Positions 1-58,767 of a stretch of DNA of 58,767 nucleotides are shown here, piece after piece. A model generated the notes under the pieces. It did not search any database, was not told the DNA's origin, and saw only the letters and a list, made by a program, of their open reading frames with translations. Every line of letters starts with the position of its first letter. Positions within the stretch are counted from its first letter, which is position 1. This DNA comes from Synechococcus sp. RedBA-s. Lineage in GTDB: Bacteria > Cyanobacteriota > Cyanobacteriia > PCC-6307 > Cyanobiaceae. Location of the stretch: NCBI RefSeq assembly GCF_024345495.1, contig NZ_JAGQBF010000019.1:1-58767 (forward strand). The letters are read 5' to 3'. The translations under genes were made by a program, and so were the position numbers.

Positions 1-302
1 CGGCGCAGCAACGGCTGGAGCTGATCCAGGAGCGCAGCCACCAGCTCTGGCATGGGCTTACCCAGCTGCCGGGCGTGCATCCCCTTCTGGAGGTGCCGCC
101 ACCGGCAGGCCTGGTGAGCTTCGTGGTGGAGGGAGTGGCTCCAGGGGATCTGGTGCATCAGCTGGGGCAGCGGGCCATCTGGCTACGCACCCTCGACGAT
201 CCCCACTGCCTCAGGGCCTGCACCCACATCACCACCACAGGCGAAGAGGTGGAGCTGCTGCTCGATGCCCTGGCCGAACTCAGCAGCCTGGGCCGGCCCT
301 GA
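1..302 (+). CDS. Class V aminotransferase / cysteine-desulfurase-like protein, C-terminal end only
   Basis: The reading frame is open from the window edge (first full codon at base 3) to a TGA at 300-302, so only about the last 99 residues are present. The segment IWLRTLDDPHCLRACTHI followed by TTTGEEVELLLDAL is the typical C-terminal small-domain ending of PLP-dependent class V aminotransferases such as isopenicillin-N-epimerase-like and cysteine-desulfurase-like proteins, where the R-x-C-x-H region closes over the active site. The PLP-binding lysine lies upstream, outside the window, so substrate cannot be judged. Family assignment is by motif recognition only. Confidence 0.7.
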   Translation, partial: AQQRLELIQERSHQLWHGLTQLPGVHPLLEVPPPAGLVSFVVEGVAPGDLVHQLGQRAIWLRTLDDPHCLRACTHITTTGEEVELLLDALAELSSLGRP

Positions 303-382
303 CCCGGAGCACCAGTTGCTCAACCTTGGCTGTCAGGCCGGAGGAAGGCGATCAGACTGATCCAGTCGTCGTGTCTCCTGCC

Positions 383-688
383 ATGCGTCCCCTTCCCCTG
401 ACGATCCACCCGGGCTTGTCACTGCTGGGTGCGGCATTCCTCGGTGCCTCCTGTCTCGTGGCATCGACCACACCGGCCTGGGGCAGTCCGGCCAGTCTCA
501 CTCCGCCCCTCGAAGGAACCCAGGCGCCAGGGAGCGAAAAGGAATCACCCTATGCCGCTCCCAAGGAGACCATCGCCTCTGCCCCCTTGGTCAACACCGG
601 CAAGCTCTGGGCCCTGCTGGTGCCGATCACGCTGGCCACAGGCAGCTACCTGGTGCTGCGCAGCCGTGAAGACAAGGAAGAGGCCTGA
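383..688 (+). CDS. Small secreted or membrane-anchored hypothetical protein
   Basis: A 101-residue ORF. I chose the ATG at 383 because an N-terminal signal-like segment follows (hydrophobic LSLLGAAFLGASCLVA around residues 11-26, then an A-W-G possible cleavage site). A TTG 57 bases upstream is also in frame. A low-complexity proline/serine middle leads to a second hydrophobic stretch (LWALLVPITLATGSYLVL, about residues 75-92) and a charged C-terminus (SREDKEEA). The layout suggests an inner- or thylakoid-membrane protein with one C-terminal anchor. I do not recognise a family. It ends 4 bases before the convergent aquaporin gene. Confidence 0.5.
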   Translation: MRPLPLTIHPGLSLLGAAFLGASCLVASTTPAWGSPASLTPPLEGTQAPGSEKESPYAAPKETIASAPLVNTGKLWALLVPITLATGSYLVLRSREDKEEA

Positions 689-692
689 GCAC

Positions 693-1433
693 TCAGTCGC
701 TGCGACCATCCAGCAGGTAACGCTGCACCCAGCCGGCCAGCAGGGCGCCGGCAATGGGCGCTAGCCAGAACAGCCACAGCTGGCCAACGGCATCGCCGCC
801 CACCCAGAAGGCCACGCCGGTGCTGCGGGCCGGGTTCACTGAGGTGTTGGTGACCGGAATGCTGATCAGGTGAATCAGCGTCAGCGACAAACCGATCGGA
901 ACGCCGGCCAGGTCCTTGATCGCATCCCGGTGGGTGGTGCCAAGAATCACCAGCAGGAAGATGAAGGTGAGGACCACTTCGATCACCAGAGCCGGCAGCA
1001 ATCCGTAGCCACCGGGTGAGTGGGCCCCGAACCCGTTGGTCGCCAGGGGGTTGCTGCCGGTCAGCGCGAAGCCGGGTCGACCACTGGCGATGCCGAAGAG
1101 CAGTCCGCCGGCGATCAGGCCCCCCAGCACCTGAGCGACGATGTAGGGAAGCAGCTGTGAGCCTGGATGGCGGCCGCTCGCCCAGAGGCCGAAGGTGACG
1201 GCGGGGTTGATGTGGCAGCCAGAGATGTGGCCGATGGTGTAAGCCATCGTGAGCAGGGTGAGGCCGAAGGCCAGCGATACCCCAAGGAAACCAAGACCCA
1301 GAGGATTGGCCTCGGCCTGGGCGTAGGGGAAGACGGCGGCCAGCACAGCACTGCCACAGCCGCCGAACACCAGCCAGAAGGTGCCGATCAGTTCAGCGAG
1401 GAACTTCCTCGACAAGGGCACGGGCGAAGCCAT
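693..1433 (-). CDS. aqpZ: Aquaporin Z-like water channel
   Basis: A 246-residue MIP-family channel, the usual length for AqpZ, facilitating rapid water movement across the cytoplasmic membrane. Both pore half-helices are visible: [14 protein letters not shown] near residues 68-81 and [11 protein letters not shown] near residue 200. Each carries the NPA box, the second followed by the selectivity-filter arginine. Six hydrophobic segments surround them. The residue set (H in the fifth helix region, R after the second NPA) fits a water-selective rather than glycerol-type pore. The gene sits alone between convergent and codirectional neighbours, 95 bases downstream of the murE stop. Confidence 0.93.
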
Positions 1434-1528
1434 AGGAAGGCGGAGTGAAGATCTGGAGCCTGGTCAAGGTACGGGGCAGGACGCCTGGCGGACTACCGCA
1501 TCGGCCACTTCCAGGCGCTGCCCTGCCT

Positions 1529-3055
1529 TCAGCCAAGCCTGGAGCGCAGTGCCTGCTCCGCCTGCTCCCGGTCGTCGAAGTGAATCTTGGTGGTGCCCAG
1601 GATCTGGTAATCCTCGTGGCCCTTGCCGGCGATCAGGAGCAGATCGCCTGGGCTTGCCGCGGCGACGGCCGCCGCGATCGCCGCGGCCCGATCTGGCTCC
1701 ACCACCAAGTCGGTGCCGGCCGGAATGCCCGCCACCACATCGCTGAGGATGCGCTGGGGATCCTCGGTGCGGGGGTTGTCGGAGGTCACCACCACCCGGT
1801 CGGCCAGCCGCGCGGCGATCGCGGCCATCTGGGGGCGCTTGCCCCGGTCGCGGTCGCCGCCGCAGCCGAACACACAGATCAGCTGGCCCTGGGTGAAAGG
1901 CCGGCAGGCCGCCAGGGCATTCTCCAGGCCATCGGGGGTATGGGCGTAGTCGACCAGCACCGCCGGCAGCTCAGCGGCCTCGGGCAGCACCACCCGCTCC
2001 ATCCGGCCGGGCACGCCCCGGAAGCTTGGGATCGCCTTCAGCAGCTTGTCCAGGGGCAATCCCTGCTGCTGCAGCACCCCCACAGCCTGCAGCAGATTCA
2101 TCAGATTGAAGCGGCCCACCAGGGGGGAGCGGAACTCCCCACGCCCCAGGGGGGTGATCAGGGTGCCGCTCACCCCATCGGCGGCGAAGACCAGGTCGTC
2201 GAGCCGCAGCTCGGCCAGCTCATCGGGGCGCGCTTCAGCCGTCGCCGCAGCCAGGGAACTGCGCCAGAGCCTCTCCCCAAGCGTCCCCGAGAGCCGCTCG
2301 GCCAGTCGGGCGCCCCAGGGGTCGTCGATGTTCACCACCGCCGTGCCATCCAGCCGCTCGGGTGAGAACAGACGGGCCTTCGCCTCGAAGTAGGCCTCCA
2401 TCGAGGGGTGGTAGTCGAGGTGGTCCTGGGTGAGGTTGGTGAACACGGCGCCTGCGAAATGGCAGCCGGCCACCCGGCGCTGGTCGAGGGCGTGGGAGCT
2501 CACCTCCATGGCCGCCAGCTGGGCTCCGGCGTCCACTGCTTGGGCTAGCTGGCCTTGCAGCACATCGGCAAAGGCCGTGGTGTGCGCCGCCGTGACGCTG
2601 TGCCCCGGCCAGCGGTTGATCAAGGTGCCGAACAGGGCTGTCGACTGGCCGCAGCCGGCACTGAGGTGCTCGATCAGATACGTGGTGGTGGTCTTACCGT
2701 TGGTGCCGGTGACACCGATCACAGCCAGGCGGCGGCTGGGGTCGTTCCAGAACGAGGCCGCCAGCCTGCCAGCCCATTCCGCCACCGGGTCCTGCAGCAC
2801 CAGCACAGGATCGGCTGGCCCCGGGGGGCGCTGGGCTGCCGCCGCTGGTCCGATCAGCGCCGCCACCGCTCCCCGCTCCAGGGCGGTTGGCCAGAAGCTT
2901 CCCCCATCCACCTGCCCCCCGGGAAGACCGATGAACAGGGTGCCGGCGGCGACCCTGCGGGAATCACAGCTGAGGCCGGTGACAACGGCATCGGGCAGAT
3001 GGGCAGGAATCGCCATAGCGCAGTCCTGCAGGAGGGAGTGGAGCAGCTGGGGCAT
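1529..3055 (-). CDS. murE: UDP-N-acetylmuramoyl-tripeptide synthetase MurE (meso-diaminopimelate-adding type)
   Basis: A 508-residue cytoplasmic Mur ligase adding the third stem-peptide residue to UDP-MurNAc-L-Ala-D-Glu. The ATP loop [12 protein letters not shown] lies near residues 114-125. The central domain carries the [10 protein letters not shown] and [11 protein letters not shown] motifs. The C-terminal domain contains SDNPRTEDP, the DNPR signature that in this family specifies meso-diaminopimelate rather than lysine; this agrees with dapB elsewhere in the window. The ATG at 3055 has a GGAGG-like site upstream on the minus strand. It follows yidD and a glutaredoxin-like gene on the same strand with a 52-base gap. 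Confidence 0.95.
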
Positions 3056-3107
3056 CAGGAGGTCGTCCCCAGGGGCTGGGGCCGGCGCGGTTGGAGTTCG
3101 GGCTGTT

Positions 3108-3413
3108 TTAGGCGCTCAAAGGCGGACCAGGCAGCTCCGCCAGACACTTCCGCAGCCAACGCTGCAGGCCATCGCCCCCCAGCCGCGGCCCGACCCTCGG
3201 CAAGAACTGCGGCCGCCCCTGCCGGACCACCGCCAGCAGGGGCACCTCAAGGCCATAGCGGGCCTGAAGTTGGGGATCGTGATCCACATTGACCACCTGC
3301 AGCGGTGGAGGCGGCACCAAGGCCCGCAGCCGCTCTTCCAGGCCCTGGCACAGGCAGCAGCCATCACGGCTGTAGAGCAGCAGCTCCGGCAGGGGGGTAG
3401 CGGGCAGGTTCAC
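3108..3413 (-). CDS. Glutaredoxin-like thiol protein
   Basis: About 101 residues from the GTG at 3413, whose GTGA overlaps the yidD stop. In-frame upstream ATGs lie inside yidD. The N-terminus [20 protein letters not shown] gives a C-C-x-C redox-type motif at the end of the first beta strand. [21 protein letters not shown] stretch follows, containing the cis-proline segment (V-P) of thioredoxin-fold proteins. This is the short glutaredoxin-like family (DUF836/Glrx2 type). The redox partner is unknown. The overlap with yidD and closeness to murE imply one transcript. Confidence 0.78.
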
Positions 3414-3706
3414 TCGGGCACCGGATCGCATCCGCAGGGGGTGAAGGGGTGGCAACGCAGCAGGCGCCTCAGGGTGAGCCAGCCACCTCGCCAGGGGCCG
3501 TGACGCTGGATCGCCTCAAGGCCATAGGCGCTGCAGCTGGGGATGAAGCGGCAGCGGGGACCGAGCAGGGGCGAGAGCCAGCGGCGGTAGCCGCTGATCA
3601 GGGTGAGCAGGAGCTGCTGCAGCGCCCGGCTGAGACCTGAGAAGCCAACGGATAGGATCGACAACTGGCGTTGCACGACCGGGTGCTTGGAGGATGCCTC
3701 CAGCAT
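3410..3706 (-). CDS. yidD: Membrane protein insertion efficiency factor YidD
   Basis: The conserved core starts near residue 30 with [20 protein letters not shown]. It continues with [18 protein letters not shown] and ends [17 protein letters not shown], the diagnostic cysteine pattern of YidD. YidD helps YidC insert proteins into the membrane and lies on the cytoplasmic face. The 98-residue version begins at ATG 3706. The family usually has about 70-85 residues, so a later start (GTG or TTG around 3660-3676) is possible. It opens a minus-strand run with the glutaredoxin-like gene and murE, and is divergent from rpsD. Confidence 0.9.
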
Positions 3707-3777
3707 GCTCCCCGGACGGCCTGGCCCACGGCCAGCCTGCGCTTCGTTCCAGAACCCCGTCCTCTGTTTCTGTCTGC

Positions 3778-4386
3778 ATGTCTCGCTACCGCGGTCCTCG
3801 CCTGAGGGTGACGCGGCGCTTGGGAGACCTTCCCGGTCTCACCCGTAAGTCCGCCAAGCGGGCTTATCCCCCCGGTCAGCACGGCCAAGCCCGTCGCAAG
3901 CGCTCCGAATACGCCATCCGCCTCGAAGAGAAGCAGAAGCTTCGCTTCAACTACGGCATCTCCGAGCGCCAGCTCGTGCGCTACGTCAAGAAAGCGCGCG
4001 CCCAGGAGGGTTCTACCGGAACCAACCTGCTGAAGCTCCTGGAGAACCGTCTCGACAACATCTGCTTCCGCCTCGGCTTCGGCCCCACTGTTCCCGGTGC
4101 CCGCCAGCTGGTGAACCACGGCCACATCACCGTGAACGGCCGTGTCGTGGATGTGCCCAGCTACCAGTGCCGCCCCGGCGACGTGATCGTCGTGCGTGAG
4201 CGCAAGGCCAGCCGTCAGCTGGCCGAAGGCAACCTGGAATTCCCGGGTCTGGCCAACATCCCCCCCAACCTCGAACTCGACAAGAACAAGTTCACCGCCA
4301 AGGTCAACGGGCGGATCGAGCGCGAGTGGGTGGCCCTCGAGATCAACGAACTGCTGGTGGTGGAGTTCTACAGCCGCAAGGTCTGA
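3778..4386 (+). CDS. rpsD: 30S ribosomal protein S4
   Basis: 202 residues beginning [20 protein letters not shown], the standard cyanobacterial/plastid S4 N-terminus, so the ATG at 3778 is well supported over an in-frame ATG 84 bases earlier. The S4 RNA-binding domain is clear in the middle ([14 protein letters not shown], then [20 protein letters not shown]). S4 nucleates 30S assembly on 16S rRNA and in many bacteria represses its own operon; here it is a lone gene. A TAGGAT that could serve as a -10 box lies at 3653-3658, leaving a leader of about 115 bases. A strong terminator follows. Confidence 0.97.
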
Positions 4387-4434
4387 GTTCCCAGTTCAGT
4401 TCTTGGCTGGCTCCGGCAGGAGCTGGCCCACCCA

Positions 4435-4484
4435 AACCCCCAGCTGGACCCTCCTACTCTGTAGAGGCTCCGGCTGGGGGTTTT
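4435..4484 (+). terminator. Rho-independent terminator of rpsD
   Basis: Perfect 10-base arms AACCCCCAGC (4435-4444) and GCTGGGGGTT (4473-4482) flank a 28-base loop that contains a small inner CTAC/GTAG stem, followed by TTTTC. It starts about 50 bases after the rpsD stop. The trpC gene beyond it points the other way, so it also blocks read-through into trpC. Confidence 0.85.
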
Positions 4485-4538
4485 CCCTTGACCTCCAGGG
4501 CCCCTGGCCGCCCGCAAGCCGCCGCCGGCCAGGGAGAT

Positions 4539-5423
4539 TCAGGCTCCGATCAGGGTCTCCAGCGCGAGGGTCACGTCGGCTTCGCGCATCAGCGCCTCGC
4601 CCACCAGCACGGCATCGGCGCCGGCGCCCATCACCCTGTCGAGATCATCGCGGCTGGCCAGCCCCGACTCGCTCACCAGCAGGGCGCCCTTCTGGCGAAG
4701 ACGCTCCCCGAAGCGGGCCATCAGCTCCTCGGTGGTAGCCAGATCGGTGTGGAAGCTGGTGAGATCACGGTTGTTGATGCCGATCATCTCCACCCCATCG
4801 AGGGCCAGCGCCCGCTCCATCTCAGCGGCATCGTGCACCTCCAGCAGCACCCCCAGGCCGAGGGCATGGGCCACCTTCAGCAGGTAGGTGAGGTCCTGGT
4901 CGGTGAGGATGGCGGCGATCAGCAGGGCGGCATCGGCCCCGGCGGCGCGGGCCTGATACAGCTGGTAGGGGGTGAGGATGAAGTCCTTGCAGAGCAGGGG
5001 CAGCTCCACCGCCTGGCGCACGTCCACCAGCACCTCGAAGCCCCCCTGGAAGAAAGCCTTGTCGGTGAGCACCGAGAGGCAACTGGCGCCCCCCGCCTGG
5101 TAGCCGCGGGCGATGGCGATGGGGTCGAAGTCTGCGCGGATGACGCCCTTGCTGGGGCTGGCCTTCTTCACCTCGGCGATCACGGCCGGCTTGCGACAGC
5201 TGGCGCGCAGGGCGGCCACGAAGTCGCGGCATGGGGGCAGGTCGGCCACCTGCTGCTTGAGCTTGTCGAGGGGAACCCGCTCCCGCGAGCTGGTGAGTTC
5301 CCGGTCCTTTTCCCAGAGGATTTCCTCAAGGATGTGGCGCGGGGCCGCCTCCTCGTGGGGAATGCCGAACTGCAGGTGGGCCACCCGCACGGGGAGATTG
5401 GGCGGGCGGCGACGGATCTCCAA
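4539..5423 (-). CDS. trpC: Indole-3-glycerol phosphate synthase
   Basis: A 294-residue TIM-barrel enzyme closing CdRP to indole-3-glycerol phosphate in tryptophan synthesis. Visible catalytic and phosphate-binding motifs: [11 protein letters not shown] (catalytic lysine) near residue 86, LLCKDFIL (second lysine), EVHDAAE, GINNRDL, and VSESGL plus [12 protein letters not shown] at the C-terminus. The extra N-terminal segment starting [14 protein letters not shown] is typical of cyanobacterial TrpC, supporting the ATG at 5423. The gene is separate from other trp genes, as is usual in cyanobacteria, and lies 49 bases downstream of lpdA on the same strand. Confidence 0.95.
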
Positions 5424-5472
5424 GGATTGGCGGCAATGGAAGCAGTGAAGCGATCGTAGGAGCGCTGAGGCG

Positions 5473-6921
5473 TCAGGCCAGAGCGGCGGCCGCCTGCTTG
5501 TAGGCCACCTCCACCACTTCGCTCAGGGTGGGGTGGGTGTGCACCTCGTTGGCCAGCTCGCGCACGCTCTGGCGCCGGGCCACGGCATTGGCGATCTCCT
5601 GGATCAGGTCGGCGGCATGGAGGCCATAGATGTGGGCCCCCAGCACCTCACCGCTGGAGCGGTTGAACAGCAGTTTCATCAGGCCGTCGCTCTCCAGCTC
5701 CGCCAGGGCCTTGGAGTTGGCCTTGAAGTAGCTGCGCACCAGCCCCAGCTCGAAGCCGTCGCTGGCGGCCAGCGCTTTGGCGTCAGATTCACTCAGGCCC
5801 ACGGAGCTGATCTCGGGATGGGTGAAGGTGGCTGCCGGAATCGAGCGATAATCGATCAGGCGCTGGTGACCCAGGATGTTGTCCACGGCCACGCCTCCCT
5901 GGGCAGCGGCCGTATGAGCCAGCATCATCTTGCCGGTGACATCGCCGACGGCCCAGAGATGCGCCAAAGGCTTGTCATCCACCAGCACGCGCATCGCCTC
6001 ATCCACCGGAATAAAGCCGCGGTTGGTGGTCACCCCGACGCTCTCGAGGTTGAGCTCCTTGCTCACGGGCACCCGGCCGGTGGCCACCAGTACCGCATCC
6101 ACCTCCAGGATTTCCACCGGCTCACGGCTGACCATCTCCACCAGCTCGATTCGCACCGGTGAACCCGGGGTCACCGTCTTGGCCAGCACGCCGGCGCGAG
6201 CGTCGATGTCGCGGCCATCGATCAGCTTGCGGGCGGCGATCTTGGCGATGTCGGGATCAAAGGTGGGCATCACCCGATCGAGCGCCTCGATCATGGTGAC
6301 CTCACAGCCAAGGGCCGTGTAGACGTCGGCGAACTCCAGGCCGATGTAGCCGCTGCCGATGATCGCGATCCAGCGGGGCAGCCACTCCAGGCTGATGGCC
6401 TCGTCGCTGGTGAAGACGGTGCGGCCGTCGGTTTCGATCCCGGGGGGAACAAAGGGGTCGGAGCCGGTGGCGATGATCACGTCGCGGGCGGAGTACACCC
6501 GCTCGATGCCGCTGGCTTCACGCACAGCCACCCGCTGGGGCCCCTCCAGCCGGCCCTTGCCGCGCAGGATCGTGGCGCCGGCGCGCTCCAGGCTCCTGGT
6601 GAGGTTGGTGCGGATCGTGGCCACCAGCTGGTTGGCGTGGTCAGCGATCTTCTGGCGCTCGAAGCGCACCGGAGCCGCATGGATGCCGAAGCCGCGCAGG
6701 TGCTCCGCATCGGCCAGCTCCCGCACCCGGCCACTGGCAGCCAGAAGGGCCTTGGAGGGCACGCAGCCCCGGTTCACGCAGGTGCCACCCATATCACGGG
6801 ATTCGACGATCGCCGTGCGCAGGCCATGGTCGGCAGCGTGCTTGGCGGCGTCGAAGCCACCGTAGCCGGCACCGATCACGATCAGATCGAAGTCAAAGCT
6901 GGCTGCACTGGCGTCGCTCAC
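5473..6921 (-). CDS. lpdA: Dihydrolipoyl dehydrogenase
   Basis: A 482-residue flavoprotein disulfide reductase, the E3 subunit of 2-oxoacid dehydrogenase and glycine cleavage complexes. The FAD site [19 protein letters not shown] lies near residues 12-30. The redox-active disulfide is [15 protein letters not shown] near 46-60. The NAD-binding [13 protein letters not shown] is in the middle, and the C-terminal interface motif [11 protein letters not shown] supplies the catalytic His-Glu pair. It starts with GTG at 6921, overlapping the stop of the upstream methyltransferase in a GTGA, so the two are probably translationally coupled. Confidence 0.95.
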
Positions 6922-7805
6922 CTGAACTGCTGCGGTTGTTGCCCCGCATTCTCCCCCGTCAGCTGACGCCAGCGCTCCAACAGCAAGGGCGCGGCGGCCA
7001 CCGCCACATTCAGCGATTCCACAGCCCCGCTGTGGGGAATGGTGACCAGGTGGCTGCTGGCCGCCAGCAGCTCCGGCGCCAGCCCGGCTCCCTCGTTACC
7101 GAGCAGCAACACGGTGGGGCGGGTCCAGTCGAGCTGCCAGTAGGGCCTCCCGCCGGCCACCACCGAGGCCACCACCTGGGCTCCGCCGGCGCGGGCGCTC
7201 TCGAGGCGGGGCAGCAGCTGCTCCAGCCGGCGGCAGGGCAGGGCCAGAGCCGCACCCGCCGAAGCACGCAGCACCTTGGGCTGGAAGGGGTCGGCCCCCT
7301 CCCCCAGCCAGAGCTCCTGCACTCCTGCCGCCAGGGCCGTGCGCATCAAGGTGCCGAGATTTCCGGGGTCCTGGAGGCGATCGAGCGCCAGCACGAACTC
7401 GAGGCACTCGCCCCCAAGTCCCTGGTCAGCCGGCGGCTGGGGCCACGGCAGTGTCAGCACCACCCCATCGGGGTGGGCGGTGGTGGCCACCGCCTCCAGC
7501 ACCGGCTCAGCGACCGGCTGCAGCACGGCGGCCATCCGCGGATGGGCCGCCAGCAACGCGTGGTGGCGCTCGATCCAGCCGGGGCTGGCTAGCACCTGAT
7601 CAAGCGACAGACCCAGGCGCAGGGCCTCCACCAGCAGATGGGTGCCCTCCACCAGCAGCAGGCCCTGCTCCCGGCGGCCGCGGGGCTGGTGCAGGGCGCG
7701 GAGCCGACCCACGAGGGGATTGCGGCGGCTGCTGATCAGCTCAGGGGCGCGGGAATGCCCAGCGGAGCCCTCACTGGCCTCAGAAGGTCTGACGGCGGCG
7801 CACAT
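6918..7805 (-). CDS. SpoU/TrmH-family RNA 2'-O-ribose methyltransferase
   Basis: 295 residues. The N-terminal part (ISSRRNPLVGRLRALHQPRG, then GLLLVEGTHLLVEAL) is the substrate-binding L30e-like domain. The C-terminal half is a SPOUT methyltransferase with the three family motifs: ALDRLQDPGNLGTLMRTA, LLLGNEGAGL, and IPHSGAVESLNVAVAAAPLL, the last two forming the trefoil knot that binds S-adenosylmethionine. The target (23S rRNA or tRNA) cannot be told from sequence alone. Its ATG lies within the 3' end of the preceding small gene and its stop overlaps lpdA. Confidence 0.9.
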   Translation of the reverse strand: MCAAVRPSEASEGSAGHSRAPELISSRRNPLVGRLRALHQPRGRREQGLLLVEGTHLLVEALRLGLSLDQVLASPGWIERHHALLAAHPRMAAVLQPVAEPVLEAVATTAHPDGVVLTLPWPQPPADQGLGGECLEFVLALDRLQDPGNLGTLMRTALAAGVQELWLGEGADPFQPKVLRASAGAALALPCRRLEQLLPRLESARAGGAQVVASVVAGGRPYWQLDWTRPTVLLLGNEGAGLAPELLAASSHLVTIPHSGAVESLNVAVAAAPLLLERWRQLTGENAGQQPQQFR

Positions 7806-8028
7806 GCGTGGAGTCCTTGATCAGGATCCCGGACTCTTCCAGATCGAGGCCACGGATCGAGGCCACCTCACCTTCGATGCCCTCGCTGCTGAGGTTTTCC
7901 ACCAGGCGGCTCACGACGATGTCTTCGATGGTGGCTTCATCCATGCCTTCGGGAGTGAGGCTTTCCAGGAACTTACCGATCTTCTTGGCGACCACCTCAG
8001 AAGAGTTCGTGATCTTGATGACAATCAT
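7780..8028 (-). CDS. Conserved small acidic cyanobacterial hypothetical protein
   Basis: 82 residues starting MIVIKITNSSEVVAKKIGKF, with a helical acidic middle (LTPEGMDEATIEDIVVSRLV) and a C-terminus ending RRRQTF. It looks soluble and folded, with alternating hydrophobic positions and no membrane segment. I recognise it only as a small protein of a type kept by picocyanobacteria; no function is known to me. It overlaps the start of the methyltransferase gene by 26 bases and lies 71 bases downstream of tRNA-Leu on the same strand. Confidence 0.75.
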   Translation of the reverse strand: MIVIKITNSSEVVAKKIGKFLESLTPEGMDEATIEDIVVSRLVENLSSEGIEGEVASIRGLDLEESGILIKDSTHVRRRQTF

Positions 8029-8099
8029 GGGTGGGGCGGCACCACGGCCGGAAACACTGGTCCCCGCAGGGGAGAGAAGAGGGCGTGGGCTGGAGAAAG

Positions 8100-8183
8100 T
8101 GCGGATGGGGAGACTTGAACTCCCACGACATTGCTGCCACTAGTACCTGAAACTAGCGCGTCTACCAATTCCGCCACATCCGC
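8100..8183 (-). tRNA. tRNA-Leu(CAG)
   Basis: Read on the minus strand, a 7-base acceptor stem GCGGATG/CATCCGC closes the molecule with discriminator A at 8100. The anticodon arm CTAGT-TTCAGGT-ACTAG gives anticodon CAG. The long variable arm and the D-loop GGCGGAATTGGTAGACGC are class II (leucine) features. The T-loop GTTCAAGTC is present. No CCA is encoded. Length is 84 nt. Confidence 0.95.
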
Positions 8184-8367
8184 TGGCGTGCCACCGAAGC
8201 GACTGAGAAACCTTAAATCACGGCGGGCCGCCCCGACCAGCGCCAGACCACCTGCCAGAGGCGATCAGGCAAACTTGCGACTATCCATGACAGTTTCATG
8301 GGCGGACGCCTAGACGGTCGCTGGCTTGGTTGTCAAGATTCCGGAACCAAAAGTCGGCCCGATTGCC

Positions 8368-9669
8368 ATGACTCTGACCGTCGCACCGACGCCCACCTCA
8401 CTGCTTGTGCCCCAGCTCGAGATCACCGGTGGACGACGGCTCGCCGGTGAGGTCCGGGTCAGTGGTGCCAAGAATTCCGCCCTGGTGCTGATGGCGGCCT
8501 GCCTGCTCAGCCGCGACACCCTGCGCCTGAGCAACGTGCCGCCCCTCACGGACATCGCCGGCATGAGCGAAATCCTCACCGCCCTCGGGGTGCGCGTGAG
8601 ACGGGGGGGCGACTGGGTGGAGCTCGATGCCAGCCACCTCAGCCAGTCGACCCCTCCCTATGAGCTGGTGAACAGCCTGCGGGCGAGCTTCTTCTGCATC
8701 GGCCCCCTGCTGGCCCGCCTGGGCATGGCCAAGGTGCCCCTGCCCGGTGGCTGCAAGATCGGATCCAGGCCGGTGATCGAGCATGTCAAGGGCCTCAAGA
8801 CCCTCGGCGCCCAGGTGAGCATCGAGCACGGGGTGGTGTCAGCCGCCGTGCCGGGCCGCAGCCAGCGTCTCAGCAGCGGCCGCATTCACATGGAATGCCC
8901 CAGCGTCGGCGCCACCGAAACCCTGATGATGGCCGCCACCCTGGCGGATGGCGAAACGGTGATCGAGAACGCCGCCCTTGAGCCTGAGGTGGTGGATCTG
9001 GCCGGTCTGCTCAACGCCATGGGCGGCCGCGTCAGCGGCGCCGGCACTCCCACGATCGTCATCGATGGCGTCGAGCGCCTCCACGGCGCCGACTACGCGG
9101 TCATCCCCGACCGCATCGAAGCCGGCACCTTCCTTCTGGCCGCTGCCATCACCCGCTCCACCCTCCACGTCACCCCGGTGGTCCCCGACCACCTCGGCGC
9201 CGTGTTCAACAAGCTGGTGGAGGCGGGCTGCGAGCTGACTGCCGATGGCGAGGGCATGACCCTGCGGGCTGAGCAGATCAAGGCCGTTGACCTGCGCACC
9301 CAGCCATTTCCCGGCTTTCCCACCGACCTGCAAGCCCCCTTCATGAGCGTGCTGGCCACAGCCCAGGGCACCAGCATGGTGGTGGAGAACATTTTCGAGA
9401 ACCGCCTTCAGCACGTGGCTGAGCTGCAGCGCATGGGTGCCGATATCCGCATGCAGGGCAACACCGCCCTGGTGGAGGGGGTGGCTCGGCTCAGTGGCGC
9501 TCCTGTGCAGGGCACCGACCTGCGCGCCTCGGCCGCGATGGTGCTGGCCGGTCTGGCCGCCGATGGCGTCACCACCGTTGGCGGCCTGGAGTTCCTGGAT
9601 CGGGGCTACGCCGATTTCGAAGGCAAGCTCAACGCCGTCGGCGCCTCAATCCGGCGCCTGGAGCCCTAA
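8368..9669 (+). CDS. murA: UDP-N-acetylglucosamine 1-carboxyvinyltransferase
   Basis: 433 residues from ATG 8368 (a TTG 42 bases upstream is in frame but adds only non-conserved sequence). It catalyses the first committed step of peptidoglycan synthesis, transferring enolpyruvate from PEP to UDP-GlcNAc. The N-terminal [16 protein letters not shown] holds the substrate-binding lysine and asparagine. The flexible-loop motif [17 protein letters not shown] carries the catalytic cysteine that is the fosfomycin target. The C-terminal [16 protein letters not shown] and [10 protein letters not shown] are standard. A hairpin and tRNA-Leu follow. Confidence 0.96.
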
Positions 9670-9678
9670 GCCAGCAGC

Positions 9679-9695
9679 TGCCACGTAAAGTGGCA
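9679..9695. terminator. Stem-loop between murA and tRNA-Leu
   Basis: Perfect 6-base stem TGCCAC/GTGGCA with a GTAAA loop, 10 bases after the murA stop and 5 bases before the tRNA. There is no T-run, so it may be a weak terminator or an RNA-processing signal rather than a classical terminator. Confidence 0.35.
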
Positions 9696-9700
9696 CTCGC

Positions 9701-9782
9701 GGGAGCGTGCCGGAATTGGTAGACGGACTCGACTCAAAATCGAGCGCCTTCGGGCATGTGGGTTCAAGTCCCACCGCTCCCA
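9701..9782 (+). tRNA. tRNA-Leu(CAA)
   Basis: Acceptor stem GGGAGCG (9701-9707) pairs with CGCTCCC (9775-9781), discriminator A at 9782. The D-arm GCCGGAATTGGTAGACGG is leucine-like. The anticodon arm CTCGA-CTCAAAA-TCGAG gives CAA. A short variable stem GCCTTCGGGC and T-loop GTTCAAGTC follow. No CCA is encoded. The argD start lies 5 bases downstream, so tRNA and mRNA must be separated by RNase processing if cotranscribed. Confidence 0.95.
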
Positions 9783-9787
9783 TCACC

Positions 9788-11050
9788 ATGGCTCGGACCA
9801 GCCAGCCCCCCCCCCAGCCGCAGGCACCCACGGAGGTGGTTCATAGGCCGGCCTCGGCGGTAATGGACACCTATGCCCGCCTGCCACTGGAGCTGGTCAA
9901 AGGGCGTGGGGTCTGGGTGCGCGACCAGCAGGGACGCCGCTATCTGGATTGCGTGGCCGGGATCGCCACCTGCACGCTGGGCCACAGCGATCGGGTGATG
10001 CGCCGGGCCCTGGGTCAACAGCTGGGCAAGCTGCAGCACGTCTCCAACCTCTACAGGATTCCCGAGCAGGAGGAGCTGGCCCGCTGGATCGTGGGGCGCA
10101 GCTGCGCTGATCGGGTCTTCTTCTGTAATTCCGGCGCCGAAGCCAATGAGGCCGCCATCAAGCTGGCCCGCAAGCACGGCCATCAGGTACGTGGGATCGA
10201 GCGGCCGCTGATCCTCACGGCCCAGGCCAGCTTCCATGGCCGCACCCTGGCCACGGTGAGCGCCACAGGCCAGCCTAAATACCACCAGGGCTTCGAGCCG
10301 ATGGTGGAGGGTTTCCACTTCTTCCCCTACAACGACACAGCAGCCTTCGAAGCACTGCTGAGCCGCTGTGAAGCCGATGGTCCGCGCGTGGCGGCTGTGA
10401 TGCTGGAGCCCCTGCAGGGCGAGGGAGGCGTCAACCCCGGCGATCCGGCCTTCTTCCAGCGGGTACGCCAGCTCTGCGATCAGCACAGCATCCTTCTCAT
10501 CTTCGACGAGGTGCAGATCGGCATGGGCCGCAGCGGCTGCCTCTGGGGCTACGAAAAGCTGGGTGTCGAACCCGATGCCTTCACCACAGCCAAGGGGCTG
10601 GGCGGTGGCTTCCCCATCGGCGCCCTGGCGGTGAAGCAGGCCTTCGATCACTTCCGCCCCGGCGACCACGCCAGCACCTTCGGCGGCAACCCGCTGGCCT
10701 GCCGCGCCGCCCTGACGGTGGCCCAGGAACTGGAGCGGCGCCTGCTGGTGCCCCATGTGCAGCAGATGGGCGAGTTGCTGCAGCAGGTGCTGGCTGAGCT
10801 GGTGGGCCGCCACCCCCAGTGGCTGGAGGGGGTGCGCGGCTGGGGTCTGCTCCAGGGCCTGGTGCTCAGGCCGGAGGCCCCCACCGCCCCCCAGATCGTC
10901 CAGGCCGCCATTGAGAAGGGCCTGCTGGTGGTGCCCGCCGGGCCACGGGTGGTGCGCCTGGTGCCGCCCCTGGTGATTCAGCCCCGCCAGCTGCGCCTGG
11001 CGGTGGCGCTGCTGGAGCAGGCCCTGTTATCGATTCCTTCGCCGACCTGA
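9788..11050 (+). CDS. argD: Acetylornithine aminotransferase
   Basis: 420 residues from ATG 9788, the first start after the tRNA. A PLP-dependent class III aminotransferase making N-acetylornithine from N-acetylglutamate semialdehyde in arginine synthesis; members often also act in diaminopimelate synthesis. Visible motifs: CVAGIATCTLGHSD, NSGAEANEAAIKLARKHG, LTAQASFHGRTLATVSATG, LIFDEVQIGMGRSG (cofactor-ring aspartate), and the PLP lysine in TTAKGLGGGFPIGA. Upstream extension would read into tRNA-Leu. Its 3' end overlaps the probable true 5' end of folC. Confidence 0.94.
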   Translation: MARTSQPPPQPQAPTEVVHRPASAVMDTYARLPLELVKGRGVWVRDQQGRRYLDCVAGIATCTLGHSDRVMRRALGQQLGKLQHVSNLYRIPEQEELARWIVGRSCADRVFFCNSGAEANEAAIKLARKHGHQVRGIERPLILTAQASFHGRTLATVSATGQPKYHQGFEPMVEGFHFFPYNDTAAFEALLSRCEADGPRVAAVMLEPLQGEGGVNPGDPAFFQRVRQLCDQHSILLIFDEVQIGMGRSGCLWGYEKLGVEPDAFTTAKGLGGGFPIGALAVKQAFDHFRPGDHASTFGGNPLACRAALTVAQELERRLLVPHVQQMGELLQQVLAELVGRHPQWLEGVRGWGLLQGLVLRPEAPTAPQIVQAAIEKGLLVVPAGPRVVRLVPPLVIQPRQLRLAVALLEQALLSIPSPT

Positions 11051-11094
11051 TCGAGCCGTTCAACCGCCGCGGGGTTGATCTGGGCCTGGAGCGG

Positions 11095-12273
11095 ATGGGC
11101 AGCGCCCTGGCGGAGCTGGGCCATCCCGAGCGCCGCTACGCGGCGGTGCAGGTGGCGGGCACCAACGGCAAGGGATCGATCTGCACCCTGGTGCACGCCG
11201 CGCTACTGGCCAGTGGCCTCCGCGCCGGGCTCTACACCTCCCCCCACCTGGTGAGCTGGTGTGAGCGCATCCGGCTGGGGGAACAGCCCATCGCCGAGCC
11301 GCAGTTGCGCCAGTTGCTGGGCGACCTGCAGCCCCTGGCCCGGCGCCACGACCTCACCCCCTTCGAGCTGGTGACCCTGGCGGCGTTCCAGGCCTTCGCC
11401 GACGCCGGCCTCGAGATCGTGGTGCTGGAGGTGGGCCTGGGGGGACGACTGGATGCCACCACCGTCCACCCAGACCGCCAGGTGCTGGGATTCGCCTCCA
11501 TCGGCATGGACCATGCCGAGGTGCTCGGCGCCACGATCGCGGCCATTGCTGCGGAAAAGGCAGGCATCTTCTGCCCCGGCAGCCTGGCGGTGAGCGGCCC
11601 CCAGCAACCTGAGGCCGCGGCGGTGCTGCGTCAGCGCGCCATCGAGAGCGGCAGCCCCTTGCTCTGGGTCGACCCGCTGGCCAGCGACGGCGAGCATCTG
11701 CTGGCCGGCCAGCTGCGCTGGCGCAGCGGCCTGCCCGGCCTGGTGCAGCGCCACAACGCCGCCGTGGCCCTCGGCCTGGTGAGGGCCCTGCGCCAACGGG
11801 GCTGGACGATCCCCAATCAGGCCATCGTTGAGGGCTTTGAGGGGGCCCGCTGGCCGGCGCGGCTGCAGCCGGTGCTCTGGCGGGGGCACCCGCTGCTGCT
11901 GGATGGGGCCCACAACCTGCCGGCCGCCGAAGCCCTGCGCCAGGAGCTGGATCAGGCCGGGGCCAGCGAAGGCGGCCGCTGCTGGCTGCTGGGGGTACTG
12001 GCCAACAAGCCGGCACCAGCGATGCTGCGCACCCTGCTGGCCCCATCCGATCGGGCCTGGCTGGTGCCGGTGCCGGAGCACGCCTGCTGGAGCCTGGAGG
12101 ACCTGCTGGCAGAGGCGCCCGAGCTGGCCGGACGCCTGCTGGCAAGCCCCACGCTGGCTGAAGCCCTCGGCGCCGCCACGGCCAGGGCTGGCGGCCAGGC
12201 GCTGGTGGTGGCGGGATCGCTCTACCTGATCGGCGGACTAATCGCTTCAGGGGCCCTCCAGGACTCGTGGTGA
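11095..12273 (+). CDS. folC: Folylpolyglutamate synthase / dihydrofolate synthase
   Basis: From the first canonical in-frame start (ATG 11095) the protein has 392 residues. It is a cytoplasmic Mur-ligase-fold enzyme adding glutamate to folates. The ATP loop AGTNGKGSICTLVHAALL comes early, followed by TSPHLVSWCERI, LEVGLGGRLDATTV, GMDHAEVLG, AAEKAGIF and LDGAHN. The frame continues open upstream of 11095 and encodes LIEPFNRRGVDLGLERM, which matches the usual FolC N-terminal helix. Translation therefore probably starts earlier, yet no ATG, GTG or TTG exists there (candidates are ATC 11029 or CTG 11047). This is treated as a finding. Confidence 0.9.
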   Translation: MGSALAELGHPERRYAAVQVAGTNGKGSICTLVHAALLASGLRAGLYTSPHLVSWCERIRLGEQPIAEPQLRQLLGDLQPLARRHDLTPFELVTLAAFQAFADAGLEIVVLEVGLGGRLDATTVHPDRQVLGFASIGMDHAEVLGATIAAIAAEKAGIFCPGSLAVSGPQQPEAAAVLRQRAIESGSPLLWVDPLASDGEHLLAGQLRWRSGLPGLVQRHNAAVALGLVRALRQRGWTIPNQAIVEGFEGARWPARLQPVLWRGHPLLLDGAHNLPAAEALRQELDQAGASEGGRCWLLGVLANKPAPAMLRTLLAPSDRAWLVPVPEHACWSLEDLLAEAPELAGRLLASPTLAEALGAATARAGGQALVVAGSLYLIGGLIASGALQDSW

Positions 12274-12323
12274 TCCATCGGGGTGATCCAGGAGAGAGTG
12301 GAGACCACTTCCCGCAGCAGCCC

Positions 12324-12929
12324 ATGACCCCTGCCACGCATCCGCTCCAGCCCCAGGGCCACCAAGGGCAACAGCAGCCCCGCCGCGGCAGACCCGCCAC
12401 CCTGGGCGCCCTGCTGCTGGCGCTGCTGGTGGCCGCGCTGCTGAGCGGCCCCTGGAGCGCCCCCGCCTTCGCCCTCGACACCAGCACAGGGGTGGGCCTG
12501 CAGGATCGTGCCCTGTTTCAAGACCGGGTCGATTACACCCTCACCAACCAGGACGGCAAGGACTTCAGCGGCCAGCAACTGGCCAACACCTCCTTCGCCG
12601 GCGTAATGGCCCGGGATGCCGATTTCAGTGGCGCGGATCTGCGCGGAGCGATCCTCACCCAGTCGGCGTTTCTGCGTTCCGACTTCAGCGGCGCCGACCT
12701 CTCCGATGCCCTGATGGACCGGGCCGATTTCAGCGGCACCGACCTGAGCGGTGCCCTGCTGCGGGGTGTGATCGCCGCCGGCAGCAGCTTCAGCGGCGCC
12801 CTGATCGATGACGCCGACTTCAGCGATGCCCTGCTGGATCGCTCCGATCAACGCTCCCTCTGTCTTCGGGCCCAGGGCACCAACCCCACCACCGGAGTGA
12901 GCACCCGCCTCAGCCTCGACTGCCCCTAA
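12324..12929 (+). CDS. Exported pentapeptide-repeat protein
   Basis: 201 residues from ATG 12324 (a GTG at 12267 overlapping the folC stop is also in frame). The N-terminus is proline/glutamine-rich, then RRGRPATLGALLLALLVAAL and PAFALDTS look like a signal peptide with an A-F-A cleavage site near residue 50, so the product should be periplasmic or thylakoid-lumenal. About 16 tandem A(D/N)LxX units follow (DADFSGADLRGAILTQSAF, SDFSGADLSDALMDRADF), giving a right-handed quadrilateral beta-helix. A single C-terminal Cys pair (SLCLRAQ ... LDCP) may form a disulfide. Lumenal pentapeptide proteins are common in cyanobacteria; function is unknown. Confidence 0.85.
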   Translation: MTPATHPLQPQGHQGQQQPRRGRPATLGALLLALLVAALLSGPWSAPAFALDTSTGVGLQDRALFQDRVDYTLTNQDGKDFSGQQLANTSFAGVMARDADFSGADLRGAILTQSAFLRSDFSGADLSDALMDRADFSGTDLSGALLRGVIAAGSSFSGALIDDADFSDALLDRSDQRSLCLRAQGTNPTTGVSTRLSLDCP

Positions 12930-14404
12930 GCCACGCTGCCAGGCCAAGGAGCGCTCGCCCCAGGTCGCTCAGTCCAGCCCCGCAACTTGCCGGGGTTGAG
13001 CAGCCCGGCCGGGTCGTAGGCCTGTTTGGCCGCCACCTGATCGGTGTCGATCACCCCCAGGCCGCCGTCTTCCACCGTGAGCACGTGGGGGTTGAACAGG
13101 AAGGCCCCCAGCTGCCGGGCCTGCTCCATCAGCTCCAACAGCGCCGCCCGACCCCGCCAGCGCACCAGGGGCAAGGCAGCCAGCCGCTGGCTGCCTTGCT
13201 GACGCACGGCCTCCAGGTGCCAGAGCAGATCATCCCCCCAGCGCTGCTTGAGGGCGTCGAGCGCCGGGGCCTCCGGTTGAGGCAGAAGCATCTGCAGGTA
13301 GGTCCAGCCGGGGTCGTGGGCGCGCATGTGCAGGGTGGTGTGGTTCCAGCAGAGCTCCCGCAGGGGCACGCCACGGCTGCCCTGCTCCGGCGCCTGCCAG
13401 ACCAGCCGCCCGCCCAGGGCCGCCAGCAGCGGCTCCAGGACCGGCAGGGCATCGGCGGCGGCTAGCAGCAGCAGGCGATGTCCATCGGCCGCGGGACAGG
13501 TGTCCGGGCCATGCCCCCCCGGACAGGGCAGCTGCCGGGCCACCGCTGCTTCCAGCAGACAGAGGCCATTGAGCAGCAGGGCGGTAGCGGGCAGGCTGCG
13601 GATCGCCGCCAGGGCGGCCGTCCAGCTGCTGAAATCGACCACCAGCTGCTGCCAGGGCACTGCCGCGGCCGTGGCCACCGTCACGGCGGTGAGGATGCCG
13701 TTGCTGCCGTAGGCGTGGTTGAGCGGGGCGCTGGCGCTGGCATCGAGCTGAAGCAGGCGCGGCTCCGGCTCCACCGTCACCACCTCCAGGGCCAACAGGT
13801 GGCCGGGATCGCGCAGGAAGCCCCAGCGCACTGAACCGATGCCGCCGGAGCCGCCGGCGATGAACCCCCCCAGGCTGGCGCTGCGGCGGGTGCTCGGGGT
13901 GAGGCGCAGCTCCCGGCCATAGGGCGCCAGCTGCTGCTCCAGGTCGGACAGCAGGCAGCCTGCCTCGGCGGTCAGTACGCCGCTGAGGGAATCCAGCTGG
14001 CGCACCTGGTTGAGGCCACTGAGGTCGAGCACCACACCCCCCGCCAGGGGAACGCACTGGCCGTAGTTGCCGGTGCCGCTGCCGCGCAGGGTGATGGGCA
14101 CCCCATGGCGGGCACAGGCTCCCGCCACCAGCCGCACCTGCTCCGAACAGCTGGCTTTGACCACCAGCTGGGCCAGCCTGTCTTGCAGCAGGGGCGTCAG
14201 CACCGGCGAATAGGAGAAGAAATCGCGGGAGAGCCGCTCCAGCTCCGGCCCGCTGCGGATCAGCACCAGACCCGCCGCGGCGCCTGAACTCAGCTCGGCC
14301 ACCAGTGCCTCCATCTGGGCGTCGCTGGCGGGCGCCGGCAGGTCGCTCGGCAGCTGGCTAGCAACGGCCAGCTCAGCGGGACGGAGGGCTGGATCGAGGG
14401 GCAC
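12926..14404 (-). CDS. FAD-binding oxidoreductase of the GlcD / D-2-hydroxyacid dehydrogenase type
   Basis: 492 residues from GTG 14404. The FAD-binding type 4 (PCMH) domain is visible at about residues 80-260: VPITLRGSGTGNYGQCVPLA, then VLDLSGLNQV, LTPSTRRSASLGGFIAGGSG and VRWGFLRDPGHLLALEVV. The C-terminal cap domain ends with FNPHVLTVEDGG and AKQAYDPAGLLNPGKLRGW, as in glycolate oxidase subunit GlcD and D-lactate dehydrogenases. Whether it is the photorespiratory glycolate dehydrogenase or acts on another 2-hydroxy acid cannot be settled; no GlcE or GlcF partner is adjacent. It overlaps the convergent pentapeptide gene by 4 bases. Confidence 0.85.
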   Translation of the reverse strand: MPLDPALRPAELAVASQLPSDLPAPASDAQMEALVAELSSGAAAGLVLIRSGPELERLSRDFFSYSPVLTPLLQDRLAQLVVKASCSEQVRLVAGACARHGVPITLRGSGTGNYGQCVPLAGGVVLDLSGLNQVRQLDSLSGVLTAEAGCLLSDLEQQLAPYGRELRLTPSTRRSASLGGFIAGGSGGIGSVRWGFLRDPGHLLALEVVTVEPEPRLLQLDASASAPLNHAYGSNGILTAVTVATAAAVPWQQLVVDFSSWTAALAAIRSLPATALLLNGLCLLEAAVARQLPCPGGHGPDTCPAADGHRLLLLAAADALPVLEPLLAALGGRLVWQAPEQGSRGVPLRELCWNHTTLHMRAHDPGWTYLQMLLPQPEAPALDALKQRWGDDLLWHLEAVRQQGSQRLAALPLVRWRGRAALLELMEQARQLGAFLFNPHVLTVEDGGLGVIDTDQVAAKQAYDPAGLLNPGKLRGWTERPGASAPWPGSVA

Positions 14405-14456
14405 AACAGCGGGGCGGCAAACAGCAGGCGGAAACTCACGCCTGCTTCCGGTCTAG

Positions 14457-15821
14457 TCAGCCGAGCTGGACCAACCCAGAGCCATGGCCATGGCTCGCCG
14501 CCATCCCCTCCAGCTGCGCCGCCAGCTCCGGTCGGGCCGGGGCCGGTTCCGGCAGCCACTGGCCAGCACGCAGCACCCGCCGCTGGGGAGGCCGGCAGAG
14601 CAGTTCACTCCAGCTGCCGGCGGCCAGCACCACCAGATCGGCTGGGGCCCCGCAACGCAGCACCCCGTCCCACTCCAGGCCCATCAGGCGGGAGGCGGCG
14701 GTGGTGAAGGGGGCCAGCCCCTGCCGTTGCCAGGGGGCCAGGTGGGCCGCCGGCAGGCAGAAGCGCAGCAGCTCCAGGGGATCGAAATCCCCACCCGGAT
14801 GCCAGGGGTCCTGCACGTTGTCGCCCCCCACCGCCACCGTGACCCCGGCGCGCTGCAACTGACGGATCGGGGCCAGGGGGCGGCTGGCCGGGGTGTTGCC
14901 CGCAGCGTGGCCCAGCAGCCAGAGGTTGGTGGGGGGCAGGGCCACCACCGCCAGGGAGGCGTCGGCCATGGCATCAGCGAGCCGACTCAGGCGGGCTGCC
15001 CCCAACTGAGACATCGAGCAGCTGTGGCTGCAGGTGACCGGCACACCGATGCGGTGGCGCCGCACCAGCCTGGCCACCATCGCCACCCCCGCACCCCCCC
15101 CATCGCCGCTCTCATCGACGTGCAGATCCACCGGAGCCCCCAGGCTGTCGGCCAGCTGCAGCAGGGCCAGCAGCCCCTCAGCATCGGCACGGCTGGGGGC
15201 CATGGGCGCGCCCAGTACACCCCCCAGCAGCACCGCTCCCTGGGACCCACGGCTCACCAGCTGGCGGGCCAGGGCCGCGCCAGCCGCCGTGGCCCAGTGC
15301 CGCACCGGCACCAGGGCCACCAGCTGCAGGCACAGCCGCGGAGCCCAGCGCTGTTGGAGCTCCAGCAGTCCCTGCCATCCCGGCTCGGCACCGGAGCCGA
15401 GGCTGTCAATATGACTGCGCACGGCCCTGAGGCCATAGCGCCAGCCCCGCTCCAGGGCCCGTTCGCCCCGCTCCAGCACCTGCTGGAGGCTGCGGCCCTG
15501 GTGCTCCGCCAGGTTGGCCGCCAGGGCACCCTGCATCGTGCCCTCCGGGTTGGGGTGGCCCTCCCAGCTGAAGGCCTTGTCGAGGTGGGCATGGGGCTCC
15601 ACCAGGGGGGTGAGCGCCAGGGGCAGCAACTCCCCATCGCGGCGGGGGTGGGCCTCGATCGCCGTGATCACGCCGTGCTGATGGCTCAGGCGCACCGCCA
15701 CCAGTCCGCCCTCATCAGCCGGGGGCAAGTTGTTGAGCTGGGGATCGATCAGGGCACGCGGCAGCAGCAGCGGTGGCAACAGCTGAGGCATCACAGGAGG
15801 AAGCGATTCAGTCGCGCTCAC
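14457..15821 (-). CDS. Amidohydrolase, cytosine-deaminase-like
   Basis: 454 residues from GTG 15821, whose GTGA overlaps the stop of the preceding gene. An amidohydrolase-superfamily metal enzyme: VEPHAHLDKAFSW gives the HxH metal pair, VDLHVDESGDGG the strand-5 histidine region, TCSHSCSMSQLG the next histidine, and VAVGGDNVQDPWHPGG the catalytic aspartate. This HAHLDK/GGDNVxDPW pattern is that of cytosine deaminase (CodA) and related deaminases, although here a long insertion and GC-rich composition obscure close comparison. Substrate is not assigned. It sits downstream of the DUF4359 and DgcN/DgcA-like genes, possibly in the same transcription unit. Confidence 0.82.
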   Translation of the reverse strand: MSATESLPPVMPQLLPPLLLPRALIDPQLNNLPPADEGGLVAVRLSHQHGVITAIEAHPRRDGELLPLALTPLVEPHAHLDKAFSWEGHPNPEGTMQGALAANLAEHQGRSLQQVLERGERALERGWRYGLRAVRSHIDSLGSGAEPGWQGLLELQQRWAPRLCLQLVALVPVRHWATAAGAALARQLVSRGSQGAVLLGGVLGAPMAPSRADAEGLLALLQLADSLGAPVDLHVDESGDGGGAGVAMVARLVRRHRIGVPVTCSHSCSMSQLGAARLSRLADAMADASLAVVALPPTNLWLLGHAAGNTPASRPLAPIRQLQRAGVTVAVGGDNVQDPWHPGGDFDPLELLRFCLPAAHLAPWQRQGLAPFTTAASRLMGLEWDGVLRCGAPADLVVLAAGSWSELLCRPPQRRVLRAGQWLPEPAPARPELAAQLEGMAASHGHGSGLVQLG

Positions 15822-16267
15822 CAAAGCGCACGATCGGCGGAGGCCCTCTCCTGGTCGTTGTCGCTGGAGGTGGTCAGGATCCTGAAATGCCCGGCGGCCG
15901 CCACGGTCAGCACGCGGTACACGGGGAGCTCGAGAAACGGCAGTACCGAGGGGCCACCGATCCGGGTGCGGTAGAGGCTGAACAGTCCGAAATTCTGCCT
16001 CCGGGTGTTGCGGCGGGCCAGGTCGCCGAGCACCTTGTGCTGGCTGCGGATCAGCTCAGGACAGTTCTGGATCGCCAGCTGCAGAGGCATCGGCAGGCGC
16101 TTGGCACAGACCTCTTCCACCGCCAGTTCAGCCAGCTGGTCGCCGGCGAAGCCCTCGAATTCCTCCATCCCTGGATTGGTGAAGGCCAGGGCAGCGCCGG
16201 TGACCCCTCCGCCCAGGGCCAGGACGGTGCCCCAGCGGGCGAGGCGAAGCGAAGAGGCGGGCCGCAA
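15818..16267 (-). CDS. DUF4359-like exported hypothetical protein
   Basis: 149 residues from a TTG at 16267; no ATG or GTG is available near the conserved part. A membrane-spanning or signal segment (RWGTVLALGGGVTGAALAF, about residues 11-29) precedes TNPGMEEFEGFAG, a cysteine in VEEVCAKRL, a second in IQNCPELI, and the motif RRNTRRQNFGLFSLYRT. The TNPxxxxY/F start, two cysteines and RQNFxLFSxYxT are what I recall for the DUF4359 family of cyanobacteria. Function unknown; expected on the periplasmic or lumenal side. It lies between the amidohydrolase and the tRNA-His/DgcN overlap. Confidence 0.7.
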   Translation of the reverse strand: MRPASSLRLARWGTVLALGGGVTGAALAFTNPGMEEFEGFAGDQLAELAVEEVCAKRLPMPLQLAIQNCPELIRSQHKVLGDLARRNTRRQNFGLFSLYRTRIGGPSVLPFLELPVYRVLTVAAAGHFRILTTSSDNDQERASADRALW

Positions 16268-16308
16268 AGGGAGGGTGCAAGGCTGCTTGATACATTGGCA
16301 AAGACCAC

Positions 16309-16382
16309 GGCGGGCGTCGCCAAGTGGTTAAGGCAGCGGCTTGTGGTGCCGCCATCCGGGGGTTCGAATCCCCTCGCTCGCC
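16309..16382 (+). tRNA. tRNA-His(GTG)
   Basis: Acceptor stem GCGGGCG (16310-16316) pairs with CGCTCGC (16375-16381) with one G-T pair. The anticodon arm GCGGC-TTGTGGT-GCCGC gives GTG. The encoded G at 16309 pairs with the C at 16382, the histidine-specific G-1:C73 identity element. The T-loop GTTCGAATC is present, no CCA encoded. Its first half is antisense to the 3' end of the DgcN-like gene. Confidence 0.96.
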
Positions 16383-17443
16383 CTGAATGAAACCAGCAGT
16401 CGATCGGCTGCTGGTTCATCCCTCACCGGATCTGCGCAGGGAATCCCTAGCGCCTCACTGAGGGCGGCACAGGCCTCATCAGCACGGTCCTGGGCCAGGC
16501 CGGCGGTGTTCAAGGCCACCGCCTTCACCCGGGGCGATGTCGTGCCCATGGGCCGGCCCAGGGCCGCCAGACCCTCCAGCACGCTGATCAGCTCAGAGAG
16601 CGGTGGCAGCGCCACCTGGGGATGCCTGTTCACATGGCTCTGGCCAGCGCGGTGCACCAGCAGCAGGGCGGTGGGCTGGCTGCCGCGGATGAGGGGCAGG
16701 GTGGCGGACGAACCAGGGTGGCAGAGGGAGCCCTGGCCCTCCACAAACAGCAGGCTCTGCTGGCTGCAGGCCGGCTCTGAGGCCACCTCCAGTAAGGCCC
16801 GCTCCACCGCCCCGGCGGCGTAGTCGACGCGGACGGCATCCAGGGGCACGCCCGTGCCGCTGATCAGGATGCCGGCCTGGCCTGTGCCGACGAAACGGGC
16901 ATCCGCTCCAGCCCGCCGGGCGGCGGCGCTGAGCTCCAAGCAGGCACTCATCTTGCCCACCGCCATGTCGGTGCCCACTGCTAGCACCCGCTCACCCGGC
17001 AGGGCTGCCGCCCGGGCCGCGGCCACCTCCAGGCCGGGGGGCTCCTGGCGCAGATCCCAGATCCACTGTCCAGGCCCCCGCAGGGCGGCCAGCTGAGGAT
17101 CAGAGGCCAGGAGGGTGTGCAGCCCGCTGGCCAGGTGCAGGCCGGCCCGAAGGGCCGCCGCCAGATCGGCTTTCAGCTCGGGCGGCAGCTGCCCGCCCGA
17201 TGGGGCTAGCCCCACCACCGCCACCGCCGGCTGATAGGCCAGGGCGGCATTGAGGTCGGCCACGATCGGCACCCGCCGCCGAATGCCGGTGATGGCCTCC
17301 AGCTCGGCGCCGGCATGGGCCGGATCCACCACCGCCACCACCGGGCCCTGCCGGTAGCGCAACATCGCCAGGCCCGTCTTGCCCGAGAGGTTGTCGAGGC
17401 CGCCGTGCAGCAGCAGCACCACCGGCGCATCGACGCTCAGCAC
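16328..17443 (-). CDS. DUF1611 family protein, candidate D-glutamate N-acetyltransferase (DgcN-like)
   Basis: 371 residues from GTG 17443. The N-terminal Rossmann-like domain (VVLLLHGGLDNLSGKTGLAM, then VVAVVDPAHAGAEL) is followed by a P-loop-like domain with RVLAVGTDMAVGKMSACLEL and LFVEGQGSLCHPGSSATLP, the DUF1611 hallmark. Characterised DUF1611 members (DgcN) acetylate D-glutamate. The upstream overlapping gene is an enolase-superfamily epimerase, the known DgcA partner, which supports this role here. Enzyme activity is inferred. The reading frame runs on through the antisense of tRNA-His, so about the last 18 residues are encoded opposite the tRNA. Confidence 0.82.
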   Translation of the reverse strand: MLSVDAPVVLLLHGGLDNLSGKTGLAMLRYRQGPVVAVVDPAHAGAELEAITGIRRRVPIVADLNAALAYQPAVAVVGLAPSGGQLPPELKADLAAALRAGLHLASGLHTLLASDPQLAALRGPGQWIWDLRQEPPGLEVAAARAAALPGERVLAVGTDMAVGKMSACLELSAAARRAGADARFVGTGQAGILISGTGVPLDAVRVDYAAGAVERALLEVASEPACSQQSLLFVEGQGSLCHPGSSATLPLIRGSQPTALLLVHRAGQSHVNRHPQVALPPLSELISVLEGLAALGRPMGTTSPRVKAVALNTAGLAQDRADEACAALSEALGIPCADPVRDEPAADRLLVSFRASEGIRTPGWRHHKPLP

Positions 17444-18573
17444 GGCGCACCAGCGGCAGCGGCTCCTGGTGCCTCGATCACCCCCAGCCCGGGGCGAGCG
17501 GAGGGCAGGGGGTGATCGGCCTGAAGATCTGGGCCCTGGAAGGGATCGTCGATCAAGTTCAAGTGGCTATCGAGGTCGGGCCAGCGCACCAGCGGCAGCA
17601 GCTGGGAGGCGGCGCCATTGAGCAGGGCGCTGTCGGAGTAGCAGCCCAGCATCAGATCCAGCCCAAGGCTGCGGGCGGTCTGGGCCATCAGCAGGGCCTC
17701 ACTGATGCCTCCGCTCTTGAGCAGCTTGATGTTCACCCCATCCACGTGGGGGGCCAGGCGCAGCAGATCGGCCAGGTTCCAACAGCTCTCATCGGCCACC
17801 AGGGGAATCGGGCAGCACAGATCAAGGGCCTCGAAGCTGGCGGCATCGGCATCGGGGTCGAGCTGAGCGGGCAGCGGCTGTTCCACCAGCACCACCCCCT
17901 GCTCCGCCAGTGAGGGGATCAGCTGCTGGGCTGTGGCCAGATCCCACCCGCCATTGGCATCCACCTGCAGCTCACTGACTGCCGCGGCCCCATGGCGCTG
18001 GGCCTGCTCCTGCAGCCGCCGGGTCACCGCCCGCACCAGGGCGCGGTCGTGGTCTGGGCCATCAGGGCTGCCCAGCTTCAGTTTCACCCGCTGGGGCCAG
18101 CAGCCCAGACGCTCCTGCCAGAGATCGAGCCGGGCCAGCACCTGCTCCACCTCAGCCAGACCGAGGGTGACGCTGGTGGGACTGCAGGCGGCCCTCTCCA
18201 GGCCCCAGAGACGCCAGAGGGGCTGACCCAACCGCTGGCCCCACCAGTCGTGCAGGGCCAGATCGATGGCGCAGCGGGCCGGCGGGGACAGCGGGGACAA
18301 CCAGGGCTCCAGGGCCTGGAAGGCCGGCAATTGCGCCGCAAGAGCCCGCCCTTCGTCGGAGGCGAAGCGGGGTAGCAGGGCCTCCAGCTCCGCCGCCACC
18401 GCCTCGGTGCTGTAGCTGCGATGGCCGGTCTCGAACCCGCCGGTTTCGCCGCGCCCCACGAGCCCGTCGTGGTCCAGCTCCACCACCAGCCGCCGCACCG
18501 ACGCCGTGGTGCCCCGGCTGATCGCCAGGGGCACCGCCTTGGTGAGCGTGATCCAGCGAAGGCGTGCCTGCAT
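17437..18573 (-). CDS. Enolase-superfamily dipeptide epimerase / N-acetyl-D-glutamate racemase (DgcA/YcjG-like)
   Basis: 378 residues from ATG 18573, inside a large palindrome; an upstream in-frame start would cross it. A muconate-lactonising-type TIM-barrel: RVKLKLG holds the K-x-K acid/base pair, then [17 protein letters not shown] and LVADESCW supply the three Mg-binding carboxylates, and NIKLLKSGG the second catalytic lysine. This set is typical of L-Ala-D/L-Glu epimerases, which recycle muropeptides, and of DgcA, which racemises N-acetyl-D-glutamate. The overlap with the DUF1611 gene by 7 bases favours the DgcA role. Both assignments are inference. Confidence 0.85.
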
Positions 18574-18610
18574 CCCACAAGTTTCGGCCATGGTCGAAAC
18601 TTGTGGGATG
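18571..18610. promoter_or_regulatory. 40-bp near-perfect palindrome spanning both divergent start codons
   Basis: Arms of 16 bases, CATCCCACAAGTTTCG (18571-18586) and its exact complement (18595-18610), flank GCCATGGT; 19 of 20 pairs are perfect and the remaining one would be G-U in RNA. The outer triplet of the right arm is the miaB ATG and of the left arm the epimerase ATG. Each gene therefore begins with the same 16 bases and the same hairpin at its ribosome binding region. Dual operator, translation-controlling hairpin or cruciform are all possible. Confidence 0.85.
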
Positions 18611-19993
18611 ACGGTGACCACCCCAACGCGCGGCAGCTACTGGATCACCACCTTCGGCTGCCAGATGAACAAGGCCGATTCCGAGCGCATGGCCGGAATC
18701 CTTGAAGGCATGGGCTATAAACCCGGAAGTGGTGAGCACAGCGCCGATCTGGTGCTCTACAACACCTGCACGATCCGCGATAACGCCGAGCAGAAGGTCT
18801 ACAGCTACCTAGGCCGCCAGGCCCAACGCAAACGCACCAACCCCCACCTCACCCTGGTGGTGGCCGGCTGCGTGGCTCAGCAGGAAGGGGAAAGCCTGCT
18901 GCGGCGGGTGCCTGAACTCGACCTGGTGATGGGTCCCCAACACGCCAACCGCCTGGAAACCCTGCTGGAGCAGGTGGCCAGCGGCCAGCAAGTGGTGGCC
19001 ACCGGCGAGCACCACATCCTCGAGGACATCACCACCGCCCGCCGCGAGTCGACGGTGTGCGCCTGGGTGAATGTGATCTATGGCTGCAACGAGCGCTGCA
19101 CCTACTGCGTGGTGCCCTCGGTGCGCGGCAAGGAACAGAGCCGCAGCCCCGCAGCCATCCGCCTGGAGATGGAGGAGCTGGCGCAGCGGGGCTTCAAGGA
19201 GATCACCCTGCTGGGGCAGAACATCGACGCCTACGGCCGCGACCTGCCCGGCATCACCCCGGAGGGCCGCCGTCAGCACACCCTCACCGACCTGCTCCAC
19301 CAAGTCCACGACGTGGCCGGGATCGAGCGGATCCGCTTCGCCACCAGCCACCCCCGTTACTTCACCGAGCGGCTGATCGAGGCCTGCGCCCAGCTGCCCA
19401 AGCTCTGCGAGCACTTCCACATCCCCTTCCAGAGCGGCGACGACGACGTGCTCAAGGCGATGGCGCGCGGCTACACCGTGGAGCGCTATCGGCGCATCCT
19501 CGAGCGCATCCGTGAGCGCATGCCCGATGCGGCGATCAGCGCCGATGTGATCGTGGCCTTCCCCGGTGAAAGCGACGGCCAGTACCGCCGCACCCTGGCC
19601 TTGATCGAGGAGATCGGCTTCGACCAGGTGAACACCGCCGCCTATTCGCCCAGGCCGGGCACCCCAGCTGCCGACTGGCCCGATCAGCTCAGCGAGGCCG
19701 TGAAGGTGGAGCGTCTGCAGGAGATCAATGCCCTGGTGGAGCGCACGGCGCGCCGGCGCAGCGAGCGCTACCGGGGACGGACCGAACAGGTGCTGGTGGA
19801 GGGCGGCAACCCCCGCGATCCCAGCCAGCGCATGGGCCGCACCCGCACCAACCGGCTCACCTTCTTCCCCGATCCGGCCCCATCCCCCAGCCCAGGGGAG
19901 CTGGCCAGCGGCGGCATCCAGCCGGGGGATCTGGTGAACGTGCGCATCGAAGAGGTGCGTGCCTTCTCGCTTACCGGCGTGGTGGTGAGATGA
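18608..19993 (+). CDS. miaB: tRNA-2-methylthio-N6-dimethylallyladenosine synthase
   Basis: 461 residues from ATG 18608 ([18 protein letters not shown]). A radical-SAM methylthiotransferase modifying A37 of tRNAs reading UNN codons. The N-terminal UPF0004 domain holds [24 protein letters not shown] and [10 protein letters not shown], the three cysteines for the auxiliary cluster. The radical-SAM motif is [16 protein letters not shown]. The C-terminal TRAM domain ([20 protein letters not shown] ... [11 protein letters not shown]) binds tRNA. The frame is open upstream to 18506, but that part overlaps the divergent epimerase and is not conserved. Confidence 0.94.
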
Positions 19994-20043
19994 AACAGGG
20001 CGGGGCTGATACGTTTGGCGCCGACTCGGATCCAGCCGCCCCC

Positions 20044-21165
20044 ATGCCCAGCTCCCCCCGCTGCGTCGGCCTGGTGTTCGGGGGGGCCTCCGATGAGCAT
20101 GAGGTCTCGATCCGCTCGGCCATCACTGTGCTGGGAGGTCTCAGGGAGGGCGAGAACCTCCTGCGTTACCGGGTCCTGCCCTTCTACATCGATCGTCGCG
20201 GCCGCTGGTGGGGGCCTGAGCTGGCCGAGGCCGTGCTCTCCAGCGCCGCACCAGCCACCGACGAGCAGCTGCGCCGGTCCGCCACGGATCAGCCCCTGGG
20301 GAGCACCGGCTTCCGCGCCCTTCCCAGCCAGTCGGAAGGCGTTGATGTCTGGTTTCCGGTGCTGCACGGTCCCAACGGCGAGGACGGCACCATCCAGGGT
20401 CTGTTCACCCTGATGCAGGTGCCATTCGTGGGCTCTGGCGTGCTGGGCTCGGCCCTGGGCATGGACAAACAGGCCATGAAGGCCGCCTTCGCCGCCGCGG
20501 GCCTGCCCCAGGTGCCCTACGCCTCCGTGCAGGCGGCAGACCTGCTCCAGGACGCCGAGGGGCTGCTGGAGCGGCTGGAGCGCGATCTGGGGTTCCCCTG
20601 CTTCGTCAAGCCGGCCAACATGGGGTCCTCGGTGGGCATCAGCAAGGCCAGCGATCGCAGCTCCCTGCTGCAGGGCCTGAAGCTGGCCTCAGGCCTGGAT
20701 CCGCGCCTGGTGGTGGAGCAAGGGGTCACGGCCAGAGAGCTGGAGTGCGCCGTGCTTGGTCAGGGGGCGGGGGGCCAGGGCGGCCTGCAGGCTTCGGTGG
20801 TGGGGGAGATCCGTTTCGCCGCCGACTGGTACGACTACGAGACGAAGTACACGGCGGGGCTCAGCTCCACTGTGATTCCGGCCCAGCTGCCCGAAGCCGT
20901 GAGCGAGAGCCTGCGCGCCATGGCGCTTCAGGCCTGTGCCGCGGTGGCCGCCGAAGGGCTGGCCCGGGTGGATTTCTTCTACGACGACGCGGCGCAGCGG
21001 CTCTGGCTCAACGAGATCAACACCCTGCCGGGCTTCACCAGCCAGAGCATGTATCCGATGCTCTGGGCTGCCAGCGGCGTGCCGCTGGCAGATCTCGTGC
21101 ACCAACTGGTGGAGAGCGCGGGAGAATGGGACGGTGGACCATCACACGAGGACCCGGCGGAATGA
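20044..21165 (+). CDS. ddlA: D-alanine--D-alanine ligase
   Basis: 373 residues from ATG 20044, just before the conserved [20 protein letters not shown]. An alternative ATG at 19990 overlaps the miaB stop as ATGA, the coupling style common in this window, and would add 18 non-conserved residues. The ATP-grasp enzyme makes the D-Ala-D-Ala end of peptidoglycan precursors. Motifs: [33 protein letters not shown], and the metal-binding [17 protein letters not shown]. The long [17 protein letters not shown] region is that of the larger Ddl subgroup. It leads a run with a small membrane protein, ftsQ and ftsZ. Confidence 0.94.
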
Positions 21166-21572
21166 GTCACGGCTTGCTCTGGCTGCCCCTGCTGGTGGTC
21201 TTCGTACTGCTCACGGCCTTGGGGTGGCTGGAGCGGCGGCGTCAACGGCTCTTCCGCGACTGGGCGGCAGGCTCGGAACTCTCCAAACTCGATGGCTGCG
21301 GCGCGGCGCGGCTCAGTGAGGGGGTCGTGACCTGGAGCACCTTCGAAGCCGGGGTGCTCAAACCCCAGGGATCCTTCGTGATCAGCAAGCTGGAACTACT
21401 GGAGCTGATGTCCCTGGGATCGGGGGATGCTCCCCTCACCGAGGAAAGCCAGGGCAGCTGCCGGGTGCGGCTGGTGGGCGATGGCCAACAGGAAGATCTG
21501 CCCTTCTCCGATGCCGAGCGGGCACGCCGCTGGATGGATGAATTGATGGCCCGCTCCCGTTGTGAGCTGTGA
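21162..21572 (+). CDS. Conserved membrane-anchored hypothetical protein between ddlA and ftsQ
   Basis: 136 residues from ATG 21162, overlapping the ddlA stop as ATGA; its own stop overlaps ftsQ as GTGA. One N-terminal transmembrane segment ([19 protein letters not shown], residues 5-23) precedes a basic patch and a soluble domain ([34 protein letters not shown]). The position inside the ddlA-ftsQ-ftsZ run, locked by overlaps on both sides, suggests a role in envelope growth or division, but this is inference from context. I do not recognise a domain. Confidence 0.75.
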
Positions 21573-22408
21573 GCTCAGGTCCCCAGGCACCAGGAGTGGA
21601 GCGACGACGGCAGTTGCGGCTGCAGCGCCGGCAGGAGCGGCTGCGTAACGTCTGGCGGATCGTGGTCTTCTCAGCCGCCGCCGCTGGCCTCGGCTACGGC
21701 CTGCTGCGCCAGGGCTGGACCCTGAGCGGCCCCTCGCAGGTGGAGGTGAGCGGCAGTGAGCGCATCAGCCGAGAGCAGGCGATCGCCGCCGCCGAGCTGC
21801 GCTTTCCCATGCCGCTGCTGACCCTCGATCCTCGCCTGCTGCGCTCCGAACTCCTCGAGGCCCTGCCGGTGGAGCAGGTGACCGTGGAGCGGCTGATCCT
21901 GCCGCCCCGACTGCGCATTGAACTGGTGGACCGCCAGGTGGTGGCACGGGCGGAGCGGCGCACAGCCAGGGGCAGCGAGCAGGGCTATGTCGATCGGCTT
22001 GGCAACTGGATCAGCAGCAGTCAGCAGGGCATGGGATCCAGCGGCAGCCAGCCCGAAACAGCGATCCGGGTACAGGGATGGCAGGGCCGCTTCAGACCCA
22101 CCATCGTCCAGCTCATCGACCGCCGCAACGACCTGGGAAGCCCCCTCAGGACCATCCGCTTCGAGCCCGACGGCACCCTCTGGCTGACCACCGGCACCCT
22201 GGGGGAGGTGAAACTCGGTGGCCCGGACGGCGACCTCGCCCATCGCCTGGATGTGTTGCGCTACTTGTCAGGGGAACTGCCGAAGCGAATGCAGGGGCAG
22301 GGGGTGCGTTCCATCGATCTCAGCGACCCGGACCAGCCCGAACTGGGGCTGCCCGCTCCGGCAGCCGCTGCCACCAAGCCGAAACGGCCTGGGCAAGGTG
22401 TGGACTGA
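21569..22408 (+). CDS. ftsQ: Cell division protein FtsQ/DivIB
   Basis: 279 residues from GTG 21569 (GTGA overlap with the preceding gene). A basic cytoplasmic tail ([19 protein letters not shown]) leads into one membrane helix ([18 protein letters not shown], about residues 31-48). The periplasmic POTRA-like domain follows: [20 protein letters not shown], then [20 protein letters not shown] and [20 protein letters not shown], the last being the FtsQ-type segment. The protein links early and late divisome parts. It lies directly upstream of ftsZ, as in most cyanobacteria. Confidence 0.9.
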
Positions 22409-22527
22409 ATCCGCTGGAGCACGCGGTCAGCAACGGCCTGCAAACCCGCACCGACCCATTGCGAGAAAATCGAATTCACGCAAAAGTGCCGCATCGCACA
22501 GGATTTTTCAACCCCGTCGCCGACATA

Positions 22528-23727
22528 ATGCTGCCCGAGATGAGTGTCAACGGTTCCCCGGGCAGCCAGCCCACGGCAGCACCACGCCCCATCCCACCTG
22601 ACGACTTACTCGGACCCCCATTGACCTCCTCGCCCTCCAGTAACGGCATCGTTCCCAGCCAGAGCGCCAGGATCGAGGTCATCGGTGTTGGCGGTGGAGG
22701 CAGCAACGCGGTCAACCGGATGATCGCCTCGGATCTCGAAGGGGTGGGCTACAGGGTGCTGAACACCGACGCCCAGGCCCTGCTGCAATCAGCGGCCCAG
22801 CGGCGGGTGCAGCTCGGTCAGAAGCTCACCCGGGGGCTCGGCGCCGGCGGCAATCCAATGATCGGCCAAAAGGCGGCCGAAGAATCCCGCAACGAACTTC
22901 AGGAAGCCCTCGAAGGGGCCGATCTGGTGTTCATCGCAGCCGGCATGGGGGGTGGCACCGGCACCGGTGCAGCCCCCATCCTCGCCGAGGTGGCCCGGGA
23001 ATGCGGCGCCCTCACCGTGGGCATCGTCACCAAGCCCTTCGGCTTCGAGGGTCGCAAGCGCATGAAGCAGGCCGAGGAGGGCATTGCCCGGCTGGCGGAG
23101 TACGTCGACACGCTGATCGTGATCCCCAACGACCGCCTGCGTGATGCCATTGCAGGAGCACCTCTGCAGGAGGCCTTCCGCGCCGCCGACGACGTGCTGC
23201 GTCAGGGCGTCAAGGGCATCAGCGACATCATCACCAAGCCTGGCCTGGTCAATGTCGACTTCGCCGATGTGCGCTCGGTGATGACCCTGGCCGGCACGGC
23301 CCTCCTGGGCATCGGTGTGGGCTCCGGCCGCTCCAGGGCAGTGGAAGCCGCCCAGGCCGCCATCAGCAGCCCATTGCTGGAAGCCGCCCGCATTGATGGG
23401 GCCAAGGGCTGCGTCATCAACATCAGCGGAGGCAAGGACATGACCCTTGAGGACATGACCACGGCCTCGGAGGTGATCTACGACGTGGTCGATCCCGACG
23501 CCAACATCATCGTGGGAGCGGTGGTCGACGAGAAGCTTGAAGGCGAGATCCATGTGACCGTGATCGCCACCGGCTTCGAGGCGGGCAGCACATACCGCAG
23601 CGAACGCCCCCGCGCCACCTTCGCCCCCAGCCCCGAACTCACCCACACCGAGACAGAGGCTGAGCAGCGCGGCGCCAAGATCCCACCGTTCCTGCTCAAC
23701 CGCCAGAGCCGGAGCAGCGACAGCTGA
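22528..23727 (+). CDS. ftsZ: Cell division GTPase FtsZ
   Basis: 399 residues from ATG 22528, or 395 from ATG 22540. A CATAAT that could act as a -10 box overlaps the first ATG, which slightly favours the second. Polymerising GTPase of the Z ring: [20 protein letters not shown] (nucleotide binding), [20 protein letters not shown] (tubulin signature), [10 protein letters not shown] and the T7-loop region [12 protein letters not shown] are all present. The C-terminus ends [14 protein letters not shown], the conserved peptide that binds partner proteins. The 120 bases after ftsQ are AT-richer than the surroundings and probably hold its own promoter. Confidence 0.97.
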
Positions 23728-23751
23728 AGAGCGACCACTGATTCAAGGGGG

Positions 23752-23847
23752 TGACCCGGAGTCCACGCCTGCCTGGAGCATCCCGTGTGGCTGCTCCCTT
23801 CCGGTCCTGACCAGATTTGGGCGTCCGGGCCGCGTGGGTCCGAGTCG
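23752..23847 (-). ncRNA. ffs: Signal recognition particle RNA, small bacterial (4.5S) type
   Basis: On the minus strand the diagnostic apical core GGTCAGGACCGGAAGGGAGC followed by AGCC is present (plus coordinates about 23790-23813). The termini pair as one long hairpin: GACTCGG with CCGGGTC and CCACGC with GCGTGG. Length is about 96 nt, normal for the family. The RNA binds Ffh and directs membrane proteins to the translocon. Exact ends are estimated from pairing. Confidence 0.92.
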
Positions 23848-23886
23848 TGATGATGGTAGCAACGCAAGCCCGAGAGGTTCCTGCCC

Positions 23887-24735
23887 GTGCCCCTGAGACC
23901 CGGTGATCTGGTGGCCCGCAAGCAGGCGGGGCAGCCGATCCTGATGCTCACCGCCTGGGACGCGCTCTCGGCGTCGCTGGTGGAGGAGGCCGGTGGCGAT
24001 GTGCTGCTGGTGGGCGACTCGCTGGCGATGGTGGTGCTCGGCCACGCCACCACCCTGCCGGTGACCCTGGCGGAGATGATCGGCCACACCCAGGCCGTGG
24101 CCAGGGGCCTGCGCCGGCCCCTGGCCCAGCAGCCGCTGCTGATCTGCGATCTGCCCTTCCTGAGCTATCAGTGCGGCAGTGATCAGGCGGTGGCCGCCGC
24201 CGGCCGGGTGCTCAAGGAGAGTGCGGCCGCCGCCGTGAAGCTGGAGGGGGGTGAGCCGGAAACCGTGGCCGTGGTCGACCGGCTGGTGCGCAGCGGCATC
24301 CCGGTGATGGGCCACCTGGGCCTGACCCCCCAGTCGGTGCACCGGCTGGGCTACCGGCGCCAGGCCAGGGATCCCATCAGCCAGGAACGCCTGCGTCGCC
24401 AGGCCCTGGACCTGGAGGCCGCCGGCTGCTGCGCCCTGGTGCTGGAGCACGTGCCGGCGGATCTGGCCGGCAGCCTGCGGCGGCAGCTGGCCATTCCCGT
24501 GATCGGCATCGGCGCTGGCGACGACTGCGACGGCCAGGTACGGGTCACGGCCGACCTGCTGGGCCTGACCCCCAGCCAACCGCCCTTCAGCCCACCGCTG
24601 CTGGCGGGGCGCCAGCTCTGCGTGGAGGCCCTCAGGAGCTGGCTGCACTCCGCCGCTCCGCCCCAAGAAGGGGACCCTCTGCAGGCTGATGGGTCTCCCA
24701 CCAGGCCAGCAGCTCCCTCAGCACCGCATTGCTGA
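23887..24735 (+). CDS. panB: 3-methyl-2-oxobutanoate hydroxymethyltransferase
   Basis: 282 residues from GTG 23887. It makes ketopantoate for pantothenate/CoA. Visible: [40 protein letters not shown] (metal-binding aspartate), [40 protein letters not shown]-like segment, LVLEHVP (catalytic glutamate) and [13 protein letters not shown]. The last ~35 residues are low-complexity and overlap the convergent hemW gene by 104 bases, unusually long for a convergent pair. The core ends near the usual 260-residue length, so the tail is an extension. Confidence 0.94.
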
Positions 24736-25861
24736 GGGCCAGCCCCTGCGGATCCGCCAGCCGCCAACGCCGGCCCTCCACCAGCAGCAGCCCCCGCTGA
24801 CGCCAGGGGGCCATCAAGGCCTGCAGCGAGCCGCAATCAGCCGCGCTCAGGCCCGCGGCCCCGGCGAGCTGCTCCAGGTTCACCCCTTCCCGCCGGCGCA
24901 GACCCACCATCAGCCACTCATCAAAGGGTGGGCGCCCGGGCGGCGCACTGGCCGTGCCAGGGGTCTGCAGCCAGGCGGCATAGGCCTCCCGGGTGCGCGG
25001 CCTGGCCAGGCGCTGGCCATAGGGAGCCGAGGTGGCCCCGAGGCCGAACCCCCACCAGCCGGCCCCACTCCAATAGACGCGGTTGTGGCGCGAGGCGTGC
25101 CCGGGCAGGGCGTAGTTGGAGATCTCGTAGCGGCCGTAGCCGGCGCCGCGCAGCAGCTCCCCAGTGAGGTCCATCAGGTCGGCCCCCAGATCCGGATCCG
25201 GCAGGGGCAGCTGCCCGCGCTGCTGAAGCCGCTCAAAGACGGTGCCGGGCTCGACAATCAGGTCGTAGACGGAGAGGTGGGGCGGCTCCAGCTCCAGGGC
25301 CTGCTGCAGCTGCTGCCGCCAGTGGGGCAGATCCTGCTCGGGCAGCCCCTGGATCAGATCCAGGCTCCAACTGGCCAGCGCACCGGCGGCGCGGGCCTGG
25401 CGCAGCCAGCCGGCGGCCTGGAGCAGGTGCTGGCGGCGGTGGCGGCGGCCCAGGCGCTCCAGCACGGCGTCGTCGAAGCTCTGGCCGCCCAGGCTCACCC
25501 GGTTGATGCCCAGAGCCAGCATCCCCTCCAGGCGCGGGCGATCGAAGCTGGCCGGATCCATCTCCAGCGTGATCTCTGCGCCGGGGGCGAAACCGAAGTG
25601 CAGGCATAGGCCTTCCAGCAGCTGGCCCATCTGCTCAGGGGTCAGCAGCGAGGGGGTGCCGCCACCGATGTAGAGAGTGGAGAGCGGAGCCGGGTTCGGC
25701 GAGGCGGCGATCTCCGCCTGCAGCAGGGGCAGATAGGCGGCGATCGAGCCGGAATGGGCGCCATCGGCATGGTCCCCGAGCGGAACCACAGCGAAGTCGC
25801 AGTAGAAGCAACGCCGGTGGCAGAAGGGGATGTGGAGATAGGCGGCGCGGGGTGCGGTCAC
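24632..25861 (-). CDS. hemW: Radical SAM heme chaperone HemW (formerly annotated as oxygen-independent coproporphyrinogen oxidase)
   Basis: 409 residues from GTG 25861. [15 protein letters not shown] supplies the CxxxCxxC iron-sulfur motif; HemW proteins lack the fourth cysteine used by true HemN, consistent here. Then [11 protein letters not shown] (SAM binding), [28 protein letters not shown]-like [28 protein letters not shown], and [20 protein letters not shown]. The C-terminal HemN-type domain ends in a variable tail overlapping panB. HemW transfers heme to membrane proteins. The gene is divergent from the PIN/TRAM gene across 141 bases holding inverted repeats. Confidence 0.92.
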
Positions 25862-25908
25862 GGCCTGGGGAGAGGTTGGGCGTGGTCGGCTTCAGGATTA
25901 GCCACATG

Positions 25909-25950
25909 TCCGTAGGCAAATGTACGGATACCTTTCCCGGTCAAACGGGA
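25909..25950. promoter_or_regulatory. Two inverted repeats in the hemW / PIN-TRAM divergent spacer
   Basis: TCCGTA (25909-25914) and TACGGA (25923-25928) form a 6-base dyad with 8 bases between. TCCCG (25935-25939) and CGGGA (25946-25950) form a second, 7 bases on. They lie 50-90 bases from both start codons, a reasonable place for an operator. No transcription factor can be named from the sequence. Confidence 0.35.
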
Positions 25951-26002
25951 CTGGATCAGCCATGCTGCGGATTCCCGGCTCAGGGCAGCCCACAACCCAG
26001 CC

Positions 26003-27115
26003 ATGGTGGACCCGCTCATCCTGCTGCTGTTCCTGATCTCCGGCGCAGCCACCGGCTGGCTCGGGGTGGATCTGCTGCCGGAGAACCTGCTGCTGCAGGT
26101 GACCAACCTCGAGGGCCTGCGCTGGGTGCTGGGCGGCTTCGGAGCCTTCTTCGGGCTGCTGGCCGGCTTCTTCTTTCAGCTGCTGCGACGCCGCCTGATG
26201 CGCCAGGTGCGCTCGATGCCCACCGACCTGCTGGTCAGCCGCGCCGTGGGGCTGATCCTGGGGCTGCTGGTGGCCAACCTGCTGCTGGCACCGATCCTGC
26301 TGCTGCCGCTGCCCTGGGAAGTGATCTTCGTCAAGCCGCTGGCAGCGGTGCTCAGCAACGTGTTCTTCGGGGTGCTGGGCTACAACCTCGCCGAGGTGCA
26401 CGGGCGCACGCTGCTGCGGCTGTTCAACCCCTCCAGCACCGAGGCGCTGCTGGTGGCCGATGGGGTGCTGCAACCGGCCACCGCCAAGATCCTCGACACC
26501 AGCGTGATCATCGACGGACGCATCCGCGGGCTGTTGGAATCGGGCCTGCTGGAGGGCCAGGTGATCGTGGCCCAGGCCGTGATCGATGAGCTGCAGCAGC
26601 TGGCCGATTCGGGCAACGCCGAGAAGCGGGGCAAGGGCCGACGCGGCCTGAACCTGCTGGCTGCACTGCGCGAGACCTACGGCCGCCGCCTGGTGGTGAA
26701 CAGCACGCGCTACGAGGGCAACGGCGCCGACGACAAGCTGCTCAAGCTCACCGCCGACACCGGCGGCACCCTGCTCACCGCCGATTACAACCTGGCCAAG
26801 GTGGCCGAGGTGCAGGATCTCAAGGTGATGAACCTGAGCGCCCTGGTGATCGCCCTGCGGCCCGAGGTGCAGCCCGGCGATGCCCTGCAGCTCAAGATCG
26901 TGCGCGAGGGCAAGGAGGCCAACCAGGGGGTGGGTTACCTGGAGGACGGCACCATGGTGGTGGTGGAATCCGCCAGGGCGCGCATCGGCCAGCGCCTGCC
27001 CGTGACCGTGACCGGAGCCCTGCAGACCCCTGCGGGGAGAATGGTCTTCGCCCGCTGCGATCAGGAGGGGCCGAAACAGCCCGCTGCCATCCAGCAGCCG
27101 ACGGGCCCCCGCTAG
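26003..27115 (+). CDS. Membrane-anchored PIN/TRAM-domain ribonuclease-like protein (YacL type)
   Basis: 370 residues. Four hydrophobic segments occupy about residues 1-130 (LILLLFLISGAATGWLGV, WVLGGFGAFFGLLAGFFF, VGLILGLLVANLLLAPILLL, and a shorter one at VLSNVFFGVLGYNLA). The PIN nuclease domain follows: ILDTSVIIDGRI, AQAVIDELQQLAD, DDKLLKLTADTGGTLLTADY with the acidic metal-binding residues. The TRAM RNA-binding domain closes it (VGYLEDGTMVVVE, VTVTGALQTPAGRMVFA). The same architecture is seen in Bacillus YacL. The TAG stop is part of a candidate -10 box for clpR. Confidence 0.9.
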   Translation: MVDPLILLLFLISGAATGWLGVDLLPENLLLQVTNLEGLRWVLGGFGAFFGLLAGFFFQLLRRRLMRQVRSMPTDLLVSRAVGLILGLLVANLLLAPILLLPLPWEVIFVKPLAAVLSNVFFGVLGYNLAEVHGRTLLRLFNPSSTEALLVADGVLQPATAKILDTSVIIDGRIRGLLESGLLEGQVIVAQAVIDELQQLADSGNAEKRGKGRRGLNLLAALRETYGRRLVVNSTRYEGNGADDKLLKLTADTGGTLLTADYNLAKVAEVQDLKVMNLSALVIALRPEVQPGDALQLKIVREGKEANQGVGYLEDGTMVVVESARARIGQRLPVTVTGALQTPAGRMVFARCDQEGPKQPAAIQQPTGPR

Positions 27116-27118
27116 GCT
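27113..27118 (+). promoter_or_regulatory. Candidate -10 box of clpR (TAGGCT)
   Basis: TAGGCT fits the cyanobacterial TANNNT -10 consensus and ends 29 bases before the clpR ATG. The same hexamer in the same GTAGGCTC/CTAGGCTC context precedes ilvC and chlH at nearly the same distance. No clear -35 is seen. Confidence 0.4.
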
Positions 27119-27147
27119 CCCCTTCAGGCCCTGTAGAGCGTTTTCAG

Positions 27148-27822
27148 ATGTCGGTGTCGGCCCCTTACTACGGCGATTCCGCCGTGATGCGCACACCGCC
27201 GCCCGATCTGCCGTCGCTGATGTTGAAGGAGCGGATCGTCTACCTCGGCCTGCCCCTCTTCTCCGACGACGACGCCAAGCGTCAGATGGGGATCGATGTG
27301 ACCCAGCTGATCATTGCCCAGCTTCTCTACCTCGAGTTCGACAATCCCGAAAAGCCGATCTTCTTCTACATCAATTCCACCGGCACCAGCTGGTACTCCG
27401 GCGACGCCATCGGCTTTGAAACCGAGGCCTTCGCCATCTGCGACACCATCCGCTACGTGAAGCCACCGGTGCACACCATCTGCATCGGCCAGGCCATGGG
27501 CACCGCCGCAATGATCCTCTCGGCGGGTGCCAAGGGCCACCGGGCGGCCCTGCCCCACGCTTCGATCGTGCTGCACCAGCCCCGCTCCGGCGCCCGCGGC
27601 CAGGCCAGCGACATCCAGATCCGCGCCCAGGAAGTGCTGCACAACAAGCGCGTGATGCTGCAGATGCTCTCCGACAACACCGGCCGCAGCGTGGAGCAGC
27701 TCTCGAAGGATTCCGATCGCATGACCTATCTCACCCCGGGGGAAGCCCTGCAGTACGGCCTGATCGACCGGATCCTCACCAGCCAGAAGCAGCTACCGGT
27801 GCCCCTGGTGGGCTCGGCCTGA
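27148..27822 (+). CDS. clpR: ClpR, catalytically inactive ClpP paralogue
   Basis: 224 residues, ClpP fold. Where ClpP has AASMGAF with the nucleophilic serine, this protein reads [15 protein letters not shown], with glycine in the serine position; the histidine region [15 protein letters not shown] is kept. Loss of the serine and the extension [17 protein letters not shown] are hallmarks of cyanobacterial ClpR, which forms mixed heptameric rings with ClpP3 and pairs with ClpC. It lies 55 bases upstream of an active clpP, the usual clpR-clpP3 operon. The ATG at 27148 is the first in-frame start after the PIN gene. Confidence 0.93.
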
Positions 27823-27877
27823 GCCCCCCACCCGTTCGTCTTTCACTCCGTCACCACCCCGTTCCGCACCCACCGCC

Positions 27878-28480
27878 ATGCCCATCGGCACTCCTAGCGT
27901 TCCCTATCGCCTGCCCGGCAGCCAGTACGAGCGCTGGGTCGACATCTACACCCGCCTTGGTGTGGAGCGCATCCTCTTTCTCGGCTCGGAGGTGAACGAC
28001 AGCATCGCCAACAGCCTCGTCGCTCAGATGCTTTATCTCGATTCCGACGACAGCAGCAAGCCGATCTACCTCTACATCAACTCGCCTGGGGGATCGGTCA
28101 CGGCCGGGCTGGCGATCTACGACACGATCCAGTACGTCAAGTCGGATGTGATCACCATCTGTGTGGGCCTGGCGGCCAGCATGGGCGCCTTTCTGTTGGC
28201 GGCGGGCACCAAGGGCAAGCGCCTGGCCCTGCCGCACGCGCGGATCATGATCCACCAGCCTCTGGGTGGCACCAGCCAGCGCCAGGCCAGCGATATCGAG
28301 ATCGAGGCCCGCGAGATCCTGCGCATGAAGGACATGCTCAACCAGAGCCTGGCGGACATGTGTGGTCAGAGCCTCGAGAAGGTGACCAAGGACACCGACC
28401 GCGATTACTTCCTGAGCGCCGCTGAGGCCAAGGACTACGGCCTGATCGACCGGGTCATCTCCCACCCCGGCGAGGCCTGA
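27878..28480 (+). CDS. clpP: ATP-dependent Clp protease proteolytic subunit (ClpP3-type)
   Basis: 200 residues with an intact triad: serine in [17 protein letters not shown], histidine in [14 protein letters not shown], and aspartate in [19 protein letters not shown]. The N-terminal [12 protein letters not shown]-like start ([20 protein letters not shown]) matches ClpP3, the partner of ClpR in the essential stromal-like Clp core of cyanobacteria. Substrates are delivered by ClpC. It follows clpR in the same direction with no obvious terminator between. Confidence 0.94.
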
Positions 28481-28519
28481 GCCCGGATCGCTCAGCCCCA
28501 GCTCCGACCGGCGCTTACG

Positions 28520-28525
28520 TAGGCT
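28520..28525 (+). promoter_or_regulatory. Candidate -10 box of ilvC (TAGGCT)
   Basis: TAGGCT within ACGTAGGCTCATTG, 27 bases between its end and the ilvC ATG. The same spacing and context occur before chlH. It follows a 40-base spacer after clpP, so ilvC may have its own promoter. Confidence 0.45.
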
Positions 28526-28552
28526 CATTGTTTGCCCTGAGCGATTCGCCGG

Positions 28553-29548
28553 ATGGCCCAGCTCTTCTACGACTCCGACGCCGATCTCAGCCTGCTGGAC
28601 GGCAAGACGGTGGCCATCATCGGCTACGGCTCCCAGGGCCACGCCCACGCCCTCAACCTCAAAGACAGCGGCGTCAGTGTGGTGGTGGGCCTCTACGACG
28701 GCAGCCCCTCGGCGGAGAAGGCCAGGGCCGATGGCCTTGAGGTGCTTAGCGTGGCTGAGGCGGCCGAGCGCGCCGACTGGATCATGGTGCTGCTGCCCGA
28801 TGAAACCCAGAAGGCCGTCTACGACGCCGAGATCGCGCCCCACCTCAAGCCCGGCAAGGTGCTGAGCTTTGCCCATGGCTTCAACATCCGCTTCGAGCTG
28901 ATCAAGCCGCCCGCGGATGTGGATGTGGTGATGATCGCGCCCAAGGGCCCGGGCCACACCGTGCGCTGGGAATACCAGAACGGCCAGGGAGTGCCGGCCC
29001 TGTTCGCCATCCACCAGGACGCCAGCGGCCATGCCCGCGCCCTGGCGATGGCCTACGCCAAGGCGATCGGCGGCACCCGCGCCGGCATCCTCGAGACCAA
29101 CTTCAAGGAAGAGACCGAAACCGACCTCTTCGGTGAGCAAGCCGTGCTCTGCGGTGGCCTCAGCGAACTGGTGAAGGCCGGCTTCGAAACCCTGGTGGAT
29201 GCGGGCTACCAGCCCGAGCTGGCCTACTTCGAGTGCCTGCACGAAGTGAAGCTGATCGTCGATCTGATGGTGAAGGGCGGCCTCACCGCCATGCGTGATT
29301 CCATCTCCAACACCGCCGAGTACGGCGATTACGTCAGCGGGCCGCGCCTGATCACCGCCGACACCAAAGCCGAGATGAAGCGCATCCTCGGCGACATCCA
29401 GGACGGCACCTTCGCCCGCAACTTCGTGGCCGAATGCGAGGCCGGCAAGCCCGAGATGACCAAGGCCCGCCACCGCGATGCGGCCCATCCGGTGGAGCAG
29501 GTGGGCGTGGGCCTGCGCTCCATGTTCAGCTGGCTGAAGGCCTCCTGA
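28553..29548 (+). CDS. ilvC: Ketol-acid reductoisomerase (class I)
   Basis: 331 residues, the normal class I length. Second step of valine/isoleucine synthesis, using NADPH and Mg. The Rossmann motif [20 protein letters not shown] is near residue 20. [20 protein letters not shown] follows, then [17 protein letters not shown] with the Mg-binding acids, [15 protein letters not shown], and [18 protein letters not shown]. The start ATG 28553 gives the standard [13 protein letters not shown]-terminus, so it is secure. A GGAGG for the next gene lies just after the stop. Confidence 0.97.
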
Positions 29549-29574
29549 GGCGACACCGCCCCGGAGGCTCAGCA

Positions 29575-30723
29575 ATGGGCTCGAAGGTGGGTTCAACACT
29601 GGGCTCAAGGCTGAATCTGCCCGTGCTGGCCTGGGGCAGTGCCCAGGCCAGCACCAGCCTCACCTTGGCGGCCGCCGCCTGGATGGTGAGCGGCTTCAAC
29701 CCTTCACCGCTGCTGAACAGCCTGCTGCCGGCCCTGGTCACCCTGCCGGCGCTGCTTCCCCTGATCCGTCGTCCCCTGGCCGGGGTGATGCTGCAACTGC
29801 TGGCGGTGTTGGTGTTGATGGGTCTGGGGCTGAGAACCAGCGCGGCCGTTGGCTCCCCGACGCCAGCCAGCTCGGCTGTCGTGCTGCTGGCGATGGTCTC
29901 GGTGCTGGCGGTGGCGATGGGCACCCAGATGACGGCCCTGCCCCTGCAGCGGACCCTGCTGGGGGTGCACCAACTGCCGATGGCTCAGCTGCGGCGGGCC
30001 GGAGAATTCGGTGCCCTGCTCGGCCATACCCTCACGGCGCTGCTGTTCCCGATCGGCCGCGCCCTGCTCCAGTTCAGCCAGGCCCTGGTGCTGCTCTTGC
30101 CGCTGCTGCCCCTGGCCCGTCAGGCCCGGGGTGAAAGGCGCAGCCAGACTCCAGGCCCAGAGTCCCCGCCTGCACCGGTTGCGTTCAGCTGGCGCTGTGC
30201 CCTGCAGGGGGCGCTCTTCGGCGGGCTCTTCGGATTGCTGCCCCTGTGGGTGCGTCAGGTGGAAGCCGGCACCTGCCTAGATTTCGGCCTTGTGCTGGCC
30301 GCCTACGGGCTGGGGCGCAGCCTGGGCGGAAACTGGGGCCTGGCTTGGTGGCCGGCGGCCCGGGGCCAGGGGGGAGCGCGCCGGGAGGGAGCCTTCCGCT
30401 ATCTCGCCATGGCCCTGCTGCTGGGCACGACCCGCTGGCTGCCGGGCTGGTGGGTGCTGCTGCTGTTCCTGCCGATGGGTGGCCTGGCCCAGGCCAGCGA
30501 CCTTGGCCAGGTGCGGGGCCTCGTTCACCTGGATGATGAGGCCCTGGGCTGGCAGACCCTGGCGCGCTCCGGGGCCATCGGCGGCCTGCTGGGCAGCCTG
30601 GCCATGGGGTTGATGGCCCAGCTGCTCGGCCTGCCCGTGGCCTTGCCCCTTCAGATCGGCCTGTTCGTTGTGGCCGCCCTGGTGCTGCCCCCGGCCCTGG
30701 CACGCGCCCCACGGCCGGAGTGA
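29575..30723 (+). CDS. Polytopic membrane protein, MFS-transporter-like
   Basis: 382 residues from ATG 29575, which has a GGAGG 10 bases upstream; the open frame extends back into ilvC but that part is not credible. About ten hydrophobic segments are visible, in two halves separated by a polar loop (RQARGERRSQTPGPESPP, about residues 182-200). An N-terminal LNLPVLAWGSAQASTSLTLA and a central FGGLFGLLPLWVRQVEAG resemble major-facilitator helices. Substrate is unknown. It overlaps cobD as GTGA, which raises but does not prove a link with cobalamin or its precursors. Confidence 0.7.
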   Translation: MGSKVGSTLGSRLNLPVLAWGSAQASTSLTLAAAAWMVSGFNPSPLLNSLLPALVTLPALLPLIRRPLAGVMLQLLAVLVLMGLGLRTSAAVGSPTPASSAVVLLAMVSVLAVAMGTQMTALPLQRTLLGVHQLPMAQLRRAGEFGALLGHTLTALLFPIGRALLQFSQALVLLLPLLPLARQARGERRSQTPGPESPPAPVAFSWRCALQGALFGGLFGLLPLWVRQVEAGTCLDFGLVLAAYGLGRSLGGNWGLAWWPAARGQGGARREGAFRYLAMALLLGTTRWLPGWWVLLLFLPMGGLAQASDLGQVRGLVHLDDEALGWQTLARSGAIGGLLGSLAMGLMAQLLGLPVALPLQIGLFVVAALVLPPALARAPRPE

Positions 30724-31829
30724 TTGCGCTGGAGGAGCCGCTCCCGCTCTGGCTGCTGGTGCTGCTGGCCTGTGCCCTGGATCGCCTGGTGGGCGATCCG
30801 ATCGGCTGGCCCCACCCCGTTCAGGCGATGGGCTGGCTGATCCAACAACTACGGGCTCCCGGCGAGCGTTGGGCTGGGGATCAGCCCAACCGGCTGCGCC
30901 TGGTGGGCCTGGGCCTCACCGCCCTGGTGGTGGGGGCCAGTGGCCTGACGGGATGGAGTGTGGAGCAACTGGCGCTGGCTTCGGCTTCAGCGCTGAGCCT
31001 GCCCGCCCCGCTGGGCTGGCTCGGGCTGCCGCTGCTGCTGGTGTGCCTGGCCAGTGCCCTGGCCGGCGGCAGCCTGGATAGGGCCGTGAGGGGGGTGCTG
31101 GCCCCGATCGATGGCTTGGGGAGCTCGGCCGCCGCATCCCTTCAACACCCTGACGACCCCGAACAGCTGGAGGGCCTGGAAGAGGCCCGCCGCCGGCTGG
31201 CCTGGATCGTCGGCCGGGATGTGCATGGGCTCAGCCGGGCAGAGATGCTGCGCGCCGCGGCCGAGACCGCCGCCGAGAATGCCGTGGATGGGCTCTTCGG
31301 CCCCCTGTTCTGGATCCTGGCCGGTGTCGGGATCTGGGTGATCTTTGGGGCGGCTGGCGGGGCCCCGGGCCCCCTGAGTCTGGTCTGGATGTACAAGGCC
31401 GCCAGCACCCTCGATTCGATGCTCGGCTACCGGCGCGGGCGGCTGCGCTGGCTGGGCACCGCCGGCGCCCGCCTCGATGACCTGCTGACCTGGCTGCCCG
31501 CCCGGCTGGTGGCCTTCACGTTGCCGGCCGCTGCCGGCCGGCCTGGGCAGGGCCCTGGGCTCGGGCGTGAGGCCCTGCGCCAGGGCTCTGCCGATCCCTC
31601 CCCCAACGCCGGGGTGTCGATGGCGGCCTATGCCCTGGCGGCCCTGGTTCAACTGGGGGGCGTGAACCACTACGGCGGCGTGGCTCGAGCCAAACCGATC
31701 CTGGGCAGAGGCTTCCCGGCGGCCGATCCCACCGCCGTGGGCCTGATCCTGACGCTGAGCAGCCGCCTTGAAGCCCTCTGGCTGGCCGTGAGTCTGCCGC
31801 TGCTGCTGGCCCTGGGACAGCTTCAGTAG
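30720..31829 (+). CDS. cobD: Adenosylcobinamide-phosphate synthase (CbiB/CobD)
   Basis: 369 residues from GTG 30720, overlapping the upstream membrane-protein stop. This integral membrane enzyme attaches aminopropanol phosphate to adenosylcobyric acid. Motifs: CALDRLVGDPIGWPHPVQAM near residue 20, IVGRDVHGLSRAEMLRAAAE, TAAENAVDGLFGPLFW, MYKAASTLDSMLGY, GARLDDLLTWLPARL, and the C-terminal SPNAGVSMAAYALAALVQLG. No cobalamin riboswitch is visible upstream. Its end overlaps the convergent sugar transferase by 7 bases. Confidence 0.93.
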   Translation: MIALEEPLPLWLLVLLACALDRLVGDPIGWPHPVQAMGWLIQQLRAPGERWAGDQPNRLRLVGLGLTALVVGASGLTGWSVEQLALASASALSLPAPLGWLGLPLLLVCLASALAGGSLDRAVRGVLAPIDGLGSSAAASLQHPDDPEQLEGLEEARRRLAWIVGRDVHGLSRAEMLRAAAETAAENAVDGLFGPLFWILAGVGIWVIFGAAGGAPGPLSLVWMYKAASTLDSMLGYRRGRLRWLGTAGARLDDLLTWLPARLVAFTLPAAAGRPGQGPGLGREALRQGSADPSPNAGVSMAAYALAALVQLGGVNHYGGVARAKPILGRGFPAADPTAVGLILTLSSRLEALWLAVSLPLLLALGQLQ

Positions 31830-32584
31830 GCGCCGCGATCCCGTGGGTAGAGGATCACCCCCACCGTGCGCAGGATGATCGCCAGATCCAGCAGCACCGT
31901 GCGGCGCCGTGCATAGCTGACATCAAGCTTGACCCGGGCGTCGTAGCTGAGGTTGTTGCGCCCCGACACCTGCCAGAGGCCCGTGAGACCCGGACGCACC
32001 GCCAGCACCTCATCCATCTGGCGGCCGTAGCGCTCCAGTTCATCCCAGACGATCGGACGCGGGCCGACCACGCTCATCTGGCCTTTGAGCACGTTGATGA
32101 ACTGGGGCAGTTCATCAAGGCTGGAGCGGCGCAGGAAGCCTCCGATCGAGGTGATGCGCGGGTCGGCCTTGAGCTTGAAGTCTTTCTTGAACTCAGCCTT
32201 GAGTTCGGGCGACTGCTCCAGCAGTGTCTTGAGGACGCGGTCAGCGTCACGGCGCATGGTGCGGAACTTGATGCAACCAAAGCCCTTGTAGCCGCGGCCG
32301 ATGCGGCGCTGCACATAGAACACCGGACCAGGGGAGCTCACCTTCACCAGCACCGCCAGCAGCAGCAGCAGGGGACTGCCCAGGGTCAGCACCGCCAGGG
32401 AGAAGACGATGTCGCCGCTGCGCTTGAGCACGCGCGCGCGCTTCGACTGCGCCCGGATCAGCTGCTCGGCCGTGGGCACCGCAGTGGTCATCGAATCAGC
32501 GACCACGAGCGGGCGAACCAGCTGCAGAGGCCGGACAACAGGGCCGGCGGCTTCGTAGGCGCTGAGCGAGGTGCCGGACATCAA
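31823..32584 (-). CDS. Polyprenyl-phosphate sugar-1-phosphate transferase (exopolysaccharide initiation)
   Basis: 253 residues. One hydrophobic segment (GDIVFSLAVLTLGSPLLLLL, about residues 56-75) precedes the bacterial sugar transferase domain: SSPGPVFYVQRRIGRGYKGF, IKFRTMRRDAD, RRSSLDELPQFINVLKGQMS, VVGPRPIV and VRPGLTGLWQVSGR. These are the catalytic signatures of enzymes that load the first sugar phosphate onto undecaprenyl phosphate. The N-terminal part is short, so it is the PglC/WcaJ-core type lacking the extra membrane domain. It lies 41 bases downstream of a glycosyltransferase on the same strand, suggesting a small polysaccharide unit. Confidence 0.9.
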   Translation of the reverse strand: MMSGTSLSAYEAAGPVVRPLQLVRPLVVADSMTTAVPTAEQLIRAQSKRARVLKRSGDIVFSLAVLTLGSPLLLLLAVLVKVSSPGPVFYVQRRIGRGYKGFGCIKFRTMRRDADRVLKTLLEQSPELKAEFKKDFKLKADPRITSIGGFLRRSSLDELPQFINVLKGQMSVVGPRPIVWDELERYGRQMDEVLAVRPGLTGLWQVSGRNNLSYDARVKLDVSYARRRTVLLDLAIILRTVGVILYPRDRGAY

Positions 32585-32625
32585 CGCCCCCGAGGTGAGG
32601 GAACTTTAAAAATCGAATCGTCAAC

Positions 32626-33837
32626 TCACCAGCTCTCGCGGTCACTCAGCCCAGAGGCACAGCGCCGCAGGCGCCGTTGATGCTGCTGCCAGCGCTGCTC
32701 CAGAACCGCCTGCAGCCGCTGGCGGAAGCGCTCCGGCGAGAAGCGCTCGGCCCACTGGCGTTGGCGCTCCGCCGGCAGGCGGTGCCACAACTGTCCCTGC
32801 TCGAAATGCTCCAGCGCCTGAACCAGTGAGGCGGCGCTCTGCTGCTGGAAGAGCAGGCCGGTGGGATGGGGAGCCTCGGCGCTCAGGCAGCGGACCGTGT
32901 CCAGCAGCCCCCCCTGACCGAGGCCGATCACCGGGGCGCCGGCGGCCATGGCCTCCACCGGAGCGATGCCGAAATCCTCCAGGCCGGCGTAGATGTAGGC
33001 CCGGCAGCGGCCCATCAGATCGTTCACCCGCTCCGCAGAGCAGCCCCCCAGCAGGGTCACGCTCGGACCGGAGAGGGCCTGAAGGCGGGCCCTCTCCGGT
33101 CCATCGCCCACCACCAACAGGGGCAGGCCCAGGCGATTGCAGGCCTCAATGACCAGGTCCACCCGCTTGTAGGACACCAGGCGGCAGAGGCAGAGGTAAA
33201 AGTCGTCGCGGGGCAGATCCCAGCGAAAACGCTCGACCGCCACCGGCGGATGCAGCACCTGGCTGGAACGGCGCCAGCAGCGCCAGATCCGCCGCGCCGT
33301 GAAGCGCGAGTTGGCCAGCAGATGGTCGACCCGGGCGCTGCTGCTCACATCCCACTGACGCAGCTGATGCAGCTGAAAACGCACCCAAGGGCCCAGGGGT
33401 CCGCGGGCGATGGCGGAGCCGCCCAGGTAGGCGTGCATCTGATCCCAGGCATAGCGAACCGGCGTGTGCACGTAACTGATGTGGAGCTGGTCGGGGCCCG
33501 TGAGCACTCCTTTCGCCACCAGGTGGTTGCTGCTGAGCACCAGGGGAAAGCCGGTCAGATCCAGCTGCTCGATCGCCAGGGGCAGCAACGGCAGGTACTG
33601 CTGCACGTGGCTCACCCCCCAGGGAAGGCGTTGGATGAAGCTGGTCTGGATCTGCCGGCCCTGCAGCCAGCTGCCTGGCCGGCCGCTTTCGCCATCCACC
33701 AGGGCGAAAAGGCTGGCGGCGGGGCGGCCCTCGCCCAGCAGACGATCGATCTGCTGCACCACCAGTTCGGACCCTCCCACCGAGCGGGGGGTGAACCACT
33801 CATGCACGAGGGCGATCCGGCTTGGAAGTCCTGACAT
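32626..33837 (-). CDS. Glycosyltransferase family 4 (GT-B fold)
   Basis: 403 residues from ATG 33837, before RIALVHEWFTPRSVGGSELV; a GTG 30 bases upstream is in frame but less likely. The N-terminal domain has the acceptor-loop GGSE. The C-terminal nucleotide-sugar domain has LCRLVSYKRVDLVIEACNRL, LLVVGDGPERARLQAL, VTLLGGCSAERVNDLMGRCR and EDFGIAPVEAMAAGAPVIG, the E-x7-E motif of retaining GT4 enzymes. It probably extends a lipid-linked sugar made by the neighbouring sugar transferase. Donor and acceptor are not predictable. Confidence 0.9.
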   Translation of the reverse strand: MSGLPSRIALVHEWFTPRSVGGSELVVQQIDRLLGEGRPAASLFALVDGESGRPGSWLQGRQIQTSFIQRLPWGVSHVQQYLPLLPLAIEQLDLTGFPLVLSSNHLVAKGVLTGPDQLHISYVHTPVRYAWDQMHAYLGGSAIARGPLGPWVRFQLHQLRQWDVSSSARVDHLLANSRFTARRIWRCWRRSSQVLHPPVAVERFRWDLPRDDFYLCLCRLVSYKRVDLVIEACNRLGLPLLVVGDGPERARLQALSGPSVTLLGGCSAERVNDLMGRCRAYIYAGLEDFGIAPVEAMAAGAPVIGLGQGGLLDTVRCLSAEAPHPTGLLFQQQSAASLVQALEHFEQGQLWHRLPAERQRQWAERFSPERFRQRLQAVLEQRWQQHQRRLRRCASGLSDRESW

Positions 33838-33940
33838 GGCGGCACCGTAGGGCCCGCGCCTGGCCAATCACATCACGAAAACTCTCAGCTCATTGCGTGG
33901 CCAGGCCTGGATCTGGATGCTGAACGGAGCCCAGCCAGCC

Positions 33941-34183
33941 ATGCCAATCCGCGACCTGCTTGAAGATGCCCTCGAGGAACCCTCGATCGGGCTCACCCCC
34001 TGTTTCAGCTGGCATGCCACCCCCGTGGGAATCGCCGCCCTCTGGCGTGCTGGTGCGGCTCCTTCCACCCCCCCCTACGAAGCCGCCCTCAAGGAAGGTC
34101 TCGACGTGGGGCTGGACCTCAGCCGCGAGGAGCGGGAGTTCCACCAGTTGCGCATGGGCCTGGTGCTTCTATTCCATTCCTGA
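33941..34183 (+). CDS. Small hypothetical protein
   Basis: 80 residues if translation starts at ATG 33941 (MPIRDLLEDALEEPSIGLTP); an ATG at 33917 is an alternative. The composition is ordinary and acidic in its N-terminus, with FSWHATPVGIAALWRAG in the middle and VGLDLSREEREFHQLRMGL near the end. No membrane segment or known motif is seen. It precedes a small membrane protein by 13 bases in the same direction, which supports a genuine two-gene unit. Confidence 0.5.
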   Translation: MPIRDLLEDALEEPSIGLTPCFSWHATPVGIAALWRAGAAPSTPPYEAALKEGLDVGLDLSREEREFHQLRMGLVLLFHS

Positions 34184-34196
34184 TGACCCTGGACCG

Positions 34197-34448
34197 ATGA
34201 GCGAGCCCCCCGGCGACACCTCCCCAGTGGTGGGAGCGGTGTCGGTATGGCAGCTCAAACCCTGGTGGTGCCAGCCCTGGTCGATCCTGCTCACCGGGGT
34301 GCTGCTGATCGCCGGCAGCTGGATCTGGCTAGGGATCTGGTGGCTTACGGTTCCCCTTACAGCAGGCGTGCTGCTGTGGTGGTGGCTGTTCCTGGTGCTG
34401 ATGCCCCGTCAGCTGGCCGGCCTGTCAGGACCAGAGGACATCGGCTGA
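34197..34448 (+). CDS. Small two-helix membrane protein (DUF6737-like)
   Basis: 83 residues from ATG 34197. The conserved-looking core is VWQLKPWWCQPWSILLTGVL, running into helix one (ILLTGVLLIAGSWIWLGIWW) and helix two (VPLTAGVLLWWWLFLVLM). The KPWWCQPWSILLTG signature is what I recall for a cyanobacterial small membrane family now called DUF6737; the number is from memory. Function unknown; the location is probably thylakoid or plasma membrane. A perfect 9-base hairpin starts 6 bases after the stop. Confidence 0.75.
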   Translation: MSEPPGDTSPVVGAVSVWQLKPWWCQPWSILLTGVLLIAGSWIWLGIWWLTVPLTAGVLLWWWLFLVLMPRQLAGLSGPEDIG

Positions 34449-34453
34449 GGGGT

Positions 34454-34476
34454 GATCGGTTGAAATGCAACCGATC
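34454..34476. terminator. Perfect 9-bp hairpin after the small membrane gene
   Basis: GATCGGTTG (34454-34462) and CAACCGATC (34468-34476) with loop AAATG. Placement just after a stop codon suggests a terminator or mRNA 3'-end stabiliser, but no T-run follows. Confidence 0.5.
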
Positions 34477-34570
34477 CAACAGCGTCAGCGCCAACCTTTC
34501 CGTTGGATGGTGACGACAGCACGATGCCGAGGGCGTAAGCCATCCCGTTCCTTTCCACCCACGAGTCGCC

Positions 34571-34780
34571 ATGAGTTACGAACCCGGTACCAGTGAATGC
34601 CGGTTGCTTATCGACAGCAAAGACCAGATCGAAGCAGTCCTCGCCAACCTCGCCAAGCTGGAGAACACTGATCACATCCGCCAGCAGCTGCTGGCGGTCT
34701 ACAACCAGCTGGAGGGCCTCCACGACCTCAGGCGGAGTAAACCAGCCGCTGTGTTCCCCAGCACGGATGGAAGCGCCTGA
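34571..34780 (+). CDS. Small hypothetical protein
   Basis: 69 residues starting MSYEPGTSECRLLIDSKDQI, followed by a helical AVLANLAKLENTDHIRQQLL and AVYNQLEGLHDL. The regular heptad-like spacing suggests a short helical hairpin or coiled coil. No function recognised. The last 53 bases overlap the 3' end of the convergent ORF at 34728-35132. Confidence 0.6.
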   Translation: MSYEPGTSECRLLIDSKDQIEAVLANLAKLENTDHIRQQLLAVYNQLEGLHDLRRSKPAAVFPSTDGSA

Positions 34781-35132
34781 GGAATCCATCCAGCTCGATC
34801 GGTCCACAGCGGCGCCGCCAGCCCTGCTGAGCGATGGGGTGCCGCCAGGCGGTGATCCGCAGCGCCCAGCGCCCCTGGGGCCGATACACAATCAGATAGC
34901 GGTAGCGGCAATCCCGGCGAAACTCCGGCGACCCCAGGGGTTCAGCCTGGCGATGGCAGCGCAGGAAGCCCGCCACCAGACCACCGGGTCCCTGACCATC
35001 GGCCTGGCAGGTTTCCAGGGCGGCACCCAGCCTCAGGGCCGCCCCGGCTGGATCCCCCTGACGGGGGAGGTAGAGATGAACAGGTGCCCATCCGGGAAAA
35101 CCCAGAAAGGAATACACCGCGGGGATGTCCAT
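34728..35132 (-). CDS. Hypothetical protein, head-to-head with a secreted protein gene
   Basis: 134 residues from ATG 35132 (MDIPAVYSFLGFPGWAPVHL). The frame is open further upstream but there it only mirrors the other strand's gene. The protein has basic aromatic segments (RRDCRYRYLIVYRPQGRWAL, PIELDGFLRRFHPC) and ends RLVYSA. It reads like a compact soluble protein; I know no family. Its start codon shares two bases with that of the divergent gene at 35131. Confidence 0.6.
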   Translation of the reverse strand: MDIPAVYSFLGFPGWAPVHLYLPRQGDPAGAALRLGAALETCQADGQGPGGLVAGFLRCHRQAEPLGSPEFRRDCRYRYLIVYRPQGRWALRITAWRHPIAQQGWRRRCGPIELDGFLRRFHPCWGTQRLVYSA

Positions 35133-35640
35133 GGCAACGGCTCGAGAAGGTCCGCTTCCCCAATGCCCCCGCTGTCCCATCGAGCGCTGGGGCGGCCGCT
35201 CCCTCGGGGGCATGCTGCTGCTGGCCCTGCTGGGCGGTGCCGGCTTGGCCCTGGCGCAGCAGCGCAGCGGCCATGACCTCGGCCTGGCCTCGCTGCTTCG
35301 GGTCGGTGAAGCGATGCTTGCGGGCGACCAGCGCCTGCGAAAGCTGGGCTGGTCGCCCGCTGGGGTCGCCCGCGCCGATGGCCTCGACCGGGAGCGCTCC
35401 GGCAGTCGCCTTGACAGCCTCAGTGGCTGCTCCGGCACGGGGCTGGGCTACTGCCGCTTCGATTACCGCCGCGGCCAGGCCAGGCTGGCGGTGATCACGG
35501 TGCCGGCAGCGACCGGGCGTGGTGGTGGACCTCAGGTGCTGCGCTGGGTGGAGGAAGCCAGCGGCCAGCGCTGGGGACTGTGCCAGAGCGAGTCCAGCGG
35601 GGAGCTGCTCCCCTGTGCTCCCGAGAAGCCCGGAAACTAG
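35131..35640 (+). CDS. Hypothetical exported protein
   Basis: 169 residues from ATG 35131 (an ATG 6 bases earlier is in frame). A short CPRCP motif lies at residues 12-16, then a hydrophobic signal or anchor (LGGMLLLALLGGAGLALAQQ, about 25-44). The mature part is helical then glycine/cysteine-containing (SGCSGTGLGYCRFDYRRGQA, WGLCQSESSGELLPCAPE). Four cysteines after the anchor suggest disulfides outside the cytoplasm. Architecture (helix, then Cys-rich end) resembles type IV pilin-like minor proteins, but no prepilin cleavage motif is clear. Function unknown. Confidence 0.6.
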   Translation: MATAREGPLPQCPRCPIERWGGRSLGGMLLLALLGGAGLALAQQRSGHDLGLASLLRVGEAMLAGDQRLRKLGWSPAGVARADGLDRERSGSRLDSLSGCSGTGLGYCRFDYRRGQARLAVITVPAATGRGGGPQVLRWVEEASGQRWGLCQSESSGELLPCAPEKPGN

Positions 35641-35661
35641 ACCACTGGCCCTGGGCATCCG

Positions 35662-35714
35662 GGCCGATAGGTTTGGAGAACTGGCGCCACCGCAGGCCGA
35701 TGGGTTTGGAGAAC
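35662..35714 (+). repeat. Tandem 19-bp direct repeat, 34-bp period
   Basis: GGCCGATAGGTTTGGAGAA (35662-35680) recurs as GGCCGATGGGTTTGGAGAA (35696-35714) with one change. The second copy contains the candidate start codon (GATGGG) of the next small ORF; the first has GATAGG at the same place. Confidence 0.75.
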
Positions 35715-35810
35715 AAGCAACGTCCCCCCTGGCTGAACTGGCTGTTCCTGCTGGTCTTTCTCTGGAGCAGCTGGCAGCTGGCGGGCTTCTGGTTTGATCG
35801 CCTCAACTGA
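35700..35810 (+). CDS. Candidate 36-residue single-helix membrane protein
   Basis: ATG 35700 opens MGLENKQRPPWLNWLFLLVF, continuing through a tryptophan-rich helix (LWSSWQLAGFWF) to a basic DRLN end. It is a typical small membrane peptide: short positive N-terminus with PPW, then about 20 hydrophobic residues. The frame is also open upstream, but that part shares no protein-like pattern. The start lies in the second copy of a direct repeat. Real expression is unproven. Confidence 0.4.
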   Translation: MGLENKQRPPWLNWLFLLVFLWSSWQLAGFWFDRLN

Positions 35811-35832
35811 TCCCTGCTCTGCCGAGCCTGCC

Positions 35833-36159
35833 CTACTCATCGTCGAGGGCCTGGCTGAGGCGAGAGAGCAGGGTGCGACGAGCCACCTCAGGGCTCAGAC
35901 CCTGATCACTGGCCTCTTCCACCCAGTCCTTGGCGGCCTGGATCAGGGCCTCCAGGCGCGGGGCTCCGGAACGCAGGGCCTGGAAGGAGGCCATCAGATC
36001 CTGATCCAGGGCCTGGGAGGGATCCCCGCAGACGATGTACTGCCGGCCGTCGCTGCCCGTGTAGAGCAGGCTGCCCTCTGGGCCCCTCAGGGGAGCCGTG
36101 GCGGGAACGGTCAAGGAGGAGTCCGGTGGCAGGGCCGGGTCATCGTCGGAGCAGGTCAT
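35833..36159 (-). CDS. Conserved hypothetical protein
   Basis: 108 residues. A variable N-terminus is followed by a small beta unit, GSLLYTGSDGRQYIVCGDPS, and a helical region (DLMASFQALRSGAPRLEALI, AKDWVEEASDQGLSPEVARR) ending SRLSQALDDE. It looks soluble and cytoplasmic. Function unrecognised. It lies 56 bases downstream of the polyphosphate kinase gene on the same strand and may be cotranscribed. Confidence 0.65.
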   Translation of the reverse strand: MTCSDDDPALPPDSSLTVPATAPLRGPEGSLLYTGSDGRQYIVCGDPSQALDQDLMASFQALRSGAPRLEALIQAAKDWVEEASDQGLSPEVARRTLLSRLSQALDDE

Positions 36160-36215
36160 GGCCGGGGACAGGCGATGGAGCAGGCGTAAGCGCTGGAGCA
36201 GCCGCGATCAGTGGA

Positions 36216-37220
36216 TCAGGGATAGGCGTTGGGCACGAAGAACTGTTCGTTCATCGGTGGCCGCTGGTAATCCCCTCCAGTCTTGCGCGGAGGCAGTTCA
36301 ATCGGTGCGGGCGTCATGTCCTCATAGGGGATCTTCGAGAGCAGATGACGGATGCAGTTGAGACGGGCCCGGCGCTTGTCGTCGGCACCAACGGTGAACC
36401 AGGGCGCCTCTGGGATGTTGGTGTGGGCGAACATCTGGTCCTTGGCCTTGGAGAATTCCACCCAGCGATCACGCGACTCCAGATCCATCGGTGACAGCTT
36501 CCAGCGGCGGGCAGGATCATCCAGCCGGGAGCGGAAACGCACTTCCTGTTCCTCGTCGCTGACCGAGAACCAGTACTTGAGCAAAACGATGCCGGAGCGC
36601 ACCAGCATGCGCTCGAACTGGGGCGCCGATTGCATGAATTCATCCACCTGCCCGTCGGAGCAGAAGCCCATCACCCGCTCCACGCCGGCACGGTTGTACC
36701 AACTGCGGTCGAACATCACGATCTCACCGGCGGCTGGGAAGTGCTCCACATAGCGCTGGAAGTACCACTGGGTGCGCTGCTGATCAGAAGGCGTGCCCAG
36801 GGCCACCACATTGCAACCCCGAGGGTTGAGCGGTTCGGTGATGCGCTTGATCGCTCCACCCTTACCGGCAGCATCCCGGCCTTCGAAGAGAATAACCAGG
36901 CGGAAGCCCACATGCTTCACCCAGTACTGCATCTTCACCAGCTCGACCTGGAGTTTTTCCAGTTCTTTCTCGTAGAACTTCTTGCTGAGCTTCTGAACTT
37001 TGTCTTCGGGGGAAGCGCCCAATTCGTCTTCGTGCTCCCCCACCAGATAGGAGGGGTGATAACGATCCTGCTGACTGCTCTGGAGGAAGGCAACATCCAG
37101 GCCGGACTCAGGGTGGCTTGCGGCCTTGATCTTGGTCTTGGCTTTGGTCTTGGCTTTGGTCTTGGCGCTGCCGTGCTTGCCGGAGCTGGACTTTTTGGCC
37201 TCACCCTTGGCTTTGCCCAT
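36216..37220 (-). CDS. ppk2: Polyphosphate kinase 2
   Basis: 334 residues from ATG 37220 (a TTG 15 bases upstream is in frame). PPK2 uses polyphosphate to phosphorylate nucleoside phosphates. Motifs: VILFEGRDAAGKGGAIKRIT (Walker A), YFQRYVEHFPAAGEIVMFDR, WYNRAGVERVMGFC (lid), and LLKYWFSVSDEEQEVRFRSR. The final WFTVGADDKRRARLNCIRHL is standard. The N-terminal ~40 residues are a lysine/threonine/alanine repeat unlike the enzyme core, encoded by a 12-bp tandem repeat. Subtype (ADP or GDP preference) cannot be assigned. Confidence 0.94.
   Translation of the reverse strand: MGKAKGEAKKSSSGKHGSAKTKAKTKAKTKIKAASHPESGLDVAFLQSSQQDRYHPSYLVGEHEDELGASPEDKVQKLSKKFYEKELEKLQVELVKMQYWVKHVGFRLVILFEGRDAAGKGGAIKRITEPLNPRGCNVVALGTPSDQQRTQWYFQRYVEHFPAAGEIVMFDRSWYNRAGVERVMGFCSDGQVDEFMQSAPQFERMLVRSGIVLLKYWFSVSDEEQEVRFRSRLDDPARRWKLSPMDLESRDRWVEFSKAKDQMFAHTNIPEAPWFTVGADDKRRARLNCIRHLLSKIPYEDMTPAPIELPPRKTGGDYQRPPMNEQFFVPNAYP
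37129..37169. repeat. 12-bp tandem repeat in the 5' part of ppk2
   Basis: Units of TTGGTCTTGGCT recur about three times on the plus strand, encoding alternating KTKA on the minus strand. Being a multiple of three, copy-number change keeps the frame and would alter only the length of the basic tail. Confidence 0.8.
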
Positions 37221-37285
37221 CCAGCTCAACCCCAAGCCTTAACAATCTCCACTGTCTAGGGGCAATCGTGTGAATCGGGAACGGG

Positions 37286-38650
37286 TCAAAGGCCAATTGT
37301 TGAGGCCCTGACACGGCCATCGGCCAGGGAATAGCCGCTCAGGCTCACGCAGAACCTCCCCGGAGCCTCCTGGGTCGAGGAGGCCACCAGGGGCTCAGCC
37401 CCCAGCCGCAGTTCGCCGCCATGGGTGCGGGCCACCCGCTGGGCAATGGCCAGACCCAATCCGCAATGGCCGTTGCCGCTACGGGCCTCATCCAGGCGCT
37501 GGAAGGGCATCAGTGCCTGGGAGCGCTGATCCTCGGCGATGCCCTCCCCCTGGTCCCACACCTGCAGCTCGAAGCCGTCCTGGTGCCGGGCCCGCAGCAC
37601 CAGACGCACCGGCGGCTGCCCATAGCTGAGGGCATTGTCGATCAGGTTGGCCACGGCACGGCCCAGGGCAATCGGCTGAACCCTGGCGGTGACCGGAGCC
37701 AGATCCAGCTCCACCGGCTGGCCGTCGTATCGGGCCGCCAGCTCCGCCAGCAGCTCCGCCAGAGGCACACTCACGGCCTCCTCCGCTCCGCCGCCGCCGG
37801 CGAAGAGCAGGAACTGGCCGGTGATCCGCTCGAGGTCGTCGAGATCGGCTCCGGCTTTGGCGCTAGCGGAGGCATCCCCCAGCAGCGACAGGCGCAACCG
37901 CAACCGCGTCAGCGGGGTCTTGAGGTCGTGGGCGATGCCGGCCAGCATCGTTGTCCGCTCCCGCTCGCTGTCCTGCAGGCGCTGGAGCATGGCGTTGAAG
38001 CGCTGGGCCAGGCGCCGCACCTCGGGAGCACCCCGCTGGGGCATCGGCTCTGGCTGAGCTTCGAGGCCCACCCGCGCCAGGGCCCGCTCCAGCTGCTGCA
38101 GCGGTCGCTGCACCTCCAGCAGCAGAAACAGGGCCCCCGCCATCACGCTGCCGCTCGCCAGGGAGAGGGTGACCAGCAACGGGTCGGGCGGCCAGCCGAA
38201 GCGCGGCCGAATCGGGGCATAGAGCCAGACGGGCTCCAGGGGTGAGGCCAGCTCGATCCAGACGCCGCGGGCCGTGCCGTGGTTGGGCACCACCTCGGGG
38301 CAGCGGGGCAGTCGGCGGCAGAGCTCCAGCTGCAGCTGATCGGCCTGCCGCTCCAGGCGCACGTCATCCCCGTGGCCCAGCAGTCCCCAGCGGCGGGGCT
38401 GCCGCGGCGGCTGTCCCACCCCCAGCTGCAGGCCGCTGAGCTGGGAGACCGTGGCCGGCGGGAAACGCTCCAGCGCCAACTCGGAAAGCCTCAGATTCAG
38501 CGCCACCTGGGGGCCCATCTGGGCAATCTGCGCCTGGCCCATCCGGCTGCCAAGCAGCGCCTGGAGCAGCACCAGACTGAGGGCCCATCCTCCCAGGAAG
38601 AACACCCCGAGGCGCAACGACAGGGCAGCGGAGCGCAGCGAGGGGGCCAT
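37286..38650 (-). CDS. Sensor histidine kinase (EnvZ-like)
   Basis: 454 residues. Two membrane helices (LRLGVFFLGGWALSLVLLQA about 12-31; PLLVTLSLASGSVMAGALFL about 155-175) enclose a periplasmic sensor domain. HAMP follows (LEVQRPLQQLERALARVG), then the H-box IAHDLKTPLTRLRLRLSLLG with the phospho-accepting histidine, the N-box ANLIDNALSYG, and GQGEGI-type VWDQGEGIAED plus HCGLGLAIAQR (G boxes). The ATG at 38650 lies 3 bases after the regulator's stop, so the pair forms one unit. Signal not known. Confidence 0.92.
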   Translation of the reverse strand: MAPSLRSAALSLRLGVFFLGGWALSLVLLQALLGSRMGQAQIAQMGPQVALNLRLSELALERFPPATVSQLSGLQLGVGQPPRQPRRWGLLGHGDDVRLERQADQLQLELCRRLPRCPEVVPNHGTARGVWIELASPLEPVWLYAPIRPRFGWPPDPLLVTLSLASGSVMAGALFLLLEVQRPLQQLERALARVGLEAQPEPMPQRGAPEVRRLAQRFNAMLQRLQDSERERTTMLAGIAHDLKTPLTRLRLRLSLLGDASASAKAGADLDDLERITGQFLLFAGGGGAEEAVSVPLAELLAELAARYDGQPVELDLAPVTARVQPIALGRAVANLIDNALSYGQPPVRLVLRARHQDGFELQVWDQGEGIAEDQRSQALMPFQRLDEARSGNGHCGLGLAIAQRVARTHGGELRLGAEPLVASSTQEAPGRFCVSLSGYSLADGRVRASTIGL

Positions 38651-38653
38651 GGC

Positions 38654-39379
38654 TCAGCGGTTGCGGGGCTGACCGTCGGGCACGAAGACGTAGCCGTAGC
38701 CCCAGACCGTCTGGATGTAGCGCGGCCGGCTGGGATCGGGCTCCACCAGCCGCCTCACCCGTGACACCTGCACATCCATGCTGCGGGTGTCGGTGTCGCT
38801 GGCGGGACCCCGGGCCAGCTCGATCAGCCGCTCCCGCGACAGGGGGCGGTGGGGGTGCTGCACGAAGGCGGCCAGCAGGCTGAATTCACCGCTGGTGATC
38901 GTCACCGCCTGATTCTCCCGCTCCAGAGTGCGGGCCGAGAGATCCAGCACGTTGTTGCCGAAGGTCACCACCTCACCATCGGCAAGTGGGGTGCCGGCCG
39001 GCAGGCTGCCGCGGCGGCGCAGTACCGCTTCGATCCTGGCCATCAGCTCCCGGGGCAGGAACGGCTTGGCCAGGTAGTCGTCGGCGCCCTGCTCCAGGCC
39101 GATGATCCGGTCCACCGCTTCGCCGCGGGCGGTGAGCATCACCACAGGCAAGTCATCGCTGGCATCGCGCAGGCGCCGCAGCAGGGTGAGGCCGTCGTCG
39201 CCGGGCAGCATCAGATCGAGCACCACCAGATCAGGGCGCTGGAACTCCAGGCGGGCCATCAGCTGGCGGCCATCGGTGAGGCAGCGCACCTCGTAGCCCT
39301 GATCCGTGAGGTAGGTGCCCAGCAACTGGCGCAATTCGGGGTCGTCATCGACCACCCAGATGGTGTGGGTTCGGCTCAA
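38654..39379 (-). CDS. OmpR-family response regulator
   Basis: 241 residues if translation starts at TTG 39379, just before RTHTIWVVDDDPELRQLLG; another TTG lies at 39484 and no ATG or GTG fits. The receiver domain has the acidic pair VVDDDPE, the phosphorylation site LVVLDLMLPGDDG, the switch residues VVMLTARGE and lysine in DDYLAKPF. The C-terminal winged helix ends SRVRRLVEPDPSRPRYIQTV with WGYGYVF. It partners the adjacent histidine kinase. Whether it is the osmoregulatory OmpR equivalent is unknown. Confidence 0.92.
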   Translation of the reverse strand: MSRTHTIWVVDDDPELRQLLGTYLTDQGYEVRCLTDGRQLMARLEFQRPDLVVLDLMLPGDDGLTLLRRLRDASDDLPVVMLTARGEAVDRIIGLEQGADDYLAKPFLPRELMARIEAVLRRRGSLPAGTPLADGEVVTFGNNVLDLSARTLERENQAVTITSGEFSLLAAFVQHPHRPLSRERLIELARGPASDTDTRSMDVQVSRVRRLVEPDPSRPRYIQTVWGYGYVFVPDGQPRNR

Positions 39380-39561
39380 GGCGGTGGCCGCAGCTGGCCC
39401 GACTGTATGGAGCGGAACCCCAAGCGCCCAGGGGCGCCCAGACAGCGCGCCTTGCCAAAGGTGACTGCGACGCCCTGCAGACAACTCCGGTCATGGCTTG
39501 GCCGCAGCGGCGGCGGCCCCAGGGGCTGACCAGGCCTGCCTCTCTCCATAAGGTGAACTCC

Positions 39562-40071
39562 ATGGCGCCCCCCACCAGCCCCACAACCAACTTCAACCCG
39601 GCGGCCGGCCGTGGCCGGCTGGGGATTGGCCTGGGGCTGGCGGTGGCTTCGTTGGTGCTGTGCCAGGCGCTGCCAGGTCACGCCGAGGAAACCCGATCGC
39701 TGCAGCTGTATCACCAGCGGATGCAGATCTGGTTTGAGCGGCTGGACCGCAATCGCGACGGCAGGCTGACTCCCCAGGAAAGCCGAGGTCAGCCCTATCT
39801 GGAAACCAATTTTCAGCGGCTGGATCAGCAGGGCCGGGGCTACCTGCTGCCCAGCGACCTCGCCCCCCGCCAGAAGGCCTTCCTGGGGGTGCGGTTGCGC
39901 ACGGTGTTCGCCCAGGCCGACCGCAACGGCGACGGCCAGCTCAGCCGCCAGGAGGCCCGGTCGTTCCCCTGGCTGAACCGACGATTCCTGGAGATCGACC
40001 TCAATCGCGATGGCGCTGTCACCCTTGAGGAGCTCTGGGACTCTCGGCGCTCACTGGCTCCTAGGCCCTGA
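39562..40071 (+). CDS. Exported EF-hand calcium-binding protein
   Basis: 169 residues from ATG 39562, with AAGGTG 7 bases upstream. The N-terminus has a signal peptide (GLGLAVASLVLCQALPGHAE, cleavage after G-H-A near residue 40). EF-hand-like loops follow: DRNRDGRLTPQE, degenerate DQQGRGYLLPSD, DRNGDGQLSRQE and DLNRDGAVTLEE. The first, third and fourth keep the D-x-(N/D)-x-D-G pattern and terminal glutamate expected to bind calcium; the second lacks ligands. Likely periplasmic or lumenal. It is divergent from the two-component genes. Confidence 0.87.
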   Translation: MAPPTSPTTNFNPAAGRGRLGIGLGLAVASLVLCQALPGHAEETRSLQLYHQRMQIWFERLDRNRDGRLTPQESRGQPYLETNFQRLDQQGRGYLLPSDLAPRQKAFLGVRLRTVFAQADRNGDGQLSRQEARSFPWLNRRFLEIDLNRDGAVTLEELWDSRRSLAPRP

Positions 40072-40108
40072 TCTGATCTGATCTGATCGCAGCAAGGCTC
40101 AGCGGAGC

Positions 40109-40561
40109 TCAGCGCTCGGGACGATCCGGGGGCCGGATGCGCACCACCGACCACACCAATCTCGCCAGACCCGCCGGCAGCGCCAGCAGCCCACCCAGCC
40201 CAGGCATCGCCAGGCGCAGCAGGCGATACACCCCATTGACCAGCAACAGCAGCGCCCCGACCGTCAGACCGAGCAGCAGCAGCAACGCGAGGGCCTGCAG
40301 CACCCCCAGCAGCAGCGTGATCAGCCCTTGGCCGATCTGGCTCAGCCCGCTGATCAGGGCGCTGATCACCTTGCTGAGCACCAGCAGCGAATCCAATCGA
40401 CTGGGGAGCTGCAGCAGCAGCACCAGCACCCCGAGTCCGGCCGCCCCGTTGAGCAGAGAGATCCCCCCCTCGCGCCAGGGGGCTCCACCCCGCCGCTGGC
40501 GCGAGAACACCTGGCGGGGCATCCGGCTCTTGCGGCCGGGATCCGGCAGGTGGGGTTTCAT
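40109..40561 (-). CDS. Membrane protein of unknown function
   Basis: 150 residues from ATG 40561. A basic N-terminus (PGRKSRMPRQVFSRQRRGG) precedes very hydrophobic, leucine-rich helices: LLNGAAGLGVLVLLLQL, LITLLLGVLQALALLLLLGL, VGALLLLVNGVYRLLRL and LPAGLARLVWSVV. About three to four membrane passes. No motif recognised. It follows the 80-residue gene by 11 bases on the same strand. Confidence 0.65.
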   Translation of the reverse strand: MKPHLPDPGRKSRMPRQVFSRQRRGGAPWREGGISLLNGAAGLGVLVLLLQLPSRLDSLLVLSKVISALISGLSQIGQGLITLLLGVLQALALLLLLGLTVGALLLLVNGVYRLLRLAMPGLGGLLALPAGLARLVWSVVRIRPPDRPER

Positions 40562-40572
40562 GCCGGCGCCTC

Positions 40573-40815
40573 TCAATCGAGCGTGTAGCCAGCCCCGCGC
40601 ATCCAGCGCTCGAATTCCAGCAGCACCAGTTCATTGGGACAATCCACCAGGCTGAGGCCCGCCACGGTGCAGTCTCCCTGGCCGCCGTGGTGGAGCGAGA
40701 GGTGAAAGTCCTTGCCGCTGAGGCCACAGACCTCAGGATCGCTGCGCACCACCACATCGAGGGAGGCCCCCAGCCGATTCACCCGGCGGCGCAGTTCTGA
40801 CCAGCTGGTCGTCAT
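40573..40815 (-). CDS. Conserved small hypothetical protein
   Basis: 80 residues from ATG 40815 (MTTSWSELRRRVNRLGASLD). The body contains SDPEVCGLSGKDFHLSLHHG, then TVAGLSLVDCPNELVLLEFE and ends RWMRGAGYTLD. It reads as a small alpha/beta soluble protein. I do not know its function. It sits downstream of DUF4335/DUF3038 genes in the same direction, likely one transcript. Confidence 0.65.
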   Translation of the reverse strand: MTTSWSELRRRVNRLGASLDVVVRSDPEVCGLSGKDFHLSLHHGGQGDCTVAGLSLVDCPNELVLLEFERWMRGAGYTLD

Positions 40816-40841
40816 GGCTTGGTGGTCATGGGTTGGCTCCC

Positions 40842-41480
40842 TTAGCGAGGTGGGGTGAGAGGGGAGGTGGGGCTGGCCGGGGGACTGGCGGCCGGGCTGG
40901 CCGTGCGCCGCGGCAGGGGCACCATCAGACCGATGGCGGCGGTGATCGCCAGGGCCACCAGACCGGCAGCAGGGGCGGTCAGGCGCTGGCGCTTGGGCAC
41001 ACGCTCCAGGATCTCGCGGCGCAGCAGGGGGCGATCGGGCGGAAGGGTCAGCCCCAGCTGAACACGGGGATCGAGGCGCAGCTGATCCAAGCAGCGCACC
41101 AGGTCCGCCAGCTCGGCGTCGTCGAAGCTGAGTTCCAGGGGCTGGGTGTCGGGCTGGCTGCTGTGCAGGCGCAGACGGTGGGACGGGCGGTTGCTCAGGC
41201 CAGCCCGAGGGGCGGCGATCGGCTCCATCTGCACCGGATCCGTCGCCGCCCCCACCGGACGGGGCACCGAGCTCACCAGGTGGCGCGCGTAGGGCAGCAC
41301 CGCGGCCAGTAGGGCCTGGAGGTGATCGCGCTTGCCCTCCAGGGTGGGATGACCGGCCAGATCCATCTCCCAACCAGACAGGATACCGATCACCTCGGGG
41401 CCGTGGCCCGCGGAGAGATCCGGCAGCCCGTCAATGCGCAGGCGGCAGCTGGTCTGCTCAAAGCGGTAACTGAGTTTCAT
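40842..41480 (-). CDS. DUF4335 domain protein
   Basis: 212 residues. N-terminal [20 protein letters not shown] and GPEVIGILSGWEMDL resemble the DUF4335 family, whose members usually start with a tyrosine-rich beta strand and a G-W motif. A middle LELSFDDAELADLVRCLDQL is also typical. A single membrane helix is near the C-terminus (LTAPAAGLVALAITAAIGLM), followed by an Ala/Pro/Ser tail. It overlaps the upstream DUF3038 gene by 4 bases; this pairing is common in cyanobacteria. Function unknown. Confidence 0.82.
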   Translation of the reverse strand: MKLSYRFEQTSCRLRIDGLPDLSAGHGPEVIGILSGWEMDLAGHPTLEGKRDHLQALLAAVLPYARHLVSSVPRPVGAATDPVQMEPIAAPRAGLSNRPSHRLRLHSSQPDTQPLELSFDDAELADLVRCLDQLRLDPRVQLGLTLPPDRPLLRREILERVPKRQRLTAPAAGLVALAITAAIGLMVPLPRRTASPAASPPASPTSPLTPPR

Positions 41481-42058
41481 GCCGCAGCATCCATCAAGCT
41501 GGCCTTGAGACGATCGAAGCCGCCTCGGCCGGTGCCGAAGGCCAGCCCCTTTACCAGCTGACGCTGCAGCCGGGGCCCGTCCTGGGGATCCAGCAACTTC
41601 TGCACTCCGCCGCGACGGGGGTTGAGGCGCTCCCTCACTAGCTCATCAAGGCGGGTGCGGAACAGCTGCCAGCGCTGCTGGGTGGCCGCTTCGGGTTCCG
41701 AGGCCGAGAGCAGCTGCCGCAACATCGGGTAGAGGCGCTCCGCCATGGCGCAGAGCAGGCTGATCAGGGCGTCGGTTTCAGCTTCGCTGAGTTCGCCTCG
41801 GCGGCAGGCCAGCCGCAGGGGGTTGTAGCAGCGACGCTTCCACAGCTCCACCCGGTTGGGGAACAACGAGCCGAAGCCCAGCTGGCTGGCCATCCAGACC
41901 ATGGCTTCGCCGCCGTTGAGATCGAGAGCCTCAACGCTGAGCAGCATCAGGTCGAGGCGCTCCAGACCCCGGCGCGAGAGCCGGGCGGAAGGCCGTGGCG
42001 GTGGAAGCTGCTCCACAGCGGCTGCCGCGGTGGGAGCGGTGATCGTGACGTCGGCCAT
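41477..42058 (-). CDS. DUF3038 domain protein
   Basis: 193 residues. The core [40 protein letters not shown] and [16 protein letters not shown] is the DUF3038 pattern as I recall it; the remainder is helical ([20 protein letters not shown]). Expected to be soluble. It is divergent from apt with a 51-base spacer and starts the DUF3038-DUF4335 pair. The role is not known, though coupling by overlap suggests the two products act together. Confidence 0.82.
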
Positions 42059-42109
42059 GCCTGCGATGATGCCAGCGCCGACGCCGATCCGTCACCCGAT
42101 CGCTCTTTG

Positions 42110-42667
42110 ATGTCCCTGAGCACCGCATCCCCCGAGCTGGGCGAGTCCATTGATCTGCGAGGACTGGTCAGGGATGTCCCCGATTTCCCCAAGCCCGGCA
42201 TCCTCTTCCGCGACCTCACGCCGCTGATGCGTGATCCCCGCGGCTGGAAGCAGGTGATGCACCTGCTGGCCAGGCTTTGCGAGCAGCTGCGCCCGGATCT
42301 GATCGTGGGCATCGAATCCAGGGGCTTCATCGTGGGCACAGCCCTGGCCACGGCCGTGGAGATCGGCTTTGTGCCAGTGCGCAAGCCCGGCAAGCTGCCC
42401 GGCCAGGTGCATGCCGTGGAGTACGCCCTGGAATACGGCCACGACCGGCTCGAGATCCAGCACGACGCCCTCGCGGGCGGCCCGCGGGTGTTGATCATCG
42501 ACGACCTGCTGGCCACCGGCGGCACCGCCGCGGCCTGCGCCCAGCTGGTGAACGAAGCCGGTGGCGACCTCTGTGGCTACGGCTTCGTGGCCGAGCTGGC
42601 GGGCCTGGGCGGGCGGGCGCGCCTGCCGGGTGAGCATCCGGTGGAATCCCTGATCATTTACGACTGA
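42110..42667 (+). CDS. apt: Adenine phosphoribosyltransferase
   Basis: 185 residues from ATG 42110 (a TTG directly before it is less likely). Salvages adenine to AMP with [24 protein letters not shown] is the characteristic start, [20 protein letters not shown] follows, [20 protein letters not shown] holds the flexible loop, and [20 protein letters not shown] is the PRPP-binding loop. Length is slightly above the 170-residue norm because of an N-terminal extension. Convergent with the DUF2949 gene, sharing a hairpin. Confidence 0.95.
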
Positions 42668-42676
42668 CATCTGCGA

Positions 42677-42698
42677 CTGAGCAAGGGCGCCTGCTCAG
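42677..42698. terminator. Bidirectional hairpin between apt and the DUF2949 gene
   Basis: CTGAGCA (42677-42683) pairs with TGCTCAG (42692-42698) around AGGGCGCC. The right arm includes the stop codon of the minus-strand gene. No T-run on either side, so it is probably a weak shared terminator. Confidence 0.45.
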
Positions 42699-42907
42699 GT
42701 CTGCTGGTCCTGCCAGGCCAGCACCTGATCGAACTGATCCAGGCTGATCAGCCCGAAGCGCCAGAGGATCACCGGCAGCGGGGCCTGCTCCTGGTCGGCC
42801 TGGCGGATGCCCAGTGCCAGGGCGCTCTCGCTCAGACCCTGCTCATAGCGCAGGTAGCGCACCAGGGCGGAGGAGGGAATCGGCTGGGGGGAGGTGCTGA
42901 TCACCAT
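42695..42907 (-). CDS. DUF2949 domain protein
   Basis: 70 residues. SSALVRYLRYEQGLSESALA, then LGIRQADQEQAPLPVILWRF and GLISLDQFDQVLAWQ match the small cyanobacterial DUF2949 family (two or three helices with an LPxxLWxxGLxxLxQ segment). Function unknown. It lies 16 bases downstream of the UbiH-like gene's stop in the same direction of reading order and convergent with apt. Confidence 0.82.
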   Translation of the reverse strand: MVISTSPQPIPSSALVRYLRYEQGLSESALALGIRQADQEQAPLPVILWRFGLISLDQFDQVLAWQDQQT

Positions 42908-42923
42908 CGGATCACCCGAGAAC

Positions 42924-44102
42924 TCACTCTGACCAGCGGGCCGCCAGACGGCAAGGGCCCAGGGTCATGGCCTTGAGGCTGAGGTGCCGCAAGGATCCGG
43001 AGCGACGCATCAGATCGAGCGCCAGGCGGCGGCCCTTCAGCAGCAGCGGCTGCCGGTTGGAGAAGACGCGCACCAGCACATCGGTGAACAGCAGGGTGAG
43101 CAGCACATCAGCCCAGCGGCGGCGGCCGTAGGCGCCGGCCACCGCGGCAGGGGACAGCTCGCCAGAGGCCGCCCGCAGGGCCTGCCGCTGCAGTTCCTCC
43201 ACATCCCGCCAGCACAGATTCATCCCCTGCCCGCCCACCGGATGGCAACGGTGAGCCGCCTCGCCCACCAGGGCCAGGGAGCCGCGGTGGAAGCGGCGGG
43301 CGAGCTCGAGGGCCACCGGAAAGACCCGGGGCCGCTCCAGCAGCGAGTCGGGTTGCAGGCTGTCTGGCAGGGCGGCGGCCAGGGCATCGAGGAAGGCCAC
43401 GGGATCAAGGGCCTCCAGCCGGCGCAGGCGCTCGGCCGGGGCACTCCAGACCAGCTGGGCGGTGCCGTCGCCCAGAGGAAGCACAGCGAAGGGGCCTTCA
43501 CGGCGAAAAAGCTCCCAGGCCTGATCGGGAGCCGAGCCGCGCAGGCGCACCTGGGCGGTGAGACAGCCCTGGCCATAGGGCAGGCGCCAGCGCCGGATTC
43601 CAGCCGTCTGCCGGGTGGGCGAGGCGCTGCCATCGGCGGCCACCACCAGATCCGCTGGACCAGAGCTGCGATCCGCCTCAGCCCCCAGGCTCAGGCGGAT
43701 GGTGTCGTGGGCCTCGAGCTGCTCCAGCAGCCCTTGCATCAGCGGACCGTGCTGAAGGATCCAGCCCACTGCCGCAGCCCCATCGGCGCGGGAAGCGCCG
43801 GACCCCACCTCGGCCAAACCGAAGCCAATGACTCGCCCCGCCTCCAGATCACAGAGCCGCAGTGAGCGAAAGGGTACCGCCGTCGCCTGCAACCGCTCCC
43901 ACAGGCCTAGGCGCTGAAGAAACAGTCGACTGGAGTGGCTGAGGGCATAGGCGCGGCGGCGAGCCTGCAACTGAGGGCCACTGAGGGGATCGATCAGCTG
44001 CACCCGCCAGCCCGCCTGCGCCAGGGCCAGGGCCGCCAGGGCACCGGTGGGGCCGCCGCCGAGCACACGGGCCCGGAGCAAGGGCAGGCGATCAGCGCTC
44101 AT
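42924..44102 (-). CDS. FAD-dependent hydroxylase of the UbiH/Coq6 family
   Basis: 392 residues from ATG 44102 (an earlier in-frame start at 44126 adds 8 residues). The FAD site is RARVLGGGPTGALAALALAQ followed by GWRVQLIDP. The second motif is the D-G region ADLVVAADGSASPTRQ, and the third is GSLALVGEAAHRCHPVGGQG with MNLCWRDVEEL, as in ubiquinone-type aromatic ring hydroxylases. In cyanobacteria such enzymes are candidates for quinone or pigment-related hydroxylations; the substrate is not assigned. Confidence 0.88.
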   Translation of the reverse strand: MSADRLPLLRARVLGGGPTGALAALALAQAGWRVQLIDPLSGPQLQARRRAYALSHSSRLFLQRLGLWERLQATAVPFRSLRLCDLEAGRVIGFGLAEVGSGASRADGAAAVGWILQHGPLMQGLLEQLEAHDTIRLSLGAEADRSSGPADLVVAADGSASPTRQTAGIRRWRLPYGQGCLTAQVRLRGSAPDQAWELFRREGPFAVLPLGDGTAQLVWSAPAERLRRLEALDPVAFLDALAAALPDSLQPDSLLERPRVFPVALELARRFHRGSLALVGEAAHRCHPVGGQGMNLCWRDVEELQRQALRAASGELSPAAVAGAYGRRRWADVLLTLLFTDVLVRVFSNRQPLLLKGRRLALDLMRRSGSLRHLSLKAMTLGPCRLAARWSE

Positions 44103-44191
44103 GGACACGTCGGGTGCGGCCAGCACAAAGCCGCAACAGAAAGTCTGCTGCGGCCAGTGGTGGAGTGCGGTGGAGGATGGGCCGCCAGGGC

Positions 44192-44479
44192 TCAGCCGAT
44201 GCCGAGCAGACCGCGGGTGAAGGCTTCGCCGCCCAAGGCGAATTCGGTGGCCAGGAGGGCAATGAAGCCGAGCATGGCCATGCGGCCGTTGAGCTTCTCG
44301 GCGCGCTCGTGGAATCCCCAGCCGCTCTCGGGGCTCACCACTTCCATGCGCGGCTCAGTGGCGAAGGCATTCAGACGGCCCCCGTCTTCGGTCGTGACGG
44401 TGGCGCCGCGAATGGTGGCGCGCTCGCTGGCTCTGGTGGGGGCAGTGCTGGTGGGAGCGGTGGCGGTGGCTTGGGCCAT
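44192..44479 (-). CDS. hli: High-light-inducible protein / chlorophyll a/b-binding-like
   Basis: 95 residues. A long alanine/threonine-rich N-terminus is followed by one transmembrane helix with the chlorophyll-binding signature ERAEKLNGRMAMLGFIALLA (E-x-x-N-G-R-x-A-M-x-G-F), ending LATEFALGG. Such Hlips sit in thylakoids, bind chlorophyll and carotenoid, and protect photosystem II and chlorophyll synthesis under strong light. GGAG lies 6 bases before the ATG and a good promoter is visible upstream. The neighbouring chlH gene makes a pigment-related context. Confidence 0.93.
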   Translation of the reverse strand: MAQATATAPTSTAPTRASERATIRGATVTTEDGGRLNAFATEPRMEVVSPESGWGFHERAEKLNGRMAMLGFIALLATEFALGGEAFTRGLLGIG

Positions 44480-44502
44480 GGGGTCTCCGTGTCAATGAAG
44501 TT

Positions 44503-44530
44503 ATTGTAACACATTGTTGCGGAACGTAAA
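44503..44530 (-). promoter_or_regulatory. Promoter of the hli gene
   Basis: On the minus strand TTTACG (44530-44525) and TACAAT (44508-44503) are separated by 16 bases and lie about 25-50 bases before the ATG. GTTACAAT around the -10 also fits a half-site of the HLR1 element bound by RpaB in light-responsive genes; the second half-site is not perfect. Confidence 0.55.
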
Positions 44531-44546
44531 CGGATTCCCCTGGTTT

Positions 44547-45191
44547 TCAGCGCAGCCGCCTCAGGCACAGCTCCTCAAAGGCCGGCCTCAGCAGGTAGGG
44601 GTACTCGCCCACCCAGGCCTTCAGCTGCGGGATCCAGGCGTCGCTCATGGCATCGATGCGAGAGAAATCGGGACGCTCGCTCAGCACCAGGCCGCGCACG
44701 ACCATGCCGCGGCGGATCGTCTTGTGCTTCTTCTCCATCGGGAAACGCACCGAACCCAGGTAGCCGTCGTCGTCTTCCAGCTCCAGCGAAAGCCAGGTCC
44801 GCCGGTTCTCCACCAGCTCCAGCCGGCCGCGCTGATCCGCCTGCTCATTGCGCTGCTCCACCAGCTCCTTGGTGAACAGGTCCCCCACCCGCGCCTCGTA
44901 GAGCGCCGCCTTGGGGTAGCGGCGCAGGGTGGCGTTCTTGCGGCCCGCCTCCAGGATCGGGCCCCAGAGCACGTAAAGCAGCAGTACAAAGCCCGCCACC
45001 AGCCAGATCGAGCCGAAGCGATAGGAGAACTGGCTCTGGGCGATCAGCAGCGAGATCACCCCGCCGATCACGGAAATCAGCACCCGCTGCAGAATTTTCT
45101 GGGGGTTGCCGCTGCAGAAACTGAACTGGGGTCCGCTGGCCACTGCCGGAATCAGCCGCTGCAGTTCACCGGGCTTCAGAGGGATGATCAT
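44547..45191 (-). CDS. Conserved cyanobacterial two-helix membrane protein
   Basis: 214 residues from ATG 45191 (MIIPLKPGELQRLIPAVASG). Two membrane helices (LISVIGGVISLLIAQSQFSY and FGSIWLVAGFVLLLYVLWGP, about residues 40-85) precede a soluble region: RRYPKAALYEARVGDLFTKE, RTWLSLELEDDDGYLGSVRF and FSRIDAMSDAWIPQLKAWVG. Homologues in cyanobacteria are often labelled phosphate ABC transporter permease, but no transporter motif is visible, so I do not adopt that name. It starts 4 bases after the dapB stop and is probably cotranscribed with it. Confidence 0.78.
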   Translation of the reverse strand: MIIPLKPGELQRLIPAVASGPQFSFCSGNPQKILQRVLISVIGGVISLLIAQSQFSYRFGSIWLVAGFVLLLYVLWGPILEAGRKNATLRRYPKAALYEARVGDLFTKELVEQRNEQADQRGRLELVENRRTWLSLELEDDDGYLGSVRFPMEKKHKTIRRGMVVRGLVLSERPDFSRIDAMSDAWIPQLKAWVGEYPYLLRPAFEELCLRRLR

Positions 45192-45195
45192 GGCG

Positions 45196-46053
45196 TCAGA
45201 GCAGGCGCTCCAGCCCGTAGACAAGGCCCTGCAGCTGACGCACCCGGCGCACGGTCAGCAGCACACCAGGCATGTAAGCGGAACGCTCGATCGTGTCATG
45301 GCGCAGGGTGTAGGTCTCGCCGGGGGCACCGAACATCACCTCCTGGTGGGCCACCAGCCCCGGCAACCGCAGGGAGTGCAGACGGAGGCCGCTCTCCCGC
45401 TGGCCACCTCGGCAGCCCGCCAGTGTCTCGTGCTCCTCCACCTGGGGCGCATTGAAGGATTTGCCCAGCTCCTCGATCAGCTCGGCGGTCTTGAGGCAGG
45501 TGCCGCTGGGGGCATCGGCCTTGCGGTTGTGGTGGAGCTCGGTGAGCTCGGCGAAGTCGTAGAAGCGGGCGGCGGCGGCGGCTGCTTGCTGCAGCAGCAC
45601 CATGCCCACAGAGAAGTTGGGGATCACGGCACCGCCGATGCCGGCCTTCTCGGCGAACACCGCCAGCTCCCCCAGTTGCCTGGGGCTCAGTCCCGTGGTG
45701 CCGATCACCGGATGCACGCCGTAGGCAATGGCGGCGCGGGTGTGCTCATGGACCACCGAGGGGTGGGTGAAATCCACCAGCACCGCGCCGGCCCCGGGGC
45801 CATCGCCCCGCACCGCCTGGCTGGCCTGGCAGAGACAGCCCTCGAAATCAGCGGTGATCGCCACCTCCAGTTCCCCCAGGCCCAGCTCCAGACCCACGTC
45901 GGCCCCCTCCTTATCGGGGGTGGTGTCGATGGCGCCGAGCAGGTGGCAATCCGCCGCCGCCAGCACCGCCTGAACCACCTCGGCCCCCATGCGACCGAGG
46001 GCGCCGGCCACCACCACCGGGATCGAGCCAGGAGACGCGTCGCTGGGGGTCAT
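45196..46053 (-). CDS. dapB: 4-hydroxy-tetrahydrodipicolinate reductase
   Basis: 285 residues from ATG 46053, directly before IPVVVAGALGRMGAEVVQAV; an upstream in-frame start would overlap the chlH leader. NAD(P)H-dependent step of lysine/meso-diaminopimelate synthesis, feeding MurE. The nucleotide loop VAGALGRMG, the active-site region LTELHHNRKADAPSGTCLK (E-x-H-H and K-x-D-x-P-S-G-T), and the C-terminal GAPGETYTLRHDTIERSAYM with FxPGVLLTV-like ending are intact. Divergent from chlH with a 142-base spacer. Confidence 0.95.
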   Translation of the reverse strand: MTPSDASPGSIPVVVAGALGRMGAEVVQAVLAAADCHLLGAIDTTPDKEGADVGLELGLGELEVAITADFEGCLCQASQAVRGDGPGAGAVLVDFTHPSVVHEHTRAAIAYGVHPVIGTTGLSPRQLGELAVFAEKAGIGGAVIPNFSVGMVLLQQAAAAAARFYDFAELTELHHNRKADAPSGTCLKTAELIEELGKSFNAPQVEEHETLAGCRGGQRESGLRLHSLRLPGLVAHQEVMFGAPGETYTLRHDTIERSAYMPGVLLTVRRVRQLQGLVYGLERLL

Positions 46054-46162
46054 GGGCCGGGCATGGCTGCTGCGTGGGGGGAGCCTATGGCCTCGATTCC
46101 GGCGCCGGCGGCGCTCCTGTAACGCCTTGGGGGGCAAAGTCGCGCGGCTGGAGCAGCTTTCG

Positions 46163-46168
46163 TAGGCT
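46163..46168 (+). promoter_or_regulatory. Candidate -10 box of chlH (TAGGCT)
   Basis: TAGGCT within TCGTAGGCTCCTTC, ending 27 bases before the chlH ATG, exactly as at ilvC. Upstream bases show no clear -35. Confidence 0.45.
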
Positions 46169-46195
46169 CCTTCACATTGCTCAACTCCAGCGCCG

Positions 46196-49100
46196 ATGTT
46201 CACGCAGGTCCGCTCCGCCAACCGCCGGGTCAGTCCCGGCAACGGCGAGGCCCCAGCCGGTAGTGAGGGGAGGGCGGTGATGCGGGCGGTTTACGTGGTG
46301 CTCGAGCCCCAGTACCAGAACGCCCTCACCCAAGCGGCCACCAGCCTCAACGCCACCAACCCGGCCCTGGCGGTGGACCTGAGCGGCTACCTGATCGAGG
46401 AGTTGCGCGATCCGGAGAACTACGCCGCCTTCTGTGCCGATGTGGCCGAAGCGGATGTGTTCATCGCCTCGCTGATCTTCATCGAAGACCTGGCCCAGAA
46501 GGTGGTGGAGGCGGTGGCGCCCCACCGCGATCGGCTCAAGGCTGCGGTTGTCTTCCCCTCCATGCCGGAGGTGATGCGGCTCAACAAGCTGGGCACCTTC
46601 TCGATGGCCCAGCTAGGCCAGAGCAAGAGCGCCATCGCCAGCTTCATGAAGAAGCGCAAGGAGGCCAACGGCGCCGGCTTCCAGGACGCGATGTTGAAAC
46701 TGCTCAACACCCTGCCGACGGTCCTCAAGTATCTGCCGGTGGAGAAGGCGCAGGACGCCCGCTCCTTCATGCTCAGCTTCCAGTACTGGCTGGGGGGAAC
46801 GCCGGACAACCTGCGCAACCTGCTGTTGATGCTGGCCGATAAATACGTGTTCCCCCGGGGTGACAGCGGGCGCCCCGCCCTGGAGGTGGCTGAGCCGGTG
46901 GTGTTCCCGGATCTGGGCCTCTGGCACCCCCTGGCGCCGGGGATGTTCGAAGACCTCAAGGAATACCTGAACTGGAACGCCAGCCGCGCCGACCTGAGCG
47001 AGAAGGCCAAGGGCGGTCCGGTGATCGGCCTGGTGCTGCAGCGCAGCCACATCGTCACCGGTGATGAGGCCCATTACGTGGCCGTGATCCAGGAACTGGA
47101 ATACCGCGGCGCCACGGTGATTCCCGTGTTCTGCGGCGGGCTCGATTTCTCCAAGCCCGTGAAGGCCTTCTTCTACGACCCGCTTGATCCCGACCAGCCG
47201 ATCGTGGACGGGGTGGTAAGCCTCACCGGCTTTGCCTTGATCGGCGGCCCGGCCCGCCAGGACCACCCCCGAGCCATCGAGGCGCTCTCGAAGCTGAACC
47301 GCCCCTACATGGTGGCCCTGCCGCTGGTGTTCCAGACCACCCAGGAGTGGGAGGAGAGCGATCTGGGTCTGCACCCCGTACAGGTGGCTCTGCAGATCGC
47401 CATCCCCGAACTTGATGGCGCCATCGAGCCGATCGTGCTCAGTGGCCGCGACGACGCCACCGGCAAGGCCCACACCCTGCAGGACCGGGTGGAGGCCATC
47501 GCCGAGCGGGTGATCCGCTGGGCCTCCCTGCGCACCAAGCCCCGCCTCGACAAGAAGCTGGCGATCACGGTGTTCAGCTTCCCGCCCGACAAGGGCAACG
47601 TGGGCACCGCCGCCTACCTCGATGTGTTCGGCTCCATCCACAGAGTGCTGGAGGAGATGAAGCGCAAGGGCTACGACGTGCAGAACCTGCCGCCGGATTC
47701 CAAAGCGCTGATGGAAGCGGTGATCAACGATCCCGAGGCCCTTCAGGGTGCACCGGAGCTGGCGATCGCCCACCGCATGAGCGTCGAGGAGTATGAGCGG
47801 CTCACCCCCTATTCCGAGCGGCTCGAAGAGAACTGGGGCAAGCCCCCCGGCAACCTCAACAGCGATGGCACCAACCTGCTGATCTACGGCCGCCACTTCG
47901 GCAATGTGTTTGTGGGCGTGCAGCCCACCTTCGGTTATGAGGGCGATCCGATGCGGCTGCTCTATTCCCGCAGCGCCAGCCCCCACCACGGTTTCGCCGC
48001 CTATTACACCTACCTCGAGAAGGTCTGGGGCGCCGACGCGGTGCTGCATTTCGGCACCCACGGCTCGCTGGAATTCATGCCCGGCAAACAGATGGGCATG
48101 AGCGAAACCTGCTACCCGGATTCGCTGATCGGCGCCCTGCCGAATCTCTATTACTACGCGGCCAACAACCCCTCGGAGGCCACGATCGCCAAGCGGCGGG
48201 GCTATGCCGCCACCATCAGCTACCTCACCCCGCCGGCCGAGAATGCCGGGCTCTACCGGGGCCTGAAGGAACTGGGTGAGCTGGTGGGCTCCTACCAGCA
48301 GCTGCGTGAGAGCAGCCGCGGCGTCCAGATCGTCAACGCGATTGTGGAAACGGCCCGCCAGTGCAACCTCGACAAGGACGTGGTCCTGCCGGAGGTGGAT
48401 GCCAGCGAGCTCGACCTCGACGGCCGCGACGGCGTGGTGGGGGCGCTTTACAGCCAGCTGATGGAGATCGAGAGCCGGCTGCTGCCCTGCGGCCTGCACA
48501 CGATCGGCAAGCCTCCCACCGCCGAGGAGGCGATCGCCACCCTGGTGAACATCGCCGCCCTGGAGCGGGAGGAGGAGGGCTACCGCAGCCTGCCGGCTCT
48601 GCTGGCCGAGAGCATCGGCCGCACGATCGATGCGGTGTACCGCGGCAACGACGCCGGCGTGCTGGTGGATGTGGAGCTCAACCAACGGATCACCGAGGCC
48701 TGCCGCGCCGCAGTGTCGTCGATGGTGCGGGCGGTCACCGGCAGCGATGGCCGGGTGGATCTCAAGGGCCGCTTCGGCTGGTTCTTCGCCCTGCTGGAGC
48801 GCTTCGGCTATGAGCGCCCCAGCCCCTGGCTGAGCTCCTGCCGCAGCTCCGGCTTTGCCGCCGTGGATCCGGCCGAGCTCGACAAGCTGTTCGGCTACCT
48901 GCGCTTCTGCCTGGAGCAGATCTGCGCCGACATGGAGATGGAGAGCCTGCTGCGGGCCCTTGATGGCGAATACGTGATCCCCGGCCCCGGCGGTGATCCG
49001 ATCCGCAACCCGGGCGTGCTGCCCAGCGGCAAGAACATCCACGCCCTCGATCCCCAGGCGATTCCCACCCGCGCCGCCATTGCGGCGGCCAAGGTGGTGG

Positions 49101-50218
49101 TCGACCGGTTGATCGAGCGCCAGAAGGCCGAGCAGGGCACCTGGCCCGAAACGATCGCCTGCGTGCTCTGGGGCACCGACAACATCAAAACCTACGGCGA
49201 ATCCCTCGCCCAGATCCTCTGGTTCATCGGTGTGCGTCCCGTGCCCGATTCGCTTGGTCGGGTCAACAAGCTGGAGCTTCTTTCCCTGGAGGAGCTGGGG
49301 CGCCCCCGCATCGACGTGGTGGTGAACTGCAGCGGTGTGTTCCGCGATCTGTTCATCAACCAGATGGGTCTGATCGATCAGGGAGTGAAGATGGCCGCTG
49401 AGGCCGATGAGCCCCTGGAGCTGAACTTCGTGCGCAAGCACTCCCAGGAGCAGGCGGCGGCGCAGGGCATCAGCCTGCGTGAGGCGGCCACCCGGGTGTT
49501 CTCCAATGCCAGCGGAAGCTATTCCTCAAATGTGAACCTGGCAGTGGAGAACAGCACCTGGGAGGAGGAAGGAGAACTGCAGGAGATGTACCTCTCGCGC
49601 AAAACCTTCGCCTTCAACGCCGACAACCCCGGTGAGATGAACCAGAACCGCGAGGTGTTCGAATCGGCGATGAAAACCGCCGATGTCACCTTCCAGAACC
49701 TGGATTCCGCTGAGATCTCGCTCACCGATGTGAGCCACTACTTCGACTCCGACCCCACCAAGCTGATTGCCGGCCTGCGCGATGACGGCAAAGCCCCCAC
49801 CAGCTACATCGCCGACACCACCACCGCCAACGCCCAGGTGCGGAGCCTGAGCGAAACGATTCGGCTGGATTCACGCACCAAGCTGCTCAATCCCAAGTGG
49901 TACGAGGGCATGCTCGATTCCGGCTATGAGGGCGTTCGTGAGGTGGCCAAACGTCTCAACTTCACCCTGGGCTGGAGCGCCACCAGCGGCGCCGTCGATA
50001 ACTTCGTGTACGAGGAGGCCAACGACACCTTCATCAACGATGAGGAGATGCGCAAGCGGCTGATGGAGCTCAACCCCCACAGCTTCCGCCGCATCGTCGG
50101 CACCCTGCTGGAAGTGAATGGCCGCGGCTACTGGGACACCAGCGAGGAAAACATCGCCCAGCTCCAGGAGATCTACCAGGAGATCGAAGACCGGATCGAG
50201 GGCGTCACCGCCCCCTGA
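46196..50218 (+). CDS. chlH: Magnesium chelatase subunit H
   Basis: 1340 residues, the normal size. Porphyrin-binding catalytic subunit that with ChlI and ChlD inserts magnesium into protoporphyrin IX, the first committed step of chlorophyll synthesis. After a ~25-residue variable start, [20 protein letters not shown] begins the conserved protein. Later signatures include [100 protein letters not shown] and [18 protein letters not shown]. The ATG at 46196 is the only good start. The cobalt-chelatase homologue CobN is less likely because of the full-length chlorophyll-type N-terminus. Confidence 0.97.
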
Positions 50219-50223
50219 GGGGC
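50210..50223. terminator. Compact GC hairpin at the chlH / GST convergent junction
   Basis: GCCCC (50210-50214) and GGGGC (50219-50223) enclose CTGA, which contains part of the chlH stop; the minus-strand gene ends at the same place. With no T-run it is a weak candidate terminator serving both strands. Confidence 0.35.
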
Positions 50224-51176
50224 TACATCCAGTCGATCAGGGGCCCCGCCGGCACCACGCCGGAGGGGTTGATGCTGGGGTGGCTCTGGTAGTAGTGCCC
50301 CTTGATGTGCTGCATGTTCACGGTCTCGGCCACCCCCGGGACGCCGTAGAGCTCCCGCACATAGCGGCTGAGGTTGGGATAATCGGCGATGCGGCGCAGG
50401 TTGCACTTGAAGTGGCCCACATAGACCGGATCAAAGCGCAACAGGGTGGTGAACAGCCGCCAGTCGGCTTCGGTGAGCCGGTTGCCCAGCAGGTAAGGTT
50501 GATCCGCCAGCCGCAGCTCCAGCACATCAAGGCTGGTGAACAGCGGTTGGATGGCCTCGTCGTAGGCCTCCTGGCTAGTGGCGAAACCGCAGCGGTAAAC
50601 GCCGTTGTTCACCGTGTCGTAGATGCGCTGGTTGATCCGATCAATCTCCTCCCAGAGGTCCTTGGGGTAGTAGTCGCCGGGAGCGGCGCCAAGGCCATCA
50701 AAGGCACTGTTGAACATGCGGATAATCTCCGAGGATTCGTTGTTCACGATCTGCCCAGTCGCCCTGTCCCACAGCACCGGCACCGTCACCCGGCCGCTGT
50801 AGTGCGGATCGGTGCCCGTATAGACCTCGTGCAGCACCTGAGCGTGGTGAATCGGGTCGGTGATCACGCCATCGCCCGGCTGGAAGGTCCAGCCCTGCTC
50901 GCCCATGTACCAGTGCACCACGGAGAGCGACACCATCCGGGCCAGCCCCTTGATGCTGCGGAAGATGGCGGTGCGATGGGCCCAGGGGCAGGCATGGGAA
51001 ATGTAGAGGTGATAGCGATCCGCTTCGGCGGCAAATCCGCCGTCGCCGCTGGGGCCGGGCCGGCCATCCGGTGTGATCCAGTGGCGGAACTGCGAGCTGG
51101 AGCGGATGAAGCGGCCGCCGTTGCTGCTGGTGTCGTACCACTGGTCGTGCCAGACCCCATCAATCAGCAATCCCAC
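50223..51176 (-). CDS. Glutathione S-transferase of the glutathionyl-hydroquinone reductase type
   Basis: 317 residues. The thioredoxin-fold domain has YHLYISHACPWAHRTAIFRS, with the C-P-W-A-H active site typical of the Xi class, which removes glutathione from glutathionyl-hydroquinones. VNNESSEIIRMFNSAFDGLG and the helical domain (EEIDRINQRIYDTVNNGVYR, LGNRLTEADWRLFTTLLRFD) complete the standard architecture; VYVGHFKCNLRRIADYPNL is highly typical. It probably protects quinone pools. The ATG at 51176 is next to the break point of a truncated dehydrogenase gene. Confidence 0.92.
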   Translation of the reverse strand: MGLLIDGVWHDQWYDTSSNGGRFIRSSSQFRHWITPDGRPGPSGDGGFAAEADRYHLYISHACPWAHRTAIFRSIKGLARMVSLSVVHWYMGEQGWTFQPGDGVITDPIHHAQVLHEVYTGTDPHYSGRVTVPVLWDRATGQIVNNESSEIIRMFNSAFDGLGAAPGDYYPKDLWEEIDRINQRIYDTVNNGVYRCGFATSQEAYDEAIQPLFTSLDVLELRLADQPYLLGNRLTEADWRLFTTLLRFDPVYVGHFKCNLRRIADYPNLSRYVRELYGVPGVAETVNMQHIKGHYYQSHPSINPSGVVPAGPLIDWM

Positions 51177-51223
51177 GCCTGCACTCCAACGGCGCCCACC
51201 GTAACCAGAGAGGGCATGGGAAG

Positions 51224-51580
51224 GTGATCAACATCTCGTCGATCGGGGCCTTCATTGGCAGCCCAGGACTGGGCGTCTATGCCGCCTCCAAAGCAGCCCT
51301 CAGCCAACTCACCAGAACCATGTCCGTTGAATGGGGGCCCTCCAATATTCAGGTGAATGCTCTCTGCCCCACGGTGACTCTGACCCAGATTGGCCATGAC
51401 ACCTGGGATGATCCTGCGATGGCAGAGGCCAGAAAAAACAAGGAAAAAAGAATTCCACTGCAGCGCTTTGGGGAGCCCAGAGAAGTGGCCAATGTGGCCC
51501 TGTTTCTGGCCAGTGCAGCCTCCTATTTCATCCAGGACGTTTCGCTCTCTTTGGATGGCGGCATGATCATTGCACCCTAA
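51224..51580 (+). pseudogene. 5'-truncated short-chain dehydrogenase/reductase
   Basis: The frame encodes only the C-terminal half of a classical SDR: KVINISSIGAF (catalytic serine), YAASKAALSQLTRTMSVEW (Tyr-x-x-x-Lys), VNALCPT, RFGEPREVANVALFLAS and ISLDGG-like SLSLDGGMIIAP. The cofactor-binding T-G-x-x-x-G-I-G half is missing; homology seems to begin near 51197, a few bases from the divergent GST start. Base composition is less GC-rich than the neighbours. A 118-residue product could be made from GTG 51224 but cannot bind NAD(P). Probably a remnant left by a deletion. Confidence 0.8.
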
Positions 51581-51683
51581 TCAACACAGCAGTTTGCCTC
51601 CAATCCTGGAGCGGGTCTGCCGCTACGGATTGTGTTGGGAATCGGTTCACGGCGGCGCTGCTGCATACGGTCGAGATGGGTGA

Positions 51684-53933
<2,250 letters not shown>

Positions 53934-53943
53934 AGCACCCCCC

Positions 53944-54837
53944 CTAGGAGGGGCGGACGATGGCGTCCAGCATCCGGGCGGTCTGCGCGATCGGACCCAC
54001 ATCGTGCACCCGCAGCACATCGGCGCCCTGGGTGATCGCCTGGGCGCAGACCGCCGCCGTGCCCCACAGCCGGGCGCGGGGCCGGGGTTCATCCAGCACC
54101 GCGCCGATGAAGCGTTTGCGCGAAGGGCCCACCAGCAGGGGGAACCCGTCGCGGCGCAGCTCGGCGAGCCCTCGCAGCAGGGCGAGGTTGTGCTCGGTGG
54201 TCTTGGCGAAGCCCAGCCCCGGATCCCAGATCAGCTGATCAGTCCGAACGCCCGCCGCCAGGGCGTTGTCGGTGGCACGCAGCAACTCCTGGCGCACCTC
54301 GGCCACCACATCGCTGTAATGCGCCAGCCCATCCATGCTGCCGCTGTCGCCGCGGCTGTGCATCAGCACATAGGGGCAGCCATGCTCCGCCACCACCGCC
54401 AGGATCTCGGGATCGCGCCGGCCGCCGCTAACATCATTGATCCAGTGGGCTCCGGCCGCCAGGGCAGCGGCGGCCACCGGGGCCCGGAAGGTGTCGATCG
54501 AGAGCAGCGGGCCGCCTGGCAGGGCGTCGGCCGAATTCACGCAGCTGCTCTCGGCGCAGGCCGTGCGGATCAGCTCCAGGGCCGGCAACAGCCGCTGCAG
54601 CTCCTGCTCGGCGCTGATCACAGCCGCCCCCGGCCTGGTGCTCTGGCCACCGAGATCCAGCAGATCCGCCCCCTGGGCCAGCATCGCCCGGGCCTGAGCC
54701 AGGGCGGCGGCGGGCCGATCAAAGCGGCCGCCATCACTGAAGGAATCAGGGGTGAGGTTGATCACCCCCATCACGTAGGTGCGGGAGCCCCAGGGCAGGG
54801 CGGCCCCTGGCTCCGTCGATGCTCTGCTGGAGGCCAT
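53944..54837 (-). CDS. folP: Dihydropteroate synthase
   Basis: 297 residues. TIM-barrel enzyme joining p-aminobenzoate to the pterin in folate synthesis, target of sulfonamides. YVMGVINLTPDSFSDGGRFD is the pterin-binding signature; GADLLDLGGQSTRPGA follows, then INDVSGGRRDPEIL, VLMHSRGDSGSMDGL, IWDPGLGFAKTTEHNLALL and VGPSRKRFIG. The folate pathway gene folC is also in this window but distant. The last residues meet the katG stop in a G/C-rich spacer. Confidence 0.95.
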   Translation of the reverse strand: MASSRASTEPGAALPWGSRTYVMGVINLTPDSFSDGGRFDRPAAALAQARAMLAQGADLLDLGGQSTRPGAAVISAEQELQRLLPALELIRTACAESSCVNSADALPGGPLLSIDTFRAPVAAAALAAGAHWINDVSGGRRDPEILAVVAEHGCPYVLMHSRGDSGSMDGLAHYSDVVAEVRQELLRATDNALAAGVRTDQLIWDPGLGFAKTTEHNLALLRGLAELRRDGFPLLVGPSRKRFIGAVLDEPRPRARLWGTAAVCAQAITQGADVLRVHDVGPIAQTARMLDAIVRPS

Positions 54838-54945
54838 CGTCGGCGCTGCCGTTGGCGCTATCCATCCTCAGCCCCCGCCACCCGGGCCTGGGCTCCATGG
54901 GAAACTGAGCAGGTCGCTGGCCCCACGGGCCGATGGCAGGCCCCT

Positions 54946-55030
54946 GGAGGGGTGGTCGAGTGGTTGATGGCTCCGGTCTTGAAAACCGGCGAAGGGAAAC
55001 CTTCCGCGGGTTCGAATCCCGCCCCCTCCG
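54946..55030 (+). tRNA. tRNA-Ser(TGA)
   Basis: Acceptor stem GGAGGGG (54946-54952) pairs with CCCCTCC (55023-55029), discriminator G at 55030. Anticodon arm CCGGT-CTTGAAA-ACCGG gives TGA. The variable arm GCGAAGGGAAACCTTCCGC has the class II stem expected for serine. T-loop GTTCGAATC. No CCA. The sequence character changes directly after its 3' end, the usual attachment point of integrative elements. Confidence 0.96.
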
Positions 55031-55124
55031 TTGATAACTCAGGAAAACCTGAAACGCAGGGATGCCGCCAAGGGAAGGGAAGCAGGGAAATTCTATAGGA
55101 AAACTTCCCTCGGAAAAGGACTAA

Positions 55125-55169
55125 ATGGCATTAGATGAACTTATTGCTAGGACCAATCGCAGGTCATAG
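55125..55169 (+). pseudogene. 5' remnant of a tyrosine-recombinase integrase gene
   Basis: AAGGA 5-9 bases upstream leads to ATG 55125 and the 14 codons MALDELIARTNRRS, then TAG. The M-x-L-D-x-L-I-x-x-x-N-x-R-L beginning is what I recognise from cyanobacterial tRNA-associated integrases, which normally start within about 100 bases of the tRNA, as here (95 bases). Nothing integrase-like continues after the stop in any frame, so the rest appears deleted. The match is short, so this is a suggestion rather than proof. Confidence 0.45.
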
Positions 55170-55305
55170 CTGCAGCCCTGGGGAGGTTCATATGTTGTTG
55201 AGTTCAGCCAAAGGAGCCGAGACACTTGACCCTCCGTCCCTTGAGTTCCTTGGCCCATGACGGACAGGAGCAGCAAAATAGCCGGCCATGCCAAAGCGCA
55301 TGTCG

Positions 55306-55319
55306 TTAAAAGCTTTTAA
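55306..55319. repeat. 14-bp perfect palindrome TTAAAAGCTTTTAA
   Basis: Perfect dyad in a gene-free stretch of the element. Such AT-rich dyads can be regulator or replication-protein sites; no partner copy was seen. The surrounding 55170-55386 contains no gene I can support apart from a 22-codon ORF (55192-55260) behind a GGAGG. Confidence 0.6.
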
Positions 55320-55368
55320 GTCAGAAAGGTGTCAGCAACAGCGCCTTTCCACTCCTATATCCTAGCGC

Positions 55369-55384
55369 CCCTCAGCGCTGAGGG
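55369..55384. repeat. 16-bp perfect palindrome CCCTCAGCGCTGAGGG
   Basis: Perfect dyad ending 2 bases before the ATG of the 49-codon ORF. Its right arm supplies GAGGG, a possible ribosome binding site, so the hairpin could occlude translation. It could also be an operator or terminator without a T-run. Confidence 0.6.
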
Positions 55385-55386
55385 CT

Positions 55387-55536
55387 ATGCCTATAGAAAT
55401 CATTGACGATTCAGGTATCAATCAGCTTCACGGCACATATGGAGAGGAGGAACGGCACGAAATCAGTATGTCGCCATTCCCCCTGGCCAACGGCAGCAAG
55501 TTTCGCCCCGCTACATGTTGCTTCTATACCAACTAA
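55387..55536 (+). CDS. Candidate 49-residue protein of the element
   Basis: ATG 55387 opens MPIEIIDDSGINQLHGTYGE, continues through EERHEISMSPFPLANGSKFR and ends TCCFYTN before TAA. Codon use is more AT-rich than chromosomal neighbours, in line with the element. GAGGG in the preceding palindrome is the only ribosome-binding candidate. Its stop overlaps the end of the convergent DnaX-C-like gene. No family recognised; could be non-coding. Confidence 0.4.
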   Translation: MPIEIIDDSGINQLHGTYGEEERHEISMSPFPLANGSKFRPATCCFYTN

Positions 55537-55805
55537 GCCAAATTTCGATACTTTGCTGTAGGCTGAGCCCAGTACTCGATTACGCATTTGCAGCCGAGAA
55601 CTTGAGTAGCTGCATCCTGCAGAAGCTTGGAGTGGTCCCTAAGCATGCCTCACCATTATTCCGATATTTGAAGCAATAGCTTTGTTGGGTCGCCATCGGC
55701 TCCATAGAGAATAGTGACGAGTTTTGCTTGGTCCTTAAAGAGAAGCCGGGTGCTGGTGAGCGGGAGCGCCTCAAGCACAGAGGCCCAGGTTTCTTGAATT
55801 GTCAT
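55533..55805 (-). pseudogene. Free-standing DnaX (tau) C-terminal-domain-like gene with two in-frame stops
   Basis: From ATG 55805 the frame reads MTIQETWASVLEALPLTSTR, then LLFKDQAKLVTI, matching the W-x-x-V-L-x-x-L-x-x-x-S-T-R-x-L-L-x-x-Q-x-x-L signature at the start of the cyanobacterial tau C-terminal domain. After LLLQISE come TAA (55658-55656), TGG, TGA (55652-55650), then in the same frame GMLRDHSKLLQDAATQVLGC, matching the W-x-G-M ... LLxxAxxxxLG part. So a ~90-residue domain is present but broken at its conserved W/GM block. In DnaX this domain contacts the replicative polymerase. ATGA overlap couples it to the upstream 74-codon gene. Confidence 0.6.
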
Positions 55806-56026
55806 CGTTGATTGCTCCTGTAATTCCGACGCCTGGCATCCCTGCCCTGCTCTACAGCTTTGACCAAAGTCACACCAGTCATGACGCGGTGGGCTTCAAT
55901 CAATACATTGGCGCCCATTACCAGGACACCAAGGAATACGTTGTCAGCGCACCAGTCGCTTGCTTCTATGTCACTGGCAAGGTTTTGTTCCCATTCGTGT
56001 TGGAGTTTGACGGTTGAAATGCTCAT
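55802..56026 (-). CDS. Hypothetical 74-residue protein upstream of the DnaX-C-like gene
   Basis: ATG 56026 opens MSISTVKLQHEWEQNLASDI, followed by EASDWCADNVFLGVLVMGAN and VLIEAHRVMTGVTLVKAVEQ, ending with a basic RRRNYRSNQR. The frame is open further upstream, but the chosen start removes a low-quality extension. The middle could be a buried amphipathic helix. Its TGA overlaps the next ATG. No family recognised; the coupling suggests both products served the element's replication. Confidence 0.5.
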   Translation of the reverse strand: MSISTVKLQHEWEQNLASDIEASDWCADNVFLGVLVMGANVLIEAHRVMTGVTLVKAVEQGRDARRRNYRSNQR

Positions 56027-56281
56027 GGAGATGATGCATGAAAGCCGGGTGGAGTGGTAAGCGCCACTCAGCGGCATCGAGCCACCTTCGCCCTTCAAGT
56101 ATATCACGGGCCAAGGAAACGACAAGGCCTATCTGATTTGATTCTGTTTTCTTAGCTTAAGTATGTTACGGTATTCGTTTAGCACGGTGCTTCCTATTTT
56201 GCCTGTTTCGTTATAGAATACGGACAACCCTTCCGGCTTGGGGCAGCGCCTCCAAATCTCTACGCCGAAAGCACAGAAAAA

Positions 56282-56298
56282 GCTCCCTTGTGGGGAGC
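56282..56298 (-). terminator. Terminator-like hairpin with T-run on the minus strand
   Basis: GCTCCC (56282-56287) and GGGAGC (56293-56298) form a 6-base stem; on the minus strand it is followed by TTTTTCT. No minus-strand gene is seen to its right, so it may be a remnant or an attenuator before the plus-strand primase gene. The stretch 56027-56390 otherwise holds no gene I can support. Confidence 0.45.
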
Positions 56299-56390
56299 CG
56301 TTTCTAGCCGACCGAAGCCAGCCTGTATCGCTACACAGGATTCTAGCTTGTTGTCGGGGAAAGGAGAGCCCACTTCACGACCATTCCCCC

Positions 56391-58727
56391 ATGGAATCCG
56401 CATCCGCACTAAGCGGCGGCAGGGTCGGGCTCACGCCTCATCTAGCCGCACTCAGTCGTTTTGATCTTGTACCGGTCAACGGCTACAAAGTTCCAGTCCA
56501 CCCAAACCCGGCAGAACCGGCGGTGGGATGGCAATACAGATATTACAACCCTGAGTAGATTGCCGAAATATATCGGCACATGTCAGGGCAGTAGGCCTAC
56601 ATTGCGAGCGTAAAAACCTCTATGTAGTTGATCTGGACGGAAAGGCCGCCGTTGATCATGTAAAGGAAAAGGGCTGTGATCCCCTAGGACCTGATATTGG
56701 CTGGAGGATTTATCGGGTTGATGATGAAGGCACCTCCGTGGTTTATCGGTGGAAGATTCCATTCATCCTCACGCCAGAGCAGCAAGACCTCCTAGGTAGG
56801 ACCAAATTCAGCCTCGTATTGATTCCTGCCGACAAGGAAAAGGGAATCAAGCAGGAGGCCGTTGAATTTCTCGGCCATCACTGCCAAGCCGTTGCCCTCG
56901 GCGTTCATCCCGAAGGCGGCGGCTATCGCTGGTCCGGCCATCCCGATCGAATCGCCACATTGCCCGACAACTGGTTCCAGATGCTCGTTGAAGCCAAGGC
57001 CAAGGTCGAGGCCAAGAAGGCCGCAAACAAGCCAGCGGGGAGGGTCACAGACGGCACTCAGAGGGAGTTGCCGTGGGAGAGCCCGAAGCCAAAGTGCTGG
57101 ATATGCGGACGACCTGGCACCGGACTTAAGAGCGGTGATTGCCGTTCCGCCCGACGCAGCGATGGACGACTTGAGGTGCATTGCAGCCAAGGGCAGACCT
57201 ACGCACCGCCGAAAGGCCTAAGCCCTGGTGATGTAATCAAAGGCAACGACGACCAGAAATGGGCATATGTAGGCGAGAAACCTAACGGACTAGGAGATGG
57301 TCGCCTGTTTTCAATCTTTGTTATTCACCAACCTAAAGTCATGAATACTCCTGTTCGCACTATCAATTCTGCCGTTCCTGCCCTTCACGTTGCAGAGGCC
57401 CCTGAGGAAAGGGGAATAACACTCAGTCAGCTTCTTCCTCTTGATATCGCTAATGCCCTCAAGGAAGTCACCAAACACCTACCCTATGACGAGCATGTTG
57501 TTGGAATGAACTATCTCGCTGGCATCAGCGGCCTAGTCAAGCTAGGGACGCTTATCTGCGGTAATCAAATCACCAGTTACAACGTCCCTCCCAATCTCTA
57601 TATCGCAACGGTCGGGCGTTCAGGCCAGAAAAAGACACCACTTCATCAGCTAACGATCCGTAAGCCTGCTATTAACCTGCTCTCTCAGGTAGCCGATATC
57701 AACAGAGAGCTTTTTGAGGAATGGATAGCCGCCTGCAAGGACGCCAAGGAAGACGGGCGAGATAAGCCCAAACCGCCACCCAGAGTCTCCATTCATGTAT
57801 CTGATTACACAGGAGAGGCGCTTAATGCCCTACTCAGTGTTCTTGAAGGAAAGAAGAGGGGTCTATTGCTTACAAGGGATGAAATCTCTGGCCTGCTTTG
57901 CTCGATGAATGCCTATCGCAAAGGTCTAGGCGCTGACGCCCAGCAGCTCCTAGAAATCTATGACGGTCACGCCAGTAATGCCATTCGCATTAGCGGTGAT
58001 CGCTCCTACGAGCGCTGCCATGTGTCTATTCAAGGCAACATTCAGCCTGAGGTGTTGCGTGATCTCGTCAAAACTGGTGATCCTGATGGCAGATGGGCTC
58101 GATTCATGTTCCTTCCTATGAGGGAAATGACGTGTCCTTTGCCTACCCAGGTCAACGAAGAAACCATTGATGCTGTTCGTAGTGCTGAGACCGTCCTTCA
58201 GACCTATGCCTCCAGGGTGTTTCACCTGGAACCAGCTACCTATGAACTCGATCAGAGTGCCATTGAAGCCTTCTGTCGATACGGGCACCAGGCCCAGCCA
58301 GGGAACCTCTGATCAACTCTGGATCGGGGAATTGGGAACACTGCGATGCAATGAGTCTCGGCAGGGAAAGCCGACCCCAAGGAAGTTATTCAGAGCTTCC
58401 CTAGACGTACAGGAGGCGCCCAGCAGCGCTCATTGCGCACTGCTCGGCAAGAAAGCCGGTAAGGCTCTTCGTGTTGCTGGCCTGCTTCATATCCTCCAGG
58501 TCGTTTCTCCTGATATCCCTAGCCCGCCACGTATTTCACTTTCAACCCTCAACACTGCTATTGAAATGGTCGAGTTTCTTGATAGTTGGACCCTCAGCTT
58601 TCAAGGCGTAATTGAGGATGAGATGCAAGGCCCCCGGGTTCAGGAAAGATGTCACCCCTTTGATCCTTCCATCCGGGGGCTTGAGGACATGACCAATGCG
58701 CGGATACAGCGAGGCCGTCAAGGCTGA
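56391..58727 (+). pseudogene. Broken primase-polymerase / DUF3987 helicase gene of a mobile element
   Basis: Three frames must be joined. From ATG 56391 the start reads LTPHLAALSRFDLVPVNGYK and stops at TAG 56556-56558 inside EIAEIYRHM-like sequence. One base appears lost near 56591, after which VGLHCERKNLYVVDLDGKAA and later ILTPEQQDLLGRTKFSLVLI continue the primase-polymerase domain. CWICGRPG starts a zinc-finger-like motif. The DUF3987 part follows (LPYDEHVVGMNYLAGISGLV, TVGRSGQKKTPLHQL, LLTRDEISGLLCSMNAYRKG, GDPDGRWARFMFLP) to a stop at 58312. The end of the domain (GKKAGKALRVAGLLHILQVV, FLDSWTLSF) is in another frame up to 58727. Replication role is by family; this copy cannot make full-length protein. 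Confidence 0.8.
58358..58400 (+). repeat. Two small stem-loops in the junction of the broken DUF3987 gene
   Basis: TCGGC/GCCGA (58358-58362, 58370-58374) and GGAAG/CTTCC (58381-58385, 58396-58400) lie in a stretch of roughly 58300-58410 that does not look like DUF3987 protein in any frame. It may be a small insertion. Confidence 0.35.
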
Positions 58728-58767
58728 TGTGAGGAGGCGGATGAGCCCGCCGCACAGGCAGAGCGTG

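Follow-up and report, generated by a model that had tools for sequence, protein, structure and literature searches.

Tycheposons are tRNA-associated islands of picocyanobacteria, and phage capture of host replication proteins is an event of a known kind; a phage without a polymerase of its own needs that of its host. Recruitment of the host Pol III is also of a known kind. According to an excerpt of PMC6316719, phage SPP1 recruits the host replisome through its gp40 helicase, which binds the host DnaX.

We analysed a 58,767-nucleotide contig of Synechococcus sp. RedBA-s (this whole stretch is the window) that carries, near its end, a broken gene for a tau-like domain. The locus resembles the SPP1 system in that a replication module would gain access to the host Pol III holoenzyme by way of tau, a connection that is putative here. 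It differs in that gp40 binds the host tau whereas here the element itself encodes a tau-derived domain, and in that the SPP1 helicase is DnaB-type whereas here the viral contigs have a VapE-type helicase and the window a DUF3987 one. No lone tau domain borne by a phage or an island was seen in searches of openly licensed PubMed Central papers. We tentatively regard the window ORF, with somewhat less than even confidence, as what is left of a small accessory replication gene on an integrated picocyanobacterial element, the product of which would have acted as a replisome adaptor, a role proposed from sequence comparison.

The tau-like pseudogene and its element

The tau-like frame lies at 55533..55805 on the minus strand (90 codons) and, read from 55805 to 55533, translates as MTIQETWASVLEALPLTSTRLLFKDQ...ISE*W*GML...LLQDAATQVLG...NLA*. 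The initial annotation had described it as a tau C-terminal domain with nothing else attached and with two in-frame stops at the conserved W/GM block, and each of these points stood. The frame holds the domain only, and its conserved W is flanked by two stops, TAA (codon 50) and TGA (codon 52). With a profile that was built from 30 DnaX domains and excluded the window copy, the frame scored 44.9 bits (E = 3.6e-13), while the next separate place within the window reached 1.7 bits and the best of 40 simulated order-1 Markov windows 8.2 bits. The window copy scored 36.8 bits with a profile built from 16 free-standing copies, and matched DnaX of its own genome (a 633-aa frame on contig C1) at E = 1.1e-5. 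Residues 3-78 aligned to positions 445-514 of the 640 positions of the NCBIfam gamma/tau model NF011510 (E = 1.2e-7, 30.8 bits), far under a cut-off that is set for the whole protein, as expected of any lone domain. The Pfam model PF23007 gave the stop-masked copy 16.5 bits, below its cut-off of 27; the host's own DnaX and loci L060, L061, L057 and L075 were above this cut-off and L070, L072 and L052 below it. These comparisons confirmed, at the level of sequence, that the frame is a real relative of the cyanobacterial DnaX C-terminal KH-like domain.

Matches at E<=0.01 were obtained in 57 of 99 genomes (the own genome included), and their rows were DnaX-sized frames of 545-787 aa apart from the window copy and one further row in G012. 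The latter (contig C6, E = 0.0046) is antisense to an NlpC-like frame and was taken as chance. A model of the window copy with its stops read through, for which viral homologues supplied the alignment, folded as helix-helix-strand-strand-helix-helix-strand plus a low-confidence end, with a mean pLDDT of 86.3.

The pseudogene ends 501 bp from a tRNA-Ser(UGA) gene (54945..55031, plus strand; ARAGORN), across which GC drops from 0.673 in 50000-54944 to 0.526 in 55032-58767. Its start overlaps, as ATGA, the stop of a 74-aa ORF without significant family match (55802..56026, minus strand). Farther out and divergent, at 56391..58655 on the plus strand, lies a Prim-Pol plus DUF3987 primase-helicase pseudogene, so that the primase-helicase neighbour named in the initial annotation was indeed found. 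Compared with the intact 788-aa gene of Synechococcus sp. BSA11S (G008), it is in three pieces and two frames. Both the tau-like gene and the adjoining primase-helicase are dead in the window genome, and the tau-like frame is a pseudogene on a decayed low-GC mobile element that adjoins tRNA-Ser and runs off the contig end (55032..58767).

The edge of the element at this tRNA-Ser recurs in BSA11S, with 87% identity over window positions 54900-55295, and 72% identity resumes from 55860 on. By blastn, the intervening stretch with the tau-like gene was unmatched in BSA11S. A 62% identical homologue of the 74-aa ORF is retained there (L041:9974-10195, minus strand), though the adjoining tau-like stretch is not. 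With the BSA11S DUF3987 protein as query, no viral contig was matched, and among genome contigs BSA11S alone.

The description of the element as tRNA-bounded held for its near end, given by the tRNA-Ser gene and the GC drop, whereas we place the far end on contig C43 of the same genome by inference. C43 carries an identical second copy of the tRNA-Ser gene, in a 91-bp identical match to the window tRNA-Ser region (C43:995-1085). Beside it is an integrase-like frame (129-962, minus strand) with an Arm-DNA-bind_2 match at E = 0.027, below cut-off, and no NCBIfam row. C43 is probably the far end and continuation of the element. The tRNA-Ser edge, the low GC and the replication genes make the window element a candidate tycheposon; it is incomplete, its recombinase match is weak, and one tRNA edge is in the window while the other, on C43, is inferred.

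Six residues (W6, S17, Q24, Q25, W44 and R51 in L060) are the same in all 33 DnaX rows and all 16 free-standing rows. The window copy deviates at two of them, with D for the first Q and H for R. Its branch in the tree is very long (5.6) and its placement unsure, and it is more similar to DnaX domains (29-40% identity) than to the viral copies described below (21-29%). The long branch and the greater similarity to DnaX, together with its broken state, would suit a random dnaX fragment that moved with the element and was never a working gene, an explanation we consider very improbable for the window copy. It is a complete domain with its own start and stop and an ATGA overlap with the upstream ORF, it has no close DnaX source, and its layout is like that of intact viral copies. 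The resemblance is to their divergent arrangement, but in the window the 74-aa ORF intervenes on the tau strand. As a query, the window copy found no relative in viral contigs, none in genome contigs and no match in plasmids; among named phages it gave three Aeromonas phage rows only (E from 1 to 9), which were taken as noise. The defence library held nothing for the tau-like domain.

Intact free-standing copies and their neighbours

The domain occurs intact, without the rest of DnaX, in 14 IMG/VR contigs and two small cyanobacterial genomes (G434 and G562). Thirteen copies are 76-86 aa long, one is N-terminally extended (130 aa) and two are fused to a nuclease-like part (310 and 312 aa); 12 of the 14 viral contigs have an unfused gene of 76-86 aa. 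The viral scans returned two contigs with query A1 and 14 with A2, of which A3 recovered 13. Among the matches listed (best rows) for 400 genomes of the family, 360 genomes matched at E<=0.01 and six had two matches. In the own genome and G434 the second match was the free-standing copy. For G195 a second copy was rejected, both frames being DnaX-sized, and for G108 likewise, where the domain is split between two contigs; in G341 the additional match is partial and shares a contig with the first (L059). The G127 candidate (L052:589-2037, minus strand) is a 482-aa protein matching DnaX 368-535 (NF011510 E = 9.7e-21) and was set aside as probably a partial dnaX duplication. It has a short N-terminal hydrophobic segment before the DnaX-like stretch and a different C-terminal part. 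In the genus of G434, whose genomes are small (about 1.5-1.8 Mb when near complete), 162 of 200 genomes matched at E<=1e-8, and among the matches listed a second, free-standing match was present in G434 and G562. A few of the rows listed there are frames of 162-197 aa.

NF011510 matched ten intact free-standing, extended or fused copies at E from 7e-19 to 9.7e-13 (L060 1.4e-17, L061 2.8e-15, L057 2.9e-16), all under the whole-protein cut-off. The frames match its C-terminal region only, and AAA+ clamp-loader domains are absent from the window copy and from the intact copies. By sequence this is the same domain as the cyanobacterial DnaX C-terminal domain (PF23007; NF011510 about 445-515), and intact copies have the same six invariant residues. 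They differ from DnaX in being encoded by a small gene of their own without AAA+ domains, linker or A[DEN]FFNG tail. Two loci, L003 and L033, were dropped from the DnaX set as not being DnaX. Neither two intact copies tried against named phages nor one tried against plasmids gave a match, and in PHROGs no family covered L060 (best row E = 0.0047), L061 or L072. The fusions of the tau domain with a nuclease-like part lie at L044:182-1114 and L070:7406-8344; the L070 nuclease-like part gave a TnsA-like match below cut-off (E = 0.00023) and matched a PHROG named Holliday junction resolvase (E = 0.00016).

Purifying selection acts on the viral copies, as judged from dN/dS values of 0.15-0.58 in seven viral pairs, an eighth giving no measurable value; the pairs have sequences in common and do not count as independent. 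The L071-L072 pair was excluded for its differing lengths. On the tree the 16 free-standing rows correspond to three changes. Few forks are supported, and with the window copy left out of the tree the AU test did not reject a single clade of free-standing rows (p = 0.15); thus, multiple capture is not established.

The intact genes lie near helicase genes. In each of the 12 unfused viral contigs the tau stop marks the start of an SF2 helicase match, 11 times with a 4-bp overlap; the match is split in two in L110 (the contig to which L065 belongs), and L071 has no called long SF2 frame. On the other side, a Prim-Pol/PriCT_2/VapE match (domain names taken from L060) is divergent in 11 of 11 contigs with that side read, 204-211 bp off in ten, and is again two pieces in L110. 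The left flank of L065 was taken from L110; that of L069 is absent from the set. An ORF of 47-49 aa between the tau and primase genes was matched in 9 of 11, in L110 partly. A DnaB_C gene lies 412 bp downstream of the tau domain gene in G434, and about 2.7 kb off on the other strand in G562, where a tRNA-Ser gene is 5.5 kb off. The DnaB-type proteins of these two genomes match the DnaB model only from position 135 or 147. Within 6 kb, the G562 locus (L106:1798-7775) brings together tRNA-Ser(CGA), the DnaB-type gene, which lacks the N-terminal region, a short ORF weakly matching sigma-70 region 4 and the N-terminally extended tau domain. Intact homologues beside tRNA or DUF3987 genes, for which the initial annotation had proposed a search, were thus found in part: copies of 76-86 aa do occur in cyanophage-related contigs, and the domain occurs in the two genomes, near primase-helicase or DnaB-type genes, but DUF3987 linkage is seen in the window only, and neighbours elsewhere are VapE-type, SF2 or DnaB-type.

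Host affinity was judged from L061 and L060. The L061 terminase is closest to those of MED4-184, MED4-117, KBS-S-2A and S-H1 (Prochlorococcus and Synechococcus phages; 52.7-54.6%), and the L060 primase-helicase is closest to that of Synechococcus phage S-LBS1 (54.6% identical over 82% of the L060 protein), which is described in a passage of PMC6157547 as an integrase-bearing cyanosiphovirus. In S-LBS1, too, an SF2 helicase gene and a primase-polymerase gene akin to that of L060 are divergently arranged, but no tau-like gene lies between them or elsewhere in its record. The A3 profile found no match in six related named phage records including S-LBS1, while the six virus records searched alongside did match. 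A search for PolA and DnaE-type polymerases in 12 phage records, six of them named phages and six from among the 14 IMG/VR contigs, found neither, and the virus records may be fragments.

The last result bears on whether the domain could be a decoy that takes a replisome partner away from host DnaX and so slows replication of the host chromosome to the benefit of the element or phage. The gene sits in a replication module, and its product retains the globular face but has neither tail nor AAA+ clamp-loader part, as would be expected of a dominant-negative fragment. With no PolA or DnaE in the 12 records the host polymerase would be needed, which argues against such a role, and we judge it improbable.

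The missing tail, the fold and the partner

The initial annotation had stated that this domain binds the replicative polymerase, and as worded this did not hold. In E. coli tau500, according to passages of a study (eLife 2015, PMC4703070), the polymerase tail is bound by the C-terminal residues 622-643, and the fingers are a second contact site, touched by the globular domain. The E. coli tau C-terminal end is RRFFDAELDEESIRPI, which carries a similar but short motif. Near the end of host DnaX, A[DEN]FFNG is present in 28 of 30 frames and close variants in the remaining two; judging from its E. coli counterpart, this cyanobacterial tail may bind polymerase. The tail is absent from the free-standing copies. 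A looser tail pattern searched in six frames had no match in 17 of 18 loci scanned (L065 covering 525 bases) or in the window stretch, and its one match, in L057, lay outside the tau gene. Because the tail is absent from these copies and is the part that binds polymerase in E. coli, simple Pol III capture through it is unlikely. The interpretation in the initial annotation gained partial support, chiefly from copies outside the window; recruitment or diversion of the host replisome by such an element is hypothetical.

The fold was compared with a model of L060 (pLDDT 93.3). Its matches were DnaA domain I (4tps, Z 10.0), DciA (8a3v, Z 8.0) and E. coli tau (Z 7.6 and 6.9), with ribosomal rows between (Z 7-8) and a further KH-like match, 7ykm (Z 7.3). 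Since DnaA domain I and DciA rank above tau, with ribosomal rows interspersed, the fold does not decide the matter. By sequence, E. coli tau gave an hhalign probability under 1%, and 354 of 1000 shuffles reached its score; residue mapping to the fingers contact was therefore not used as evidence. A PDB sequence search with A1 gave no match. In a fold search of viral models, the sole match under E 0.001 was BFVD G9BWD0, a 148-aa viral protein without a name (E = 6e-5, TM 0.84, rmsd 1.3, 24% identity).

Parts of PMC9912922 (2023) describe a KH fold common to DciA, DnaA domain I and DnaX domain V, report that the latter two interact with DnaB, and mention a group of KH-only DciA homologues. The free-standing domain shares this fold class with DciA and DnaA domain I, and could in principle be a helicase loader or adaptor of their kind, a KH-like domain that holds and helps to load an element DnaB-type helicase or the host DnaB, with polymerase not a partner. 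We consider this unlikely, if less so than a decoy. The higher Z scores of DnaA domain I and DciA, the described DnaB contacts, the loss of the tail and the truncated DnaB-type gene near both genomic copies all suit it. The sequence is nevertheless that of DnaX, and unlike DciA the copies have no DUF721 row in Pfam at E<=0.1 (L060, L061, L072, L057, L075 and L070); the neighbours in viral contigs and the window are VapE, SF2 or DUF3987, not DnaB-type.

A putative adaptor to the replisome or helicase, acting through the globular face, fits best. The surviving tau-like face would dock on a host partner, either the Pol III alpha fingers or the replicative helicase, and a fork opened by the element's own primase-helicase would then be served by the host polymerase. 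Without the tail, the contact would be weak or shared with the neighbouring helicase, not a stable tether. The DnaX identity, the SF2 linkage (12/12), the divergent Prim-Pol/VapE gene (11/11), the similar divergent layout in the window, the DnaB_C genes near both genomic copies, the purifying selection, the six invariant residues, the lack of PolA and DnaE in the 12 records and the SPP1 precedent speak for this adaptor. The absent tail, a fold that does not single out tau, the missing sequence match to E. coli tau, the two deviating residues of the window copy, the six named relatives without the gene and the possibly fragmentary virus records speak against it. Mobile DNA may here reuse a piece of the host replication machine. 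If the adaptor reading is correct, cyanophages and islands recruit polymerase with a stolen host domain, instead of with a helicase that binds host tau, and the role of the globular tau domain is separable from that of the C-terminal tail and can be addressed with 76-aa proteins.

A wider version, which we put forward as possible but rather doubtful, is that the host tau KH domain was taken up, possibly more than once, by picocyanobacterial phages and islands and serves them as an independent plug linking unrelated helicases (VapE, DUF3987, truncated DnaB) to the host Pol III without a clamp loader or tail tether. If so, the globular domain of tau would have a separable function of its own. 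In a related cyanophage, Synechococcus phage S-H1, a gene annotated as DNA polymerase III beta subunit lies near the terminase (L098:1399-2448) and is possibly another tap on the host replisome.
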